DNA of 64,000 bases from Arthrobacter sp. SLBN-100. Its GTDB lineage: Bacteria; Actinomycetota; Actinomycetes; Actinomycetales; Micrococcaceae. Location of the stretch: NCBI RefSeq assembly GCF_006715305.1, contig NZ_VFMY01000001.1, positions 2,232,001 to 2,296,000 of the forward strand, written 5' to 3'. A program made the translations under genes and the position numbers. Shown piece after piece: positions 1 through 64,000 of the stretch; the stretch's first letter is position 1; the number at the start of each line of letters is the position of its first letter. Under the pieces are notes generated by a model. That model made no database searches, was not told where the DNA came from, and was given only the letters and a program-made list of their open reading frames with translations.

Positions 1-530
1 CTGGCGACTGCGGCTGAATGGGAAGCAATCCGGTGGCACCGCCGGCGTAGCGGGGGTCCGCTTCGGCCACTCCCGCACCGGCGATGGCCTTCCGGAAAAG
101 CGCGGTGTGCCGGCGTGCCATGTCGGCGTCGGCCTCCCCCGGCTCCGGGCGGTAGCCAAACGCCGCCGCACCTTGCCGCGCCGGTTCGGGTGAGCCCCGG
201 CTGATGCCGAGTTGAAGCCTGCCGCCGCTGATCAGGTCTGCAGCCGCGGCTTCCTCCGCCATGTACAGGGGATTTTCATAACGCATGTCGATCACGCCGG
301 TGCCGATTTCGATCCGGCTGGTCCGGGCGCCAATGGCAGACAGCAAGGGGAACGGCGAGGCCTGCTGCCGGGCGAAGTGGTGAACCCGGAAAAACGCTCC
401 GTCCACCCCCAACTCTTCAGCAGCGACGGCAAGGTCAATGGCCTGGAGGAGGGCATCTGCGGCCGTCCGCGTTTGTGAGCCCTGGCCTGGGCCCCAGTGG
501 CCGAATGAAAGGAATCCGATGCGCTCCATA
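1..530 (-). CDS. LLM-class flavin-dependent oxidoreductase (luciferase-like), 3' end cut by window
   Basis: The reverse strand is open from an ATG at 530 to the left edge, so the C-terminus lies outside the window. The peptide starts MERIGFLSFGHWGPGQG, continues with VDGAFFRVHHFARQQASPFP, then RIEIGTGVIDMRYENPLYMA and LISGGRLQLGISRGSPEP. These are the N-terminal beta-alpha segments of bacterial luciferase-like monooxygenases (TIM barrel, FMNH2/F420 users): an early F-R-x-H-H-F, then IExGTGVIxxRYENP and a GGRLxLGxSRG loop. About 176 residues of a usual 330-360 are present. An in-frame ATG nine bases further out (539) is an alternative start. The substrate cannot be told. It is divergent from the lhgO-like gene. 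Confidence 0.85.
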
Positions 531-714
531 CATCCCATAACTGCCCTGGCACCCGGGGCATTCCCCACGGCCCTCCTGCCGCGTGTTGAAGTTCGGGCCA
601 ACCGCCGGCGGCGAATCCACAAAAATCGAGTACTGCCTACGCTGGCTGGGGCGCCGGTGGTGTTGCAGAATCGCAGGAACAAGCGGCCGCTTTGCGGCCG
701 ACGGACCTTGGCAG

Positions 715-1929
715 ATGGGTGGACCCGTGGAGCAAGCTGACTACTGCATTGTTGGGGGCGGCATCGTGGGGCTCGCCACGGCCTACCAGCTGCTGTGCAA
801 GGAGCCCGGAGCTTCGCTGATCCTGCTGGAGGCCGCGGATACGCTGGCCTCGCACCAGACCGGCCACAACAGCGGGGTGATCCACTCGGGCATCTACTAT
901 GCGCCGGACAGCCTCAAGGCGCGCTTCAGCAAGGCCGGCGCCAAGCAGACCAAGGAATTCTGCCGAGAAAACGGGATCCCCTACCGGGAACCAGGCAAGC
1001 TGCTCGTCGCCACCACTCCCCTGGAGGTGGAGCGGCTGGACCAACTGGAAGAGCGTGCCGGTATCCATCACCTGGAGTGCGCTCGCGTTGACCAGGCGGA
1101 GCTGCACCGGCGGGAGCCCAACGTTTCAGGGCTCGCCGCATTGTTCATCCCGAGCACGGGGATTGTTGACTATAAAGCAGTAGCCGGGAAGCTCGCGGAG
1201 CTCATCACCGCCGCAGGTGGACAGGTCATCACCGGCGCCAGGGTCACCTCCATCACCGAACATGTGGACAGGGTTGAGGCGGGGACCGCCGAAAAACGCT
1301 ACAGCTGCGGCAAACTTGTGGCCTGCGCCGGGCTGCAGTCGGACCGGCTCGCGGAGCTGGCCGGCTTGGATATCGACGTGCAGATCATCCCCTTCCGCGG
1401 CGAGTACTTTGAGCTCCCGGCAGATAAATCCCGCTACGTCCGGCACCTGATCTACCCGGTCCCGGATCCCGCCCTGCCCTTCCTTGGCGTCCACCTCACC
1501 CCCACCGTGGCCGGCACCATCACCGTGGGACCCAACGCCGTGCTGGGACTGTCGCGGGAGGGGTACCCGAAGTTCTCCGTGGACCTCCGTGATGTTGGAC
1601 GGTACCTGAAGTTCCCAGGCCTCTGGCACGTGGCCCGCGCCAATGCGGCAACAGCAGTCCGCGAGGTCCGGAATTCCCTGCTTAAGGGCACCTATCTGCA
1701 GGAATGCCGGAAGTATGCGCCCGGTCTCACGAAAGAAGATCTGTTGCCGTACGAGGCTGGGATCCGGGCCCAGGCGGTCGGCCGCGACGGCACGCTCATC
1801 CACGATTTCCTCCTGGCCGAGACAGCCAGGATGATCCACGTCCTGAACGCGCCCTCACCCGCAGCCACAGCGGCGCTGCCCATCGGCGACCATCTGGCTT
1901 CGAAGGCAGGGCGGCTGCGCACGGCGTAG
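715..1929 (+). CDS. lhgO: L-2-hydroxyglutarate oxidase family FAD-dependent oxidoreductase
   Basis: A 404-residue protein of the DAO/LhgO family, which oxidises L-2-hydroxyglutarate to 2-oxoglutarate with FAD. The dinucleotide-binding fingerprint is at residues 12-19 (IVGGGIVG) and the family motif HNSGVIHSGIYY starts near residue 51. The C-terminal substrate/FAD region GIRAQAVGRDGTLIHDF ends close to the terminus. Length matches the family (about 400). The open frame extends back to 583, but that extension is unlike the family, so I chose the ATG at 715, just before the Rossmann strand; a GTG at 727 is also possible. No strong Shine-Dalgarno is seen. It is followed after 28 bases by a DUF202 gene. 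Confidence 0.87.
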   Translation: MGGPVEQADYCIVGGGIVGLATAYQLLCKEPGASLILLEAADTLASHQTGHNSGVIHSGIYYAPDSLKARFSKAGAKQTKEFCRENGIPYREPGKLLVATTPLEVERLDQLEERAGIHHLECARVDQAELHRREPNVSGLAALFIPSTGIVDYKAVAGKLAELITAAGGQVITGARVTSITEHVDRVEAGTAEKRYSCGKLVACAGLQSDRLAELAGLDIDVQIIPFRGEYFELPADKSRYVRHLIYPVPDPALPFLGVHLTPTVAGTITVGPNAVLGLSREGYPKFSVDLRDVGRYLKFPGLWHVARANAATAVREVRNSLLKGTYLQECRKYAPGLTKEDLLPYEAGIRAQAVGRDGTLIHDFLLAETARMIHVLNAPSPAATAALPIGDHLASKAGRLRTA

Positions 1930-1945
1930 CCGGCCAGTCGGTGGC

Positions 1946-1958
1946 TAGACTGGCACGG
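1946..1958 (+). promoter_or_regulatory. Candidate leaderless promoter (-10 TAGACT) for the DUF202 gene
   Basis: TAGACT at 1946-1951 is separated by six bases from the GTG start at 1958, which would put the transcription start on or beside the start codon. No clear -35 is seen and there is no Shine-Dalgarno. Leaderless mRNAs are common in actinobacteria; this assignment is inference. Confidence 0.35.
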
Positions 1959-2362
1959 TGACCAACAGCGAGCAGCACGCCCATGGCGCCACCACGCCGT
2001 CCCGCGGGAAGATCGCTGAGCGGCTCCTGCCCGGCGGCGAGGAGCCGGACCCGCGGTTCACCCTCGCCAACGAGCGAACGTTCCTGGCGTGGATTCGGAC
2101 CTCCCTTGCGCTCCTGGCCGGCGGCATTGCCATTGAGGCGTTCACGTCCGACCTTTTCCTCGAGCCTGTCCGGAAGGGCCTGGCGGTGGTGCTGCTCCTG
2201 CTGGGAATGCTGCTGAGTGCAGGCTCTGCCGTGCGGTGGCTGCGCGTGGAACGCAGTATGCGCAACAAAGCGCCGCTGCCGCTGCCGCTCATTGTTCCGC
2301 TGCTGGCCGGGGCAGGTGCGCTGGCGGCCGCCGTCTTACTCACCGTTGTCCTCTGGCGCTGA
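1958..2362 (+). CDS. DUF202 (YidH-like) membrane protein
   Basis: A 134-residue inner-membrane protein. The cytoplasmic lead ends in the DUF202 signature PRFTLANERTFLAWIRTSL (about residues 30-48), followed by three hydrophobic segments near residues 45-67, 78-95 and 107-131. DUF202 proteins (E. coli YidH/YidG) have no established biochemical role. The GTG start at 1958 lacks a Shine-Dalgarno but has a -10-like element six bases upstream. The stop is four bases before the start of a second DUF202 gene, so the two are probably one transcript and may form a heteromer, as inferred for yidG/yidH. Confidence 0.88.
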   Translation: MTNSEQHAHGATTPSRGKIAERLLPGGEEPDPRFTLANERTFLAWIRTSLALLAGGIAIEAFTSDLFLEPVRKGLAVVLLLLGMLLSAGSAVRWLRVERSMRNKAPLPLPLIVPLLAGAGALAAAVLLTVVLWR

Positions 2363-2366
2363 ACCT

Positions 2367-2702
2367 GTGACCGTTTCCCGCCCTGCCGGCACGCACGGCG
2401 ACCCCGGCCTGCAACCCGAGCGGACCACCCTCGCCTGGGGCAGGACCGTACTGGCGCTGGTGACCGTCAGCGCCATCTTCCTGCGCTGGCTCCCCCGGCA
2501 CGGCCTCCCGATTCTTCTGCTGTTCGCCGTCGCTGCGGCCGCGGCGCTGGCCATCTACGTGACCCAGCGCCACCGGTACAGCGCCAGGTCCCGCGGCCTT
2601 TCGAGGGAAAAGGTCGACGCCGACATCACCGCCGTGCTTTGGACCGCTTTCGCGGGAGTTGCATTGGGCGGCCTGGGCATCGCCGTGGTCCTCGCGGGCT
2701 AG
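2367..2702 (+). CDS. DUF202 membrane protein, second of the pair
   Basis: A 111-residue protein with the signature LQPERTTLAWGRTVLAL near residues 14-30 and three hydrophobic segments (about 24-40, 46-62 and 88-110), typical of YidG-like DUF202 members. I chose the GTG at 2367, four bases after the first DUF202 stop; the open frame extends upstream only into the previous gene. The short gap suggests translational coupling. The two paralogues differ in length and in the cytoplasmic lead, so they are not a recent duplication. Confidence 0.85.
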   Translation: MTVSRPAGTHGDPGLQPERTTLAWGRTVLALVTVSAIFLRWLPRHGLPILLLFAVAAAAALAIYVTQRHRYSARSRGLSREKVDADITAVLWTAFAGVALGGLGIAVVLAG

Positions 2703-2719
2703 CACCCGCAGTAAAAGCC

Positions 2720-3118
2720 CTAAAACATCGGCAGGACGAAACCGGCGAGCAGCGCTACGGCACCGATCGCGGTCAGGCAACGGCCCAGCACAGCAGCTGT
2801 CCTACCCGGCTCCTCCGGCACCGCCGTTTGCCACTGTGTGGGCCGCTTGGGGTGGTAATAGATGGGGAGGGTATCCCCCACGGCCATGTCCTTGATGTCG
2901 TGCGGCGACATCGGTGCGTGGTGCACCCGGTATTTGCGGTCGAACCAGCGGAAGCCGACGCCTGTGTTGTCCGAGTACACCACGGCTTCGGCTACATCCC
3001 AGGGGTGCACAAAGCGGCGCAGGAAGCCTGTGTAGAAGAGAAGGCCCAGCCCGACGGGCAGGCACAACCAGGTGAGCATTTCCAGGATCGGACCTGCCAT
3101 ATCAAGCACAGTGGGCAT
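2720..3118 (-). CDS. Small membrane protein of unknown function (DUF3592-like layout)
   Basis: A 132-residue protein with one hydrophobic segment at residues 5-27 (GPILEMLTWLCLPVGLGLLF) and another at about 108-130 near the C-terminus. Between them is a beta-rich soluble part containing YSDNTGVGFRWFDRKYRVHH and GDTLPIYYHPKRPTQWQ. The pattern (TM, short domain asking for a YYxPxxP turn, TM) resembles DUF3592 proteins, but I do not recognise it firmly. The ATG at 3118 is the best start; the open frame continues upstream into sequence with no hydrophobic or coding character. It converges on the DUF202 pair (18-base gap) and is divergent from the DUF2630 gene. Confidence 0.7.
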   Translation of the reverse strand: MPTVLDMAGPILEMLTWLCLPVGLGLLFYTGFLRRFVHPWDVAEAVVYSDNTGVGFRWFDRKYRVHHAPMSPHDIKDMAVGDTLPIYYHPKRPTQWQTAVPEEPGRTAAVLGRCLTAIGAVALLAGFVLPMF

Positions 3119-3173
3119 GAATTTGATGGTACAGGCGTACGCTGAGGGAAACGTTCCGGCGGAAGGGGTAGAC

Positions 3174-3410
3174 ATGAACGACGAGGATCTTTTGGCCCGC
3201 ATCCAGGCCCTGGTGGAGGAGGAACACACCCTCCGCGAGGGCTCCGGTGAAGGCCAGGCGCCTGACCAGGGCCGGCTCAGGCAGGTTGAAGAACGGCTGG
3301 ACCAGTGCTGGGACCTGCTCCGCCAGCGCCGGGCCAAAGCGGACTCCGGAGAAAACCCCAACGACGCCGAAGCCCGGCCCGTCAGCGAAGTCGAGGGCTA
3401 CAAGCAGTAG
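3174..3410 (+). CDS. DUF2630 family protein
   Basis: A 78-residue acidic soluble protein beginning MNDEDLLARIQALVEEEHTL and containing LRQVEERLDQCWDLLRQRRAK, the compact two-helix signature of actinobacterial DUF2630. The C-terminal tail (DAEARPVSEVEGYKQ) ends in the family's VxxYxQ-type motif. The function is unknown. The start at 3174 is supported by GGAAGGGG at about 3161-3168. It is followed after 78 bases by a hydrolase gene. Confidence 0.88.
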   Translation: MNDEDLLARIQALVEEEHTLREGSGEGQAPDQGRLRQVEERLDQCWDLLRQRRAKADSGENPNDAEARPVSEVEGYKQ

Positions 3411-3488
3411 CCGTTGACTGTTCCCTGCACCTCTGGCGGTATCGTTGCGCCGGAGCCTTGCCGCAGTGCGAACAGAATGGAGCTACCC

Positions 3489-4283
3489 ATGCGTCTGGCA
3501 GTCGCCCAGATCATCAGCAGTGCAGATCTTGAGGCCAACCTGGAGCTGATCCGGGAGTACACCACCCAGGCCAAGGCCGCGGGCGCGGAACTGGTGGTGT
3601 TTCCTGAAGCTGCCATGCGGGCGTTCGGCCACTCCCTGAGGGACATCGCGGAACCGCTGGACGGTCCGTGGGCTGAAAAGGTCCGCGCCCTCGCCAGCGA
3701 ACTGGGCATCGTGATCGTAGCGGGCATGTTCACCCCCGGGAAGGACGGCCGCGTCCGCAACACCCTGCTGGTCACCGGCCCCGGCGTGGACACGTCCTAC
3801 GACAAGGTGCACCTCTTCGACGCCTTCGGCTTCCAGGAGTCCAAGACGGTGGACGCGGGAACGGACCCGGTGACCTTTGAAGTGAACGGCACGGTGTTTG
3901 GCCTGGCCACCTGTTACGACATCCGCTTCCCTGCCCTGTTCACGGCCAATGCCCGCGCGGGGGCACAGGTGAACATCGTCTGCGCCTCCTGGGGCGCCGG
4001 CGAAGGCAAAGCCGAACAGTGGGACCTGCTGGCACGGGCACGCGCGCTGGACAGCACTTCCTTCGTGGTGGCCTGCGGCCAAGGTGACCCCGCAACCATC
4101 GGAGCAGGTCCGGCGGGCACAGCGCCGACCGGCGTCGGGCACAGTGCCGTCATCACTCCCTTGGGCTCCGCGGTGGTTACTCTGGGCGGGAAGCCCGAAG
4201 TTGCCGTCGTCGACATCGACCCCTCAGTGGTGGACGAGGTACGCACCAGGCTTCCAGTGCTGGCCAACGCCCGCCAGTTCTGA
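3489..4283 (+). CDS. Carbon-nitrogen hydrolase (nitrilase superfamily amidase)
   Basis: A 264-residue cytoplasmic hydrolase with the Glu-Lys-Cys triad of the nitrilase superfamily: E40 in VVFPEAAM, K106 in YDKVHLFDAF and C142 in GLATCYDIRFP. The length and the C-terminal PLGSAVVTLGGKPEVAVVDI suit the small amidase branch (omega-amidase or deaminated-glutathione amidase type), which releases ammonia from an amide. The exact substrate cannot be told. The second of two in-frame ATGs is chosen (3489) because GGAG lies nine bases upstream; 3477 is the alternative. The ammonium transporter lies downstream on the same strand, but the 353-base gap with its own regulatory sites argues for separate transcription. 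Confidence 0.87.
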   Translation: MRLAVAQIISSADLEANLELIREYTTQAKAAGAELVVFPEAAMRAFGHSLRDIAEPLDGPWAEKVRALASELGIVIVAGMFTPGKDGRVRNTLLVTGPGVDTSYDKVHLFDAFGFQESKTVDAGTDPVTFEVNGTVFGLATCYDIRFPALFTANARAGAQVNIVCASWGAGEGKAEQWDLLARARALDSTSFVVACGQGDPATIGAGPAGTAPTGVGHSAVITPLGSAVVTLGGKPEVAVVDIDPSVVDEVRTRLPVLANARQF

Positions 4284-4458
4284 TCCGTCCGGGGGACATT
4301 TTCTTCGCGCCGGGGCGGTGAACTTCCGTTCATGGCGCCGTAATCTGCAGGACTTTACCTACGACGGCGTATCTCACCTTCGGCCCCTTGGTCCGCCACC
4401 GTGCAGCAGGATTTCCTGGGTCTGAGCGCGCAGCTCCCTCCTTCGTGGACAGCGCTTG

Positions 4459-4549
4459 TTTACACGCCCGAAACATTACCGACACGGGGACTTCACACAG
4501 CAACCGTTTCTGTAACGTGAGCGCAACTTTCAAGGGCGTTTCCCGAAAC
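4459..4549 (+). promoter_or_regulatory. Two GlnR-like box arrays in the amt upstream region
   Basis: The 353-base gap 4284-4636 has no convincing gene. It carries two 5-mer arrays spaced by exactly six bases. Array 1 is TTTAC(4459)-n6-GAAAC(4470)-n6-GACAC(4481)-n6-TTCAC(4492). Array 2 is GTAAC(4512)-n6-GCAAC(4523)-n6-GGGCG(4534)-n6-GAAAC(4545). The known actinobacterial GlnR consensus is GTnAC-n6-GAAAC, often repeated at this spacing upstream of nitrogen genes such as amtB. The match is partial in each array, and GlnR itself is not in the window. Confidence 0.45.
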
Positions 4550-4636
4550 ACGGACCGCGAAAAATGGACTGCGGGGGAAATGCGAGGGCCCTGGAAAAGC
4601 GCCCCGCTTCGAGGCGCAACGTGAAGGGACCTTCAG

Positions 4637-5992
4637 GTGGAGATTTCTGCCCAACAAGTCTGGCTGATGATTTCAGCGGCAATGGTACTGCTGATGACCC
4701 CCGGACTTGGCCTCTTCTATGGCGGCATGACGCGGGCCAAGGCAGCCCTGAACATGATCATGATGAGCTTCATCTCCGCCGGGATCGTCGGCGTCGTCTG
4801 GGTTCTGTGGGGCTACTCCATGACCACCGGCGACGGCGTGCTTGGTATCTTTGGCAATCCCTTCGCCAACTTCGGACTGCAGAGCCTCATGGGCTCCCCG
4901 GACCTGATCAAGGCCGGCTACAGCGCCACCTTCGCAATCATCACCGTTGCCCTGATCAGCGGCGCCATTGCTGACCGTGCCAAGTTCGGCGCCTGGGCAC
5001 TGTTCGTGCCCATCTGGATCACCGTGGTGTACTGCCCGCTCGCCTACATGATCTGGGGCGGCGGCCTGATGAGCGCCGGCGGAGCCGTCAGCGCCGTTTT
5101 TGGCCAGGTCATCGACTTCGCCGGTGGCGCAGTGGTGGAGATCAGTTCCGGCACGGCGGCCCTGGTCCTTGCCATCATCGTTGGCCAACGCCACGGTTTC
5201 GCCAAGGACCCCAACCACCGCCCGCACAACATCCCCTTCATCATGCTGGGAGCTGCCATCCTCTGGTTCGGCTGGTTCGGCTTCAACGGCGGCGCGGCAA
5301 CCTCCGCCGAACAAGCAGGCCTGATCTGGATCAACACCTTAGTGACCCCCGCTGCCGCCATGCTCAGCTGGCTGGTCACCGAAAAGATCCGGCACGGACA
5401 CCCCACCTCCCTCGGCGCAGCCTCCGGTGTGGTAGCCGGCCTGGTTGCCATCACCCCTTCCTGCGCCAACATCAGCCCGGTGGCCGCTATCGGCCTGGGC
5501 ATGGTGGCCGGAGCTGCCTGCGCCGTCTTCGTGGACCTCAAGTACCGCTTTGGCCTGGACGATTCCCTGGACGTGGTGGGAGTCCACCTGGGCGCCGGCC
5601 TCATCGGCACCCTGGCACTTGGCTTCATTGCTCTGCCGGGGGACGGCCAGAACGGCGGGCTCTTCTACGGCGGTGGCGTCCAGCAGCTCATTGCCCAGTC
5701 CGCGGCCGTGGTCATCACGCTGCTGGTTTCCGGCATCGGCACCTTGATTATTGGCCGCGCCATCAACAAGACCATCGGGTTCCGCGTCAGCCGCGAGGCG
5801 GAGACCGCAGGCGTGGACCTGTCCGAGCACGCCGAGAGCGCGTACGCCTTCGGCGAAACCGGCGGGGGCTTCCGCCGGCTTAGCCATAGCGTTCCGCAGA
5901 CCGGTGCCGCGTCGCATGCTCCGGCCGGATCCAGTTCTCCGGCCGGCGGAAACCCGGTGCAGCGGCAGGCCAAGGAAGACTCCTTCGCCTGA
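4637..5992 (+). CDS. amt: Ammonium transporter (Amt/MEP/Rh family)
   Basis: A 451-residue polytopic membrane protein that conducts ammonia/ammonium across the cytoplasmic membrane. About eleven hydrophobic segments are visible, starting with MISAAMVLLMTPGLGLFYGG (residues 11-30). Family landmarks are GLFYGGMTRAKAALN, the WFGWFGFNGG segment and DVVGVHLGAGLIGTLALG. The C-terminus after about residue 400 is a hydrophilic tail rich in Gly, Pro and Ser. The GTG start at 4637 has AAGGGA seven bases upstream. No glnB/glnK or glnD follows, so the gene is alone rather than in an amt-glnB-glnD operon. Two GlnR-like boxes upstream suggest nitrogen control. Confidence 0.95.
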   Translation: MEISAQQVWLMISAAMVLLMTPGLGLFYGGMTRAKAALNMIMMSFISAGIVGVVWVLWGYSMTTGDGVLGIFGNPFANFGLQSLMGSPDLIKAGYSATFAIITVALISGAIADRAKFGAWALFVPIWITVVYCPLAYMIWGGGLMSAGGAVSAVFGQVIDFAGGAVVEISSGTAALVLAIIVGQRHGFAKDPNHRPHNIPFIMLGAAILWFGWFGFNGGAATSAEQAGLIWINTLVTPAAAMLSWLVTEKIRHGHPTSLGAASGVVAGLVAITPSCANISPVAAIGLGMVAGAACAVFVDLKYRFGLDDSLDVVGVHLGAGLIGTLALGFIALPGDGQNGGLFYGGGVQQLIAQSAAVVITLLVSGIGTLIIGRAINKTIGFRVSREAETAGVDLSEHAESAYAFGETGGGFRRLSHSVPQTGAASHAPAGSSSPAGGNPVQRQAKEDSFA

Positions 5993-5997
5993 GTCCT

Positions 5998-6019
5998 GGC
6001 TGGCCGGTTCCGGCCAGCC
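5998..6019. terminator. Hairpin between amt and the PadR gene
   Basis: A perfect inverted repeat: GGCTGGCCGG (5998-6007), loop TT, CCGGCCAGCC (6010-6019). It begins six bases after the amt stop and lies between two convergent genes. There is no T-run, so termination is inferred from stem strength and position. Confidence 0.6.
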
Positions 6020-6087
6020 TGTTCGGGATCAGACAGTTCGCGCCAGCCGGTTTGGGCGAGAAGGTTCCCGCCAGTCTGCTCGGTCTG

Positions 6088-6723
6088 CTAGTCCGCCAGG
6101 ATTTTGTAGAGCGCACGGCGGGTCTCATCCAACTTCTCGATGGCAGCAGTCCGCTGTTCCTCGGTGACACCGCTCCGGAACTGGTGGATAGCGGCCATCA
6201 GCTTCCCGATGCTCTGGTGGAAGTCCCGGTCCGGGCTCTCCGGTCCGGCGTTCCACGCGTTCTCCAGCGCCTCAGCATGCTCCTCCACCCACGCCCTTCC
6301 AGCATCCGTGAGCGAGAACTCAGTCCCGCGGCCTTCGCTGAGGGGCGTTATGAGTTCCTCATCGACCAACTGCTGAAGTGTGGGATAGATGGATCCGGGA
6401 CTTGGCCGCCAGGCCCCGTTGGTCTTTTCGGCAATGGCCTTGATCAGCCCGTAACCATTTGAGGGCGCTTCGGCCAGGAGCGAGAGGATGGCCGAGCGGA
6501 CGTCGCCCCTGCTGGCCCTGCGCGGCCCGCGGCCAAAACCGGGGCCGAAGCCGGGACCAAAGCCCAGTCCGGGACCGCCGCCAAAACCGGGTCCGAATCC
6601 AGGACCGAAGCCCGGGCCGAAGCCGCCTCCCCTATGCCCGTGCGGTCCGCGCCTTCCCCGGCCACGTTCAAACCTGCCCCTGCCGTGCTGGCCGGGAAGA
6701 TTTTCTTCTGAAATGCCTTTCAT
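6088..6723 (-). CDS. PadR-family transcriptional regulator with Gly/Phe/Pro-rich N-terminal tail
   Basis: A 211-residue regulator. Residues about 15-70 are low complexity, with tandem G-P-G-F/G-F-G-P units between two basic RGR patches. The PadR winged helix follows: DVRSAILSLLAEAPSNGYGL, IAEKTNGAWRPSPGSIYPTL and LQQLVDEELITPLSEGRG. A C-terminal helical part (EEQRTAAIEKLDETRRALYKI) probably dimerises. The ATG at 6723 is chosen because AAAGGAAG lies eight bases upstream; the in-frame ATG at 6747 lacks such a site. A 36-bp perfect palindrome lies just upstream, so autoregulation is likely. The gene is divergent from a penicillin-binding protein. PadR proteins usually repress a neighbouring gene in response to a ligand; none is identifiable here. 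Confidence 0.88.
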   Translation of the reverse strand: MKGISEENLPGQHGRGRFERGRGRRGPHGHRGGGFGPGFGPGFGPGFGGGPGLGFGPGFGPGFGRGPRRASRGDVRSAILSLLAEAPSNGYGLIKAIAEKTNGAWRPSPGSIYPTLQQLVDEELITPLSEGRGTEFSLTDAGRAWVEEHAEALENAWNAGPESPDRDFHQSIGKLMAAIHQFRSGVTEEQRTAAIEKLDETRRALYKILAD

Positions 6724-6764
6724 GGTGGCATCTTCCTTTCGGTTCATAGTTATCGCCGTTCCTT

Positions 6765-6800
6765 CGGCGATAGTTAACGATATGTCGTTAACTATCGCCG
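6765..6800. promoter_or_regulatory. 36-bp perfect palindrome, likely PadR operator
   Basis: Left arm CGGCGATAGTTAACGA (6765-6780), spacer TATG, right arm TCGTTAACTATCGCCG (6785-6800), with no mismatch. It lies 42 bases upstream of the padR-like start and 101 bases upstream of the divergent penicillin-binding protein start. A further partial copy (AGTTATCGCCG) lies at about 6748-6758. Operator function is inferred from symmetry and position. Confidence 0.7.
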
Positions 6801-6900
6801 GGTCAATAAGAGAATTGATCAAATCATGACCTTCCTCCTCTGGATCGTCCGTCCTGGGCGACGTAGTCTTGTGGCACTCTTCAAGCTCGAGGGCTGGAAA

Positions 6901-9078
6901 ATGGCGAAGAAAAAGAAGCGCAGGCGTCCTGACGGTTCTGCCGCGGGAAGGATCCTGGGATTCCTCGCGGCAAGTGTTATGTGCGGTGTGCTGGCGGCCA
7001 GCCTGGTGGTCCCGGCAGTAGCAGCGGCCAGCTTCGGAGTCACTACCTCTATCGGGTTTTTCGACAGCCTGCCGGAGGAACTCACAGTCCAACCGCCGTC
7101 TCAATCCACCAAAGTCCTTACCTCCGACGGCCAGACCATCGCGGCCTTCTATGCGGAGAACCGCGTCCGGATCCCGCTGGATCAGATGTCGCCCTACGTC
7201 AAGGACGCCGTAATTGCTATCGAGGACAGCCGCTTCTACGAACACGCAGGGCTCGATCCGCAAGGCATTCTACGGGCGGTGGTGGCCAATCTGACCAAGG
7301 GCGACCAACAGGGCGCCTCCACGATCACCCAGCAATACGTCACCAACGTGACGAATGAGGCCCGGCTGTCCCAGGACAGGCCGGATGAGGTGGTCCTGAG
7401 CGGCCAAAAGGACATCGGCGACAAACTGCGGGAGATGAAACTCGCCGTCGCGCTGGAGAAGAAGTACACCAAGGACCAGATCCTTGAGGGCTACCTGAAC
7501 ATCGTGTTCTTCAACAGTGACGCTTACGGCGTGGAAGCTGCAGCCCGATACTTCTTCAGCACCACCGCAAAGGACCTGAACCTTCCACAGTCTGCCCTTC
7601 TGGCCGGGCTCGTGAACAGCCCCACGTTCTACAACCCGGCAATCAATCCCGAGAACTCGTTGGCCCGCCGCAATCAGGTGCTCGACGAAATGCTCCGGCT
7701 GAGGAAGATCAACCAGGAAGAGCATGATGAGGCCGTTGCCGCGCCGGTCGAGCTGAAGGTCAGCCCGCAGCGGCAAGGCTGCGCGAACGCCTCCATGGCC
7801 CCGTATTTCTGCGACTACATCTCACATCTCATACTGAACAACCCGGCGTTCGGTCCCGACCGGGCTGAACGCGAGCGGAAGCTCTACCGGGGCGGCCTCA
7901 CCATCACCACCACACTGGACAGCAGGCTTCAGGCGGCGGCCCAGGCGCAGGTGGATGGAACGGCAGGGCCCAACCCTGACCGCTGGGGCGCGGCCTTGGT
8001 AACCATCCAGCCCGGGACGGGCAAGATCCTGGCGATGGCCCAGAACACAGTCTTCCTGCCCGAGCCGGGGAAGTTCGATACCCAATTGAATTTCAACGTG
8101 GACGCAAAGGACGCCCAGGGCAACGACCTGAATGGCGCCGGCGGGTTCCAGACCGGGTCCACTATGAAGCCGTTCACGTTCGCGGAGTGGCTGAACGAGG
8201 GCAAGACCATTACTGCCGAGGTGGACGCCTCCCGCCGGGTCTATCCCTTGGGATTCCCGTGGCGTTCCAGCTGTGGCAAGGTGCTGGGCGCCTACAGTAC
8301 CGCGCAGAACAACCCTGAACTGGGCGCAGCCGATGACCTGCAAAACGCCGAAGAGGGCTTCTACCGCAAAATGGCCGTCAATTACGGCCTGTACAACTCC
8401 ATCAATACAGCCACCTTTGCCTCAGCTACCCAATTGGACTTCTGCGGGATCCAGAAGATGGTGGATGCGGTGGGACTCCATAGCGGCTTGGACGGCTCCC
8501 CCATCAACATGCACCAACTCGGCAACCTCCTGGGCGCCACCGGAGTTGCTCCCCTGCATATGGCTAACGGCTTTGCCACTTTCGCCAACGATGGCCGCTA
8601 TTGCAACCCCATCGCCCTGCTTGAAATTACCGACGCCAACGGCGGCAAGCTGCCGGCGCAGTCGACTGAGTGCCGGGACGCGGTAAAGCGGGATGTTGCT
8701 CGCGGAGTCAACTCCGTGCTGCAGGATGTGCTGAAGAAGGGCTCGGGCGTCTGGATCAACCCGAAGGTGCACGACAAGCTTCCTACGGCAGCCAAAACCG
8801 GAACGTCGAACAATAACGGGGCCACCTGGGTGGTTGGTTACACCTCCGGGCTCGCAACCGCTTCCTTCTTCGGGGACGCACTGGAGGGCCAGAAGCGGGC
8901 CGGCCAGAACGTCACCATCAACGGAACCTTCTACCCCCGTCTTGACGGCTTCATGATTGCCGGTCCGCAGTGGGCCAACTACATGGTGAACGTGGCTCCG
9001 CTCTACCCGGCCGCAGCATTCCCGCCGCCTCCTCCTGCCATGATGGGCTCGAATCCTTCGCCCACCCCCACCCGGTAA
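6901..9078 (+). CDS. Bifunctional class A penicillin-binding protein (glycosyltransferase/transpeptidase)
   Basis: A 725-residue peptidoglycan synthase that polymerises and cross-links glycan strands outside the membrane. A lysine/arginine-rich start (MAKKKKRRRPDG) precedes one hydrophobic segment (about residues 18-45). The GT51 domain shows EDSRFYEHAGLDPQG (about 107) and QGASTITQQY (about 139). The transpeptidase domain shows the active-site SxxK in TGSTMKPF (Ser near 420), SxN in YNSINTA (about 499) and KTGT near residue 631. It ends in a Pro-rich tail (FPPPPPAMMGSNPSPTPTR). The ATG at 6901 has GAGGG upstream; the frame extends to 6826 without family features. It is divergent from the PadR gene. 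Confidence 0.95.
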   Translation: MAKKKKRRRPDGSAAGRILGFLAASVMCGVLAASLVVPAVAAASFGVTTSIGFFDSLPEELTVQPPSQSTKVLTSDGQTIAAFYAENRVRIPLDQMSPYVKDAVIAIEDSRFYEHAGLDPQGILRAVVANLTKGDQQGASTITQQYVTNVTNEARLSQDRPDEVVLSGQKDIGDKLREMKLAVALEKKYTKDQILEGYLNIVFFNSDAYGVEAAARYFFSTTAKDLNLPQSALLAGLVNSPTFYNPAINPENSLARRNQVLDEMLRLRKINQEEHDEAVAAPVELKVSPQRQGCANASMAPYFCDYISHLILNNPAFGPDRAERERKLYRGGLTITTTLDSRLQAAAQAQVDGTAGPNPDRWGAALVTIQPGTGKILAMAQNTVFLPEPGKFDTQLNFNVDAKDAQGNDLNGAGGFQTGSTMKPFTFAEWLNEGKTITAEVDASRRVYPLGFPWRSSCGKVLGAYSTAQNNPELGAADDLQNAEEGFYRKMAVNYGLYNSINTATFASATQLDFCGIQKMVDAVGLHSGLDGSPINMHQLGNLLGATGVAPLHMANGFATFANDGRYCNPIALLEITDANGGKLPAQSTECRDAVKRDVARGVNSVLQDVLKKGSGVWINPKVHDKLPTAAKTGTSNNNGATWVVGYTSGLATASFFGDALEGQKRAGQNVTINGTFYPRLDGFMIAGPQWANYMVNVAPLYPAAAFPPPPPAMMGSNPSPTPTR

Positions 9079-9106
9079 TCACGCCCGCAGGCCAGGGGGA
9101 AAGAGC

Positions 9107-9160
9107 GGTGGCCTCACCGGAACGGATGGCCTCACCTGAGCAGGGGGCTTCACCTGAATA
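9107..9160. repeat. Short degenerate tandem repeat after the PBP gene
   Basis: Three imperfect copies of a 15-18-base unit: GGCCTCACCGGAACGGAT, GGCCTCACCTGAGCAGGG and GGCTTCACCTGAATAGTGG. They lie between the PBP stop and the HNH relic. No function is evident, and copy-number variation between strains would be expected. Confidence 0.5.
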
Positions 9161-9199
9161 GTGGGTTTTACTGCCGTTGCTAAGGCGCTGCCGGGAAGC

Positions 9200-9595
9200 G
9201 GCGGCGCGGTTGACCTGCAGAGGCCTCGGCCGTTGGCGCTGGTAGTCGGTCCCTCGTTATGCCATGGGATGACGTGGTCCAGGTGGCGGATAGGCGCGTC
9301 ACAGTCTGTGGGGCCCTCCCATAGGCAGCCGCCCGGACGCACGCGATGATGGCGCGGCCTCCAGCCCGGCGAGGGTGCCGGTGTCGGCGGCGATCTCCTC
9401 GTCCACCCCGCCGCCCAGCCCATCGGCAGGAACACCGGCCGCGGCCTGTTCCTGCCGGGCTGCAAGGGAGTAGGCGACGGCGATGTGTGCCTGGTTCGCT
9501 GCGGCCGCAGACTTCACATCCTCCAGTTCCCGCAAAACCCGGCCATCGAATTCCCTATGTGGATAACCTAAGATCCTCCACCGGCGGCACAACAA
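9200..9595 (-). pseudogene. Remnant of a DUF222/HNH endonuclease
   Basis: Two pieces of one family lie in different frames of the reverse strand. Upstream (about 9360-9545) is a DUF222-like stretch, SAAAANQAHIAVAYSLAA followed by RQEQAAAGVPADGLGGGVDE. Downstream (about 9205-9345) is an HNH nuclease core, CDAPIRHLDHVIPWHNEGP followed by TTSANGRGLC. An intact DUF222-HNH protein is about 400-550 residues, so most of the middle and the end are gone and the reading frame changes between the pieces. These genes are abundant and often decayed in Arthrobacter-like genomes. It explains the otherwise gene-free stretch 9079-9612. Confidence 0.65.
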
Positions 9596-9612
9596 GTGGC
9601 AGGATTGGCGGG

Positions 9613-10182
9613 GTGAAAAGCCTCGAAACCAAGCGGCTGATTCTCCGCCCTTGGCAGCCGGAAGACGCCGACTTCGTGCTGGACCTCTACTCCCGCTGGG
9701 AGGTGCAGCGTTTCATCGGAAACCATCCACGGGTAATGAGGGAACGTGCTGAGGCCGAGGAACGGATCCTCATATGGCGCACCATGGACCACCCCTTCCA
9801 TGGTGTCTGGGCTGTTCAGCTGAAAGAGCCAGCCCAGCTGAGAAAGCCGGACCAGCCCAAGAACGCGGCGCCCCTGGCGGGCACCCTGCTCCTTAAGTCC
9901 ATCCCGGCGTCGGGCGAGACGCTTCCGCTGCAGCCCTCGGGTGAGACCGAGATCGGCTGGCACTTCCACCCCGGCCACTGGGGAAACGGTTACGCGTCGG
10001 AAGCGGCCGCCGCGGTCCTCGCCTACGCGTTCGACAGCGGGCTGCAGGAGGTCGTAGCGGTCACGGCCCGGGCCAATACTGCGTCGCAGAGGGTCTGCCT
10101 GCGCATCGGGATGACCCACCGGGGACAGACGAACAGGTACTACAACGCAATCTGCGAGCTCTTCGAAGCCACGCCGCCCTAG
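9613..10182 (+). CDS. GNAT family N-acetyltransferase (RimJ/RimL type)
   Basis: A 189-residue acetyl-CoA-dependent acetyltransferase. It begins VKSLETKRLILRPWQPEDAD, the RimJ/RimL-type opening, and carries the acetyl-CoA segment EIGWHFHPGHWGNGYASEAA (about residues 116-135), then VTARANTASQRVCLRIGM near the end. The target could be a protein N-terminus, an antibiotic or a small amine; nothing decides. The GTG at 9613 has AGGATTGGCGGG upstream, and longer in-frame starts run into the HNH relic. Its stop overlaps the stop of the convergent DUF1992 gene by four bases. Confidence 0.87.
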   Translation: MKSLETKRLILRPWQPEDADFVLDLYSRWEVQRFIGNHPRVMRERAEAEERILIWRTMDHPFHGVWAVQLKEPAQLRKPDQPKNAAPLAGTLLLKSIPASGETLPLQPSGETEIGWHFHPGHWGNGYASEAAAAVLAYAFDSGLQEVVAVTARANTASQRVCLRIGMTHRGQTNRYYNAICELFEATPP

Positions 10183-10775
10183 CCGGCGCCCTTCCAGAGC
10201 CGTTGCCACCACGAGCGGGGAGATTCTGGTTCCGGCGGCGGAGCCTGCTCGGCCCGCGCGGCACGGCGGTGACGCCACCGCTCCACCTCATCCTCCACGT
10301 CCCGGGTCTTGGTGATTACCGGCGGGCCGCCCTGGAGCTGACGCCGGGCGTCGATGACGCGGCGGTTGAAGTCCTGCAGGATGTCCTGCACCTGCTGCTC
10401 GGTGTACTGCGCGTCGAGCTTGGCATCCAGTTCGGCGTCCTCGGTCCGGAGCAGGATGGCGGCTGGTCCAAGGCCGCTGATGTTTTCCCGCTGGAGGAGG
10501 CCTTTGACCCACCAGTCGGGGTCGTACCGCTCCCCCAGGCCCGGGATCGGCTTGCCCGCATACTTGAGGTTGTCGAACTTGCCCTGCGCCATCGCGTCCC
10601 GGACGAGGTACTCGGCCCGTGCGGCGTCACTGACCTTCCGGCGCTTTTCACGCTCCTGCGCATCGAGGGCGTCGAGCGCCGCTTCCTCCTCGGCGCTGAT
10701 GCCGGCTCCGCGGTAGGACCGGACTTCAGCAGCGCGTTCCAAGCGCTTCCGGAAATCCTCCACACCGCCGCTCAT
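10179..10775 (-). CDS. DUF1992 family protein (DnaJ homologue subfamily C member 28-like)
   Basis: A 198-residue soluble protein. The DUF1992 core spans about residues 30-100: EYLVRDAMAQGKFDNLKYAG, KPIPGLGERYDPDWWVKGLL and QRENISGLGPAAILLRTEDA. Downstream are charged helices (LDAKLDAQYTEQQVQDILQD) that may form a coiled coil. Despite the DnaJ-related name no J domain is present, and the function is unknown. The ATG at 10775 is chosen; a GTG three codons upstream (10784) with GAGG nearby is equally possible. Confidence 0.87.
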   Translation of the reverse strand: MSGGVEDFRKRLERAAEVRSYRGAGISAEEEAALDALDAQEREKRRKVSDAARAEYLVRDAMAQGKFDNLKYAGKPIPGLGERYDPDWWVKGLLQRENISGLGPAAILLRTEDAELDAKLDAQYTEQQVQDILQDFNRRVIDARRQLQGGPPVITKTRDVEDEVERWRHRRAARAEQAPPPEPESPRSWWQRLWKGAG

Positions 10776-10882
10776 GGCTGCCACCGCCTCACCTCTAAAT
10801 GATGTTCCTTCCAGTATTCAGAAGCTTTTCGTCCCGTTCAATGCTCGCAGCGTACATAGCAAAGCCAGCGGCGGATGCAGGA

Positions 10883-10920
10883 AAGCGTACGACGGCGGGA
10901 CGTCCCGCCGTCGTACGCTT
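10883..10920. terminator. Palindromic terminator, GACGGCGGG family copy 1
   Basis: A perfect 38-bp palindrome: AAGCGTACGACGGCGGGAC joined directly to its complement. It lies just downstream of the SRPBCC gene on the reverse strand and upstream of DUF1992, so it would end the ArsR-SRPBCC transcript. It shares its core with copies throughout the window. Confidence 0.7.
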
Positions 10921-10944
10921 GTTTGGCTGCTGGGAGCCTCAGAG

Positions 10945-11442
10945 TCAGGCGTTCACGTGTTCGGCGAGGATGGCGTCGATCTGGCCGACGGCCTCCCGCA
11001 TGCCTTCCTCCATGCCCATCTGGACCATCTGCTCCATCTGCTCTTCCGATTCGAAGGTGGAAACGATGGTCATCCTGGTCCGTCCGCCGGTTCCCTCAAG
11101 AGTAACCGTGGCGTGGGTGGTGCCCATGGACTCGACCGGAGCCCCGTTTTCGTCCGCGAAACCGTCGTCGAACTCCAGTTTGCTGGGAGCCTCGATGGCA
11201 GTGAAGCGCCACCAGCCGCCCGCTTTTTCACCCTTCGGGCCGGACATGTAGTACGCGGCTTTGCCGCCGGACTGGAAATCGAACTGTTGAAAGGTAGCCG
11301 GCCAGGTGGGCGGGCCCCACCAGCGCTCAAGCTGGCGCGGGTCTTCCCAAAGCTGCCAGACGCGTTCGACTCCGGCGTCGAACTCGGCGACGAGAATGAA
11401 GCTGAGCGCCTCAAGATTTTTGGTGGAACTGATAACCGACAT
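10945..11442 (-). CDS. SRPBCC/AHSA1-like domain protein
   Basis: A 165-residue START-like (AHSA1) protein. It has the canonical opening FDAGVERVWQLWEDPRQLER with WWGPPTWPATFQQFDFQSGG (about residues 23-63), a central YYMSGPKGEKAGGWWRFTAI and a C-terminal helix (EEQMEQMVQMGMEEGMREAV) that closes the hydrophobic pocket. Such proteins bind hydrophobic ligands; in Actinobacteria they often sit beside an ArsR-type regulator, as here (15-base gap). The ligand is unknown. Confidence 0.88.
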   Translation of the reverse strand: MSVISSTKNLEALSFILVAEFDAGVERVWQLWEDPRQLERWWGPPTWPATFQQFDFQSGGKAAYYMSGPKGEKAGGWWRFTAIEAPSKLEFDDGFADENGAPVESMGTTHATVTLEGTGGRTRMTIVSTFESEEQMEQMVQMGMEEGMREAVGQIDAILAEHVNA

Positions 11443-11457
11443 TGCAGAACCCTTTCC

Positions 11458-11790
11458 TTAGCCTTCAGCCAGAATGTCAGCGATCCGGCCTACGCGCTGC
11501 CGCCAGATCGCTTCGTACTCATCGAGCAGCCGGCGGGCCTTCTGCAGCCCTTCATGGTTTCCCCGCACGATCTGCTCCCTTCCGCGCTTCTCCTTGGTCA
11601 CCAGGGAGGCGCGCTCCAACACCGCCACGTGTTTCTGGACGGCTGCGAAGCTCATGGCGTAGAGGCCCGCGAGGCCGGAGACGGTGTATTCGCCGACCGT
11701 CACGCGCCGGACGATGTCCCGGCGGGTGGAATCGGCGAACGCCTGGAAGAGGCGGTCAAGTTCGGTTTCGCGGAGCTGATCTACAACCAT
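11458..11790 (-). CDS. ArsR-family transcriptional regulator
   Basis: A 110-residue winged-helix regulator. It has the opening LDRLFQAFADSTRRDIVRRV (about 12-31), recognition helix AMSFAAVQKHVAVLERASLV (about 45-64) and wing VTKEKRGREQIVR. No metal-binding cysteine pair is present (no ELCVCDL motif), so it belongs to the non-metal ArsR group typically paired with an AHSA1 protein. It forms a two-gene operon with the SRPBCC gene. The start codon lies inside a perfect 8+8 bp inverted repeat, and a TTGACA/TATCGT promoter puts the transcription start on the ATG. Confidence 0.9.
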   Translation of the reverse strand: MVVDQLRETELDRLFQAFADSTRRDIVRRVTVGEYTVSGLAGLYAMSFAAVQKHVAVLERASLVTKEKRGREQIVRGNHEGLQKARRLLDEYEAIWRQRVGRIADILAEG

Positions 11791-11827
11791 TTGGTTGTAC
11801 GATAGTCCCAGTCACCGGGGGTGTCAA
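11782..11827 (-). promoter_or_regulatory. Leaderless promoter with operator over the arsR start codon
   Basis: On the reverse strand TTGACA (11827-11822), a 17-base spacer and TATCGT (11804-11799) form a near-consensus promoter. The ATG at 11790 is eight bases past the -10, so the mRNA would start at or next to the ATG. TACAACCA-TT-TGGTTGTA (11782-11799), a perfect inverted repeat, overlaps both the -10 edge and the start codon, an ideal position for ArsR autorepression. Confidence 0.6.
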
Positions 11828-11900
11828 TGGGTTTCCTGCCAGCTCCCGGTGGCCGCGGTTGCCTCCGGCGGCGGGTATCTTGAAGGACAGGGCGGTGGCA

Positions 11901-12000
11901 ATGAATGAGGGCCGGGCCATTTTGCTCCCCGACGGCGGCGCCGCTGATTACGAGGTGATTGGCAACGGCAGGCAGCTGCTGGGATATCCGAAGGACCGCA
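11901..12000 (+). pseudogene. Possible N-terminal scrap of an alpha/beta hydrolase
   Basis: An ATG at 11901 opens RAILLPDGGAADYEVIGNGR followed by QLLGYP, which resembles the first strands of alpha/beta hydrolases (LPDGRxxxYExxGxGxPLL). After about 30 residues similarity stops, and the frame runs antisense through the neighbouring GAF-ANTAR gene. No oxyanion or nucleophile-elbow motif follows. I regard it as a decayed fragment, with modest confidence. Confidence 0.3.
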
Positions 12001-12044
12001 GCAGGCTGCGGGGTGTCTGTCCGGACGGCAAGCGGCAAGGTGCC

Positions 12045-12779
12045 CTAAGCGTCGAAATGTGTCTGGATGCTGGTGCCCTGCAGCTGCTCAATCAGTTCCG
12101 TGGCCACCTCACGCAGCTTACGGTTGCGGTTGCTGGAGACCTTGGTCAGGATCTCCATTGCTTCGGATTGCGAGCACCTGTTCTGCGCCATGATGACGCC
12201 GCAGGCCAGGTTGATGGCGGTCCGGCTTTGCATGGCTGCTTCCAGGTCTTCCGCCCGGTTTTCCGCAGTTTTAATCCGGACCGACAGATGTAGTGTGCTG
12301 TGCGCGGCGGCGCCAAAACCCACGGCCTTGTCGTAGACGTTCGGGGTGAAGACGCCCGGCTTGGAGGCGAAGAAGTTCAGTGCGGCGCTTGCCTCGCTGT
12401 TGATTTCCAGGGGCACGCCGAGCGAGCTGTAGATGCCTGACTCGGCGAACCTTTTGGTTAGCTCGGGCCATCGGGAGTCTGCGGTAACGTCGTCGATAAT
12501 CACCGGTGACATTTCCTTCAGTGCCCTCACGCAAGGTCCATCACCGACGGCCTGCTCAATGCGGTCCAGCTCCATGGCCCGAGCGCTGCTGCCGGCAACT
12601 GTAGAAGGCCTGCGCCTCAGCTTCACGGTGACTGCGCATTCGATGGCATCGCCCGCCGCTTCCGAAACCGCTGCAGCAGCCAAGCCGGAGAGCGCCGACA
12701 GGAACTGCACCCCATCCTCTGCCCCCACCAGGATGTCTTGAAGCTGCGCGACCGATTCGTTGTCCGATGGATTCGACAT
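12045..12779 (-). CDS. GAF-ANTAR domain protein 1
   Basis: A 244-residue cytoplasmic sensor-effector. Residues about 20-180 form a GAF domain with the subfamily motif VGDGPCVRALKEM and the ALNFFASKPGVF strand-turn. Residues about 185-240 form an ANTAR RNA-binding domain: LEAAMQSRTAINLACGVIMA, QNRCSQSEAMEILTKVSSNR and LREVATELIEQL. ANTAR proteins promote antitermination by binding paired hairpins with A1/G4 hexaloops; the RNA target is unknown. Spacing TAAGAT-6 nt-ATG upstream suggests a leaderless mRNA. It ends with THFDA, close to the THFDE end of GAF-ANTAR protein 2. It is transcribed away from the DUF2254 gene's 3' end (51-base gap, same strand). Confidence 0.92.
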   Translation of the reverse strand: MSNPSDNESVAQLQDILVGAEDGVQFLSALSGLAAAAVSEAAGDAIECAVTVKLRRRPSTVAGSSARAMELDRIEQAVGDGPCVRALKEMSPVIIDDVTADSRWPELTKRFAESGIYSSLGVPLEINSEASAALNFFASKPGVFTPNVYDKAVGFGAAAHSTLHLSVRIKTAENRAEDLEAAMQSRTAINLACGVIMAQNRCSQSEAMEILTKVSSNRNRKLREVATELIEQLQGTSIQTHFDA

Positions 12780-12791
12780 GAGCCTATCTTA
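12780..12791 (-). promoter_or_regulatory. Candidate -10 element of GAF-ANTAR gene 1 (leaderless)
   Basis: On the reverse strand TAAGAT (12791-12786) is followed by AGGCTC and then the ATG at 12779. The six-base spacing would place the transcription start at the ATG. No -35 consensus is evident. Confidence 0.3.
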
Positions 12792-12830
12792 TGTGCCACC
12801 CATAAAAGCGGGGGCGTTGGAGTATTAGAG

Positions 12831-14297
12831 CTAGGGACGGTTGCGTTCCAGTGCTGCCGCCTCGGGTTCGTCGGAGGGCTTAGGCATCATCCTCTCCGAT
12901 GCGCGCCGGATCGCTTCCCGGGCATGTGCCAGTCTTCGACTGTCGAGTCCTGCCCCCTGCAGCGCAGCTTCCAGTTCGGCAATGGCATTATGCAGTGCCG
13001 GCGCATCCGGGTGCTGGACAACAGCCGGCATGCAGGCATCAATGGCGGTCTGGTAGCTTTCCATGTCGCTTGCATGCAGCCTTGGTGCAAGCCGGGCGAA
13101 CGAGTGGAGCAGTTCGGCACAGGTTTGGACCTGGCGCGACTCCGCACTGGCAATAATGAGGTTGGAGAGCGCTGAAAGTCCGCGGGCCACGGCTCCGTCC
13201 GTATAGACAATGGGAAGCTCCTCCCGATCCTTGGAACGGTCCGACCGGTCCCGTTCGCCACTGATCAGCCAGCGCCCCAGGAGATCTGAGAGTGACCGCA
13301 CAGCCACTATGGCAGTGCTGGGGCTCTGGCCTGCGCTGGTGGCCGTGGCCCAGGCAATGTTCTCCAGCTGGTCCAACGCATAACCCGATTCCGCGTCAAC
13401 GTCCCGAACGTCGTCAATCCCAAAAGCGGAGAGGACGTCTGCGTCATACGAATCGTCCTCCGCGTCCACCCCCACAACCCGCGCCACCACATCGGCGAAG
13501 AGGAGGTACTCACCAAGCCTGCCCTCGATGAGGATCTCAGCGTTCCCGCCGACCCGGCGCGCCACCTCGGCCAGTTTGGAAAGGTCAATGGTCACCACGT
13601 ATCCGCTGTCCAACACCTTGACCGATCTTTCGGCTGCATTCGGGAACGTCCGCCGATTAGTCCTGGTACTGCCCAACAGGCCCAGTTCGCTTTCCCTTGC
13701 CTCAAGGGCCAGCTCATGAATAGAGCGCATCACCGACTCAGGCCGCATCTGGTCAATGGTGGCGTGGATCAGCATCAGCAGGACAACCAAGGCAACGATA
13801 GTCAGAAGCAAGGTCACACACGCGCCGTAAACAGGGGCCGGCCCCTCCTCCCGGGCAAGGCCTAGGACCAGGAAAGTGAAGGCGGAGGCGCCGACAAAAA
13901 AACCGAAGTAGGCCTGGTTCGGCTTCCGGCGAAGAAACTGGTCCAGGACCACCGGAGTGAGGGAACTGGCTGTTTGCTGCACGGCGAGCAACAGTACCGA
14001 GAACGTAATGGACGTGACGGTCAGCAGGCTTGTGGCCACAGCCGACACGAAGTCAACCGCCCCGCCGCCCGGCACCAGGCTTTCAGCGGCAGCACGCAGT
14101 CCCGAGCGGCCGGTGGAGGAAGCATCCAGCACGGACACCGTCACGCCGGCAACGCAAAAAGAGATTGTAATCATCAGTGGCAGCCGCAGAAACTCGGCAA
14201 CTCCGCGCTGAAGCCGGCTCGCCTCATGCATGCCGCCCGAGCTGCGGAGAGGATCACGGAGCGCTGCTTTCCGCACCGCAGGTTTGTCCCTGTTACT
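12831..14297 (-). CDS. DUF2254 family membrane protein
   Basis: A 488-residue protein with four hydrophobic segments in the first 190 residues (LPLMITISFCVAGVTVSVLD; AVATSLLTVTSITFSVLLLA; YFGFFVGASAFTFLVLGLAR; VTLLLTIVALVVLLMLIHAT). The landmark DUF2254 segment TSITFSVLLLAVQQTASSLT is followed by a large cytoplasmic C-terminal half with helical segments. The function is unknown. The frame extends to 14336, but I place the start at the GTG at 14297 because GGAGG lies exactly nine bases upstream. It sits between GAF-ANTAR genes and may be transcribed with GAF-ANTAR 1. Confidence 0.85.
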   Translation of the reverse strand, partial: SNRDKPAVRKAALRDPLRSSGGMHEASRLQRGVAEFLRLPLMITISFCVAGVTVSVLDASSTGRSGLRAAAESLVPGGGAVDFVSAVATSLLTVTSITFSVLLLAVQQTASSLTPVVLDQFLRRKPNQAYFGFFVGASAFTFLVLGLAREEGPAPVYGACVTLLLTIVALVVLLMLIHATIDQMRPESVMRSIHELALEARESELGLLGSTRTNRRTFPNAAERSVKVLDSGYVVTIDLSKLAEVARRVGGNAEILIEGRLGEYLLFADVVARVVGVDAEDDSYDADVLSAFGIDDVRDVDAESGYALDQLENIAWATATSAGQSPSTAIVAVRSLSDLLGRWLISGERDRSDRSKDREELPIVYTDGAVARGLSALSNLIIASAESRQVQTCAELLHSFARLAPRLHASDMESYQTAIDACMPAVVQHPDAPALHNAIAELEAALQGAGLDSRRLAHAREAIRRASERMMPKPSDEPEAAALERNRP

Positions 14298-14407
14298 CAC
14301 CCGCGCACACCTCCGGATCCGTCCGTCCCCATCCACGAATTACGGCCGCCTGCCTGGCCACTTCGAACAACTACAAACAGTGAGGATCAATGTTCGCTTA
14401 CCCGACC

Positions 14408-14461
14408 GTCCGGGCCTTATTCACGGGCCCGGACAGCAACGGGTTGCTTGGCGAGCCAAGC
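14408..14461. terminator. Two consecutive hairpins downstream of the 14464-14948 gene pair
   Basis: Hairpin A has arms GTCCGGGCC (14408-14416) and GGCCCGGAC (14426-14434) with a nine-base loop. Hairpin B has arms GCTTGG (14446-14451) and CCAAGC (14456-14461) with loop CGAG. Both lie right after the 74-residue gene's stop on the reverse strand and before the DUF2254 start. Confidence 0.55.
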
Positions 14462-14463
14462 GC

Positions 14464-14688
14464 CTATTCGGGAAGCTCCATCTGGAAACCACACGGACAA
14501 TGCAGTACCTGCGTCGTCAGGTAAACATCCAAGGCGTCTTCCAGTGGCCGGTCAGTGAAGGCCGGCATGCTGAGCCTGCGCAGTTCGGAGCCGGTCTTCC
14601 GCATGGGCTGCCCGCAATGCATGAACTGGCCGCCAAAGGCCAGGACACTTTCGATGCGATTCCTGGGCCCCTCCGGATGGATGGACAT
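14464..14688 (-). CDS. Small Cys-containing protein, unknown function
   Basis: A 74-residue soluble protein with one early HCG (residues 24-26) and a C-terminal HCPCG (about 63-67), a pattern that could hold zinc but is not a recognised ribbon. It starts two bases after the stop of the 85-residue gene, so the two are co-transcribed. I do not recognise the family. Codon use is like its neighbours and supports a real gene. Confidence 0.6.
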   Translation of the reverse strand: MSIHPEGPRNRIESVLAFGGQFMHCGQPMRKTGSELRRLSMPAFTDRPLEDALDVYLTTQVLHCPCGFQMELPE

Positions 14689-14690
14689 TG

Positions 14691-14948
14691 TCAGGCCGCG
14701 GCAGGGTAGCTGGACAGGATGTAGTCAGCCGCTGCCGGGCCCACCATCCGGAGCCTGGTGTCGCTGAGGTCCACGCCGGCCCTATGCATTGCGGCGCGGA
14801 ACGCGACGTCCGGCTTGGCTTCCATACCTCCGAGCAGGCACCAACTGACGTAAAGCCCATAAAGGCAATCGGCAGACATGGGGCAGTCAGTATCGAATTC
14901 CGGGACGGTAGCTTCAGCAAGGAACTGTGAGAAGTGCGAGGCAGCCAT
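14691..14948 (-). CDS. Small protein, unknown function
   Basis: An 85-residue protein opening MAASHFSQFLAEATVPEFD, with two cysteines in DTDCPMSADCLYGLYVSWC and a conserved-looking LRMVGPAAADYILSSYPAAA end. The ATG at 14948 has GAAAGAGAG upstream; a longer in-frame start at 15020 adds a basic lead with no Shine-Dalgarno. It is coupled to the 74-residue gene downstream. The family is not recognised. The pair sits between two GAF-ANTAR genes. Confidence 0.6.
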   Translation of the reverse strand: MAASHFSQFLAEATVPEFDTDCPMSADCLYGLYVSWCLLGGMEAKPDVAFRAAMHRAGVDLSDTRLRMVGPAAADYILSSYPAAA

Positions 14949-15132
14949 TTTGGCTCTCTTTCGCTGGTGTGCATCTTTCCGCCGTGTTGCTACAGCGGTC
15001 ACTCCTGAAAGGCCCTGCACATGGCCCGGAGGGGTAGGCCGCCAATTACGTGACGCCTACCACTAAGAATTTACGCACTGGTGGTGCTTCTGTCCAATCT
15101 GATTAGCGAGACGCGCACCGAAGCCCATGGCA

Positions 15133-16017
15133 TTACTCGTCAAAGTGCGTGCGCAGGGCGGGGTCCGGCGACACTGATTCGATCACGCCCGCCGCCACAT
15201 CCCGCAGCTTGACGTTGCGGCTGTTGGAGGCCTTCCGCAAAATGTCCATAGCTGCGGCCTGGCTGCACCGGTTTTGAGCCATAATCACGCCGACGGCGAT
15301 GTCGATGGCCGTCCGCGACTTCATCGCAGCCTCCAGGTCCTCCTTCGCCTCCATCAACTGGACCAGGCGCAGTTCCAGCTTGAGGGTCTTGGCCGACTGC
15401 TCGCCGAACAATTCAGCACGGGCGATGTCAGTCGGCGAAAATCCGTGAGCTGCGGACGAATAGATATTCAAGGCAGCCGAGGAACCTGCGTCAAGTTCCA
15501 GGGGCACACCCAAGATAGAGCCCACACCGTAGGCTGCGACTGCCTGCGCGTACTCCGGCCAGCGCTGTTCATTGGCGACATCTGCCACGTAGATAGTTTT
15601 TCCGGTCCGGATGGCCGCGAGGCAGGGCCCATCGCCATAGGCGTACTGGAGTTCATCCATGACCCGCGCCCTGGTGCTGCTGGAGGCGACAGTGGTGGGG
15701 CGCTTCCGGCGCACCACCGTTACGTTGCAGTGAACCTCTCCCCCGGGTGGTGCCAGGAGGGAGGCTGAGAAAACCGCGAGTTCCTGGAAGAAGTCCTGGG
15801 CATCTGCAGTTTGCAGGACAAGGTCCTGCAAACGGGATACGACCCCGTCCTGAATTGCGGCGGCAACGGGCAAAGCGTCTGCTTTAGCGGGCAAAGAGGC
15901 TGTATTGGCTTGAGCGTCCACTGGATGTCCCTGAACTTGGGCGTCAACCGCAGCGGTTTCCCACGCGGCCTTTAGACGCCCACTTCCAAACGCTTCCCCC
16001 ACCCTACATCGAGTCGA
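15133..16017 (-). CDS. GAF-ANTAR domain protein 2
   Basis: A 294-residue member with a longer, Ala-rich N-terminus (residues 1-60, no domain). A helix DGVVSRLQDLVLQTADAQDF is followed by GAF (about 75-215) with VVRRKRPTTVASSSTRARVM and GDGPCLAAIRTG. ANTAR spans about 225-290: DLEAAMKSRTAIDIAVGVIM, RCSQAAAMDILRKASNSRNV and LRDVAAGVIESVS. It is closest by eye to GAF-ANTAR 1 and 6 (same LQDLVL/ASSSxxA and RTHFDE/DTYFDE ends). The start at 16017 is preferred; 16062 is possible. It is divergent from GAF-ANTAR 3 with about 143 bases between the starts. Confidence 0.9.
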   Translation of the reverse strand, partial: STRCRVGEAFGSGRLKAAWETAAVDAQVQGHPVDAQANTASLPAKADALPVAAAIQDGVVSRLQDLVLQTADAQDFFQELAVFSASLLAPPGGEVHCNVTVVRRKRPTTVASSSTRARVMDELQYAYGDGPCLAAIRTGKTIYVADVANEQRWPEYAQAVAAYGVGSILGVPLELDAGSSAALNIYSSAAHGFSPTDIARAELFGEQSAKTLKLELRLVQLMEAKEDLEAAMKSRTAIDIAVGVIMAQNRCSQAAAMDILRKASNSRNVKLRDVAAGVIESVSPDPALRTHFDE

Positions 16018-16072
16018 CATTCTTAGGACAAACCGCAGCGCCGGAACCCAGCGCGACGGCACCGGCAGGGGC

Positions 16073-16078
16073 TATGCT
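16073..16078 (+). promoter_or_regulatory. Candidate -10 (TATGCT) of GAF-ANTAR gene 3
   Basis: TATGCTGG at 16073-16080 matches TATGCTGG at 17459-17466 upstream of the paralogous GAF-ANTAR 4. Here it implies a leader of about 75 bases; for gene 4 it implies a leaderless start. The conserved octamer at two paralogous promoters is seen; promoter activity is inferred. Confidence 0.35.
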
Positions 16079-16160
16079 GGTAATGGATCAACAGAAATTC
16101 TCAGGTCCGGCCCAGCAGCGGGCGCCCCACAGCAATGTCCGCCGCAGAAGGTTGGCTACC

Positions 16161-16889
16161 ATGCCGCAGCAGCTCCCCCTGGATGAACTCACTCTCGCAA
16201 TGGCCCGCATCAATAACATGCTCCTGACCGAGGAGAAGGTGGACCGGGCCGTCCAATTGCTTGCCGAAGGCATTCGGGATGCCTTCCCCGCAAGCTCCGG
16301 CGCCGGAGTATCGCTCCTGGACGAAAAGGGCACCAGAACCAGCACCGGAGCCACCGATCCCGTTGTCCTGGAAGCCGACTCTGCCCAGTACGAACTCGGC
16401 CAAGGACCCTGCCTTACGGCGTGGGCTACCGAACGCACGGTAGTGATCCAGGACGTCTTCACCGATGACCGCTGGCCGTCGTGGTCGCTGGCCGTGAGGG
16501 ACCTTGCCATCCGGTCAGTCATCAGCGCACCGCTAATGGCCGGCAGGCGCTGCCTGGGGGCGTTGAAAATTTACTCGGCCCGGCCCGGGGCTTTTGACGC
16601 TGCCACCGCGCGGCCGCTGGAAAAACTTGTGGTTCCCGCGGCTACCCTTCTGGACAACATCCAAAGTTCTGATTCCCCGCTGCGCTTTACCCAGGTCCTG
16701 GCCTCTGCCCTGCACAGCCGGGATACCATCAACCGAGCCCAGGGCTTCCTGATGCGGTTGCATGGTTTGGACCAGGGCGAGGCCCTCAAGAAACTGGTGG
16801 AGCTGTCCAGGACCAGCAGGCAGTCGCTTCTCAGCGTCAGCACAGACATACTCACCGGGACGAAGAACATCTCCGATGACGGAACATGA
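16161..16889 (+). CDS. GAF-ANTAR domain protein 3
   Basis: A 242-residue protein starting MPQQLPLDELTLAMARINNM, a lead shared almost exactly with GAF-ANTAR 4 (MAQQLPLDELSTVIARIQG). GAF spans about residues 25-165, with GAGVSLLDEKG, the ELGQGPCLTAWATERTV motif and SVISAPLMAGRRCLGALKIY. ANTAR spans about 178-235: LASALHSRDTINRAQGFLMR and LKKLVELSRTSRQSLLSVST. The start at 16161 has AGAAGG upstream; the frame runs back to 16074. Its last 14 bases overlap the small helical gene that follows, so the two products are translationally coupled. Confidence 0.92.
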   Translation: MPQQLPLDELTLAMARINNMLLTEEKVDRAVQLLAEGIRDAFPASSGAGVSLLDEKGTRTSTGATDPVVLEADSAQYELGQGPCLTAWATERTVVIQDVFTDDRWPSWSLAVRDLAIRSVISAPLMAGRRCLGALKIYSARPGAFDAATARPLEKLVVPAATLLDNIQSSDSPLRFTQVLASALHSRDTINRAQGFLMRLHGLDQGEALKKLVELSRTSRQSLLSVSTDILTGTKNISDDGT

Positions 16890-17166
16890 CACGAGCGGCA
16901 CCGATCCCTCGGCTGGACTCGAGCAGGAACAAAGCCGGCTCCTGCGCAAAGCCCTGCTGCGCTCCCGCCTGAAGCATGGGGATCTCTGGTTGCGCTACTT
17001 CAGCATCGGAGGCAACGTGGGTGAGTACGAAGTGGATGCCTACATTCAGTCACTGCTGTCCCTGCCCCCAAGTCAACGTGACCTGCTGGCCCACGCAGCA
17101 AATGAACTCATCGACGAACTTCCACCACTGCCCCGCGCACCGTACCTGGAAGACCTCACCAAGTAA
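16876..17166 (+). CDS. Small helical protein partnered with GAF-ANTAR 3 (LWxxYF family, copy A)
   Basis: A 96-residue acidic soluble protein. After a variable lead, residues 37-91 carry the family core: LWLRYFSIGGNVGEYEVDAY, LLSLPPSQRDLLAHAANELI and a PRAPY tail. Predicted structure is three or four helices. The ATG lies inside the end of the GAF-ANTAR 3 frame (14-base overlap). Copies B (18200) and C (19434) occupy the same place after GAF-ANTAR 4 and 5. I do not know a function. The strict pairing suggests a partner, inhibitor or adaptor of the GAF-ANTAR protein (inference). Confidence 0.8.
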   Translation: MTEHDTSGTDPSAGLEQEQSRLLRKALLRSRLKHGDLWLRYFSIGGNVGEYEVDAYIQSLLSLPPSQRDLLAHAANELIDELPPLPRAPYLEDLTK

Positions 17167-17387
17167 GAAGGAGCCCGTGTCTTGCACTCGCGCTGAGGCT
17201 CAGCAGCGCCATGCTCGCCTCCGTCATAGAAGAGAGCTCTTTCACACTGTCCTCCCCGCAGGCACTGGCCCCGGAAGACGTCTACCCGGTGCGCCCAACA
17301 ACTTCTCCCTGCGCTTCACAGTCTCCGGGAGCCAGCCGCATCCCAGCCCGGAGCCGGGTGCCTGAACGTGCGCGCCCGGGGATGCTG

Positions 17388-17445
17388 CCCGCCGTCGTAA
17401 TCCCTCCATTCAGGCAGACTCCCTGGGTGCCGGAGGGACGGCGGG
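17388..17445. terminator. Bulged stem-loop, divergent GACGGCGGG-family copy
   Basis: CCCGCCGT(17388-17395), six extra bases, CCCTCC pair with GGAGGG-ACGGCGGG (17432-17445), giving a 14-bp stem with one bulge. It uses the core of the dispersed palindrome family and sits between cassette 1 and the promoter of cassette 2, so it probably ends the first transcript. Confidence 0.5.
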
Positions 17446-17458
17446 AAGGCCATGGCTC

Positions 17459-17470
17459 TATGCTGGAACT
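17459..17470 (+). promoter_or_regulatory. Candidate leaderless promoter of GAF-ANTAR gene 4
   Basis: TATGCT (17459-17464) is followed by GGAACT and the ATG at 17471. The six-base distance suggests transcription starts at the ATG. GGAACT could instead serve as a weak Shine-Dalgarno, but it touches the start codon, too close for normal use. Confidence 0.35.
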
Positions 17471-18190
17471 ATGGCGCAGCAACTTCCCCTTGATGAGCTC
17501 AGCACTGTGATCGCTCGAATCCAGGGGTTGCTGCTCACGGAAGAAAAGGTGAACACGGCCGTCCGGCTCTTAGCGCGGGCGGCGAAGGAGTCGGTTCCGG
17601 GCACTATTGGAGCGGGGATTTCCCTCCTGGATGCCCGTGGACGCCGCATCAGCAGCGGTTACACGGACAGGATTGTGGCGCAGACCGACGCGAGGCAGTA
17701 CGAATGTGGCGAGGGCCCTTGCCTGACCGCCTGGGCCACGGAAAAGCCGGTTCTCCTTGCGGACATCCGGGAGGAGTCCCGGTGGCCGGATTGGCGCAGG
17801 GCCGTGCAGGGGCTGCCAGTGCGCTCGGTTGTGAGTGCTCCCCTCATCGCCGGCAAGGAGTCAATCGGCGCACTGAAGCTGTATGCCGCGGCCCCAAATA
17901 CTTTTGACGAATCCAGCACCACCCTGCTTCAACTTTTTGCGGCGCCCGCCGCCACGCTGCTCTCGCACATCCAGGCCAGCGAGGCACCGCACAAAATGAC
18001 CGAGGGCCTGCAGACGTCCTTGCACAGCCGTGACCTTGTGAACCGTGCGTGCGGTGTGCTGATGGAGCGCCTCGGGCTTAGCCACGAAGCGGCCCTGCGC
18101 CTGTTGATCAGGCAGGCCCGGGACGGGAACACAGCGTTGCAGGATATCAGCGAGAGCGTCCTGGCCGGGACGCCGGCATCCGGGTCGTAG
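17471..18190 (+). CDS. GAF-ANTAR domain protein 4
   Basis: A 239-residue paralogue of GAF-ANTAR 3. The lead is MAQQLPLDELSTVIARIQG, GAF spans about residues 25-165 with GAGISLLDARGRRISSG, YECGEGPCLTAWATEKPVLL and RSVVSAPLIAGKESIGALKL, and ANTAR spans about 178-232 (LHSRDLVNRACGVLMERLGL and ALRLLIRQARDGNTALQDIS). It keeps the classical GVLM of the ANTAR helix, which GAF-ANTAR 3 has as GFLM. It is followed after nine bases by small helical copy B. The 3+A and 4+B cassettes look like a tandem duplication with later divergence. Confidence 0.92.
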   Translation: MAQQLPLDELSTVIARIQGLLLTEEKVNTAVRLLARAAKESVPGTIGAGISLLDARGRRISSGYTDRIVAQTDARQYECGEGPCLTAWATEKPVLLADIREESRWPDWRRAVQGLPVRSVVSAPLIAGKESIGALKLYAAAPNTFDESSTTLLQLFAAPAATLLSHIQASEAPHKMTEGLQTSLHSRDLVNRACGVLMERLGLSHEAALRLLIRQARDGNTALQDISESVLAGTPASGS

Positions 18191-18199
18191 GAAGCGCCC

Positions 18200-18538
18200 A
18201 TGGGTTTTGATCCTAACGAACCGGAACAACGGCGCAGGCTGCGTTCAGCAATGAGGGCCGCCGGCATATCCGTATCCGAGCTGTGGCTGAAATATTTCGG
18301 CATGTCCGGAGACGCCGGCGAATACGAGGTGGAGGCATACCTGCAGGGGCTGCTGTCGCTGCCACCGGTACAGCGTGACCTGCTCGCGTTGGCGGCCAAT
18401 GAGCTGATAGACGACCTCCCCCGGCCCCGCGCACCCTACTCTGACGATTTCGACGGCGGCCCAGGTCCCGGTTCCGGCCCCACCCCGTCGGAGATCCTGG
18501 AAGATGGCACGGGGCGGCAACCGGAGCCGGACGAGTAG
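18200..18538 (+). CDS. Small helical protein partnered with GAF-ANTAR 4 (LWxxYF family, copy B)
   Basis: A 112-residue protein. The core at residues 27-80 is LWLKYFGMSGDAGEYEVEAY, LLSLPPVQRDLLALAANELI and PRAPY, nearly the same as copy A. The C-terminus adds a Gly/Pro-rich acidic tail (GGPGPGSGPTPSE) that copies A and C lack. GGAAG ends seven bases before the ATG. The nine-base gap from GAF-ANTAR 4 indicates co-transcription. The function is unknown. Confidence 0.8.
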   Translation: MGFDPNEPEQRRRLRSAMRAAGISVSELWLKYFGMSGDAGEYEVEAYLQGLLSLPPVQRDLLALAANELIDDLPRPRAPYSDDFDGGPGPGSGPTPSEILEDGTGRQPEPDE

Positions 18539-18705
18539 ATCGAAGGGCCGGGCATATCAATAGGTCCGGCACCGGCGTAGTGTCGGTAGTAGGAGATTTC
18601 GGGATACCAACAGATCCAGAGGTTGAATGATCGGGTTCACCGCGTAGAGAGCGGAGGCCGCCAGCCAGGGGCATTGCCCACGGCATACCCAGGGATCGAG
18701 GGCCA

Positions 18706-19431
18706 ATGGCCCAGGACAGCAGACTTACCACTTCGGACCGGATGCAGGATTTGCTCCTCGAAAGTCCCGGCTTCCCTGAGTTCCTCCTGGGTTTGGCCAC
18801 TATCTCCGCCTCATTGCTGGGCTCCGACGGCCCGATCACCTGCACCATCACCGTGGAGCGTGAGGGAGGCCTTGCAACGGTTGCCAGCAGCAGCGAGGCG
18901 GGGCGGCGGCTGGATGAAACGCAGTACGCTTTCGACGATGGCCCATGCCTGACTGCTGCACGGCAGCAGCGCCTGGTGTTGATTGCGGACCTGAAAAGCG
19001 ACGAACGCTGGAGCGACTATCTGGAAATGGCACTCCGGGAAGGCGTGCGCTCAGTATTGGCTGTTCCCATCCCCACAGACCCCTTGTCGCATGCCGGACT
19101 GAACTGCTATGCAAGCACCGTGGGCGCCTTCACGAAGGAGACCGTGGGGCTTCTCGAACAGCACGCGGCAGCCATGTCCCGGGTACTCCGGATTGCCCTG
19201 CGGCTGCACGGGTCAGAGTTTCATCCCGAGCACCTCCACGCCGCGCTGAAGTCACGGTCGGTGGTGGACGCGGCCGTGTCCCTGATCATGCTCCAGCAGC
19301 GCGGCGGACGGGAAGGCGCCCTGGAGATTCTTCAACTGGGCGCCAAGTCCGCTAACCGCCGGATGCAGGACATCGCCACTGACATTGTCCGCGGAGCCGG
19401 AGTCCCCGGAACCCAAGGAAACGGAGGGTAG
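18706..19431 (+). CDS. GAF-ANTAR domain protein 5 (divergent ANTAR)
   Basis: A 241-residue protein. GAF spans about residues 15-165, with GPITCTITVEREGGLATVAS, FDDGPCLTAARQQRLVLIAD and SVLAVPIPTDPLSHAGLNCY. The C-terminal region LHAALKSRSVVDAAVSLIML, REGALEILQLGAKSANRRMQ and DIATDIV aligns with ANTAR, but the usual GV(L/I)M is SLIM and the segment after it is shorter, so RNA binding may be altered. The start at 18706 has GAGGG upstream. It is followed after two bases by small helical copy C, whose GGAGG site overlaps this gene's stop. Confidence 0.88.
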   Translation: MAQDSRLTTSDRMQDLLLESPGFPEFLLGLATISASLLGSDGPITCTITVEREGGLATVASSSEAGRRLDETQYAFDDGPCLTAARQQRLVLIADLKSDERWSDYLEMALREGVRSVLAVPIPTDPLSHAGLNCYASTVGAFTKETVGLLEQHAAAMSRVLRIALRLHGSEFHPEHLHAALKSRSVVDAAVSLIMLQQRGGREGALEILQLGAKSANRRMQDIATDIVRGAGVPGTQGNGG

Positions 19432-19433
19432 GA

Positions 19434-19685
19434 ATGTATCCCTATGGGACCGAAGGTCCGGAACCGCCGGACCCGGCCGCCGAAGAACGGCGGGGCACCG
19501 CGGAGCGCTTCCGCAAGGCAGACCTTCCGCTGGGCCAATTATGGACGTACTACTACGGGCTCGGCGGCGGAATTGACGAGCTGTCCCTGGATGCCTATCT
19601 CAATGAGGCACTTGACATCCCGGCCGGGCAAGTCGCGTTGATCGCCATGGCCATGACGGAACTAATGGAAGGCGAATCACTATGA
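19434..19685 (+). CDS. Small helical protein partnered with GAF-ANTAR 5 (LWxxYF family, copy C)
   Basis: An 83-residue, more divergent family member: a Pro/Glu-rich lead, then LWTYYYGLGGGIDELSLDAY, EALDIPAGQVALIAMAMTEL and a short end without PRAPY. It preserves LW, the aromatic pair, GG, E-L/Y, AY, the IP/LP turn and the final E-L/I. GGAGGG lies five to ten bases before the ATG. Its stop overlaps the ATG of GAF-ANTAR 6 (ATGA), so copy C links two GAF-ANTAR genes in one transcript. Confidence 0.78.
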   Translation: MYPYGTEGPEPPDPAAEERRGTAERFRKADLPLGQLWTYYYGLGGGIDELSLDAYLNEALDIPAGQVALIAMAMTELMEGESL

Positions 19686-20452
19686 CGAACCTGGAGCCCG
19701 GCGCCGGGAGCTTTAGCGCCCTGCCGCAGGCGCCCGCGGACATGGAGAAGCAGCTGCAGGAACTGGTCCTGGACAGCAAGGATGTACACAGCTTCCTTAC
19801 CGATCTGGCAGTGCTGGCCTCCGCCAAATTGTCTTCCCCGGGCAACAGGATCCATACCGGCATCACCGTCATACGGCGCAAGAGGCCCGAAGCCCTGGCC
19901 AGCAGCAGCGCAACGGCCAGAGCCTTGGACGAGATGCAGAACGGGTTCGGTGACGGCCCGTGCCTGACAGCTCTTCGGAACGGAACCACTCTCCTGGTTC
20001 CTGACCTGGCCTACGAGCGACGCTGGGCTCCCTACGTGCAGGCCGCCCGAGAGAATGGTGTCTCATCTATCCTTGCTGTCCCGATGGGCCTGGCCGGCGA
20101 GGCTGAAGCCGTCATGAACCTGTACTCCGGCTGCAGCAACGGATTCATGCCCGAGGACATCTCCATCGCGGAAGCGTTCGCCAGCCAAGCCGCAAGTTCG
20201 CTGCGGCTGGTCCTTCGCATCGCCCAGTTGAGTGAGGCCAGAAACGACCTCGCAATAGCCATGCAGTCCCGCACCGTGATCGACATGGCCATCGGAGCCG
20301 TCATGGCCGAGAACAGGTGCACACGGGATACGGCCTTCAAGATCCTCACCAAGGCCTCGAGCTCCCGCAATATCAAGCTGCGGGAAGTGGCAGCTGCAGT
20401 GATCATGTCCATTTCGGGTGAGAAGCAGATCGACACCTACTTCGACGAATAG
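19682..20452 (+). CDS. GAF-ANTAR domain protein 6
   Basis: A 256-residue protein. A helix (MEKQLQELVLDSKDVHSFLT) precedes GAF (about residues 40-180) with VIRRKRPEALASSSATARAL, GDGPCLTALRNGTTLLVPDL and SILAVPMGLAG. ANTAR spans about 192-250: DLAIAMQSRTVIDMAIGAVM, AENRCTRDTAFKILTKASSS and IKLREVAAAVIMSIS, ending DTYFDE. By eye it is closer to the leftward proteins 1 and 2 than to 3, 4 and 5. The ATGA overlap with copy C shows translational coupling. It has no small partner after it; 310 bases with remnants follow. Confidence 0.92.
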   Translation: MTNLEPGAGSFSALPQAPADMEKQLQELVLDSKDVHSFLTDLAVLASAKLSSPGNRIHTGITVIRRKRPEALASSSATARALDEMQNGFGDGPCLTALRNGTTLLVPDLAYERRWAPYVQAARENGVSSILAVPMGLAGEAEAVMNLYSGCSNGFMPEDISIAEAFASQAASSLRLVLRIAQLSEARNDLAIAMQSRTVIDMAIGAVMAENRCTRDTAFKILTKASSSRNIKLREVAAAVIMSISGEKQIDTYFDE

Positions 20453-20762
20453 ACCCGCGGCGGGCGCGGCCGCGCTTGCAGGCGTGATGAGACTCACCTG
20501 CAACAATGCCTTTTTCGGTTGTGGCCCTTCGCCCGCTCTGGGCATGATGGAAAAGCAGGGTTGCCGCCACTGGGCTCAGGCTGCAGGCGGCTTGGTGTGC
20601 TTGGTCACATCACCCGCGCGCCGGTTGCGAATCACAAAAGCAACCTGCACCATGGGAGTACGGGAATGCGCTTTCCCAGCTGCAGTCCGTCCTCACCGAC
20701 GAGGACACGGCCCGGGCAATGAAGACTCCGGACCGCCAACCGCATGAAATGGAAGTTGAATA
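20453..20762 (+). other. 310-base gap with an ORF remnant
   Basis: GCGCGGCCGCGC (20464-20475) just after the GAF-ANTAR 6 stop may end that transcript. From 20548 a frame stays open to a TAA at 20761-20763 and ends EYGNALSQLQSVLTDEDTAR followed by AMKTPDRQPHEMEVE. This has the composition of a real protein C-terminus but has no plausible start codon. Its TAA overlaps the ATG of the 65-residue gene by one base. It is either a decayed gene or one with a non-standard start. Confidence 0.4.
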
Positions 20763-20960
20763 ATGACGTTCGATGCCAATGATTCCGTGACCCTCAAGAT
20801 CTGGGACCGGTCAGCCCTCCACCACACGCTTGACGCCGCGGTGAGTGACCTCTCGGCCCGCCACAACACCACCTCGTGCCGCATTGCCGTCACTTGCAGC
20901 GGACCCAACACGTTCACGTTGAGCGTCCGCGGCGAGGACCGCGCCCTGGTCTCCGCCTGA
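20763..20960 (+). CDS. Small protein, unknown function
   Basis: A 65-residue soluble protein (MTFDANDSVTLKIWDRSALH ... TFTLSVRGEDRALVSA) with a probable beta-alpha-beta pattern. GGAAG precedes the ATG by eight bases, and TAATG overlap joins it to the upstream open frame. I do not recognise the family. It closes the GAF-ANTAR region and is convergent with trxB across a strong terminator. Confidence 0.55.
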   Translation: MTFDANDSVTLKIWDRSALHHTLDAAVSDLSARHNTTSCRIAVTCSGPNTFTLSVRGEDRALVSA

Positions 20961-20978
20961 CTTTCAAAAAGCAAAACA

Positions 20979-21015
20979 GCAGTGGACGACGGCGGTAGCC
21001 GCCGTCGTCCACTGC
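20979..21015. terminator. Palindromic terminator, GACGGCGG family copy 2
   Basis: Perfect 17-bp arms GCAGTGGACGACGGCGG (20979-20995) and its complement (20999-21015) with loop TAG. It lies between convergent genes and so would stop transcription from both sides. Confidence 0.75.
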
Positions 21016-21070
21016 CGTTAGTGCCACATCCCCGGCCCAACGATCCCCGCCCCAACGAGAGGCGCGGCGG

Positions 21071-22075
21071 TTAGCTGTGGGTGGGTTCTTCAACTAACGC
21101 GGTGGCGATGCTGTCCGCATCCTCCAGCGCGGCGAGGTAGCGTTCGGCGTCCAGGGCGGCCGCGCAGCCGGTTCCGGCGGCGGTAATCGCCTGGCGGTAG
21201 CGGTGGTCCACCGCGTCCCCGCAGGCGAAAACTCCGGAGAGGTTGGTGACGGTAGTGGGTGAATCCACCTTGATGTAGCCGTCCTCGTCCAGGTCCACCT
21301 GCCCGGTCAGCAGTTCGGTGCGCGGCACATGCCCGATGGCCACGAAAATGCCGGTGGCCGAGTGTTTCCGGGCCTCCCCCGATCGGGTGTCCGTCAGGGT
21401 AACCCCGGTGACTTTCCCGTCACCGTGGATGGCGGTGACGGCGGAGTTCCAGGCGAACGTGATCTTGGGGTTGTCCTTGGCCCGCTGCGCCATGATGCGG
21501 GAGGCGCGCAGTTCATTTTTCCGGACGACGACGGTGACGGACTTTCCGAACCGGGTCAGGAACATCGCTTCCTCCATGGCCGAGTCACCGCCGCCCACCA
21601 CGATGATGTCCTGTTCCCGGAAGAAGAACCCGTCGCAGGTGGCGCACCAGGAAACACCATGGCCGCTGAACTTCTTCTCCTCCGGCAGGCCGAGTTCCTT
21701 GTACGCCGAACCGGTAGCCAGGATCACGGCCGGGGCGCGGTGGGTCTCACCGCCGCCGGTGACCACCGCCTTAAGGTGGCCCTTCAGCGAAACCTCCGTG
21801 ACGTCGTCAAACACCACCTTGGCGCCGAACTTCTCAGCCTGCTCCTGCAGCCCGTCCATGAGCTCCGGGCCCTGGATGCCGCCCGGGAAGCCCGGGAAGT
21901 TTTCCACTTCGGTGGTGTTCATCAACGCACCGCCGGCTGTCACGGATCCGGCCAGCACCAGCGGCTCAAGGCCTGCACGCGCCGCGTAAATGGCGGCGGT
22001 GTACCCGGCGGGGCCGGAACCGATGATGATCAGCTGTTCGGTGGCAGGATGCTGATTGTTCGCGTCAATGGTCAC
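21071..22075 (-). CDS. trxB: Thioredoxin reductase
   Basis: A 334-residue flavoenzyme that reduces thioredoxin with NADPH. FAD-binding [17 protein letters not shown] starts at residue 19, the redox-active CATC is at C144/C147 (WCATCDG), NADPH-binding [12 protein letters not shown] follows at about residue 158, and the C-terminal FAD motif [20 protein letters not shown] is near residue 287. The length matches low-molecular-weight TrxB. The GTG at 22075 has AAGGAAG upstream. No trxA adjoins it here. It may instead serve another disulfide carrier, but all TrxB hallmarks are present. Confidence 0.96.
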
Positions 22076-22270
22076 GGCGGGCTTCCTTTGCGTTGGGCGT
22101 TTGGGAACAGGCTACTGGGCGTCGGGGTGCTGCGAGGGCACCAATTCGCGAAGTAGCACCCAGACAGCACAGCGCCGCGTATACAAGTGCAACAAGTGCG
22201 GGCATTTCAATCAAGGGGCCGGAAGCTCAACAGAGCGATGACTATCGGTGAATGCAGCATGACCAGCCAT

Positions 22271-22298
22271 ATCGACGCATGTCAATCTGCTGCATAAT
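22271..22298 (+). promoter_or_regulatory. Leaderless promoter and operator of the Cys-rich ArsR gene
   Basis: ATCGAC-GCAT-GTCAAT (22271-22286) is an inverted repeat with one mismatch. The -10-like CATAAT (22293-22298) is seven bases from the ATG at 22306, so the mRNA probably starts at the ATG. An ArsR repressor bound at the repeat would block the promoter. Confidence 0.45.
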
Positions 22299-22305
22299 GG
22301 GACTC

Positions 22306-22656
22306 ATGACCACCCTGCAGACCCTCGAACCCGTGGCTGACGCCTCTTGCTGCAGTCCTTCAGGGAAGCCCGTGTTGAGCGCCAAGGAAGCCCGGCAGAG
22401 GGCGCAAGTCTTCAAGGCCCTGGCCGACCCCAACCGGCTGCGCCTGCTGTCCATCGTTAAGGCAGGAGAGGCCGGAGAGGCCTGTGTGTGCGACCTGACC
22501 GAGCCCCTGGACCTCGGGCAGCCCACGGTGTCGCACCACCTGAAAGTCCTCGTGGACGCCGGGCTGCTCCACCGTGAGAAGCGGGGCACGTGGGCCTACT
22601 ACTCCCTGGTTCCTGGCGCACTCAACGAGGTGGCCGGACTCCTGGATACGCTGTGA
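22306..22656 (+). CDS. ArsR/SmtB-family metalloregulator (Cys-rich)
   Basis: A 116-residue winged-helix repressor. The N-terminal pair ASCCSPSG (about residues 13-20) and the helix motif EACVCDLTEPL (about 60) match the metal-site type of ArsR/CadC regulators, which bind As(III), Cd(II) or Pb(II) through cysteines. The recognition helix is QPTVSHHLKVLVDAGLLHRE. The ATG at 22306 is chosen since a -10-like CATAAT lies seven bases before it; the frame extends to 22252. Its stop overlaps the GTG of the CPBP-like gene by four bases. No arsenic or cadmium exporter is adjacent, which is unusual. Confidence 0.88.
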   Translation: MTTLQTLEPVADASCCSPSGKPVLSAKEARQRAQVFKALADPNRLRLLSIVKAGEAGEACVCDLTEPLDLGQPTVSHHLKVLVDAGLLHREKRGTWAYYSLVPGALNEVAGLLDTL

Positions 22657-23498
22657 AGCAGCAACCTGGAACGGAAGCCCAACTGCGCTACGCGCCGCCC
22701 GCTGAGCTGCAGCGCGCGTCACTGAACGTGGTACCGGCGGCGCTTGTTTCGGCGTCGGGCTTTCTGCTGTTTGTCCGCGAGGACCGCCTGTCCGGCTTCC
22801 TTCTGCTCGCCGCCGCCCTGGTGCTGGCCGGGATCATCAACCGGCGGTTGTTAACCGACCTGGCTCTGATTGGCGTCGGGTTGACCGCAATGAGCCTGGT
22901 CCCGATCACCACGGACATCAGCACCGGCCACATGGCGGTAATGGGGACGGCCATGATTCTGGCTGTCGGTGTCCCGTATGCCGTTTCGCGGTTCATCACC
23001 GAGGACCACGCGATCCGGTTTCCGATCCGTTCAGGCCAGCCATGGACCCGCGCCGAGAAGTGGTACCTGCCCGCGGTCCTGGTGATCGGGTACGCGCTGA
23101 TGCCCGTCTATATGATCCGGACCGGCGTCTACAACAACTGGCCGGCGGTTAATGACCCGGACGGCATCGCAAGGCTTTTCCTCGGAACCAACGTGCTGGG
23201 CATCTGGGATGAGCTCTTCTTCATCTGCACGGCGTTCACGCTCCTGCGCCGGCATCTCCCGGACTGGCAGGCCAACCTGCTCCAGGCTGTTCTCTTCACG
23301 TCCTTCCTCTGGGAGCTGGGATTCCACGCCTGGGCGCCGTTCTTTATCTTCCCGTTTGCGCTGTTGCAGGCCCGGCTGTTCACCATCACCAGGTCGCTGT
23401 CCTACATCGTCAGCGTCCACCTGTTGTTCGACTTCGTCCTGTTCCTGGTCCTGATCCACGCCCACAACCGCGAATGGATCGACATCTTCCTGTACTGA
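22653..23498 (+). CDS. CPBP-like intramembrane protease family membrane protein
   Basis: A 281-residue protein with about eight hydrophobic segments. The region IWDELFFICTAFTLLRRHLP and later FLWELGFHAWAPF and HLLFDFVLFLVLIHAHN resemble the glutamate/histidine motifs of CPBP (CAAX-type) proteases, though the first is DE rather than the usual EE, so activity is uncertain. The GTG at 22653 overlaps the stop of the ArsR gene (GTGA), indicating co-expression with the metalloregulator. The coupling hints at a membrane-stress or metal-dependent role (inference). Confidence 0.7.
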   Translation: MKQQPGTEAQLRYAPPAELQRASLNVVPAALVSASGFLLFVREDRLSGFLLLAAALVLAGIINRRLLTDLALIGVGLTAMSLVPITTDISTGHMAVMGTAMILAVGVPYAVSRFITEDHAIRFPIRSGQPWTRAEKWYLPAVLVIGYALMPVYMIRTGVYNNWPAVNDPDGIARLFLGTNVLGIWDELFFICTAFTLLRRHLPDWQANLLQAVLFTSFLWELGFHAWAPFFIFPFALLQARLFTITRSLSYIVSVHLLFDFVLFLVLIHAHNREWIDIFLY

Positions 23499-23545
23499 CT
23501 TCTTTTGCCCTGGACGTGGACTGATGCAGCGCCCATAGTTGGAGC

Positions 23546-23833
23546 GTGAAAACACCTGACCCTGAACTTGATGCCCTGCGGCAGCGTGCGGCGCAGGGTG
23601 ATTCCGACGCCGTCGATGAACTGGTTGAACGCGCCGCCGAGCGCGCGGACCTGGACGAACTGCGGCGGCTTGCTGATTCCGGCAGCAGGGACGCGGCGGA
23701 CCAGTTGGTGGAGAGTGCCGGGGAGAAGGGCGACCTTGATGAGCTCAGACGGTTGGCGGCCACAGGAAACCAGGACGCCGCCGAAGTGCTCGCCGAATTC
23801 GAAGAGGACGACGACGGCTCTTGGATTCCCTGA
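23546..23833 (+). CDS. Small helical-repeat protein
   Basis: A 95-residue acidic protein made of about three repeats of a 25-30-residue unit: ALRQRAAQGDSDAVDELVER, LRRLADSGSRDAADQLVESA and LRRLAATGNQDAAEVLAEFE. The pattern (helix, G-x-x-D-A, helix) is like Sel1/TPR-type solenoids. It ends EEDDDGSWIP. The GTG start at 23546 is preceded by a weak purine stretch. A role in protein-protein contacts is plausible but unproven. Confidence 0.75.
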   Translation: MKTPDPELDALRQRAAQGDSDAVDELVERAAERADLDELRRLADSGSRDAADQLVESAGEKGDLDELRRLAATGNQDAAEVLAEFEEDDDGSWIP

Positions 23834-23904
23834 ACGAGTGACACTGGGCGCTTAGCCCGGGACCGCGGCTGCGCACTTCACGCTGCACGCCCATAAAGCA
23901 GCGG

Positions 23905-25089
23905 CTAGAAACGGATCGCGTCAATCACCTTGATCCGGACCGCCACCAGGGCCGGAATGGCGCCGGCCAGTGCGCCGACGAGGATTGCGGAACCCAGACC
24001 GAGGAGCGCAGCTTCAAGCGGAAAGGCAGGATACTCCTTGAGTCCGGGCGCGATATTGGACTGGATCCAGGGGTTCTTGACCACGGCCACGGAGAGCATA
24101 ACGCCAACGATTCCGGCCACTGCCGTTGCCACCACTGACTCCATCATGACGCCGAGGAATATCCGCTGGGAGGTTGCGCCAAAGCTGCGGCGGATGCCGA
24201 TTTCCCGGACGCGATACCGCACCGTGACCATTGAGATGTTCAGCATCCCCACCGCTCCGAGCAGGAGGACAAGCGCGGCGATGCCGCCCACCGCCAGCTG
24301 CACCGTTTCGAACGGGTCACCGTAGCTGGCGTAGTCCATCCGGTCCACCTGGACCTGCAGTCCCGGAAACTGCCGCTGCAGGTCCGAGGTGATGGCCGCT
24401 TTCAGCGGTTCAACCTTGCTTTCGCCAACCCAGAATTTGAACTGGCCGAAGCCGCCAGGAGAAATACCGGCACGCTCCGCGGCCCCAGTCAGCATAAAGG
24501 CCGACGGCGGTGCCTGCGGGTGCTGGTCAGGAACCACGCCGATGATCACCGCCGTCGTCTCCTGTGAGCCGAGCAACTTCACCTTGGGGTCGGTAATGAG
24601 GTTCGGCCTGCCGGCCGCACTGTAGAAGGCCTCGGAGACCACCAGCGCCGGGGCGAACCGGTTCTCGTCGTCGTCCGCAAACCACCCGCCTTGGCTGACA
24701 TCCAGGCGGTGGATCACGCCGTAGCCCGGGTCCACGAGTTGGAGGTTCACCTGCTGCACGCCCAGGGGGGACTGGAAGGAGTGCTGCGCCTGGCCGGAAT
24801 GGCTGTAGTAGGCGATGCCGTAACGGTCCACAACGCCCTGGTACGCGTCGTCAAGTTTCTGTTGATCCGGTTGCGTGGGACCGAAAACGGCTATGCCCAG
24901 GGTGGCTGCCCGGCCCCCGTTTTGTTCCGAAGATGCCTTGAAACCCTCACGGGCCAGGTTCCCCAGCCCCACCACAGACGTCAAGGCGGCCACGGAAAGT
25001 GCCACTCCAACCAGCGCCAGCAGAATCCGCGTCTTGTTGATCCTCAACTCCTGCCAAGCCTCTACAAGGGCAGAAACTATCCCGGTCAC
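23905..25089 (-). CDS. MacB-type ABC transporter permease
   Basis: A 394-residue permease: one N-terminal TM (ILLALVGVALSVAALTSVVG, about residues 20-39), a large extracellular MacB periplasmic-core-like domain (about 50-260), then three TMs in the FtsX domain (LAVGGIAALVLLLGAVGMLN, VATAVAGIVGVMLSVAVV, LLGLGSAILVGALAGAIPAL). The segment REIGIRRSFGATSQRIF is the classic FtsX/MacB coupling motif. Its start overlaps the ATPase stop by four bases. With the ATPase and adaptor it would form a mechanotransmission-type exporter; the cargo is unknown. Confidence 0.92.
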   Translation of the reverse strand: MTGIVSALVEAWQELRINKTRILLALVGVALSVAALTSVVGLGNLAREGFKASSEQNGGRAATLGIAVFGPTQPDQQKLDDAYQGVVDRYGIAYYSHSGQAQHSFQSPLGVQQVNLQLVDPGYGVIHRLDVSQGGWFADDDENRFAPALVVSEAFYSAAGRPNLITDPKVKLLGSQETTAVIIGVVPDQHPQAPPSAFMLTGAAERAGISPGGFGQFKFWVGESKVEPLKAAITSDLQRQFPGLQVQVDRMDYASYGDPFETVQLAVGGIAALVLLLGAVGMLNISMVTVRYRVREIGIRRSFGATSQRIFLGVMMESVVATAVAGIVGVMLSVAVVKNPWIQSNIAPGLKEYPAFPLEAALLGLGSAILVGALAGAIPALVAVRIKVIDAIRF

Positions 25090-25793
25090 GCGCTGGCTCC
25101 CGCCGGGACATCCGCGGCGGTGAGGACGCCGGACTCGAGCCGGTAGCAGGCCCGGGCGAGGGCTGCGACATTCACGTCGTGGGTGATGGTGACCAGGGCG
25201 GCGCCGGATTCAGTGGCCACGGTGTCCAGCAGCGCCATGACTTCCTGTCCTGTGTCCACGTCAAGGGCGCCTGTAGGTTCGTCGGCCAGGATCAGCCGGG
25301 GCCGGCGGACCAATGCCCGGGCGATGGCAACTCTTTGCTGCTCGCCGCCGGAGAGCATGTTCGGCAATGTCTGGGCGCGATGGGCGAGGCCGACGCGGTC
25401 CAGAATGTCCATGGCAGTTTCCCGGCGGCGCCAGAATTGGGGACCCTTGGCGTACAGCAACGGCGTCATGACATTGTCCACGGCTGTGCGGCCGGGCAGG
25501 AGGTTGAACTGTTGGAATACGAATCCCACCGATTCACCGCGCAGCCCCGCCCGGGCGCCGTCGCTGATTTCCTGCACCGGATTACCCAGGAACCTGAGGT
25601 CCCCGCTGCTGGGCAGGTCCAGCAGCCCGAGCAGGTTCAGCAACGTTGACTTGCCGCAACCGGACCTTCCCACGACTGCCGTGTGGTCGCCACTGTGAAC
25701 CGAGAGGTCAACCCCGCGAAGAATGTGGAGCTCCTGGTCATCAGGCAGCAGGACGGTCCTGGTCACTCCAGCCAGGGCTACGAGTTCCTCCAC
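25086..25793 (-). CDS. ABC transporter ATPase (LolD/MacB type)
   Basis: A 235-residue ATPase with Walker A GRSGCGKST (about residues 42-50), Q-loop FVFQQFNLLPGRTAVDNVMT, signature LSGGEQQRVAIARAL, Walker B LILADEPTGALD and H-loop TITHDVNVA. The order and the family's NLLPGRTAxxNVxxPL region match MacB/LolD/FtsE-type enzymes. It is the middle gene of adaptor-ATPase-permease (two-base gap upstream, four-base overlap downstream). Confidence 0.95.
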   Translation of the reverse strand: MEELVALAGVTRTVLLPDDQELHILRGVDLSVHSGDHTAVVGRSGCGKSTLLNLLGLLDLPSSGDLRFLGNPVQEISDGARAGLRGESVGFVFQQFNLLPGRTAVDNVMTPLLYAKGPQFWRRRETAMDILDRVGLAHRAQTLPNMLSGGEQQRVAIARALVRRPRLILADEPTGALDVDTGQEVMALLDTVATESGAALVTITHDVNVAALARACYRLESGVLTAADVPAGASA

Positions 25794-25795
25794 CC

Positions 25796-27022
25796 TTAGC
25801 CGCCGACCGGAATGCCGGGTCCGGCAAACTGCGGTCCCGGGGGCATCTGTGCCGGCGCGCCCGGAATGAATTCGAGGATCGCCTCCCCTTCCGCCAGTCC
25901 GGAGACCACCTCCACCCGGGAACCATCGTTCAGGCCCAGCTGGACCTTGCGCTGTTCGGGCTCACCGGCAGGAACTCCAGCCGGGACACCCGGAGCAGCG
26001 GGGCCGGGCGCGCCGCTGGCTGCGCCGTCAGGGCCTGACGCTGGACTTGTGCCTGCCAGCCAGACAATGCCCTCCTTGACGCTGCCTTCCACGGCTGTGA
26101 GGGGGACGGAAACCACGTTGACGGCCTCGCCTGCGGTGACGGTCATGGTGGCACCCAGCCCGGCGAAGACCTCAACGCTTGAGGGGACAGCGCAGCTAAG
26201 GGTCCCCGTAGGTGTGCCGCCCTGCTCGGGCGCTCCGCCGGCAGTCCCAGGGCCGGCCTGGGCATAAGGGACGGTCCTCCCCGCGCCACCGGACATGCCG
26301 CTGGTGACCCCAGCTCCGGAGCTGCCCCCGGCAGCCGGGTCCGTGGTGCTTTCCAAAACGACGGAAGGACAAGTGAAGGGAGCAGGTCCGCCAACCAGGG
26401 CCACTTGGGCCGACCCCGGCTTGGCCAGAAGCCGGTACTGCTGCGCGGCGTCCACCGTACCACCGACCGTAAAGGTCCCCGGGTCCACTGATCCTGCCGT
26501 CTCGCCCACGCTGACTTGCTGATTGATCAACACGTCCAGGCTTTTCAGCTCGCCTGAAGCCGGAGCAACAACATCTGTGTAGGTGTAGGCAGGCTGGACC
26601 GCCGCGGGAGGCGCCTGCCTGGCCGAACTGGCGTCGTATGGCCCGTTTTCCGCTGCCGAATCGACTGCCACGTGCGGTTCGGGTTTGACTTCGGACCGGA
26701 CCTGGTAGAGGCGATCGCCCAAGGCCACCTTCGCTCCGGGCTCCAGGAAGATGTAGGTCACCTCACCGGCAGCGGAGTTCCGGACACCGATCGCGGCATC
26801 GCTTTGAACAGTTGCCTTGATCTCCACCTTATTGGTCAGGGTGGCGCGTGACGCCTGAATCACGGGAGTTGCCACCTGGGCTCCGGGACCTGCCACGGTC
26901 CGTTCGGGTTCCATCCCGCCAACGAAAGCGATCTTAACCAAAGCCACCGCTATGACCGCAAATATCGCCAGCCACGCCGCCGGCAAAATGACACGTCGAA
27001 AAACTCTCATCACTGCCCCCAT
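25796..27022 (-). CDS. HlyD/MacA-like membrane-fusion adaptor of the ABC exporter
   Basis: A 408-residue protein with an N-terminal TM (about residues 10-30, LPAAWLAIFAVIAVALVKIA). Next come a lipoyl-like beta segment (VEIKATVQSDAAIGVRNSAA), a barrel, a Gly/Pro-rich insert, and a C-terminal peptidoglycan-binding-like portion ending KVQLGLNDGSRVEVVSGLAE then GEAILEF, the end typical of MacA/YknX adaptors. The coiled-coil hairpin expected of Gram-negative MacA is replaced by a Ser/Gly/Ala-rich stretch. The start is set at the ATG at 27022; alternatives are 27010 and 27064. Confidence 0.82.
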   Translation of the reverse strand: MGAVMRVFRRVILPAAWLAIFAVIAVALVKIAFVGGMEPERTVAGPGAQVATPVIQASRATLTNKVEIKATVQSDAAIGVRNSAAGEVTYIFLEPGAKVALGDRLYQVRSEVKPEPHVAVDSAAENGPYDASSARQAPPAAVQPAYTYTDVVAPASGELKSLDVLINQQVSVGETAGSVDPGTFTVGGTVDAAQQYRLLAKPGSAQVALVGGPAPFTCPSVVLESTTDPAAGGSSGAGVTSGMSGGAGRTVPYAQAGPGTAGGAPEQGGTPTGTLSCAVPSSVEVFAGLGATMTVTAGEAVNVVSVPLTAVEGSVKEGIVWLAGTSPASGPDGAASGAPGPAAPGVPAGVPAGEPEQRKVQLGLNDGSRVEVVSGLAEGEAILEFIPGAPAQMPPGPQFAGPGIPVGG

Positions 27023-27061
27023 CAGTAAGCCCCCCAGAGCGATCTGCGGGAGCCCACCCAG

Positions 27062-27112
27062 CATATAGTGCCGGTGTTCCCGACCTTGTCACAGGTATTC
27101 GCGAACTTGTCA
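27062..27112 (-). promoter_or_regulatory. Promoter region of the ABC exporter operon with 21-bp-spaced direct repeats
   Basis: CTTGTCA occurs at 27085-27091 and again at 27106-27112, two helical turns apart. On the reverse strand TATATG (27067-27062) is a possible -10; the expected -35 position coincides with the first repeat. Such spacing is typical of response-regulator or activator sites next to a weak -35. No regulator gene adjoins. Confidence 0.35.
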
Positions 27113-27195
27113 TATGTCAGGCAGCAGCGCCAAAAGTTGCTACTCGTGCGGACCCGGTTCGTCGGGGGGGTTGACACAGGAACTGTGGTTGGCAG

Positions 27196-27375
27196 CTATT
27201 CCTCGCCGTTGTCTTCGGCTTCCAGGTATTTCGCCATGGCTTCGCAGGCCTGTTTCCAGCGGACATTCAACGCGTGCCGGTTCAACGGGGAGAACATGCC
27301 GTCGAGGACTTTTTCAACTGCGTCATATGCGGCGTCCCGGGCCCGTTCCTGCGCCGCCGGGCTGTAGTAGTTCAT
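27196..27375 (-). CDS. Small conserved-looking protein, unknown function
   Basis: A 59-residue helical, charged protein (MNYYSPAAQERARDAAYDAV ... KYLEAEDNGEE) with a single cysteine. The ATG at 27375 begins where coding character begins; the longer open frame upstream belongs to the lipoprotein region in another frame. No clear Shine-Dalgarno was seen. The family is not recognised. Confidence 0.5.
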   Translation of the reverse strand: MNYYSPAAQERARDAAYDAVEKVLDGMFSPLNRHALNVRWKQACEAMAKYLEAEDNGEE

Positions 27376-27425
27376 GCCTGTAGTTCGTTGTGTCAGGCGG
27401 TTCGGATGGCGGAAAACTGAATGGC

Positions 27426-28190
27426 CTAACCGGCTGGCCTGAGCGACGTGATCATCTGCCTGATGTTCCGGTACTCCGGGGTGTCCATGTATTTGCGGGC
27501 CTGCTCCAGGTACGGCAGGGACTCGGCACCGGGTGTCTCGTTGTTCGCGGGATGGTAGAACGCGCCGAACATCGCTGCGGTGGCTGGCCAGGTGAAGAAG
27601 TGGAAGATGGGGCACGCCGAGTCGCCGGCGGGAGCCGGAACGGTGGTGATACCGTACGCGGCAGCTGGAGTATCGGCCGGGCCGGGGGCGGTGGCATGGC
27701 CGCGGGTTTCAAACACGTACCGCGGCACTTCGCCGTTCTGGGCCAGGGCCGGCAGTTCCTGGGACTCAAGCTCGGAGAAGGAATATTTCTCCATGCAGGT
27801 GGAACCGGTGACCATGTTGGTCCGGAGGGTCGCCAGCGGCTTTCCTGCTTCATTGGTGACCTCGGCAAAGGCACCCCCGCCTTCGGGCAGTTCGCCTGCG
27901 GGATCTGTCACACTCCACGCCGCCGGCAGGTCGAACGCCAGCTGCCCGTCAGCCGTCCTAAACGTCACCCAAGACGTCCCCTGATCGAAGGTATCGGAGG
28001 GCGTCGGGCTTGTCGTGGACTCGGCCGTCGGCGTCACGGTCTTTCCCGGAAGAGTGGGCGGGATGGTGGAAATCGTGGGTGCGGTGGACTCGCTGGTAAC
28101 AGAGATCGGGGGGCTTATCGGTTGGCTGCAGCCGCCCACCGCCACACCAACCAGAATCAACGCGGAAAGCATCCCGCCGGACCTGCCCAT
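27426..28190 (-). CDS. Predicted lipoprotein
   Basis: A 254-residue secreted lipoprotein: a short n-region, hydrophobic MLSALILVGVAVGG and lipobox Cys at residue 21 (VGGC). A Thr/Ser/Pro-rich linker (about 25-70) leads to a globular domain with WVTFRTADGQLAFDLPAAWS, two cysteines (GSTCMEKY; DSACPIFHFF) that may pair, and a C-terminal helix SLPYLEQARKYMDTPEYRNI. The ATG at 28190 is chosen because GGAGG lies just upstream; the frame begins at 28208. The function is unknown. Confidence 0.85.
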   Translation of the reverse strand: MGRSGGMLSALILVGVAVGGCSQPISPPISVTSESTAPTISTIPPTLPGKTVTPTAESTTSPTPSDTFDQGTSWVTFRTADGQLAFDLPAAWSVTDPAGELPEGGGAFAEVTNEAGKPLATLRTNMVTGSTCMEKYSFSELESQELPALAQNGEVPRYVFETRGHATAPGPADTPAAAYGITTVPAPAGDSACPIFHFFTWPATAAMFGAFYHPANNETPGAESLPYLEQARKYMDTPEYRNIRQMITSLRPAG

Positions 28191-28319
28191 TCCAACCTCC
28201 AAGGACACAAAAACTGGTTCTTAAAGTGTGGAACCGCCAGCAGGTTTCGGACCTTGTGCAGGCTGATTGGCGCCTAACCGTTGCGGCGAATAACAGAAAA
28301 GCTTTTGTGCCTGGATTTT

Positions 28320-28372
28320 AAAGCCCGACGGCGGCCCGCCCCTGGGGAGCCGGCCGCCGTCGAACGCTTTTT
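28320..28372. terminator. Terminator, GACGGCGG family copy 3, after the alcohol dehydrogenase
   Basis: Arms CGACGGCGGCC (28326-28336) and GGCCGCCGTCG (28352-28362) with a 15-base loop, framed by AAAGC and GCTTTTT. It begins right after the alcohol dehydrogenase stop (reverse strand). Confidence 0.65.
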
Positions 28373-28376
28373 GGTA

Positions 28377-29417
28377 CTAGAGGGTGGCGGTGTCGATCAC
28401 GAAGCGGTAGCGGACGTCCGAGGCAAGGACCCGCTCGTAGGCGTCGTTGATCTTTTCGGCCGGGATGACCTCAATTTCGGCGCCAAGGCCGTGCTCCGCG
28501 CAGAAGTCCAGCATCTCCTGGGTTTCGCGGATGCCGCCGATCATCGAGCCGGCGAAGGACCGGCGGCCGCCGATCAGCGCGAAGGCGTTGACCGGGAGCG
28601 GCTCGGCGGGGGCGCCGACGTTCACAAGGGCGCCTTCGAGGGCCAGCAGCTGCAGGTAGGAGCTGATGTCAATCGAGGCGCTGACGGTGTTGATGATCAG
28701 GTCAAAGGTGCCGGCGAGCTCCTTGAAGGTGTTCTCATCGCTGGTGGCGAAGTAGTGATCCGCACCCAGGCGGAGCCCGTCCTCCTGCTTTTTCAGCGAC
28801 TGGGACAGGACGGTCACGTCAGCACCCATGGCATGGGCGAGTTTGACGGCCATGTGGCCAAGTCCGCCGAGGCCGACGACGGCGACCTTCTTGCCGGGGC
28901 CGGCACCCCAGTGCCGCAGCGGGGAGTACGTGGTGATGCCGGCGCACAGCAGCGGTGCGGCGACGTCGAGGTCGATGCCCTCAGGGATGCGGACAACGAA
29001 GTCTTCGGTGACGATGACGTGGCTGGAGTAACCGCCCTGGGTGATAGTGCCGTCGCGGTCAACTGCCCCGTAAGTGCCCACCATAGAGTTGAGGCAGTAC
29101 TGCTCCTCGCCCTTCAGGCAGTTGGCGCATTCGCGGCAGGAGTTGACCATGCAGCCGACGCCCACGCGGTCGCCCACGGCGTGCTTGGTCACGGCCGAAC
29201 CCACTTCAGTGACGATGCCGGCGATCTCGTGGCCGGGGACCAGCGGGTACTGCTGCGGGCCCCAGTCGCCGCGGACGGTGTGGATGTCCGAGTGGCAGAT
29301 GCCTGCGAACTTGATCTCGATCAGGACGTCGTGGGGGCCAACTTCGCGGCGTTCGATGGTGGTTGCGATGAGGTCCTCTGTGGCGGACGGGGATGCGTAG
29401 GCTTTGACGGTAGTCAT
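28377..29417 (-). CDS. Zinc-dependent alcohol dehydrogenase (YahK/AdhC-like)
   Basis: A 346-residue medium-chain dehydrogenase. It shows catalytic-zinc [27 protein letters not shown], the structural-zinc cysteine set C-x5-C-x2-C-x2-C in [12 protein letters not shown] and NAD(P)-binding [20 protein letters not shown]. The length and motifs fit the cinnamyl-alcohol/aldehyde reductase-like branch (E. coli YahK, mycobacterial AdhC), which usually reduces aldehydes with NADPH. The ATG at 29417 has AGGAGAG upstream. It lies 110 bases after the cupin gene on the same strand and may act with it in aldehyde or quinone stress (inference). Confidence 0.92.
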
Positions 29418-29527
29418 GGCTCTCCTGTGGGTTTGGGGGGTTTTTAAAATGCTAACGGGATCAAGGGCCGTCAAACCGGCATTTCGGGCCGGCAGGGGTG
29501 GCCCTGTTGATACTGGGACTGGCAGTC

Positions 29528-29935
29528 CTACCCTTGCCGGCCTTCGTACTGGTCATCGGTGATGTGCTCTGCCCAGACCGTGGTTGCGGCCGGGTCGTCA
29601 CCGTTCTCGAGGATGGCGACGTGCTCCATAAAGGTTCCGTTGGCCGAGGCGTGCCAGTGCTCCTCGCCCGGCGGGGTGTAGAGCGTCTGGCCGGGGTGCA
29701 CTTCGATGATAGTGCCATCACGGCTGCCAAAGCGGGCGACGCCGGCGGTGATGTGCAGGTACTGGCCGCGGGCGTGGGAGTGCCAGGCAGTGCGGGCACC
29801 CGGGGCGAAGTGCACCTTGGCAACAACCGCGCGCTGTTCGGGGCCGTGCGGGACGGCGATCACGTCCAGCCACACATCTCCGGCGAACTGCTCGGGCGGG
29901 TTCTTAACGGTCTCGCGGGCGGGTTCGATGAACAT
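29528..29935 (-). CDS. Cupin domain protein
   Basis: A 135-residue single-domain cupin. Motif 1 is [20 protein letters not shown] and motif 2 is [11 protein letters not shown], giving the usual His/Glu(Gln) metal ligands (H..H..Q and later H). A short N-terminus ([20 protein letters not shown]) is typical of cupins that accompany a carboxymuconolactone-decarboxylase-like protein, which is the next gene upstream. The ATG at 29935 has AAAGGAA upstream. Confidence 0.9.
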
Positions 29936-29954
29936 GTTCTTTCCTTTCGGACGT

Positions 29955-30281
29955 TTACTGCTTGGCCAGGACGCGCTTGACCAGCATGAGCGCGGACACG
30001 GCCTTGGGCCAGCCGGCATAGAACGCGACGTGGGTGATCGTTTCCTTGACCTCGTCCTCCGTGAGGCCGTTGGCAATGCCCATGGGGATGTGCGCTTCGA
30101 GCTGCTCGATGTTGCCCGCGGAGACGAGGCTGCTGATGGTTATCAGGCTGCGGTCCCGCGGCGACAGTTCCGGCCGTGACCACACCTGTCCGAACAGCAC
30201 CTCATCGGTCAGTGACACAAACGTGGGCGCGAAATCGCCCATCATTTTCTGCATCGGAGTCTGTTCAACGTTTTCAGACAT
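29955..30281 (-). CDS. Carboxymuconolactone decarboxylase (CMD) family protein
   Basis: A 108-residue AhpD-like/CMD protein: RPELSPRDRSLITISSLVSA, EQLEAHIPMGIANGLTEDEV and ETITHVAFYAGWPKAVSAL. The CxxC of AhpD peroxidases is absent, so it belongs to the gamma-CMD-like group without a redox thiol pair. It forms a likely operon with the pump gene upstream (six bases) and the cupin gene downstream (19 bases). Its substrate is unknown. Confidence 0.9.
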   Translation of the reverse strand: MSENVEQTPMQKMMGDFAPTFVSLTDEVLFGQVWSRPELSPRDRSLITISSLVSAGNIEQLEAHIPMGIANGLTEDEVKETITHVAFYAGWPKAVSALMLVKRVLAKQ

Positions 30282-30287
30282 CTTCTT

Positions 30288-31534
30288 TTACCTCCTGAAG
30301 GGGATTGGGTTTGGTAGCGGGCGGGCAAGTACCAGGAGTCCGAACAGGGACAGCAGCGCTCCGCCGATCATGAGCAGGGCCATGGGGACAGCCGTGCCGC
30401 TGCCGCCGAGGCCCGCGATGGGGGCCACGACCCCTGCGGTGGTCCATTGCACGAGTCCCAGGACTGCCGAACTGGTGCCGGGGTGCCCGGGTACCTCCGA
30501 GGAGGCGAGTGCGCCGCCGTTGGTGTTGATCAGGCCCTGCGCCACCATGAGGGCGAAGAAGCTGCCCATGGCCACCAGCAAGGGCGTGGCCCACCACAGC
30601 GCTCCGGCCAGCATGGCCACCCCGGCGGCAAGGGCGATGAGCTGGCCCACCAGGATGACCTTCCGGGTTGGTACTCGGCCGGCCAGCCTGGCTGAGACCA
30701 GGGCGGCGATGGCCATGCCGCCGGCGTTCGCGGCAAACACCATGGAATACATCACCGGCGACAGGCCGTTCATGTTCTGCAGGATGAACGCGGACGTTGC
30801 CACGTACGCGAACAGGGCGATAAAGGCCGACGACGCCACCACCACGTAGCCGACGAACCTGGGTTTGAGAGCACGTCCTTTGCCGCGCGGCCGAATTCAG
30901 CCAGGCCGCCGGAGTGCCGTTTTTCGGGCGGGAGGGATTCCGGGACGACGAACAGGGCACAGAGGGTCATGAGCACGCCCAGGGCGGCGAGTGTCCAAAA
31001 GGTCATCCGCCACCCGGTCAGCTGCAGGATCACCGCTCCGAGCAATGGGCTGATGATGGGTGCCACGCCGCCGATGCCCATCACAATATTGAGTACCCGG
31101 ACCAGCTGTGGCCCATGGGCCAGGTCGACGATGACGGCGCGGCCGATGACCATGGCCCAGCCACCCCCAAAGCCCTGCAGGAAGCGGGCGATCATCAGGA
31201 TCCCGATGTTCGGGGCAAGGGCGCAGGCTACCGAGGCAACCGCCATCAGGACGGTGCCGGCCACCAGCGGCAGCCGCCGGCCGCGCTGGTCGCTGAACGG
31301 GCCGCCCACCAGTTGCCCGAGCCCCATCCCGGCGAAGAACGTGGTCAGGGTCAGCTGCACCGCGGAGGCTGTGCTGCCGAACTCCGCGGACACGTGTGGA
31401 AAGGCCGGGACGTACATGTCGGTGGCCAGGGGTGCCACAGCCGTCAGGAAGATGACCGTGGCAACCAGCGTCGCGGAGACGGCGCCGGCCGCGGGCGCCC
31501 GCGTTGCGGTTGGCAGCATGGATAAGTGCTCCAT
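30288..31534 (-). pseudogene. Bcr/CflA-type MFS drug efflux transporter, interrupted by a frameshift
   Basis: Two reverse-strand frames together make one 12-TM MFS protein of about 410 residues. The first (from ATG 31534 or 31519) carries VAPLATDMYVPAFP, FFAGMGLGQLVGGPFSDQRG and RFLQGFGGGWAMVIGRAVIV, all Bcr/CflA landmarks, up to AAKDVLSNP. The second frame resumes FVGYVVVASSAFIALFAYVA and runs to PIPFRR. The switch falls at CCCAGG (reverse of 30858-30863), where one missing base would restore NP-R-F-VGY. It is a genuine mutation or a sequencing error. It is the first gene of the pump-CMD-cupin group, divergent from the MmyB-type regulator. Confidence 0.85.
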
Positions 31535-31658
31535 CTGGTTGATGACTAAAGGGGATGTTTCCATCAAAGCGCCTCCCGGAAGTGCCAGCGAGGGCCCTGC
31601 TGAAACGGGTTACGGCAGAACCTCCTTACGGGTTGGCCATTCGTCGTAACGTGTCCCT

Positions 31659-32546
31659 ATGGATAACCGAGCCGAGGTACGGCAGTTCCTCTCGACCCGC
31701 CGTGGACGCATCACCCCGGAGCAGGCAGGCATCGAACCGTATGGCGGGCGGCGCCGCGTGCCCGGACTCCGGCGGGAAGAGGTAGCCCGCCTCGCCGGCG
31801 TCAGCGTTGACTATTACACCCGGCTGGAACGCGGCAACCTCACCGGCGTCTCGGACAGCGTCCTCGACGCGATCGCCCGGGCCCTGGAACTGGACCGGGC
31901 CGAACACGACCACCTTTACGACTTGGCGCGTGCAGCCAACACCTCTGGGCGCAAGCGTGCCGCGAGCGCGGTGCCCGCAGGCGTCCGCCCCGTGCTCCAG
32001 CATCTTCTGGACACCATCACGGGCGCCCCGGCGTTCATCGGCAACAACCGGATGGACATCGTGGCAGCCAACACCCTGGGCTACGCCCTCTACTCGGACA
32101 TGTACCGCGGCCCCGCCCGGCCGGCGAACCACTCCCGGTTCATTTTCCTGGACCCCCGGGCCCACAACTTTTACACCCACTGGGACCGCGCAGCCAACGT
32201 CAACGTTGCCATCCTCCGCCGGGAGGCCGGACGCAACCCCCATGACAAAGGCATCGCCGAGCTCGTTGGCGAACTTTCGATGCGCAGCGACGATTTCCGC
32301 GCCCGCTGGGCGGCGCACAACGTCCGCCGCCACTACTCGGGAACAAAGTTCTTCCAGCACCCCGTAGTCGGACTCCTGGAGCTGGACTACCAGGTCCTGG
32401 ACCTCGAGGAGGACCCCGGACACACCCTGACCGTTTACCCCGCCATACCTGGAAGCCCTTCCGAGGAAGCCCTCAAGCTCCTCGCCTCGTGGGCGGCAAC
32501 CGAGAAAATTGCGGAAACCGCCCAGGCCCACGCCGGAAGGGTGTAG
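31659..32546 (+). CDS. XRE-family regulator with MmyB-like ligand-binding domain
   Basis: A 295-residue regulator. The N-terminal HTH is RRRVPGLRREEVARLAGVSV then DYYTRLERGN (about residues 31-60); the C-terminal domain (about 105-285) shows AFIGNNRMDIVAANTLGYAL and HPVVGLLELDYQVLDLEEDP, the MmyB-like PAS-type fold that binds fatty-acid-like ligands in the characterised family. It is divergent from the MFS-CMD-cupin-ADH group (124-base gap from the 31534 ATG), and regulators of this type commonly control such divergent short-chain redox genes. The ATG at 31659 is preceded by no strong Shine-Dalgarno. Confidence 0.9.
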   Translation: MDNRAEVRQFLSTRRGRITPEQAGIEPYGGRRRVPGLRREEVARLAGVSVDYYTRLERGNLTGVSDSVLDAIARALELDRAEHDHLYDLARAANTSGRKRAASAVPAGVRPVLQHLLDTITGAPAFIGNNRMDIVAANTLGYALYSDMYRGPARPANHSRFIFLDPRAHNFYTHWDRAANVNVAILRREAGRNPHDKGIAELVGELSMRSDDFRARWAAHNVRRHYSGTKFFQHPVVGLLELDYQVLDLEEDPGHTLTVYPAIPGSPSEEALKLLASWAATEKIAETAQAHAGRV

Positions 32547-32650
32547 GAGTTTTTCTGCCAGTTCTCGAGGGGTTCCTGCCCAACGTCCCGTGCCTTCAGC
32601 CCGTAGGGTGAATGGAAGGAACCAGCCCCCCCGAGAACCAGGAGGATCAC

Positions 32651-33739
32651 ATGCAGGGCAGCCCAGGAACGGGACAGGACGACCGACGCACCGCGCTGGT
32701 GGTGGGAGCCAGCGGAATCGCAGGATCGGCACTGGTCACACAGCTTGCAGGCGACGGGTGGGATGTGCTGGCTCTGACCCGCAGCGGCACTGGGCAGGCG
32801 GCTGCCCGCAACATCAGCGCGGACCTCACCTCGCCGGAGAGCCTGGCACGGGCACTGGGCGGAGAAGGGCCCACCCACGTTTTCTTCACGGCCTGGTCGC
32901 GGCAGGACACGGAGCGGGAGAACATTGAGGTCAATGCAGCCCTGCTGAGGAACCTGCTCAATGCCCTCGCTGGAAGCCCGGTGCAGCACGTGGCCCTGAT
33001 GACCGGCCTGAAGCATTACCTCGGGCCGTTTGAAGCCTATGCGGCCGGCGAAATGCCGGATACTCCGTTCCACGAGGACGAGCCCCGGCTGCCCGTGCCC
33101 AATTTCTACTACGCCCAGGAAGACGAACTGTGGGCGGCAGCGGAACGCCAGGGCTTCCGCTGGTCCGTTCACCGGGCCCATACCGTTATCGGGCACGCGG
33201 TGGGCAACGCGATGAACATGGGCCTCACCCTCGCCGTCCAGGCCTCAATCTGCAAGGAACTGAACCAGCCCTTCATTTTCCCCGGCTCGGAGACGCAGTG
33301 GAACAGCCTCACGGACATGACGGACAGCGGCCTCCTGGCCGAACACATGATCTGGGCTGCCACAGCAGGGAATGCCGGCGATGAGGCGTACAACATCGTC
33401 AATGGCGATGTGTTCCGCTGGCGCTGGATGTGGCCGCGCCTGGCCGCCTACTTCGGAGTCGAGGCCGTCGGATTTGAGGGCGCGCCCCGGCCGCTGGAAG
33501 AACAGATGCGCGGCATGGAACCGGTATGGTCGGACATCGCCGGACGCCGCGGCCTGGCCGAAGCTGATCTCTCCCGGGTGTCGTCCTGGTGGCACACCGA
33601 TAGTGACCTGGGACGGAATATCGAGGTGGTTGCGGATATGAGCAAGAGCCGCCTCGCGGGCTTCACCGGCTACCGCCGGACTGAGGACTGTTTCCTGCGG
33701 CTGTTCGACCGGTTCCGTACGGACCGCCTGATTCCCTAA
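32651..33739 (+). CDS. PRISE-type SDR family NADPH reductase
   Basis: A 362-residue atypical short-chain dehydrogenase. The nucleotide-binding motif LVVGASGIAGSALV begins near residue 16, catalytic-region segments are MTGLKHYLGPFEAY and NFYYAQEDEL, and the substrate-side FRWSVHRAHTVIGHA and ETQWNSLTDMTDSGLLAEHM are typical of PRISE enzymes (progesterone 5-beta-reductase/iridoid synthase-like), which reduce activated enones. AGGAGG precedes the ATG at 32651. The physiological substrate is unknown. It ends in tandem hairpins. Confidence 0.88.
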   Translation: MQGSPGTGQDDRRTALVVGASGIAGSALVTQLAGDGWDVLALTRSGTGQAAARNISADLTSPESLARALGGEGPTHVFFTAWSRQDTERENIEVNAALLRNLLNALAGSPVQHVALMTGLKHYLGPFEAYAAGEMPDTPFHEDEPRLPVPNFYYAQEDELWAAAERQGFRWSVHRAHTVIGHAVGNAMNMGLTLAVQASICKELNQPFIFPGSETQWNSLTDMTDSGLLAEHMIWAATAGNAGDEAYNIVNGDVFRWRWMWPRLAAYFGVEAVGFEGAPRPLEEQMRGMEPVWSDIAGRRGLAEADLSRVSSWWHTDSDLGRNIEVVADMSKSRLAGFTGYRRTEDCFLRLFDRFRTDRLIP

Positions 33740-33740
33740 A

Positions 33741-33816
33741 CCGCGCGCTCCATAGCGCGGCCGAAAAAGCGAACGGGCAGAAAACGGACGACGGCGGGAC
33801 CTCCCGCCGTCGTCCG
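33741..33816. terminator. Two hairpins after the PRISE gene (second is GACGGCGGG family copy 4)
   Basis: Hairpin 1 is CCGCGC (33741-33746) pairing with GCGCGG (33755-33760). Hairpin 2 has perfect 15-bp arms CGGACGACGGCGGGA (33785-33799) and its complement (33802-33816), loop CC, then CTTT. Hairpin 1 begins right after the stop codon and hairpin 2 follows 45 bases later. Confidence 0.75.
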
Positions 33817-34060
33817 CTTTGTGCCTCACCCGCAGCTGCCTCTGCGATCGCCAGTCACATTAACCACCGTTGCGGATCGTGGCGCCGCATTGCCCGGTTT
33901 GTCCCTCAAATGGCGCCAGAGGTAGCGCCGTTTCCTTCCGTTTCGCGTCTTTTGCGAGGTGCTGGCCAAGGCCTTGATCGCCGTGCTTAAGTTTTTTCAC
34001 GGCCTCAACCGGGCCACACCAAACAGCACATAGAACAAGCAGAACGAACAGGAGGACCCG
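33817..34060. other. Intergenic stretch without a firm gene
   Basis: Apart from the hairpins to the left, this holds a GGCGC/GCGCC inverted repeat (about 33913-33936), a small stem GCCGTG/CACGGC around 33981-34004 and the 3' part of a weak leftward ORF listed separately. Nothing else stands out. Confidence 0.4.
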
Positions 34061-34123
34061 ATGCCGGGAACCATTGACTTCACCGGTGACGCCGGTCGCG
34101 GCCGGATTCTTGCCTGCAACCAT
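33860..34123 (-). CDS. Hypothetical 87-residue protein, doubtful
   Basis: The frame opens at an ATG at 34123, 26 bases after the DUF817 stop, with AGGGAGG seven bases upstream. The protein has one hydrophobic stretch (VLLFVLLVLCAVWCGPVEA) preceded by a basic residue pair, like an uncleaved signal anchor, then a charged tail. Third-position G/C is lower than in neighbours, which argues against it. A rightward 30-codon ORF from 34061 with AGGAGG overlaps it antisense; at most one is real. Confidence 0.3.
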   Translation of the reverse strand: MVAGKNPAATGVTGEVNGSRHRVLLFVLLVLCAVWCGPVEAVKKLKHGDQGLGQHLAKDAKRKETALPLAPFEGQTGQCGATIRNGG

Positions 34124-34149
34124 GTCCGGGCCTCCCTGCAGATCAGGAA

Positions 34150-35049
34150 TTAGTAAGCAAGCTTACCTTGCCGCTCGGCGGACTCCTCCCGCACTTCCCC
34201 AAAGTCCGGAAGCTGGGGTTTGTAAACCCAGGCCACCAGCACCACCGAGATGATCATCAGCAGGAACCAGGAGACCAGCTTGTCCAACGAAACCGGGTGC
34301 CAGCCGTCCACTTGGCTGGGGTAGAGCCAGGCACCGGACCAGGTAGCGATGTTCTCGGCGACCCAGATGAACAGCGCCACCAGCAGGAATGCGATGACCA
34401 GCGGCATCCGGTGGTGCTTCCGGAACACGCGGAAGTGCATCACGCACCGGCCAAAGATGATCACGACGGCGGCAAGTAGCGCCCAGCGCATGTCCCAGAT
34501 GTAGTGGTGGCTGAAGAAGTTGACGTAGATGGCCACTGCAATGATTGCCGTAATCCAGCGGCGCGGGTAGCTGGCGAAGCGAAGGTCGAAAAGCCGGTAG
34601 ACGCGGACCATATAGGAGCCCACGGCGGCGTACATAAACCCGCTGAAGAGCGGGACCGCCCCGATCCGCAGGATGCCCTCCGCCTCGTAGGACCAGGAGC
34701 CGACGTCGGTCTTGAACAGTTCCATCACCGTGCCCACCAGGTGGAACAGGATAATGACCCGCAGTTCCCGGAGGGTCTCCAGCTTGAACACCACCATAAG
34801 GATCTGGATGGCGACGGCGGCCAGGGTCAGAAAGTCGTTCCGGGCCAGCGCGGCGCTGTCCGGGTACCAGAGACGGGCCGCCATCAGCACTGCCAGGAGG
34901 GCGCCGCCGAAGATGCAGGCCCAGCCCTGCTTCAGGCCGAAGACGACAAACTCGGTGAGCCTTGCCTTGGCACCGCCGGCCGGCCCCTTGACCAGGAAGC
35001 GGCGGGCCCGTTCGTCGATCCGCTGCTCTACAGAGGTGGAGCTACGCAC
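34150..35049 (-). CDS. DUF817 family membrane protein
   Basis: A 299-residue protein with seven to eight hydrophobic segments. Diagnostic segments are EFVVFGLKQGWACIFGGALL, ELFKTDVGSWSYEAEG, PLFSGFMYAAVGSYMVRVYR, FFSHHYIWDMRW and NIATWSGAWLYPSQVDGWHP. These are the DUF817 hallmarks; no activity is known for the family. The GTG at 35049 overlaps the end of the MpaB-like gene by eight bases, so the two are coupled. Confidence 0.9.
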   Translation of the reverse strand: MRSSTSVEQRIDERARRFLVKGPAGGAKARLTEFVVFGLKQGWACIFGGALLAVLMAARLWYPDSAALARNDFLTLAAVAIQILMVVFKLETLRELRVIILFHLVGTVMELFKTDVGSWSYEAEGILRIGAVPLFSGFMYAAVGSYMVRVYRLFDLRFASYPRRWITAIIAVAIYVNFFSHHYIWDMRWALLAAVVIIFGRCVMHFRVFRKHHRMPLVIAFLLVALFIWVAENIATWSGAWLYPSQVDGWHPVSLDKLVSWFLLMIISVVLVAWVYKPQLPDFGEVREESAERQGKLAY

Positions 35050-35860
35050 GAACTCCCCGACGCTTGCCGGGCTGGCTGTTTGCGCGGATGTCGGCGTCCA
35101 GGCTGCTCAGGCAGTAGTTCTTGAACCAGTGCCTGAGGCCTTGGGGCAGCTTCGGGTAGATCACGGCCAGGGTCTTTACAGTGCGGTCGAAGCGGCACTC
35201 GTGGCGGTCGCTCCAAGGGAGGCCAAAGTCCTTGCGCAGCTGGTCGGGAAGGAGGCCGGCGGTGAGGAACCTGGCGGAGGGCATGATGGCGCGGTACCAG
35301 AGCGCTGTGCGTTTCGGGTACAGCAGCCCGCGGCCGACGCGCACCCCGCCGCCCTCTGCACGGAGCGTGGAGATGCGCCCGCTCCAGTAGCGGCTGAATG
35401 CCGCCCGGTCCTCCGGCCACATCCCGGGCGGAAGCTGCAGGGCTGTGCCGATCCTCGCGTAGTCCTGGTACATGGCATCGGCCGATTCGTCGTCGAGCGG
35501 GCCGTAGATCTTTTCGATGATGGTGATCGCTGTGTCGTAAAGCGTGGCCACCACCCAGAGCTGCAGTTCGGGATCATAGGCACTGTAGCCCGGGGAAGTT
35601 TCGTTATCGTCCCTGCGGACCGGAACGTGGGCGCGGTTCACCCTGCGGCGGACCTCATTCACCTGCTCATCGGTGCCATACACAATCGCGTAGACGTAAG
35701 TGAGGGTGCCCTTGAGCCTGTTGACCGGGCGGCCCACGAACGTGCTGTGCTCGTCAACGCCCCGGCCAACCGCCGGATCGGCAAGCTGCAGGAGGAGAGC
35801 GCGTCCTGCTCCGGCAAGCAGGATGCCTTCTGCGCCGAACTCGGCCATTCCTCGCACCAT
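35042..35860 (-). CDS. MpaB-like oxygenase family protein (DUF2236)
   Basis: A 272-residue protein with the family's heme-associated segments: GAGRALLLQLADPAVGRGVD near residue 17, then YVYAIVYGTDEQVNEVRRRV with HVPV, and YDPELQLWVVATLYDT near residue 92. The MpaB/latex-clearing-protein-type fold is known for b-type-heme oxygenases, but many members are uncharacterised. The ATG at 35860 is used; it starts somewhat later than most members, which usually have an R-V-H-G-E stretch first. It is co-transcribed with DUF817. Confidence 0.85.
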   Translation of the reverse strand: MVRGMAEFGAEGILLAGAGRALLLQLADPAVGRGVDEHSTFVGRPVNRLKGTLTYVYAIVYGTDEQVNEVRRRVNRAHVPVRRDDNETSPGYSAYDPELQLWVVATLYDTAITIIEKIYGPLDDESADAMYQDYARIGTALQLPPGMWPEDRAAFSRYWSGRISTLRAEGGGVRVGRGLLYPKRTALWYRAIMPSARFLTAGLLPDQLRKDFGLPWSDRHECRFDRTVKTLAVIYPKLPQGLRHWFKNYCLSSLDADIRANSQPGKRRGVRA

Positions 35861-35890
35861 TTCAACAGGGTACCGGAGTCACTGACAGTC

Positions 35891-35918
35891 GACGACGGCG
35901 GGACCTCCCGCCGTCGTC
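35891..35918. repeat. GACGGCGGG palindrome copy 5, in a divergent promoter region
   Basis: Arms GACGACGGCGGGA (35891-35903) and TCCCGCCGTCGTC (35906-35918), loop CC. Unlike the other copies it lies upstream of two divergent genes (MpaB-like and chvE), so it cannot be a simple 3' terminator of either. It may insulate the two promoters or be a stray copy. Confidence 0.65.
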
Positions 35919-35985
35919 TGCTTCATCCGATACGCGGCACCCCGTCCCGCCTGATTAAGAATCAGTGACAGTACGCGCGAGTGAG

Positions 35986-36032
35986 TTGACTCACAGGGTA
36001 CCAGGAACTAGCATTTGCTGTTAGCGCTAACA
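35986..36032 (+). promoter_or_regulatory. chvE promoter with overlapping LacI-type operator
   Basis: TTGACT (35986-35991), a 17-base spacer and TAGCAT (36009-36014) make a good promoter. The perfect palindrome TGTTAGCGCTAACA (36019-36032) covers the expected transcription start, the classic place for a LacI/GalR repressor. GTGAGT-TG-ACTCAC (35981-35994), a second perfect inverted repeat, overlaps the -35. The leader to the GTG at 36214 is about 190 bases. No regulator gene is nearby. Confidence 0.6.
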
Positions 36033-36213
36033 ACTATTGAAGAGGGGCGTGTCAGCCACGGCATCGTGGCTGGCCCGCCCGGCCTCTTCGCCCTGCAGAA
36101 CACCTGGGTCCGGCCGCACAGCGGGACCCCCGATCGCCTTACCTGCCGGCAAGCGCAGATGCTTTCCGGCCCAGCACCACTTCGCGGAGCAACTTCCGCA
36201 GAAGGAGAAGATC

Positions 36214-37338
36214 GTGAGAATTAGGAAACTCCTGGGCGCCGTTGCAGTGGCCCTCGCAGTCACAGTGGGTGCCACAGGCTGCGGCTCCCGGGGCGGCACC
36301 ACTGAACCGGGCGCCTCGGCAAACCCCAGCGAATCCCTCGTTGGAATCTCGATGCCCACGCAAACTTCAGAACGCTGGATCGCCGATGGCGGAAATGTGG
36401 AAAAGTCCCTGAAGGACCTGGGCTACAAAACCGACCTGCAGTTCGCCAACGATGACATCCCCACGCAGGTATCGCAGATCGAGAACATGCTCACCAAGGG
36501 TGCCAAGGCGCTCATCATCGCTGCCATCGACGGCACCACGCTCACCGATGTCCTCGCCAAGGCGAAGGAACAGAACGTCAAGGTCATCGCCTACGACCGC
36601 CTCATTAACGGCACCCCCAACGTGGACTACTACACCACGTTCGACAACTACACCGTAGGCGTGCAGCAGGCAACGTCCCTGCTGACCGGGCTTGGCCTGG
36701 TCGATGCCAGCGGCAAGAAGGTGGACGGCAAGGGCCCGTTCAACATTGAGCTTTTCGCCGGCAGCCCGGACGACAACAACGCCAACTTCTTCTGGACCGG
36801 CGCCATGGACACCCTGAAGCCGTACATGGACGCCGGTACCCTCAAGGTGCCCAGCGGCCAGACCAAGTTCGAGCAGGCCGCCATCCTGCGCTGGCAGGCC
36901 CCTGTTGCACAGAAGCGCATGGAGGACGTCCTCACCGCTGCCTACAGCTCCGGCACCAAGCTCGACGGCGTGCTCTCCCCCTACGACGGCCTCTCCATCG
37001 GCATCATCTCCGCGCTGACCAGCACCGGTGGCTACACCAAGGGCGACCTGCCCGTCGTCACCGGCCAGGACGCTGAAAAGGGCTCCGTGAAGTCCATCAT
37101 CGCCGGAGAACAGTACTCCACCATCTTCAAGGACACCCGGCAGCTGGGTTCCCAGGCAGTCAAGATGGTTGATGCCCTGCTGAAGGGCCAGGAGCCCGAG
37201 GTCAACGACACCAAGACCTACAACAACAAGGTCAAGGTTGTTCCGGCCTACCTGCTCAAGTCCGTGATCATCACCAAGGACAACTACAAGAAGGAACTGA
37301 TCGACTCGGGCTACTACAAAGACGCCGACGTCAAGTAA
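36214..37338 (+). CDS. chvE: Sugar ABC transporter substrate-binding lipoprotein (ChvE-like)
   Basis: A 374-residue extracellular lipoprotein. The signal peptide [20 protein letters not shown] leads to a lipobox Cys near residue 23 (ATGC). The mature part is a type I periplasmic-binding fold: [60 protein letters not shown] and [20 protein letters not shown]. It matches the ChvE/xylose-arabinose-galactose binding family. The GTG at 36214 has GAAGGAGAAG upstream. It is the first gene of chvE-gguA-gguB. Confidence 0.93.
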
Positions 37339-37446
37339 CCATTGTGCGGGGTTGCGGCCGGCCTCACGGCCTGGCCGCAACCCTTTCCCGTCGGCTCCTG
37401 CAGCCGCAGGCGGCCCAGTTTTCCAACCAGTCAGTGGGAATTGACG

Positions 37447-38976
37447 ATGAATACACCCATTCTTCAAATGCGAGGAATCACTAAGACCTTCCCGGGCGTA
37501 AAGGCCCTCCAGGACGTCACCTTGGACGTCAACCGGGGCGAGGTCCACGCCATTTGCGGCGAGAACGGGGCGGGAAAGTCCACCCTCATGAAAGTCCTGT
37601 CCGGCGTCTACCCGCACAACTCCTTCGACGGGGAAATCCTTTTCGAAAATGAGCCCTGCAACTTCTACAGCATCAGCGACAGCGAGAAGCGCGGCATTGT
37701 CATCATTCACCAGGAACTCGCCCTCAGCCCCTACCTGTCGATCGCCGAAAACATTTACCTCGGGAACGAACAAGCCAAAAACGGCTGGGTGGATTGGCGG
37801 AAGACCAACCTCGAGGCTGCAAAACTCCTGGCCCGGGTGGGCCTGGACGAAAACCCTGTCACCCCGGTCCAGCACATCAGCGTAGGCAAGCAGCAGTTGG
37901 TGGAGATCGCCAAGGCGCTGTCCAAGGAAGTTAAGCTCCTCATCCTGGACGAGCCCACAGCTGCGCTCAATGATGAAGACTCGGGCCATCTCCTGGACCT
38001 GATACTTCACTTGAAGGGCCAGGGAATCACCAGCATCATCATTAGCCACAAGCTCAACGAGATCCGCAGGGTAGCAGACGCCGTCACCATCATCCGTGAC
38101 GGCAAGACCATCGAGACCCTCCGCCTGGATGAAGGCCAGATCACTCAGGAACGGATTATTCGCGGCATGGTGGGCCGGGACCTGGACAGCCTCTACCCTG
38201 ACAGGAACCCCACTATCGGCGAGGAAGTCCTTCGGATTGAGGACTGGTCTGTCCGGCATCCCCAGGACCATTCCCGCATGGTGGTGCACAACGCGAGCCT
38301 GTTCGTCCGCAAGGGCGAAGTGGTGGGGCTTGCCGGCCTGATGGGTGCGGGCAGGACAGAGCTGGCAATGAGCGTTTTCGGGCGCACCTACGGCACCGCG
38401 ATGTCCGGGAAGGTCTACAAGTACGGTGAGGAAATCAACACGTCCACAGTTTCCAAGGCGATCGGGAACGGCATCGCCTATGCCACGGAGGACCGTAAGC
38501 AGTACGGCCTGAACCTCATTGAGGACATCAAGCGGAACATTTCCATGGCTGCGCTGCGGAAGCTGGTCAAGGGCGGCTGGGTGGACAAGAACCAGGAAAC
38601 CATGGTGGCCAACGGCTACCGCGAAAGCATGAACATCAAGGCACCGTCGGTGGCCGCCATCACCGGCAAACTCTCCGGCGGGAACCAGCAGAAAGTGGTG
38701 CTGAGCAAGTGGATGTTCTCGGACCCGGACGTGCTGATCCTCGATGAACCTACCCGGGGTATCGACGTCGGCGCCAAATTCGAGATCTACACCATCATCG
38801 CCAAGCTGGCCGCGGAGGGAAAAGCTGTCATCGTCATTTCTTCCGAACTGCCTGAACTCCTGGGCATCTGCGACCGGATCTACACTCTCTCGGCCGGCCA
38901 CATCACTGGCGAGGTGCCCATTGCCGAAGCAACCCAGGAAACACTCATGCACTACATGACCAAAGAGAAGGAATAG
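37447..38976 (+). CDS. gguA: Sugar ABC transporter ATPase, double cassette (GguA/MmsA-like)
   Basis: A 509-residue tandem ATPase. The N-half has Walker [10 protein letters not shown] (residues 38-46), signature [15 protein letters not shown] and Walker [13 protein letters not shown]. The C-half has the altered Walker A of this family ([15 protein letters not shown]), signature [15 protein letters not shown] and [15 protein letters not shown]. It powers import through GguB. The start at ATG 37447, 108 bases after chvE, has only a weak GGGAA upstream; the longer frame from 37342 is not family-like. Confidence 0.94.
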
Positions 38977-38980
38977 GACC

Positions 38981-40267
38981 ATGTCCGCCCTACGAGAATC
39001 CCTCGGCTTCCTGACAAGCCGCCTCCGGCAGGTTGGCATCTTCGTTGCCCTGATCCTGATTGTCCTGCTGTTCCAGGTTTTGACCAACGGCATCCTCCTG
39101 CAACCCCAGAACGTCACCAATCTGGTGGTCCAGAACAGCTACATCCTCATCCTCGCCATCGGCATGGTCATGGTCATCATTGCCGGCCATATCGATCTCT
39201 CGGTGGGTTCGATCGCCGGATTTATCGGCGCCGTTGCCGGCGTGATGATCGTCCACTGGGGATGGGCCTGGTGGCTCGCCATCCCGGCCTGCCTTCTGGT
39301 CGGAGCGCTCGTCGGGGCTTGGCAGGGTTACTGGATCGCCTACGTCGGCATTCCGGCGTTCATCGTCACGCTGGCAGGCATGCTGATCTTCCGCGGCCTG
39401 ACCCTGATAACGCTCAAGAACCAGCAGATCACCCCCTTCCCCGCCGAACTCCGCGCCCTGGGCGGCGGATTCCTGCCTGACATCTCCGGCGGCACGTCGG
39501 TGCTGGAATGGTTAACCGTCATCCTGGGCGTCGGAGCCACTGTGGCACTGCTCATCCAGGCGCTCAAGGAACGCCGCATCCGGCGGAAGTTCGACCTTGA
39601 AAACGAGCCAATGGCCTGGTTCGTCACCAAGACAACCTTTATCGCGCTTCTCATGCTGGTCATCACGTTCCTCCTTGCGAGCTACCGCGGTACCCCGATC
39701 GTCCTGATCGTGCTGGCCGTCCTGGTGATCGCGTACACGGCGCTGATGAACAACAGCGTCTTTGGCCGCCACACATATGCCATCGGTGGAAACCTCCACG
39801 CCGCCGAACTGTCCGGCGTTAAGACCAAAGCCGTCACCTTCCGTCTCTTCGTCAACATGGGTGTCCTGGCAGCCCTCGCCGGCCTGGTCTTCACTGCACG
39901 GCTCAACTCGGCCCAGCCGGCCGGTGGTACAGGCTTCGAGCTGGACTCCATTGCCGCGGCGTTCATCGGCGGCGCCGCGGTCCAAGGCGGCATCGGAACA
40001 GTGGCAGGCGCCATGATCGGCGGCCTGATTATGGGCGTCCTGAACAACGGAATGTCCATCCTGGGCCTCGGTACCGATTACCAGCAGCTCATCAAGGGAC
40101 TGGTCCTGCTCCTCGCCGTAGGCTTCGACATCTTCAACAAGAACCGCACAGGCGGCGGCACCAGCATCACCAGCCGCTTCCAAAAGAAGCCGGCGCCTCC
40201 GGCCGCCGCGGAAGCGGCATCACCTGATGACCGATCCGCCCCGGTTGTAGTAGACGCATCCAAATAG
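38981..40267 (+). CDS. gguB: Sugar ABC transporter permease (GguB/MmsB-like)
   Basis: A 428-residue permease of the BPD_transp_2 family with about ten TMs. Landmarks are NILILAIGMVMVIIAGHIDL-type text (YILILAIGMVMVIIAGHIDL), SVGSIAGFIGAVAGVMIVHW, YVGIPAFIVTLAGMLIFRGL, ELDSIAAAFIGGAAVQGGIG and the loop GRHTYAIGGNLHAAELSGV. The length (about 400) with a large loop fits GguB-type single permeases. It starts four bases after gguA. A strong terminator follows. Confidence 0.94.
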   Translation: MSALRESLGFLTSRLRQVGIFVALILIVLLFQVLTNGILLQPQNVTNLVVQNSYILILAIGMVMVIIAGHIDLSVGSIAGFIGAVAGVMIVHWGWAWWLAIPACLLVGALVGAWQGYWIAYVGIPAFIVTLAGMLIFRGLTLITLKNQQITPFPAELRALGGGFLPDISGGTSVLEWLTVILGVGATVALLIQALKERRIRRKFDLENEPMAWFVTKTTFIALLMLVITFLLASYRGTPIVLIVLAVLVIAYTALMNNSVFGRHTYAIGGNLHAAELSGVKTKAVTFRLFVNMGVLAALAGLVFTARLNSAQPAGGTGFELDSIAAAFIGGAAVQGGIGTVAGAMIGGLIMGVLNNGMSILGLGTDYQQLIKGLVLLLAVGFDIFNKNRTGGGTSITSRFQKKPAPPAAAEAASPDDRSAPVVVDASK

Positions 40268-40283
40268 AACCCATCCGGGAACA

Positions 40284-40327
40284 GAAGCGGACGACGGCGG
40301 GGCCTCCCGCCGTCGTCCGCTTCCTTT
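40284..40327. terminator. Intrinsic terminator of chvE-gguAB, GACGGCGGG family copy 6
   Basis: Perfect 18-bp arms GAAGCGGACGACGGCGGG (40284-40301) and its complement (40306-40323), loop GCCT, followed by CTTTT. It is the best-formed intrinsic terminator among the copies. Confidence 0.85.
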
Positions 40328-40440
40328 TACCCGGCTGCCCGCGGCGCACCAGCAGGTGCCGTAGCCCAGGTGCTGCCGTCGCCAGGCTGACACCGGCAGT
40401 CCCCGAACCCCGAACCCCGAACAGGAAAGCAGAAAAGCAG

Positions 40441-40752
40441 ATGCCCGTTGTTGTCACCGCCATATTCACCCCCAAGGAAGGCGCCTTTGACCAGGTGGTC
40501 AAGGCCCTCACCCCGGCAATCGCCGAAGTCCACGAAGAGGAAGGCTGCCTGCTCTACGCCATCCACGAAGCACCGAATGGCCAGATCGTCATGATCGAAA
40601 AATGGGAAAGCGCCGAACTGCTCGATGCGCACGGTGCGGGGGGCGCGGTCAAGCGCCTCAACGCTTCCCTGGACGGGCTGCTCGAAGTTCCCGTGGAGGT
40701 CACCCGGCTTGCGCCCATCCCTGCAGGTACCGGGCACCAAGGCGTGCTGTAG
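40441..40752 (+). CDS. Putative quinol monooxygenase (ABM domain)
   Basis: A 103-residue antibiotic-biosynthesis-monooxygenase (ABM) domain protein: MPVVVTAIFTPKEGAFDQVV, a helix VKALTPAIAEVHEEEGCLLY, then AIHEAPNGQIVMIEKWESAE with LLDAHGAGGAVKRLNASLD. The layout matches YgiN-type quinol monooxygenases (small dimeric ferredoxin-like fold, no cofactor needed). The substrate is not determined. It stands alone between the sugar operon terminator and the DUF5671 pair. Confidence 0.88.
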   Translation: MPVVVTAIFTPKEGAFDQVVKALTPAIAEVHEEEGCLLYAIHEAPNGQIVMIEKWESAELLDAHGAGGAVKRLNASLDGLLEVPVEVTRLAPIPAGTGHQGVL

Positions 40753-40822
40753 GGGACGCCTTTTCACATGGGCATTTCCACATACGGACCACAGGACGCG
40801 GGCGGAGGCACGCCGGAGGGTC

Positions 40823-40834
40823 CATACTTGCGCC
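40823..40834 (+). promoter_or_regulatory. Candidate leaderless promoter for the 154-residue protein
   Basis: CATACT (40823-40828), then six bases, then ATG 40835. A -10 at this distance suggests transcription from the start codon. No -35 is obvious. Confidence 0.3.
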
Positions 40835-41299
40835 ATGGGTGATGCAGCGCGAAAACCGGACCGGGTCCTTCTCGTGTTGGTCGGTGTCATCGGATTGCTG
40901 GTGGTGGTGGCACTGGCGGTGGTGTTTTTCCGGGGCGAGCCCAAGCCGCTGGACGAGGCCAGTCCGGCAGGAGTGGTCCAGAGGTACACCAACGCCGTGA
41001 TCGAGGGCGACACCGCCACCGCCGATTCCTACCTCACAGGGGACGGCCGGGCGAAGTGCCGCGGCTCGTTCCAAGGTGAACCGCCGCCGGCGCGGGTTGT
41101 CCTGGTCTCCACCACCGAACGGGCAGAATCGGCAACCGTCAAGGTGTCGATTGTGCATTCCGCCCAGGGCGGCCCCTTTGGTCCGTCCGACTACCAGATG
41201 GAGGATATCTTCCACCTGGTAAAGGTCGACGGGAAATGGCTGGTGGACCAGGCGCCCTACCCGCTGATGTCCTGCAGCGGAATTCCGGGGAAACCATGA
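40835..41299 (+). CDS. Single-pass membrane protein with NTF2-like outer domain
   Basis: A 154-residue protein: a charged lead (MGDAARKPDR), one TM (VLLVLVGVIGLLVVVALAVV, residues about 11-30), then SPAGVVQRYTNAVIEGDTAT with adjacent ADSYLTGDGRAKC, and a final strand pair HLVKVDGKWLVDQAPYP. The size and sequence order suit DUF4878/lumazine-binding-type NTF2-like domains. It overlaps the following DUF5671 gene by four bases (ATGA), so the two are coupled. Confidence 0.75.
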   Translation: MGDAARKPDRVLLVLVGVIGLLVVVALAVVFFRGEPKPLDEASPAGVVQRYTNAVIEGDTATADSYLTGDGRAKCRGSFQGEPPPARVVLVSTTERAESATVKVSIVHSAQGGPFGPSDYQMEDIFHLVKVDGKWLVDQAPYPLMSCSGIPGKP

Positions 41300-43011
41300 C
41301 GTCCCCCGCAACGACGACGGCGTCCACGGCGGGCAGTACGGTTATCACCCTGCGCCGGCTGATCCAGTACATCCTGCTCTTTGCCCTGGTGGTGATCGCT
41401 GCCTCCGGTATCAGCGGATTGCTGGAGCGCCTTTTCACTTCGGGGCCGGTCCTGGCGTCCGCCGATGTGGCCGGCCTGGCCCGGTCACTCACCTTTACTC
41501 TTATTGGCGGGCCTATTGCCCTGCTTCTGTGGTGGTTCATCTGGAAGAGGCTCGAGGATGAATCAGAACGCAGGGCTGCAGAATGGGGCCTCTACCTCAC
41601 CGGAATGTATGCTGTTTCGCTCATCATCTCTACTACTTCGCTCCTGGGCCTGGCGTCGTCCCTGATCGGCAGGACGGGGAGCCAGTGGGCGCCGCCGCTG
41701 GCAAATGCCCTTGTCTGGGCTGCCGTTTGCGTGTGGCACCGGTGGATGTGGAAGCGCCCGGACAGGCCCTCCGCGCATTTGGAGGACGTCCGGGCCATCG
41801 TGGGATCCATTTTTGGACTGGTGCTGGGAGCCGGGGCCGCTATTACGGCCCTCAGCGGCCTGTTTGACGTCGCTATCCGCGGCCTCCCGCTGACGGCGAC
41901 TGTTGAGCCCTGGTGGTTCCCGGTGCTCCGATCGCTGGTGTGGGCAACAGGCGGAATCACCGTCTGGTGGTGGCACTGGTTCAGGGAGGGCGGCCGGCGC
42001 TTCACGACAGGCCTCGTGGACGTTACCATCATCGCCCTCGGCATCTTTGCCGCGGGCATCACGGCACTCGGCGGAGGCGGCGTGATCCTGTTCGTGGTCC
42101 TGAGGCTCGGGTTTGACCCGACGGACCCGGCCAGCGAACTGCTCGAACCTCTCGCTCCGGCGCTGGCAGCAGCCCTCATCGGCGCACTCATCTGGCGCTA
42201 TCACCGCACTGCTGCGGCCGGACGTTCCCCCGGCGCAAAGCGCGCCGGCCTCCTGGTCACCTCGGCTGTCGCCTTGGCGGCGGCCGCATCCGGTGTCGGC
42301 GTCATCATCAACGCGACACTCGCAGCGGCTGTATCACCGCTGGCGGGCGGAGCCACCCGCACATTGCTCCTGGGCGGCATCAGTTCGCTCCTGGTTGGAG
42401 CCCCCGTGTGGTGGCTGGCCTGGAAGCCCACCAGGCAACCGCAGTCCGCCGATGATATTCCGCCCGGCCGCCGGGTCTACCTCGTCGCATTCTTTGGTGT
42501 CAGTGCGGTGGTGGCACTGATCGCCCTCCTCGTGATCGGCTACCGGCTCTTCGAATTCCTGCTCGGGGACGTGTCCGGCGGAAGCCTGCTTGACCGCGTC
42601 CGCGCACCGTTCGGCCTCCTGGTGGCCGCGGCGCTTGTTGCCGGCTACCACTTCGCCCTGTGGCGGCGGGACCGTGCGCTCCTCGCCGCGGTGGAGCACG
42701 TGAAGAAAAGAACGCTGGAACAGGTAACCCTCGTCACCGGGCAACAACAGGACGCGGATGCCTTGGCCAAGCGCATCGCTGAAGTCACCGGCGGTGCCAG
42801 GGTCACCATCTGGCTGCGTGCTGACGACGGCGGCTCTGCCCTACCGGCGCCGGGCACCGGTTCCGGCGGGACTGCTTCCGCAGCGGCGGAGGAGGCAGTC
42901 CAGCAGGTGGCGGTTGCGCTGGAGGAAGTCACTGCTGTCCACGTCCTGGTGGTTCTTGGCCCGGGTGCGCGGCTGGAGGTCATCCCGCTGGCCGCTGGTT
43001 CACGGCGCTAA
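41296..43011 (+). CDS. DUF5671 domain membrane protein
   Basis: A 571-residue protein with about twelve hydrophobic segments arranged in repeated pairs of TMs. Segments such as LRRLIQYILLFALVVIAASG, ERRAAEWGLYLTGMYAVSLI and WHRWMWKRPDRPSAHLEDVR identify DUF5671-type repeats. After the last TM a cytoplasmic tail (about residues 475-571) has a helix RTLEQVTLVTGQQQDADALA and a small alpha-beta region. The function is unknown. The ATG at 41296 overlaps the previous stop. Confidence 0.8.
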   Translation: MTSPATTTASTAGSTVITLRRLIQYILLFALVVIAASGISGLLERLFTSGPVLASADVAGLARSLTFTLIGGPIALLLWWFIWKRLEDESERRAAEWGLYLTGMYAVSLIISTTSLLGLASSLIGRTGSQWAPPLANALVWAAVCVWHRWMWKRPDRPSAHLEDVRAIVGSIFGLVLGAGAAITALSGLFDVAIRGLPLTATVEPWWFPVLRSLVWATGGITVWWWHWFREGGRRFTTGLVDVTIIALGIFAAGITALGGGGVILFVVLRLGFDPTDPASELLEPLAPALAAALIGALIWRYHRTAAAGRSPGAKRAGLLVTSAVALAAAASGVGVIINATLAAAVSPLAGGATRTLLLGGISSLLVGAPVWWLAWKPTRQPQSADDIPPGRRVYLVAFFGVSAVVALIALLVIGYRLFEFLLGDVSGGSLLDRVRAPFGLLVAAALVAGYHFALWRRDRALLAAVEHVKKRTLEQVTLVTGQQQDADALAKRIAEVTGGARVTIWLRADDGGSALPAPGTGSGGTASAAAEEAVQQVAVALEEVTAVHVLVVLGPGARLEVIPLAAGSRR

Positions 43012-43105
43012 CGCCATCCGCAAAAATGACGTGGGGGCAACAGGCCCAAGTTCTCTAGACTGGCTTCTGAACGCCAAGTGACAGATACCAGTAAAGGAGC
43101 AAGGC

Positions 43106-43528
43106 ATGAGTGGAGTAGTTGTTGTAGGCGTGGATGGCAGTGAGTCGGCAAGGAAAGCCGCGGAGGCTGCACGGAACCTGGCGGCCTCGCTGGGAGCTTC
43201 ACTGCACGTAGTGACCGCCTTCGAGACCGAGAGCGCCGAGACCTTCGGCGTCGGGTCGGACAAGGTGAGGATTTCCAACGCGGACAGCGCCGAAATCGTT
43301 GCCAACGATTTGGGCAAATCGGGACAGCGTGTGGAGATCACCCACTCGGCCGCCCGCGGCAAACCGGCTGATGCGCTGATCAAGGAAGCCATCCGCCTGG
43401 ACGCGAAGGTCATCGTGGTAGGAAACCGCAGGATGCGCGGCATCGGCCGGCTCCTGGGCAGCGTCGCCAACAGCGTGGCGCACAACGCCCCCTGCGACGT
43501 CTACATCGCCAACACGTACGACGACTAA
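43106..43528 (+). CDS. Universal stress protein (UspA family)
   Basis: A 140-residue single-domain Usp. It shows VVVVGVDGSESARKAAEAAR at the start (DGS motif), a middle helix and the C-terminal ATP-binding pattern GNRRMRGIGRLLGSVANSVA with HNAPCDVYI. ATP binding is therefore likely. The Shine-Dalgarno AAAGGAG lies nine to fifteen bases before the ATG. It is monocistronic and ends in a terminator. Confidence 0.94.
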   Translation: MSGVVVVGVDGSESARKAAEAARNLAASLGASLHVVTAFETESAETFGVGSDKVRISNADSAEIVANDLGKSGQRVEITHSAARGKPADALIKEAIRLDAKVIVVGNRRMRGIGRLLGSVANSVAHNAPCDVYIANTYDD

Positions 43529-43573
43529 CGCTTCGACTCCCCTGGGCAGAAACTCCAGTAACCCGGGGGAAGG

Positions 43574-43611
43574 AAGCGGGCGACGGCGGGACCTCCCGCC
43601 GTCGCCCGCTT
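43574..43611. terminator. Terminator, GACGGCGGG family copy 7
   Basis: Perfect 18-bp arms AAGCGGGCGACGGCGGGA (43574-43591) and its complement (43594-43611), loop CC. It lies between convergent usp and GPP34 genes. TGCGTTT follows on the right. Confidence 0.8.
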
Positions 43612-43652
43612 GCGTTTAAGGCCACCTCCAGGAAGCGCTGCCGCACCGACTG

Positions 43653-44291
43653 CTATGTTGCGGCCTCCGCCTCCGCGAGCGTGATCATGCGGATTTCCTC
43701 GGCAACTGCGTGGGAGGGCCATTGGCTGTTGGCTATTTCCCTGGCCCGGTGACGATCAGCATCGGCAAACAGCTTCTCCAGCAGCCCCGTCACGTGCAGC
43801 AGTCCGATCAAGGCAGTGGTCCGCGCATCGGCTGTTCCCCCTCCCAGCCCGGCCTCAACTTCCTTGAGGAGTGCCGCCTTCGGGGCGTGGTCCTGCTCCG
43901 GATACCGCGTGATCCTGAACAGGCCCAGGCGCTTTTCGCCTACGTGCTTCACGACGCCCTGCGCCGCCAGCTCCTCGTAAATGCGATGCACCTCGGCACG
44001 GCTTTCCAGGATTGAAACCCAGCGATGGGGAGAGTGCGGCCTGGATTTATGCCGGACGAGCTCCAGGTGGTGCTGAACCGCGGCGGGTACAGGGGCGCCA
44101 GAGACTCTGACGTGCTTGCCCTGCAGTTCGATGGCACCGAGCAGATCCAGCTCCGCCAAGATTGCCCCGGCTACACCGGCCTGAAGAACGGGCTGGGAAA
44201 TTTCGGCCCCGCCGTCGGCGTCGTTTGTTGCCAGAAGGAGGAATGCCTGGGGAAGGCTCAGCTCCCAGGCCTTGGGAGATTCAGCATCCAT
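43653..44291 (-). CDS. GPP34/GOLPH3 family protein
   Basis: A 212-residue helical protein. It opens ELSLPQAFLLLATNDADGG, then GVAGAILAELDLLGAIELQG, VHRIYEELAAQGVVKHVGEK and LIGLLHVTGLLEKLFADADR. This is the bacterial form of the Golgi phosphoprotein 3 (GPP34) domain, which in eukaryotes binds phosphatidylinositol-4-phosphate; the actinobacterial role is unknown. The ATG at 44291 is chosen to begin just before the domain; the frame runs to 44324. Confidence 0.85.
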   Translation of the reverse strand: MDAESPKAWELSLPQAFLLLATNDADGGAEISQPVLQAGVAGAILAELDLLGAIELQGKHVRVSGAPVPAAVQHHLELVRHKSRPHSPHRWVSILESRAEVHRIYEELAAQGVVKHVGEKRLGLFRITRYPEQDHAPKAALLKEVEAGLGGGTADARTTALIGLLHVTGLLEKLFADADRHRAREIANSQWPSHAVAEEIRMITLAEAEAAT

Positions 44292-44371
44292 ACCACTATG
44301 GTCCCGCGGGAAAGGTGCCGCCACAATGAGGATTTACCTGCAGATAACGCAAACCACTGGAAGCAAGCGCA

Positions 44372-44409
44372 ATTGCAGAGTACATTTGATGCAATCGCCC
44401 TTGCAGAGT
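44372..44409 (+). promoter_or_regulatory. Repeats in the promoter of the RpiR-controlled operon
   Basis: ATTGCA (44372-44377) and TGCAAT (44390-44395) form an inverted repeat around 12 bases. TTGCAGAGT occurs at 44373 and again at 44401 as a direct repeat. They lie 27-64 bases before the RpiR gene start and are candidates for its own binding sites. Confidence 0.35.
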
Positions 44410-44435
44410 GATCTGCGTTACAGAACAGGTTCCCC

Positions 44436-45344
44436 TTGAACACGAATGCCGCAGAAGTGCAGGCCTCCCAGCTTGGAGCCAACGGCAGCAGCGGTGCCGG
44501 GAACAGCTCCCAGGCATGGCTCGGCGACGCGATCCCGGATGTTCCACTTACCAAATCGCAAAGCCGGGTCGTGGAGGTCATCACCCGCAATCCGCAGCTC
44601 TCCTCCTACGCGGACATCGCAGAGATTGCCCAGCGCGCAGACGTCAACAATTCCACCGTGGTCCGCGCAGCCCAGCATTTGGGCTACCGCGGCTGGCCGG
44701 ATTTCCAGCGAGAACTCCGCTCGCGCTACCTCGTGATGATTTCCACCGAGGACACCCTCACCGAGCACGGCGAACACCGCAGTCCCCTGCACGACGCACT
44801 GAACCACGACATTGAAAACCTCCGGCTGACCCTCGAATCGAATACGGCAGACGAAGCCGAGGCCGCCATTGCGGCAATGGCCGCTGCAAAGTCCATCACC
44901 GTCGTCGGGATTGGCTCCTTCGCCGGACCCGCGAGCGTGATGGCCCACCTCGGCTCCACGATGGGATACCCCATCTCACTGGAAAACCGCGGCGGCGTCC
45001 ACCTGGCGTCAAGCACCAACACCCTTGGCGCCGGCGACGTGCTGGTGGTCATCAACATGTGGCGCTCCGTCCGGCAGGTCATCGTGGCCGCCGAAGCCGC
45101 CAAAGCCGCCGGTGCCACGGTCGTCGCCATCAGCGATATGCGCCGCGGCCGCCTCGCAGCCGCGGCCGACCACCTGTTGGTGGTGGCCTCGGAGGGCATC
45201 TCCTTCTTCCAGTCGGTCACCGCCGCGAACTCGCTGGTCTACGGGTTGCTGGCTGGAATGGAGGCAGCCCACCCCGAGCGCAGCCGCGCCGCCATCCGCC
45301 GGACCCAGCAGCTGTGGAAAGACCTCGACATCTACCTCGACTGA
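44436..45344 (+). CDS. MurR/RpiR-family transcriptional regulator
   Basis: A 302-residue regulator. The HTH_6 domain is TKSQSRVVEVITRNPQLSSY, IAEIAQRADVNNSTVVRAAQ and HLGYRGWPDFQRELR (about residues 40-97); the SIS sugar-isomerase-like domain is about 125-260 (SITVVGIGSFAGPASVMAHL, AGDVLVVINMWRSVRQVIVA). RpiR proteins usually sense phosphosugars or related metabolites. The first codon is TTG at 44436, with only a weak AGG upstream, so the exact start is uncertain. It is the first gene of the catabolic operon that follows 28 bases later. Confidence 0.9.
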   Translation: MNTNAAEVQASQLGANGSSGAGNSSQAWLGDAIPDVPLTKSQSRVVEVITRNPQLSSYADIAEIAQRADVNNSTVVRAAQHLGYRGWPDFQRELRSRYLVMISTEDTLTEHGEHRSPLHDALNHDIENLRLTLESNTADEAEAAIAAMAAAKSITVVGIGSFAGPASVMAHLGSTMGYPISLENRGGVHLASSTNTLGAGDVLVVINMWRSVRQVIVAAEAAKAAGATVVAISDMRRGRLAAAADHLLVVASEGISFFQSVTAANSLVYGLLAGMEAAHPERSRAAIRRTQQLWKDLDIYLD

Positions 45345-45372
45345 CCCGCAATAACATCCCAGGAGCAACTTC

Positions 45373-46332
45373 ATGAATGACCAAAACACCCGCCGGATTG
45401 CCGTCATCGGACTCGGCGCCATGGGCGGAGCAATGGCCGCCACCCTTCACAAAGCCGGCTGGGACGTCACCGGCTTCGACCCTTCTGACGCCGCCAGGGC
45501 TGCCGCGGAAGAAGCCGGCATCAAAACTGCAGCGGACCTCGAAGCCGTTGCAGGAACCCCCTACGCCGTGCTCTCCCTCCCCGCCGCCAGCATCGTGGAA
45601 ACCACCGTGCCCCAGCTCCTCAAAGAGCCGGGCACCGTGGCGATCATCGACACCACCACCTCCGAACCGGGCACCAGCAAAAACATGGCCGATCTTGCCC
45701 ACGCACAGGGAGCGGCATTCGTGGACGCACCGGTCTCCGGTGGCCGCGACGGCGCAGCAACCGGTTCGCTGAGCGCCTTCGTCGGTGCCACGGACGAGTC
45801 CCTCGCCGCCGCCGAGCCCGTTCTCCTGGCGCTGACCGGCGGGAAGTACAGCCACATCGGCGGCCCCGGCAGCGGCAACGTGGTCAAACTCCTCAACAAC
45901 GTGCTGGCGGCGGCCAACCTCGTCTCGGTGGGTGAAGCACTCGGCGTCGCCAAGGCCTACGGCATCGATCCCGCCACAGCGGCGGCCAGTATCAGCAACG
46001 CGTCCGGGGGCAGCAAGGTCTCCGCCAACATGTACCCGAACTGGGTGCTGAGCGGCACGCACGATTCCGGTTTCTCCCTGGGCCTGATGGCCCGCGATGC
46101 CGCCCTCGCCGTGAATGTCGCCACCCGGATCGGCGAAAAGCCCGCACTCCTGGCCGCCGTGGCCAGCCAGTGGCAGGACGCCCTGGCCGCGCTCGGCCCG
46201 AAGGCGGACTTCACCGAAATCGCCCGGACCGTCGCCCCGGCCATCACTCCCGCCGGTGCACCAGGCGGTGCACCAGGCGCGGCACCAAGCACCACATCAG
46301 GCAGCGCGGCCGGCACCACCGCCGTCGCCTGA
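45373..46332 (+). CDS. NAD(P)-dependent beta-hydroxyacid dehydrogenase (HIBADH family)
   Basis: A 319-residue dehydrogenase. It has Rossmann GLGAMGGAMAATLHKAGWDV (about residues 13-32), substrate-binding DAPVSGGRDGAATGSLSAFV (about 118-137) and catalytic-lysine region GPGSGNVVKLLNNVLAAANL (K about 176). The family oxidises 3-hydroxyisobutyrate, tartronate semialdehyde partners or similar beta-hydroxyacids. The C-terminal tail has a Gly/Ala/Pro tandem (GAPGGAPGAAP) not usual for the family. AGGAG precedes the ATG. The next gene, an aldehyde dehydrogenase, starts 32 bases on, giving an alcohol-to-aldehyde-to-acid pair. Confidence 0.9.
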   Translation: MNDQNTRRIAVIGLGAMGGAMAATLHKAGWDVTGFDPSDAARAAAEEAGIKTAADLEAVAGTPYAVLSLPAASIVETTVPQLLKEPGTVAIIDTTTSEPGTSKNMADLAHAQGAAFVDAPVSGGRDGAATGSLSAFVGATDESLAAAEPVLLALTGGKYSHIGGPGSGNVVKLLNNVLAAANLVSVGEALGVAKAYGIDPATAAASISNASGGSKVSANMYPNWVLSGTHDSGFSLGLMARDAALAVNVATRIGEKPALLAAVASQWQDALAALGPKADFTEIARTVAPAITPAGAPGGAPGAAPSTTSGSAAGTTAVA

Positions 46333-46364
46333 TACCCCACCCGCAGCCCCAAAGGAACACCACA

Positions 46365-47912
46365 TTGAGCGTCACGACATCACCAACCTCCTCCTCGGCA
46401 GCAACCGCTAAAACCGTCCTGGAAGCGGCTTTCCCGGCGGGCCTCGGCACTTTCGTCGACGGCACGGTAGTTACCGGCAGCGGCGAGGCCATCACCCTCA
46501 CCGCGGCTGCCACCGGCGAAGCCTTCGTCACCTACGCAGACCCGGGCGCCGAGGGCGCCAACGCCGTCCTGGAAAGCTCGACGGCGGGCGCCAAAGTTTG
46601 GGGTGCGATGAACGGCTTCGAACGGGCCGCCATCCTCCGTAACGTCAGCCGGGCTGTGGAACAGCACGGGGAGGAACTCGCCATCCTCGAATCCGCCACC
46701 ACGGGCAAGCCCATCCGTGACACGCGCGTCGAGGCCGCCAAGGTGGCGGAAATGTTCGGCTACTACGCCGGCTGGGCCGACAAGCTGACCGGCCAGACCA
46801 TCCCTGTTCCCGGCAACTGGCACACCTACACCGAACGCGTCCCGTGGGGCGTCGTCGTCGCCATCACGCCGTGGAACGCTCCCCTGTTTACGGCCGGCTG
46901 GAACTCCGCAGCCCCGCTCGCGGCCGGCAACGCCGTGATCATCAAGCCCAGCGAGTTCACGCCGGCGTCATCGGTCCGGCTCGCCCAACTGGCGCACGAA
47001 GCCGGCCTGCCGGCAGGCGTCTTCAACGTGGCCGCCGGGCTGGGCCAGACTGTGGGCGCAGCCCTCACCACAGACCGGCGCGTGGGCAAGGTCAGCTTCA
47101 TCGGCTCCGTCCCCACCGGGCGCCGTGTTGCGGTTGCCGCCGCCCAGGCCGGGATTCCCGCCCTTCTGGAGCTCGGCGGCAAGAGTGCCAACATCGTCTT
47201 CGCGGACGCGGACCTGGACCGTGCCGCGGACGGCGCCATCTCGGCCATCTTCTCCGGCGCGGGCCAGTCCTGCGTGGCCGGATCGCGCCTGCTGGTGGAG
47301 CGCAGCGTGCACGCACAGTTCGTGGAGCTGGTGGCCGCCAAGGCCGCCCGCCTCCGGGTGGGCGACCCGCTCAGCGCGGACACGGAGGTGGGCCCCATCA
47401 TCACGGCCCAGCAGTTCGCCACCGTCACCACGCTCATCGAGGCAGGAATGAACGACGGCGGCCGCCGGGTTACCGGGGCCGCGTTGCCGGAGTCCCTGGC
47501 CGGGTCCGCCCTGGCCGGCGGGCACTGGGTGATGCCCACCCTGCTCGACGGCGTCACACCCGCCAACCGGCTGGAGACTACCGAGGTCTTTGGTCCCGTG
47601 GTGGGCGCCGACGCGTTCGACTCGGAAGCCGAAGCCATCGCGCGGGCCAACAACACCAACTTTGGCCTGGCCGGTGCCGTCTGGACTTCCGATGTGTCCC
47701 GCGCCCACCATGTGGCCCGCGAGGTGAAAGCCGGCACGTTCTGGATCAACTCATACAAGACCATCCATGTGGCCGTTCCCTTCGGCGGCTTCGGTGATTC
47801 CGGCCACGGCCGTTCCTCCGGGCCGGGCGTGCTGGACGAATACACGCAGACGAAGGCCATTTGGGTGCCCACCCGCGCGGCCGCGTCTCCCTTCCCGTCC
47901 CTGTCCTATTAA
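46365..47912 (+). CDS. Aldehyde dehydrogenase
   Basis: A 515-residue NAD(P)-dependent ALDH. VPWGVVVAITPWNAPLFTAG is the N-terminal nucleotide motif, LELGGKSANIVFADADLDRA carries the general-base Glu (about 269), and FSGAGQSCVAGSRLLVERSV carries the nucleophile Cys (about 302). The end has TFWINSYKTIHVAVPFGGFG. The TTG at 46365 is chosen because AAAGGAAC sits eight bases upstream and the frame upstream lies in the previous gene. Substrate specificity cannot be told. It is followed after 21 bases by the amidohydrolase. Confidence 0.92.
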   Translation: MSVTTSPTSSSAATAKTVLEAAFPAGLGTFVDGTVVTGSGEAITLTAAATGEAFVTYADPGAEGANAVLESSTAGAKVWGAMNGFERAAILRNVSRAVEQHGEELAILESATTGKPIRDTRVEAAKVAEMFGYYAGWADKLTGQTIPVPGNWHTYTERVPWGVVVAITPWNAPLFTAGWNSAAPLAAGNAVIIKPSEFTPASSVRLAQLAHEAGLPAGVFNVAAGLGQTVGAALTTDRRVGKVSFIGSVPTGRRVAVAAAQAGIPALLELGGKSANIVFADADLDRAADGAISAIFSGAGQSCVAGSRLLVERSVHAQFVELVAAKAARLRVGDPLSADTEVGPIITAQQFATVTTLIEAGMNDGGRRVTGAALPESLAGSALAGGHWVMPTLLDGVTPANRLETTEVFGPVVGADAFDSEAEAIARANNTNFGLAGAVWTSDVSRAHHVAREVKAGTFWINSYKTIHVAVPFGGFGDSGHGRSSGPGVLDEYTQTKAIWVPTRAAASPFPSLSY

Positions 47913-47933
47913 CGCTTCACCCAGAGAAGGCAG

Positions 47934-49166
47934 ATGCCCATGGAACTGACCAACCCAAACCCCGCCCCGGCAGCCCTTCGCGGCGTACTGGCAGACGGCG
48001 TCGACCGCTGGAAACCCCGCGTCCAGGCATTGGCGCAGGAAATCCACGCGTTCAAGGAGATCTCCTTCGAGGAGGTCCGTTCCGCCGGGGCCATTGCCGC
48101 CCTGCTGGAGGAGGCCGGCTTCGAGGTGGAGCGCGGCACGTCGGGCCTTCCCACCGCCTTCTCAGCGAGCGCGGGAAGCGGCGAGCTGACGGTGGCGCTG
48201 TGCGTGGAGTACGACGCGCTTCCGGACATCGGCCACGCCTGCGGTCACAACCTGATCGCCGGTGCCTCCGTGGCAGCCACCCTCGCCCTGCGCCCGTTGG
48301 TGGACGAACTCGGCATCACGCTGAAGGCCATCGGCACCCCCGCCGAGGAGCATGGCGGCGGCAAGGCGCTGATGCTGGAGCGGGGTGCGTTCGACGGCGT
48401 CGGGCTGGCCCTGATGGTCCACCCGGTCCAGGACGGGCTCACCTACAACCCCGCCGGCACCAGCGCGCAGGCGGTGGGCCGGTACAAGGCAACGTTCAGC
48501 GGCAAGGCGGCGCATGCGGCGGCAGCCCCGCACCAGGGCGTGAACGCGGCCGACGCCGCGGTGCTGAGCCAGGTGGCCATCGGCCTGCTGCGCCAGCAGA
48601 TCCCCAGCGACCACCGGATCGCCTGCTTCGTGGCCGAGGCCGGACACGTCACCAACATCATTCCGGAAAAGGCGGTGGTCCAGTTCGAATGCCGGGCCTT
48701 CACCCTGCCGGAATACGAGGCGCTGCACCAGCGGGTCCGGAACTGTTTCGAAGGCGCCGCGCTGGCCACCGGAACAACCCTGGTCATCGAGGAAGCGGAA
48801 CCCCTGTACGAACCGCTGCTCCAGGATGACGCCCTCGCAGCGCACTGGACCGATGCGATGGAAGCCTTCGGCAAGGACACGTCGCGGTCATCGGGGCTCA
48901 GCGGCGGTTCCACCGACATGGGCAACATCTCCCAGGTCATCCCGTCCCTGCACCCCTGGCTGAGCATCCCGGGTGCGGACGTGCCCATCCACTCGCACGC
49001 GTTTGCCGCGCTTGCAGACTCCCCCGAGGCGTACGGCGTGATGTTCGAGGCAGCCGTGGCGCTGGCCTGGACCGTCGCCGGCGCAGCCTCAACCCCCTCC
49101 GAACGGGACCGCTTCATCAAAGCTGCGTACCGCCGTCGTACTTTCACGCAGGAAGGCACATCATGA
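47934..49166 (+). CDS. M20 family amidohydrolase/peptidase
   Basis: A 410-residue metal-dependent hydrolase. Metal-ligand motifs: the H/D region CVEYDALPDIGHACGHNLIA (about residues 87-106), EEH in GTPAEEHGGGKALM (about 137-150), and a later H in SIPGADVPIHSHAFAA. The dimerisation lid (SAQAVGRYKATFSGKAAHAA) is of the AbgB/HipO/IAA-hydrolase type, which split N-acyl or aminobenzoyl-glutamate-type amides. The ATG at 47934 has AGAAGG upstream; a second ATG two codons on is possible. It overlaps the DUF3100 gene by four bases. Confidence 0.9.
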   Translation: MPMELTNPNPAPAALRGVLADGVDRWKPRVQALAQEIHAFKEISFEEVRSAGAIAALLEEAGFEVERGTSGLPTAFSASAGSGELTVALCVEYDALPDIGHACGHNLIAGASVAATLALRPLVDELGITLKAIGTPAEEHGGGKALMLERGAFDGVGLALMVHPVQDGLTYNPAGTSAQAVGRYKATFSGKAAHAAAAPHQGVNAADAAVLSQVAIGLLRQQIPSDHRIACFVAEAGHVTNIIPEKAVVQFECRAFTLPEYEALHQRVRNCFEGAALATGTTLVIEEAEPLYEPLLQDDALAAHWTDAMEAFGKDTSRSSGLSGGSTDMGNISQVIPSLHPWLSIPGADVPIHSHAFAALADSPEAYGVMFEAAVALAWTVAGAASTPSERDRFIKAAYRRRTFTQEGTS

Positions 49167-50560
49167 GCACCACCAGAACAGCCCGGGTTGATAAGGCCGG
49201 GACCAAGCTGACCATCCCGATTGCCGCCCTGGCCCTGGTGATCGCCGTGGCGGTCCAGTTCATCGGGCAGCTGAAGATCGATGTGGGAATAGGCGCCATC
49301 ATCATCTTCCCCATGGTGTGGGGCCTCATCGTTGGCCTGCTGGTCTCGGTCCAGAAGTTCAAGCCCCTGGGGATCGACCTGCAGCGGGTGGCGGCGGCCC
49401 TGGTGGGCGTGGCCGTGTTGCTGCTGGTGGCCCGGCTGGCCTTCAACATCGGTCCGAGCCTGCCCACCCTGCTCAAGGCAGGACCCGCGCTGCTGCTCCA
49501 GGAAGTGGGCCACCTGCTCGGCACCATCGCGCTGGCGCTCCCGCTGGCTGTGCTGCTGAGGATGGGCAAGGCAACGGTGGGCGCCACGTTCTCGCTGGAC
49601 CGTGAGCCCTCCTTCGCCATGGTGTCCGAGAAGTACGGCGCGGATTCGGACCAGTACCGCGGCGTGCTGGCCATGTACGTGTTCGGCACGCTGTTCGGCG
49701 CCGTATACATCACACTCCTCACCTCGCTCGTGGCCAACTGGAAGATCTTTGATCCGCTGGCCCTAGCCATGGGTGCCGGTGTGGGGTCCGGCTCCATGAT
49801 GGCGGCATCCGCGGCGAGCATCGTTGCCGGCTACCCGGCGGAGCAGGAAGCCATCCTGGGCATGGCCGCCGTGTCCAACCTGATCACCACGATCCTGGGC
49901 GTTTACGTGGGCATCTACATTGCGCTGCCGCTGGCCGACCGGTTCTATAAATTCCTCACCCGCAAGCAGACAGCCCGCGAAGAAGCAGCCGTGACGGCCG
50001 GTGCACCCGCCGGTGCTTCCGCCGGTGCCCCGGCCGCACGCACCGCCGCGGACATCGACCGCGAGGCCGCCCAGGCGGAGGAAAACCGGCGGTTCCGCGA
50101 GCGGGTTGCCGAGTCCGCGGCAGCCATCAAACTGCCGCTCTGGCTGTCCCTTTCGGTCCTCACGGTCCTGGGCATCGGCACGGCATCCGTGGCGGCGAAG
50201 GGCTTCAGCCTCACCATCGTGGCCGGCTACGCGACCATGCTGGCCCTGGTCCTGGTCAGCATCGCGCTGGCGAAGGCCACCCGGAAGATCTCGGCGATTG
50301 TTTTTGTCACCACCATTGGCGCCTACATCTCCAGCCCCTGGTTCTTCGGGGCGGAAGCGTTGAACGCGGCGGTCAAGACCGTGGACTTCCTGTCCATCGC
50401 CACCGTGATGCTGACCCTGGCGGGCCTGTCCCTGGGCAAGGACATCCCGCTGCTGAAAAACATCGGCTGGAAGATCATTCCCGTGGGGCTGGTGGCCATC
50501 ACGGCGTCTTTCCTGCTCTCCACGGTGATCGCGGAATTCGCCCTGGGCCTCTGGCACTGA
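49163..50560 (+). CDS. DUF3100 family membrane transporter
   Basis: A 465-residue membrane protein with about twelve hydrophobic segments. Identifying parts are LKIDVGIGAIIIFPMVWGLI, GKATVGATFSLDREPSFAMV, SEKYGADSDQYRGVLAMYVF, GAGVGSGSMMAASAASIVAG and LTLAGLSLGKDIPLLKNIG. An extended cytoplasmic loop rich in Ala/Glu/Arg lies at about residues 272-310. DUF3100 proteins commonly adjoin M20 peptidase-like genes, as here, and are taken as carriers for the substrate or product of that hydrolase. The ATGA overlap indicates coupling. Confidence 0.85.
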   Translation: MSTTRTARVDKAGTKLTIPIAALALVIAVAVQFIGQLKIDVGIGAIIIFPMVWGLIVGLLVSVQKFKPLGIDLQRVAAALVGVAVLLLVARLAFNIGPSLPTLLKAGPALLLQEVGHLLGTIALALPLAVLLRMGKATVGATFSLDREPSFAMVSEKYGADSDQYRGVLAMYVFGTLFGAVYITLLTSLVANWKIFDPLALAMGAGVGSGSMMAASAASIVAGYPAEQEAILGMAAVSNLITTILGVYVGIYIALPLADRFYKFLTRKQTAREEAAVTAGAPAGASAGAPAARTAADIDREAAQAEENRRFRERVAESAAAIKLPLWLSLSVLTVLGIGTASVAAKGFSLTIVAGYATMLALVLVSIALAKATRKISAIVFVTTIGAYISSPWFFGAEALNAAVKTVDFLSIATVMLTLAGLSLGKDIPLLKNIGWKIIPVGLVAITASFLLSTVIAEFALGLWH

Positions 50561-50588
50561 CTCCCCCGCCCCTCGAGTTAGGCAGGCC

Positions 50589-50637
50589 AAAGCAAGCGGA
50601 CGGCCGCGGGCACCTCCCGCCGTCGTCCGCTTGCTTT
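50589..50637. terminator. Terminator, GACGGCGGG family copy 8
   Basis: Left AAAGCAAGCGGACGGCCGCGGG (shown here as two parts: AAAGCAAGCGGACG and GCCGCGGG, 50589-50610) pairs with CCCGCCGTCGTCCGCTTGCTTT-type sequence (50616-50637) with two mismatches. It closes the RpiR-controlled operon. The mismatches lie inside the GGCGG core. Confidence 0.7.
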
Positions 50638-50780
50638 AAGTAGGGGTGGGTGCAGGTAGAAGTGCGGGCCACCTGGACCACCGGTATGACTTCGAAAAGC
50701 CATGCGCCCAACACGGCCAGCGCACTAATCCAGGTTGTTGCCTGCCGTTTCCGGCCCGTACCGTCTCCTGGCCGGGAGCG

Positions 50781-50933
50781 TCAAACGCTGGTTCTCCGCT
50801 TCAGCCAGCCCCAAACAGCGGTGGCCACAAACAGGATCAGGCCGATGAACGCCAGCCACAGCAGGCCTTTGATCACGAAGCCCAGGATGGACAGAACAAG
50901 CCAAATAATAAGCAGTGTGATGATTAGTCCCAT
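50781..50933 (-). CDS. 50-residue hydrophobic membrane protein (lmo0937-like)
   Basis: A very short reverse-strand gene from the ATG at 50933 to TGA at 50781. The peptide is MGLIITLLIIWLVLSILGFV, IKGLLWLAFIGLILFVATAV, WGWLKRRTSV: two hydrophobic helices and a basic C-terminus. The layout is typical of lmo0937/DUF5670-like small hydrophobic proteins. Codon use is normal. No strong Shine-Dalgarno is visible. It is easily missed by length cut-offs. Confidence 0.7.
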   Translation of the reverse strand: MGLIITLLIIWLVLSILGFVIKGLLWLAFIGLILFVATAVWGWLKRRTSV

Positions 50934-50972
50934 AGGCGAAGCTTAGGCCACCGCCGGGCCCGGCACGCCACC

Positions 50973-51209
50973 CTAGGTGGAAACGTCCCGCTCAATTTCC
51001 TCGGCAAGGTCGTCCACGGCTTCGGGCCGCAGGCTGATGCCCGCCTCATCGAAGCGTTCCTCCAGCACATGGGTTACGTCATCCTGCACGTGGCCCAGGC
51101 GGATTTCATCCTTGACGTCTTCTGCAATGCTTTCCGCAGTTTCCACGCCGTCAACCTCCTCCGCGCTGTCGTCGTCAAAAGGGGCACCGGTATCAGCTGA
51201 GTCAGTCAT
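50973..51209 (-). CDS. Small acidic protein, unknown function
   Basis: A 78-residue, very acidic protein: MTDSADTGAPFDDDSAEEVD, VETAESIAEDVKDEIRLGHV and QDDVTHVLEERFDEAGISLR, ending VDDLAEEIERDVST. Heptad-like spacing in the last 30 residues suggests a helix bundle. The family is not recognised. It stands 30 bases after the 72-residue gene in the same direction, so it may be the last gene of the one-carbon operon. Confidence 0.65.
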   Translation of the reverse strand: MTDSADTGAPFDDDSAEEVDGVETAESIAEDVKDEIRLGHVQDDVTHVLEERFDEAGISLRPEAVDDLAEEIERDVST

Positions 51210-51239
51210 ACTTCATGGTTGCCGGTCGGCGGCGGGCGG

Positions 51240-51458
51240 TCAATGACGGGAACGGCTTAACGCAAAATCCTCCCGGTGGAACATCCGGCGCTCAGGCCAG
51301 CCGTCCAGGACCACCCAGATGATGGAGCCGTCGGGCGTGGTGCCGTCCACCACACCGCAGCCGATAGCCTGCCCGTCCTGTGAAAGACGCACGGGCTGGC
51401 CCAGCGGCAAGGCGTTCCAGGACACTCTCCGCCAGCTGTGCGTTTCGCTCGGTTTCAT
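51240..51458 (-). CDS. Small protein downstream of purU, unknown function
   Basis: A 72-residue soluble protein (MKPSETHSWRRVSWNALPLG, QPVRLSQDGQAIGCGVVDGT, DGSIIWVVLDGWPERRMFHR). A beta-barrel-like pattern is plausible. It starts four bases after the purU stop, so it is co-transcribed with the glycine/one-carbon genes. The family is not recognised. Confidence 0.65.
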   Translation of the reverse strand: MKPSETHSWRRVSWNALPLGQPVRLSQDGQAIGCGVVDGTTPDGSIIWVVLDGWPERRMFHREDFALSRSRH

Positions 51459-51462
51459 CGCG

Positions 51463-52383
51463 CTACCGCAGGATGACCGTGCGGTTGCCCAGCAGCAGGA
51501 TGCGCCCCTCGCAGTGCCACCGGACAGCGTTCCGGAGGGCAACGCACTCGGCGTCCCGGCCCACCGCCACCAGGTCATCGGCCGTATACGTATGGTCCAC
51601 CTCGATGACCTGCTGGGAGATGATGGGGCCCTCGTCGAGTTCGGCGTTGACGTAGTGCGCCGTGGCGCCCACCGTCTTCACGCCGCGTTCGTAGGCCTGG
51701 TGGTAGGGCTTGGCGCCCTTGAAGCTGGGCAGGAACGAGTGGTGGATGTTGATGGTCCGGCCCGCCAGCCTGGTTGAGAGCTCGTCGCTCAGCACCTGCA
51801 TGTACCGGGCCAGGACCACGAGTTCCACATCGAACGCATCCACGAGTTCCAGCAGCCGCGCTTCGGCCTCAGTCTTCGTGGCCGCAGTGACCGGCACATG
51901 GAAAAACGGGATGCCGTGCCACTGGACCAGGCCTTCCTGGTCGCGATGGTTGGAGACCACCGCGACGATCTCCACCGGGATATCGCCGGTGCGTGCCCGG
52001 AACAGCAGGTCGTTGAGGCAGTGCCCCATTTGGGACACCATCACCAGCACCCGGCGCTTCCGGCCGTGCGGCTCCAGCTGCCAGTTCATCTGCCATTTCT
52101 CCCCCACAGGCCTGAAGTCGCGGCGCAGGTCTTCGGTGCTCTGCAGCTCCTGCGCTGATGCGAAGTGCACCCGCATGAAGAAGTGCCGCTGCGCCTTGTC
52201 GCCGTACTGCTTGATGTCGATGATGTCGCAGCCGTGCTTCAGCAGGAACGCCGAGACTGCGTGGACAATGCCCGGGGACTCCGCACAGTCAACGGTCAGG
52301 ACATGTTCGACGGCGGCAGCGGGCTCCGCCGTCGAGTCACCTGGCCGAGGGGCCGGGACGGGCGTCTCCAGTACCGTGCTCAT
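51463..52383 (-). CDS. purU: Formyltetrahydrofolate deformylase
   Basis: A 306-residue enzyme that splits 10-formyl-THF into formate and THF. The N-terminal ACT domain (about residues 28-100, VLTVDCAESPGIVHAVSAFL) senses glycine or methionine in characterised PurU. The formyltransferase fold has the catalytic set N in TINIHHSFLPSF, the following His, and D in NAELDEGPIISQ. The length is as in the family with a short lead. It overlaps the amino-acid permease gene by four bases. Its place in a glycine/serine locus fits removal of excess formyl-THF. Confidence 0.94.
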   Translation of the reverse strand: MSTVLETPVPAPRPGDSTAEPAAAVEHVLTVDCAESPGIVHAVSAFLLKHGCDIIDIKQYGDKAQRHFFMRVHFASAQELQSTEDLRRDFRPVGEKWQMNWQLEPHGRKRRVLVMVSQMGHCLNDLLFRARTGDIPVEIVAVVSNHRDQEGLVQWHGIPFFHVPVTAATKTEAEARLLELVDAFDVELVVLARYMQVLSDELSTRLAGRTINIHHSFLPSFKGAKPYHQAYERGVKTVGATAHYVNAELDEGPIISQQVIEVDHTYTADDLVAVGRDAECVALRNAVRWHCEGRILLLGNRTVILR

Positions 52384-53870
52384 TTCTTCCCCCCGTCTTT
52401 CAATGCACCGTCCAGGTCACGCCCGATGGTGGACGCCTCGGTGTCCAGGTCCTGCGCCAGCTCCGACTTGAACGTCTCGTAGCGGGCCACGTGGGCAGGC
52501 CGGCGGCGCAGCACCAACCACGCGGCGCCGAGCAGGATGAACCACACAGGGGTGACCAGAAGAGCAACCAGCGTGTCAGGCTGCGTGGTCAGGGCCCACA
52601 GGACGAAGGCGAAGAACGCGAACACAGCCCACACCATCGGGATCCCGCCGGGCATCCGGTACTTGGACGCCTCGTGCAGGTGCGGGCGCCGACGCCGGAA
52701 GGCAAGGTAGCTGGCCAGGATGATGGACCACACGAACACGAAGCAGACGGCGGACACTGTGGTCACCATGTCGAAGGCCTTGCCGATGTCCTGGCCCGCG
52801 TACATCAGCACCACGCCGGAGAGCAGCAGGACGCAGGAGAGGAACAGCGCGTTCTGCGGCACCTTCCGGGTGGACAGGTTGCTGAAGACCGACGGCGCGT
52901 CCCCCTCCTGCGCCAGCCCGTACACCATGCGGGACGTGGAGTAGATGCCGGAGTTGGCCGAGGACATGGCCGAGCTGAGGACCACCAGGTTCACCACAGT
53001 GGCGGCGGCGCCGAGGCCGGCCAGGGAGAACATGGCGATGAACGGGCTGTGGCCGGCCTGGAACTGGGTCCACGGGGTGACGGACATCAGGATGATCAGG
53101 GCGCCCACGTAGAACAGGAGCACGCGGATGGGGATGGAGTTGATGGCCTTGGGCAGGTTCTTTTCCGGATCCTTCGCCTCGGCAGCCGTGGTGCCCACCA
53201 GCTCAATGCCCACAAACGCGAACACCGCAATCTGGAAGCCGGCCACAAAACCCATGAATTCGTTGGGGAAGAACCCGCCGTGGCTCCACAAGTTCGTGAA
53301 GGTGGCAGGGCCGGCGTCGGACTGGAAGCCCGTGAAGATCATGAACATGCCCACGATGATCAGCGCAGCGATGGCAACAATCTTGATCAGCGCGAACCAG
53401 AACTCGGTCTCGCCAAACGCCTTGACGGTCACGAGGTTCAGGAACAGCAGGATGGCCACGGTGGCCAGGCCCGGGATCCACAGCGGCAGTCCCGGCCAGA
53501 GTTCTTTGGAGTAGCCGGCGATCGCGATGACGTCGGCGATTCCGGTAATCACCCAGCAGAACCAGTAGGTCCAGCCGGTGAAAAAGCCCGCCCAGGGGCC
53601 CAGGAGGTCGGCCGCGAAGTCACTGAAGGATTTGTAGTTCAGGTTGCTCAGCAGCAGTTCGCCCATGGCCCGCATCACGAAGAACAGCATGAAGCCGATG
53701 ATCATGTAGACGAAAATGACGGACGGTCCAGCCGCGGAGATCGTTTTGCCCGAGCCCATGAACAGGCCCGTGCCGATGGCGCCGCCAATGGCGATCAGCT
53801 GGATGTGCCTGTTGGTGAGCTGCCGCTCAAGGTGCGGCTCCTGGTGGGAAATTACAGGTTTAGTTGTCAC
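52380..53870 (-). CDS. Amino-acid permease (APC family)
   Basis: A 496-residue APC-superfamily transporter with twelve TMs. N-terminal IQLIAIGGAIGTGLFMGSGK carries the unwound-helix GxG region, then ISAAGPSVIFVYMIIGFMLF and VGIELVGTTAAEAKDPEKNL. Sequence order resembles CycA/AnsP/ProY-type permeases. Being within the glycine/serine operon, D-serine/glycine/L-serine import is the best guess. It overlaps the MTHFR-like gene upstream by eleven bases. Confidence 0.9.
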   Translation of the reverse strand: MTTKPVISHQEPHLERQLTNRHIQLIAIGGAIGTGLFMGSGKTISAAGPSVIFVYMIIGFMLFFVMRAMGELLLSNLNYKSFSDFAADLLGPWAGFFTGWTYWFCWVITGIADVIAIAGYSKELWPGLPLWIPGLATVAILLFLNLVTVKAFGETEFWFALIKIVAIAALIIVGMFMIFTGFQSDAGPATFTNLWSHGGFFPNEFMGFVAGFQIAVFAFVGIELVGTTAAEAKDPEKNLPKAINSIPIRVLLFYVGALIILMSVTPWTQFQAGHSPFIAMFSLAGLGAAATVVNLVVLSSAMSSANSGIYSTSRMVYGLAQEGDAPSVFSNLSTRKVPQNALFLSCVLLLSGVVLMYAGQDIGKAFDMVTTVSAVCFVFVWSIILASYLAFRRRRPHLHEASKYRMPGGIPMVWAVFAFFAFVLWALTTQPDTLVALLVTPVWFILLGAAWLVLRRRPAHVARYETFKSELAQDLDTEASTIGRDLDGALKDGGKK

Positions 53871-54693
53871 GTGCTGCTCCTCGAATCAATGCTGCCTGGA
53901 GTGCTGAAGCGGTTGCCTGGTCCGGCGCCGCGGGGACGGACTCAAGGCTGTTAAAGCTGTAAAGATGGATGCCGGCGATGTTGCCCGGCTGGCTTTCCAG
54001 CCCGGCGATCAGGCTGTCCGGCGAGTAGCGGTCCCCGCTCAGGAGCTTGCGGGCCAGCGGCCCCTTGCGGCTGAGGAATTTCAGGGAACTTCCGACGCCG
54101 ATCTGCGTGGACAGTGCCACAAGCTTGGTCCGCGGGACCGAGCCCGCCACGCCCGCCCAGACGGGCAGGTGCACGCCTTCACGGCGCAGCAGCGCGGCGA
54201 AGTCATGGATTTTGCCGGCGGCGAAGCACATCTGCGTGACCACATGGGAGGCCACGTGCTGCTTGGCCAGGAGGCCGTCGAGCAGGTCCACGGGGCTGAC
54301 GAGCGGGTGGCCCTCCGGATACCCGGCGACGCCTGCCCGCATCATTCCGCCGCTGTACTGCGCGATGTCCTCAAGGACCGGAAGGGCCGAGTCATAGACG
54401 CCGGCGGGCTGTTTCCGGTCTCCCCCAACAACGAAGACTTCGCGGATACCGGCGGCATCGCAGCCCCGGACAATCCCGGTCAGCTCAGCGCGGCTGCGGA
54501 TGCTCCTGGCGGCGAGGTGCGGGACCACCGTGTAGCCGAGGTCGCTCAGCTCCACCGCGGTGCGCATGGTCCGTTCGATGCCGTGGTGCGGCAGGCAGGT
54601 CACGCTGAGCGTGGTGGTCGTGGGCACCAGGGCCTGGACCTGCTCAACGATTCCCTCCGCAGGGATGATTTCGATTCTGATGGGGAACATCAT
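53860..54693 (-). CDS. Methylenetetrahydrofolate reductase family protein
   Basis: A 277-residue TIM-barrel protein of the MetF superfamily: RIEIIPAEGIVEQVQALVPT, TTTTLSVTCLPHHGIERTMR, HLAARSIRSRAELTGIVRGC, VFVVGGDRKQPAGVYDSALP, TQMCFAAGKIHDFAALLRRE. The reductase converts 5,10-methylene-THF to 5-methyl-THF with FAD and NADH. Some positions differ from classic MetF (PHHGIERT in place of P-G-G-x-R-T), so a related activity is possible. In this operon it would act on the methylene-THF from glycine cleavage. The first of two adjoining ATGs is used. Confidence 0.85.
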   Translation of the reverse strand: MMFPIRIEIIPAEGIVEQVQALVPTTTTLSVTCLPHHGIERTMRTAVELSDLGYTVVPHLAARSIRSRAELTGIVRGCDAAGIREVFVVGGDRKQPAGVYDSALPVLEDIAQYSGGMMRAGVAGYPEGHPLVSPVDLLDGLLAKQHVASHVVTQMCFAAGKIHDFAALLRREGVHLPVWAGVAGSVPRTKLVALSTQIGVGSSLKFLSRKGPLARKLLSGDRYSPDSLIAGLESQPGNIAGIHLYSFNSLESVPAAPDQATASALQAALIRGAARDN

Positions 54694-54750
54694 TGGTCCT
54701 GTCTATTCATCAGGTATTGGGTCATCAGCTCTGGCTCTGCGCCGGGCCGA

Positions 54751-55758
54751 TTAAGCCGTGGCGGCGAGCAGTGAGCTGGCTTCCTGGCGGGTGGTGCCGG
54801 AGGACTCGATGTGGGCGAGTTCGGCGGGGATGTCCCAGCCCTTCTTCCGCATGGCGGTGGCCCAGAGCCGGCCGGCGCGGTAGGAGGAACGGACCAGCGG
54901 GCCGGACATGACCCCGAGGAAGCCGATCTCTGTGGCCTCGTCCTGGAGGTCCACGAACTCCTGCGGCTTGACCCACCGGTCCACCGGCAGGTGCCGCTCC
55001 GACGGGCGCAGGTACTGGGTGATGGTGATCAGGTCGCAGCCGGCCTCGTGCAGGTCCCGCAGCGCCTCGGAAATCTCTTCCCGGGTCTCGCCCATGCCCA
55101 GGATCAGGTTGGACTTGGTCACCATGCCCAGGTTCCGGCCCTGCGTGATCACATCCAGGGACCGCTCATAGCGGAACGCGGGCCGGATCCGCTTGAAAAT
55201 CCTCGGCACGGTCTCCACATTGTGCGCGAACACCTCAGGCCTCGAGTCGCAGATCGCGGCGATGTGTTCGGGCTTGCCGGAGAAGTCCGGGATCAGCAGC
55301 TCCACCCCGGTGCCGGGGTTCAGCTCGTGGATCTTGCGGACCGTCTCGGCGTACAGCCACACGCCCTCATCCTCGAGGTCGTCCCGGGCCACCCCGGTCA
55401 CGGTGGCATAGCGCAGCTGCATCGCCTGCACCGACCTGGCCACCTTGGTGGGTTCGAACCGGTCCACCGGGGAGGGTTTGCCGGTATCGATCTGGCAGAA
55501 ATCACACCGCCGGGTGCACTCGGACCCGCCGATCAGGAACGTGGCTTCCTTGTCCTCCCAGCACTCAAAAATGTTGGGGCAGCCGGCCTCCTCACACACC
55601 GTGTGCAGGCCTTCCTTCTTCACCAGGTTCTTCAACCCGACGAATTCGGGGCCCATCTGGACCTTGGCCTTGATCCACTCCGGCTTACGTTCCACCGGGA
55701 CAGCCGAGTTGCGCTGTTCAACGCGCAAAAGCTTCCGGCCTTCAGGTGCCAGTGTCAT
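54751..55758 (-). CDS. lipA: Lipoyl synthase
   Basis: A 335-residue radical SAM enzyme that inserts two sulfurs into octanoyl-lysine to make lipoyl groups, here presumably on GcvH. The auxiliary [4Fe-4S] cluster ligands are C55, C60 and C66 ([12 protein letters not shown]) and the radical SAM ligands are C81, C85 and C88 (CTRRCDFC). The R-S-S-Y-R motif lies near the C-terminus ([13 protein letters not shown]). The length fits LipA. It lies between sdaA (13 bases) and the MTHFR-like gene. lipB is not visible. Confidence 0.96.
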
Positions 55759-55771
55759 CAGTACTCTTTCC

Positions 55772-57199
55772 TTAGCATTCCACGACGTTGACGGCGAGGC
55801 CGCCCATGGCCGTTTCCTTGTATTTGGAGCTCATGTCCTTGCCGGTCTCGCGCATGGTCACAATCACTTCATCCAGGGAAACGCGGTGCGAACCGTCGCC
55901 CCAGAGGGCCATCTTCGAGGCGTTGATCGCCTTCGCCGCGGCAATCGCGTTCCGTTCGATGCAGGGCACCTGCACCAGCCCGCCGATCGGATCGCAGGTC
56001 AGGCCCAGGTTGTGTTCCATGGCGATTTCGGCGGCGTTTTCCACCTGGGCAGGAGTTCCGCCCATCACCTCGGCGAGTCCCGCGGCGGCCATGGACGACG
56101 CCGAGCCCACCTCGCCCTGGCAGCCCACCTCAGCACCGGAAATGGAGGCCTGCTCCTTGTACAGCACCCCGACGGCGCCGGCCGCCAGCAGGAACTTGAC
56201 CACCACGTCGTCGCGGTCCTCCTGGGTGGCGTTCTCCATCCCCGGCGCAAAGTGGAGCGCGTAGTACAGCACCGCCGGAATGATCCCGGCCGCACCATTC
56301 GTGGGTGCAGTGACCACCCGGCCGCCGGAAGCGTTCTCCTCATTCACGGCCAGGGCGATCAAGTTAACCCACTCCTGCCAATACTTCGGGTCGTGGAACT
56401 CCTGGTCCTGGCCTTCACTGTCCGGCCGAGAGCTTTCCTTTTTCAGCCGGTCGTACCAATCCGGGGCCCGACGGCGGACCTTCAGCCCGCCGGGCAGCAC
56501 GCCTTCGCGCTTCAGGCTGGTCTCCACGCAGCCCTCCATCACGGAGTAGATGTGCAGCAAGCCTTCGCGGATCTCCTCAGGAGTGCGGCTGTCCTCCTCG
56601 TTGACCCGCATCACGTCGCTGATGCCCAGCCCGGTTTCCCGGCAGTGCTCAAGCAGTTCGGCGGCAGTCCGGAACGGCATCGGCAGTTCCTTCTTTGACT
56701 CCTCGAGCTCCTGCTGCGCCGCGTCCTCCTCGCCCTCGCGGACAATGAACCCGCCGCCCACCGAGAAGAAGGTCGCCGTGTGCAGGACGTTGCCGTCCAC
56801 GTCGGACACCGTGAACGTCATGCCGTTGGTATGCCGCGGCAGGATGGTCAGCGGCCGCAGCACCATGTCCTTCACCCCATAAGGCAGCGGCACGGCGCCG
56901 GCGAGCTGCAGCATGCCAGTCTCGGCGATCACGGCCAGCCGTTCCTCCACCTCCTCCGGCAGGATCAGCTCCGGATGGAAACCCTCCAGCCCAAGCAGGA
57001 TGGCCGTCATGGTGCCGTGCCCGTGGCCCGTCGCCGCGAGCGAACCATAGAGGTCCACCCGCAGCGACGCCACATCCGCGAGCTTGCCGTGGGCCTTGAG
57101 CTCCTCCGCAAAAACGGCAGCAGCCCGCATCGGCCCGACGGTGTGCGAGCTCGAAGGCCCGATCCCCACACTAAATAGATCAAAGACTCCAACAGCCAT
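55772..57199 (-). CDS. sdaA: L-serine ammonia-lyase (iron-sulfur type)
   Basis: A 475-residue single-chain serine dehydratase that deaminates L-serine to pyruvate with a [4Fe-4S] cluster. The N-terminal half begins [20 protein letters not shown] with the beta domain; the alpha domain shows [20 protein letters not shown] and [20 protein letters not shown] followed by [15 protein letters not shown]. The terminal Cys (AVNVVEC) fits the family's tail-in-active-site trait. It ends 13 bases before lipA. An 87-base gap with a perfect palindrome separates it from glyA upstream. Confidence 0.95.
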
Positions 57200-57239
57200 G
57201 GTGATTCCTAACTAGAAGGGGGTCGGTGGTTGAGGGGAT

Positions 57240-57277
57240 TCGACAGGCTCAACCACCGGTGGTTGAGCCTGTCGAAC
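57240..57277. terminator. 38-bp perfect palindrome between glyA and sdaA (second repeat family)
   Basis: TTCGACAGGCTCAACCACC (57240-57258) directly followed by its complement (57259-57277). A half copy is at 60418-60436. It lies after the glyA stop and before sdaA, so it could end some glyA transcripts or modulate readthrough. The motif differs from the GACGGCGGG family. Confidence 0.65.
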
Positions 57278-57286
57278 CCTGCCGAG

Positions 57287-58609
57287 TCAGCTGAGGTTCG
57301 CTACGCCCGGGTAGAGCGGGTGGGCTTTAGCGAGTGCTTCGACGCGGTGACGCAGGCCCGAAAGGTCCGCGCCGGCGTCGGCCGTCAAAGCCTCGGCGAT
57401 GATGTCCGCAACCTCGCGGAAGGCAGCCTCACCGAAGCCGCGCGTGGCCAGGGCCGGGGTGCCGATCCGCAGCCCGGAGGTGACCATCGGCGGGCGGGGG
57501 TCGAACGGGACGGCGTTGCGGTTCACGGTGATGTCGATTTCCGCGAGCCGGTCCTCGGCCTGCTGTCCGTCGAGTTCACAGTTGCGCAGGTCCACGAGGA
57601 CCAGGTGCACGTCGGTGCCACCGGAGACCACGCTGATCCCCTTGGCGGTGACGTCCGGCTGGACCAGTCGCTCGGCCAGGATGCGGGCGCCTGCGAGGAC
57701 GCGCTCCTGGCGCTCCTTGAACTCCTCCGACGCGGCGATCTTGAACGCCACGGCCTTGCCGGCAATGACGTGCTCAAGCGGGCCGCCCTGCTGGCCCGGG
57801 AACACAGCCGAGTTGATCTTCTTGGCGATGTTGGCGTCGTTGGTCAAAATGATGCCGCCGCGCGGACCGGCGAGGGTCTTGTGCGTGGTGGAGGTGGTGA
57901 CGTGGGCGTGCGGGACCGGCGACGGGTGCAGCCCTGCGGCCACGAGTCCGGCGAAGTGGGCCATGTCCACCATCAGGTACGCGCCCACCGAATCGGCGAT
58001 CCGGCGGAACTCGGCGAAGTCCAGCTGCCGTGCGTAGGCGGACCAGCCGGCAACGATCAGCGCCGGCTTGTGCTCCTGGGCCAGGCGCTCCACCTCGGCC
58101 ATGTCCACGGTGTGGGTGTCCTCGCGGACGCCGTACGGGACCACGTTGTACAGCTTGCCGGAGAAGTTGATCTTCATCCCGTGGGTGAGGTGGCCGCCGT
58201 GGGCCAGGTTCAGGCCCATGATGGTGTCGCCCGGCTTGATCAGCGCGTGCATCACCGAGGCGTTGGCCTGCGCGCCCGAGTGCGGCTGCACGTTGGCGAA
58301 CTCCGCGCTGAACAGCGCCCTGATCCGGTCAATCGCGAGCTGTTCGATGACGTCCACGTGCTCGCAGCCGCCGTAGTACCGCTTGCCCGGGTAGCCTTCG
58401 GCGTACTTGTTGGTCAGCACCGAGCCCTGCGCCTGCATCACGGCGACGGCGGTGTGGTTCTCGGAGGCGATCATCTCCAGGCCGTCACGCTGGCGGGTGA
58501 GCTCGTCGTCGATCTTCGCGGCGATCTCCGGATCCAGCGCGGACAGGTCCGCGTCCAGCGACGGGGAAACGACCTGCTCGAACGCCGCTGTTGCGGCCGC
58601 GGCGCTCAC
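57287..58609 (-). CDS. glyA: Serine hydroxymethyltransferase
   Basis: A 440-residue PLP enzyme interconverting serine and glycine with THF/5,10-methylene-THF. It shows [60 protein letters not shown] and the PLP lysine in [15 protein letters not shown] (about residue 246). The GTG start at 58609 overlaps the gcvH stop (GTGA). Inside the gcv locus it links glycine cleavage to serine formation. Confidence 0.97.
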
Positions 58610-58989
58610 AGTTCGCCGCCGTTGGCTGCCGCGTACTCTTCAGCGGACATCAGCGGTCCTTCTTCTGTGACGGCCACCTTGAAGAGCCAGCCGGCGCCGT
58701 AGGGGTCGTTGTTGATCAGGGCGGGGTCGGAGACCACTTCGTCGTTGATCTCCACAACTTCTCCCGTGACGGGGGCGTAGAGGTCGGAGACGGACTTGGT
58801 GGATTCCACCTCGCCGCACGTCTCCCCCGCGGTCACCGTGGAGCCCACCTCGGGCAGGTCCACGTAAACAATGTCGCCCAGGGCGTCGGCGGCCACAGCG
58901 GAGATTCCGACGCCAGTAGGCCCGGATCCATCAGCAGCAACCCACTCGTGCTCGGCGGAGTACTTCAGTTCTGCAACAACTTTGCTCAT
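58606..58989 (-). CDS. gcvH: Glycine cleavage system H protein
   Basis: A 127-residue lipoyl carrier of the glycine cleavage complex. The lipoyl lysine is K65 in [20 protein letters not shown]. It begins [14 protein letters not shown]. The ATG at 58989 is chosen from the family start; the frame runs to 59109. It shuttles the aminomethyl arm between GcvP, GcvT and lipoamide dehydrogenase (not present here). Confidence 0.96.
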
Positions 58990-59267
58990 GATTCTTTCCT
59001 TACGTTTGAAAACTTGTCGTGGTCGGGTCGGGAGGCTGGTGACCGAATTCCTCCGCGTGCTGCTCCTTCGTCGCTCTGACGCACGCTTCCGGAATCCGCT
59101 CACCGCCACAGGTCAGTAACCAAGGTGACGTACAAGGCCCCTTCGGACCCGGCCTCCGGCAGCGTGCTCCCCACCGTCCCCCTAAGCTCGCAAGCTCGGT
59201 TAGGGAACCCGGACGGTGTGGGCCCAGCATGCAGAGGAGGTCGGGTCCGGCGGGCCGGTAACTTCGG
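58990..59267. other. gcvT-gcvH spacer with a long imperfect stem-loop
   Basis: A 278-base spacer inside the operon holds no credible gene. Its right part folds as a nested hairpin. Outer arms are GGACCCGGCCTCC (about 59146-59158) against GGAGGTCGGGTCC (about 59236-59248, one mismatch). Middle arms CCCACCGTCC against GGACGGTGTGGG follow, and inner CCTAA against TTAGG. It may be a transcript-processing site or a dispersed repeat. Confidence 0.5.
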
Positions 59268-60398
59268 CTATTTGGTGCGCTTGTAAAACGGGAGGGCGAC
59301 GACTTCGAAGGGCTCTGGCTTGCCGCGCAGGTCGATGTCCAGGGTGGTGCCGGGTGCGGTGAATTCGACGTCGACATAGGCCAGGGCGATCGGGTAGCCC
59401 AGGGTGGGGCTTGGCTGGCCAGAGGTCACCTCGCCCACCACGTTGCCGTCCTTGAGGACTGGGTAGTGGCTGCGTCCTGCACGGCGGCCCAGGCCTTTGA
59501 GGCCCACGAGCTTGCGCCCGGAGGAACCGGCGCCCAAGGCCTTGAGCTCCGCCAGCACGGCCCTGCCTACGAAGTCCGACTCCTTCTTGAGCGAGACAAC
59601 CGGGCCCAGCCCGGCCGCGTAGGGGTTGCCCTCGCGGGAGAGCTCGTTGCCGTAGAGCGGCATGCCCGCTTCGAGGCGGAGCGAGTCGCGGCAGGCAAGG
59701 CCGGCGGGGATCAGACCGTGGCCGGCGCCAACTTCCAGCAGCGCGTCCCACAGTCCGGCGGCGTCCTCGTTCGGGATGTAGATCTCGAAGCCGTCCTCGC
59801 CGGTGTAGCCGGTGCGGGCCAGCAGCAGCTCCTGCACAGTGCCGTTGACGGCGATCCCTACCTCGACCGCCGCGTAGTACTTCAGCTCCGTCACCAGCGG
59901 GTGCTGTTCTGCGGGGACCAGTGCCAGGAGGATGGCCTCGGCGTTCGGGCCCTGGACGGCGATGAGGGAGGTCTCGGCGGAGACGTCCTCAACGGTGACG
60001 TCAAAGTTGGCAGCCCGTTCGGCCAGTGCCGCGGCAACCGCCCCGGCGTTGCCGGCATTGGGGACCACGAGGTACTTCTGTTCGCCGCGGCGGTAGGAGA
60101 TGAGGTCGTCGATGATGCCGCCGTCTTCCTGGCAGATCAGCGAGTACTTTGCCTTGCCCACGGCAACGGCGGACAGCTTGCCGGCCAGGGCGTAGTCCAG
60201 GAAGGCTGCGGCGTCGGGGCCGGTGACCCAGACTTCGCCCATGTGGGAGAGGTCGAACAGGCCGGCAGCATTGCGGACGGCGTGGTGTTCGGCCAGCTCG
60301 GAGCTGTACTTCAGGGGCATCTGCCAGCCGCCGAAGTCGGTGAAGGAGGCGCCGGCAATCTTGTGCTGATCGTACAGCGCGGTGTAGTTCTCACTCAT
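59268..60398 (-). CDS. gcvT: Glycine cleavage system T protein (aminomethyltransferase)
   Basis: A 376-residue THF-dependent aminomethyltransferase. It shows ALYDQHKIAGASFTDFGGWQ and MPLKYSSELAEHHAVRNAAG, the DLSHMGEVWVTGPDAAAFLD segment, TGYTGEDGFEIYIPNEDAAG and GLACRDSLRLEAGMPLYGNE. The length is as in the family. It begins four bases after the gcvP stop. It transfers the methylene group from the H protein's lipoyl arm to THF. Confidence 0.96.
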   Translation of the reverse strand: MSENYTALYDQHKIAGASFTDFGGWQMPLKYSSELAEHHAVRNAAGLFDLSHMGEVWVTGPDAAAFLDYALAGKLSAVAVGKAKYSLICQEDGGIIDDLISYRRGEQKYLVVPNAGNAGAVAAALAERAANFDVTVEDVSAETSLIAVQGPNAEAILLALVPAEQHPLVTELKYYAAVEVGIAVNGTVQELLLARTGYTGEDGFEIYIPNEDAAGLWDALLEVGAGHGLIPAGLACRDSLRLEAGMPLYGNELSREGNPYAAGLGPVVSLKKESDFVGRAVLAELKALGAGSSGRKLVGLKGLGRRAGRSHYPVLKDGNVVGEVTSGQPSPTLGYPIALAYVDVEFTAPGTTLDIDLRGKPEPFEVVALPFYKRTK

Positions 60399-60402
60399 GG
60401 TG

Positions 60403-63285
<2,883 letters not shown>

Positions 63286-63306
63286 GAGAGGAACTCCATA
63301 ATTCAG

Positions 63307-63324
63307 GTGGCGCCTAAGCACCAC
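63307..63324 (-). promoter_or_regulatory. Expression-platform hairpin before gcvP
   Basis: Reverse strand GTGGTGC-TTAG-GCGCCAC (63324-63307), a 7-bp stem with one G-U pair. It lies between the second glycine aptamer and the gcvP start codon. It may alternate with pairing to the aptamer 3' side. Confidence 0.45.
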
Positions 63325-63334
63325 GTTGATTCGG

Positions 63335-63540
63335 GTTCCTCCCCGCTCTGTATTGGACCTGAGAGTTTTGCGTTGCCCTGCCGTTTCGCAGGACGCCACT
63401 TGCACCGTCGGTGAGTCCGGTTGCCCGGACTGCTTTCCAGAGTTGCCTTGCCGCGGCGGTACGTGGGCCTGAGAGATTCCTGGGGAGGGTTTGCTCCTAC
63501 GGCGCCTGCTGAACGTACCGGCAGGACTCTCCCGCCGCAG
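63335..63540 (-). promoter_or_regulatory. Tandem glycine riboswitch (two aptamers) controlling gcvP
   Basis: The leader transcribed leftward to gcvP holds two aptamers of the glycine class. Aptamer 1 (about 63540-63452) reads GGCGGGAGAGTCCTGCCGG, later GGCGCCGTAGGAGCAAA and AATCTCTCAGGCCC. Aptamer 2 (about 63450-63335) reads GCAACTCTGGAAAGCAG, then CACCGACGGTGCAAGT, GGCAGGGCAA and AACTCTCAGGTCC. GGAGAG/CTCTCAGG pairs and the GAAAG/GCAA cores are diagnostic. In known cases it turns on gcv genes when glycine is plentiful. About 50 bases separate it from the start codon. Confidence 0.93.
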
Positions 63541-63541
63541 A

Positions 63542-63570
63542 TCATTAGCATGTGCCACTGGTGGGTGACA
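63542..63570 (-). promoter_or_regulatory. Candidate promoter of the gcv operon
   Basis: On the reverse strand TGTCAC (63570-63565), a 17-base spacer and TAATGA (63547-63542) would start transcription a few bases before the first aptamer. Both hexamers are only fair matches; the position, just before the riboswitch, is the main support. Confidence 0.4.
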
Positions 63571-63634
63571 CGGCTCACACCCTACAGGTTGCGGGGGCGG
63601 GATGCAAAATCCGCGCGGTTTCAAGGCGCACGTA

Positions 63635-63657
63635 CGACGGCGGACACGCCGCCGTCG
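63635..63657. terminator. Terminator, GACGGCGG family copy 9
   Basis: CGACGGCGG (63635-63643), loop ACACG, CCGCCGTCG (63649-63657). It lies six bases past the GntR/FCD gene stop (reverse strand), ahead of the gcv promoter. Confidence 0.65.
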
Positions 63658-63662
63658 CGGGC

Positions 63663-64000
63663 CTACTGTTCAGGCAGCCGCCCGGCAAGTCCCCGGAGGG
63701 AGGGTTCCCGGCCCAGCTCCACATGGGCAAACGCCAGCGCTGCCGCAAGTTCGGCTCTGCCGTCATAGATCGCCTTGCATAGGCTTAGATGCTCTGCGCA
63801 CTGAACCAGGGGGTCGCGGTGCCCGGTCAGGGTAAAGAGCCACTGCATCCTGCCCAGGAGCGGCTTCATGGAGTACTCCAGCAATGCGTTGCCGCCCATC
63901 GAGACGATCTCTGCATGCAGGGCCGTGTTGCTCAGCGGGATTTGCGCGTGGTCGTGGCGCAGGGTCGCTTCTTCGGCCCGGTCCATCATCTGCTGGAGGC
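63663..64000 (-). CDS. GntR-family regulator, C-terminal FCD domain (5' end beyond window)
   Basis: The reverse frame is open from the right edge to the stop at 63663. The peptide [80 protein letters not shown] is the helical FCD effector domain of FadR-type GntR regulators (with the metal-type H..H arrangement). The DNA-binding N-terminus is outside the window. The regulated pathway is not evident; the neighbour gcv locus has its own riboswitch and a terminator separates them. Confidence 0.8.

What the first reader, a model, noticed from the sequence alone, without database searches (positions are those of the whole stretch)
16161..20452. Array of GAF-ANTAR regulators each coupled to a small helical protein of one unknown family
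Seen: three cassettes of GAF-ANTAR + small protein in a row (16161/16876, 17471/18200, 18706/19434), then a fourth GAF-ANTAR gene by ATGA overlap (19682). Two more GAF-ANTAR genes lie to the left (12045, 15133). The pairs overlap or are 2-9 bases apart. Established: ANTAR domains bind paired-hexaloop RNA and act as antiterminators. Inference: a multi-signal RNA-level regulatory array with dedicated partner proteins that may gate dimerisation or RNA binding. Six such genes in 8.4 kb is unusual.
Basis: partly seen in the sequence, partly recalled or inferred. Interest (0 to 1): 0.86.

Follow-up and report, generated by a model that had tools for sequence, protein, structure and literature searches.

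The report
Sensor genes with dedicated small partners
A soil bacterium carries a row of sensor-type regulator genes, several of them joined to a small acidic protein of an unnamed family whose predicted shape resembles a repressor's DNA-binding domain, which suggests a sensor-plus-partner switch that has not been tested.

Summary
Six GAF-ANTAR genes lie in 8.4 kb; three are followed, at -14, +9 and +2 nt, by small proteins of one family without a Pfam or NCBIfam match, and the third small gene overlaps the next GAF-ANTAR gene by ATGA. Among 79 loci fetched by the small protein alone, 67 have a GAF-ANTAR gene within 50 nt directly upstream. The pairing recurs in three actinobacterial genomes of two other classes. 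Each small protein co-diversifies with its neighbour (r 0.92, 86 pairs), and six GAF fusions exist. Linkage fades in the wider family: 10 of 20 sampled lower-ranked hits, 9 of 33 weak relatives within 200 nt. Stand-alone copies are common.
Two results change the reading. The small protein is confidently modelled as four helices, and its structural matches are, by title, nearly all lambda-repressor-like domains; but the helix that would read DNA is acidic, and no sequence family confirms the link. Second, partnered ANTAR domains have mostly lost an aromatic and a basic residue that contact RNA in studied ANTAR proteins.
Best reading: a co-translated partner that gates, or serves as output of, its GAF-ANTAR protein. 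Contact could not be tested; RNA targets are unknown.

The parts
16161..16889 (+). GAF-ANTAR protein, cassette 1 (a start at 16083 is possible)
   Evidence: Pfam GAF_2, GAF, ANTAR over cut-off; ANTAR has L at EutV Y164 and S at R177
16876..17166 (+). small LWxxYF-family partner 1 (96 aa), overlaps the 16161 gene by 14 nt
   Evidence: 59% identical to the 18200 protein; no Pfam or NCBIfam hit at E<=1
17471..18190 (+). GAF-ANTAR protein, cassette 2
   Evidence: Pfam; ANTAR has L at Y164 and A at R177
18200..18538 (+). small LWxxYF-family partner 2 (112 aa), 9 nt downstream
   Evidence: 408 homologues E<=1e-3; AF2 model mean pLDDT 82, helices 7-21, 25-34, 41-48, 56-71
18706..19431 (+). GAF-ANTAR protein, cassette 3 (weakest ANTAR score of the six)
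   Evidence: Pfam ANTAR 33.9 bits; L at Y164, R at R177
19434..19685 (+). small LWxxYF-family partner 3 (83 aa, divergent subtype), 2 nt downstream
   Evidence: 35% identity to the 18200 protein, E 2e-12
19682..20452 (+). GAF-ANTAR protein, ATGA overlap with 19434; F at EutV Y164 and K at R177
15133..16062 (-). GAF-ANTAR protein on the other strand, not followed by an LWxxYF gene; M at Y164, K at R177
14691..15020 (-). small SHFxxFL protein 112 nt downstream of 15133; relatives lie upstream of orphan LWxxYF genes
   Evidence: no Pfam hit
14464..14688 (-). small cysteine-containing protein (HCGQPM, zinc-ribbon-like by eye) after the SHFxxFL gene
   Evidence: reading only
12045..12779 (-). GAF-ANTAR protein, leftmost of the group; M at Y164, K at R177
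17454..17474 (+). GGCTCTATGCTGGAACTATGG: possible -10 element 6 nt before the start codon (leaderless promoter, inferred)
   Evidence: TATGCTG in 11 of 12 aligned sequences (window and 11 chosen loci); TATGCTGNNA-ATGG pattern twice in window, expected 0.01
16073..16086 (+). second copy of the TATGCTGG..ATGG motif, before cassette 1

Best explanation
The array is a set of sensor-plus-partner modules. In each, a GAF-ANTAR protein (sensor domain, linker, helical output domain) is encoded with its own small acidic protein, modelled as a lambda-repressor-like helical fold. The small protein most likely binds its cognate GAF-ANTAR protein and gates it or carries its output, in the manner of the NasS-NasT complex. 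In the partnered ANTAR domains this protein contact has probably replaced or modified classical RNA reading. Shown: gene pairing, co-diversification, GAF fusions, loss of RNA-contact residues. Supported by a model: the fold. Inferred: the binding, its direction and the signal.
Against: About half of the sampled lower-ranked family hits are not linked to GAF-ANTAR, and the orphans inspected stand beside unrelated-looking genes, so the domain can act without this partner. No contact was shown: the joined-pair prediction did not finish, and covariation was diffuse and confounded by phylogeny. The fused proteins showed no ANTAR. Foldseek E-values are weak (best 0.7). Within-locus shuffles largely swap two subtypes. 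The ANTAR differences may simply mark a clade, and unpaired ANTARs also depart from EutV at several contacts.
Confidence: 0.5

Rival explanations
1. The small protein is a DNA-binding regulator of the XRE type; the GAF-ANTAR protein senses a signal and releases or recruits it to DNA.
For: Structural matches are mostly XRE or POU-specific DNA-binding domains. The deep-branch profile aligns collinearly with 14 XRE domains of the window's genome (hhalign probability 49%, E 1.8e-4 for that single comparison). The helix-3 segment is less acidic in the deep branch (mean -1.7).
Against: In the main family the would-be recognition-helix segment carries mean charge -3.0 against -0.1 in the XRE set; the core -4.8 against +1.8. 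No helix-turn-helix family was listed for 102 or 22 members at E<=10, only scattered weak matches, two of the families listed being ribbon-helix-helix. The main-family profile gives no XRE alignment.
Confidence: 0.2
2. Classical ANTAR reading: the GAF-ANTAR proteins read hexaloop RNAs and the small proteins only tune dimerisation or stability.
For: ANTAR domains pass Pfam; R142 is kept in 86 of 86 partnered ANTARs; 18706 keeps R at R177; Arthrobacter is among the genera with species reported to have many predicted ANTAR RNAs (PMC8164766).
Against: F at Y164 in 2 of 86 and K/R at R177 in 20 of 86 partnered ANTARs. Dual hexaloops in the window near chance (3 at stem 4, about 1.2 expected; 0 at stem 5). 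The cassette-2 promoter looks leaderless (inference).
Confidence: 0.2
3. Neighbourhood without function: a locally duplicating operon in which the small gene is retained without binding its neighbour.
For: Many copies lie apart; some genomes hold 16 or more copies (where only 16 candidates per genome were scored).
Against: Recurrence across classes, tight spacing, co-diversification above within-locus shuffles, fusions.
Confidence: 0.1

Closest known systems
NasS-NasT (nitrate/nitrite-responsive complex with an ANTAR protein)
   Same: A protein encoded with an ANTAR protein forms a complex with it and releases it on a signal (PMC3795266 abstract and outline; that NasT has ANTAR is recalled).
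   Different: Here the neighbour is a helical domain of about 70 residues, and the sensor-type domain (GAF) sits in the ANTAR protein.
AmiC-AmiR
   Same: An ANTAR protein regulated by direct contact with a partner (PMC8934654 passages).
   Different: AmiC contacts a pseudo-receiver domain; here there is GAF and a different, very small partner.
NasR and EutV ANTAR antiterminators
   Same: ANTAR output domain behind a sensor or receiver domain; R142 conserved.
   Different: Partnered ANTARs here mostly lack the aromatic and the basic RNA-contact residues.
XRE / lambda-repressor-like and POU-specific DNA-binding domains
   Same: Predicted fold.
   Different: No helix-turn-helix sequence family match; acidic recognition-helix segment in the main family.

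Membership tests
ANTAR antiterminators (EutV/NasR type) | ANTAR domain over Pfam cut-off | tested here: met
   6 of 6 window proteins
ANTAR antiterminators (EutV/NasR type) | aromatic residue at EutV Y164 / NasR W362 (stacks on hexaloop G4 in EutV) | tested here: not met
   L in all three partnered window proteins; F in 2 of 86 partnered and 34 of 70 unpaired in relatives
ANTAR antiterminators (EutV/NasR type) | basic residue at EutV R177 (phosphate contact) | tested here: inconclusive
   S, A and R in the three partnered window proteins; K/R in 20 of 86 partnered, 69 of 70 unpaired
ANTAR antiterminators (EutV/NasR type) | dual-hexaloop target RNA nearby | tested here: inconclusive
   0 at stem 5; 3 at stem 4 against about 1.2 in shuffles, one of them in the array on the opposite strand; targets could lie elsewhere in the genome
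XRE / lambda-repressor-like domain (small protein) | fold | tested here: inconclusive
XRE / lambda-repressor-like domain (small protein) | match to a helix-turn-helix sequence family | tested here: not met
   none listed for 102 and 22 members at E<=10; one profile comparison E 1.8e-4, one empty
XRE / lambda-repressor-like domain (small protein) | DNA binding | not testable with these tools
   acidic helix-3 segment argues against the canonical mode in the main family
Partner-gated ANTAR systems (NasS-NasT, AmiC-AmiR) | partner gene adjacent to the ANTAR gene | tested here: met
   67 of 79 loci
Partner-gated ANTAR systems (NasS-NasT, AmiC-AmiR) | physical complex that dissociates on signal | not testable with these tools
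   joined-pair prediction did not finish

The most novel reading that the evidence does not exclude
A new protein-level signalling module: in the partnered proteins the ANTAR domain has been turned from reading RNA to controlling a dedicated repressor-fold partner. A GAF sensor then acts through a small HTH-shaped acidic protein, and Micrococcaceae have multiplied the module into multi-signal arrays, with stand-alone and GAF-fused versions of the partner.
Probability: 0.25. Interest if true: 0.78.

Novelty: new variant of a known kind. Interest (0 to 1): 0.6.

Why it matters
In actinobacteria the number of ANTAR proteins per genome (1 to more than 10) does not always match the number of predicted ANTAR target RNAs; species of five genera, Arthrobacter among them, are reported with nearly 10 and up to 36 RNAs (PMC8164766 section 6). 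If one class of GAF-ANTAR works through a small partner instead of, or on top of, RNA, that could help explain the mismatch and give a testable new protein family. It would also show an RNA-binding output domain changing its target.

Tried and rejected
Whole-window Rfam scan at gathering thresholds: only a tandem glycine riboswitch. Long open frames holding the small domain in L170-L172 looked like large fusions but gave no Pfam hit and are read as artefacts of high G+C. Inter-protein covariation (121 non-identical pairs, effective number 69): top couplings exceed within-cluster shuffles (top-20 mean 1.52 against 1.05, 15 shuffles) but are spread over GAF, linker and ANTAR and confounded by phylogeny; not used. 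Upstream alignment for a conserved leader RNA: only the TATGCTG..ATG element stood out, so an ANTAR leader on cassette 2 was set aside (11 loci chosen of 79). PDB sequence search with the small family: best E 0.74, no meaningful match. One search (four terms) found no paper; one search was swamped by Antarctica.

Limits of the counts. GAF-ANTAR genes in fetched loci were found with a profile built from the six window proteins. The 79 loci come from about 69 record names, include near relatives, and the scan's peptide patterns favour the main subtype; sets overlap between calls. In some searches GAF-ANTAR frames outside 200-420 aa, under 60 bits, or unpaired ones near a locus end were dropped. 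In one search the strict script gives 25 of 27 within 60 nt; L039 has a shorter ANTAR frame 12 nt upstream, which would make 26. '10 of 20' is 8 of 17 plus three known (two linked, one not); the pick was every fifth of the first 100 listed rows without a locus, own genome left out, so the strongest hits (those with loci, 20 of 27 linked) are not in it. Searches scored only 12-16 candidates per genome, so copies and genomes there are lower bounds. The tree is FastTree with long-branch warnings.
Full report
OBSERVATION. The window lies in one contig of a 4.94 Mb genome. Named close homologues of its second small protein come from Pseudarthrobacter and Arthrobacter. The small proteins are homologous, have no Pfam or NCBIfam match at E<=1, and the second has 408 relatives at E<=1e-3; the best 120 were listed, and those with a source name are called hypothetical. 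ANTAR has 17 matches in this genome, six of them here.

LINKAGE. A scan of genome contigs with the small family alone kept 79 loci. 67 of 79 have a GAF-ANTAR gene within 50 nt directly upstream on the same strand; six have none in the locus; the other six are more than 50 nt and up to 6 kb away. A search of 39 relative genomes, own included, gave 60 hits in 19 of them. Of the 27 strongest (E<=2e-18), 25 lie within 60 nt of a GAF-ANTAR gene, all in the same direction: 17 nearest to one upstream, 8 nearest to one downstream. Of the 33 weaker hits, 7 lie within 60 nt but convergent, 2 are divergent at 104-187 nt, and 24 are not within 200 nt. In the family-wide search, 20 of the 27 newly made loci are within 60 nt, but of a sample of lower-ranked hits only 8 of 17, or 10 of 20 with three already known. 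So pairing marks the close family; the wider domain family also lives alone, 16 or more copies in some genomes (capped at 16 scored), and the orphans inspected stand beside unrelated-looking genes.

RANGE. 80 of 295 Micrococcaceae genomes gave a match. In the order, 0 of the 14 genomes from other families drawn matched. A phylum-wide sample (396 genomes) found it in two genomes outside the class, G466 and G493, apart from one weak hit read as spurious (G608, E 2.7e-4); a second profile on the same sample again gave G466 and G493. Class-wide searches gave 2 of 66 (adding G729) and 1 of 24. In all three genomes a GAF-ANTAR gene lies directly upstream; three of the four copies are linked. The two branches are clearly related (hhalign probability 99%, E 2.7e-19).

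CO-DIVERSIFICATION. For 86 pairs the distance matrices of the small and GAF-ANTAR proteins correlate at r 0.92. Shuffling partners within loci (41 of 86 pairs, in 19 loci, can move) gives a mean of 0.23 and none as high in 2000; this mostly swaps subtypes. Inside the two main GAF-ANTAR clusters r is 0.84 (65 pairs) and 0.79 (20 pairs), above 1000 full shuffles. Pairing needs 10 changes on the GAF-ANTAR tree, against 54 for shuffled labels.

FUSIONS. Six proteins carry the small domain at the N-terminal side and a GAF domain over Pfam's cut-off at the C-terminal side (loci L127, L135, L183, L187 twice, L189; four or five genomes, since unnamed and named ones may coincide). No ANTAR domain was listed for them. 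L135 has a run of N before the domain. This links the domain to GAF sensing independently of gene order.

ANTAR RESIDUES. EutV contacts RNA through R142, K143, K147, K149, E160, Y164, R168, M172, N173, R175 and R177 (PMC8934654, passages seen; mapped by me through the alignment). Partnered ANTARs keep R142 (86 of 86) but have F at Y164 in 2 of 86 and K/R at R177 in 20 of 86. Unpaired ones have F at Y164 in 34 of 70 and K/R at R177 in 69 of 70. In NasR, W362A lost RNA binding and the authors hypothesise that an aromatic is required there (PMC7496416, passages seen). The three partnered window proteins all have L at that position; unpaired 19682 has F, but 12045 and 15133 have M. This is suggestive, not proof: partnered proteins cluster on the tree, and unpaired ANTARs also depart from EutV at K149, E160 and M172.

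PROMOTERS AND RNA. Cassettes 1 and 2 share TATGCTGG..ATGG just before a start codon (2 sites, expected 0.01); TATGCTG stands before cassette 2 in 11 of 12 aligned sequences. This looks like a -10 element of a leaderless transcript (inference). Dual hexaloops in the window are near chance.

PRINT. Full-text searches for 'ANTAR domain' (30 papers), ANTAR with Pseudarthrobacter (2) and 'GAF and ANTAR' / 'GAF-ANTAR' (2) were seen as listings; of four papers I saw parts: PMC8164766 (abstract, outline, section 6, passages), PMC8934654 (passages), PMC7496416 (passages), PMC3795266 (abstract and outline). None of what I saw describes this partner family; PMC11854999 was not opened.

VERDICT. A real, recurrent two-gene module with a confidently modelled but unnamed partner family. 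The mechanism is inferred.

Noticed in passing
window 14464-15020 (-) and L023:8517-8837, L078, L123, L128: A second unnamed small-protein family (SHFxxFL) lies after GAF-ANTAR 15133, with a cysteine-containing HCGQPM protein behind it, and also upstream of orphan LWxxYF genes; four matches in the own genome, matches in 14 of 23 genomes searched, own included.
   Followed up: partly
L123:6001-7287, L128:6001-7367: Orphan LWxxYF genes after SHFxxFL genes lie about 100-200 nt upstream of a gene that reads like cytochrome c oxidase subunit II (name by eye).
   Followed up: no
L063, L227, L229-L233: Weak LWxxYF relatives, mostly of one LWLEFVGLGG subfamily, lie tail-to-tail with a GAF-ANTAR gene in seven same-genus genomes.
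   Followed up: partly
window 63338-63544 (-): Tandem glycine riboswitch (Rfam RF00504 twice).
   Followed up: no
L115: A contig filed as Vibrio cholerae 35D encodes an Arthrobacter-type GAF-ANTAR/small pair; probably contamination of that assembly.
   Followed up: no
window 20763-20960 (+): Small open frame between the last GAF-ANTAR gene and a thioredoxin-reductase-like gene (name by eye) on the other strand; not analysed.
   Followed up: no
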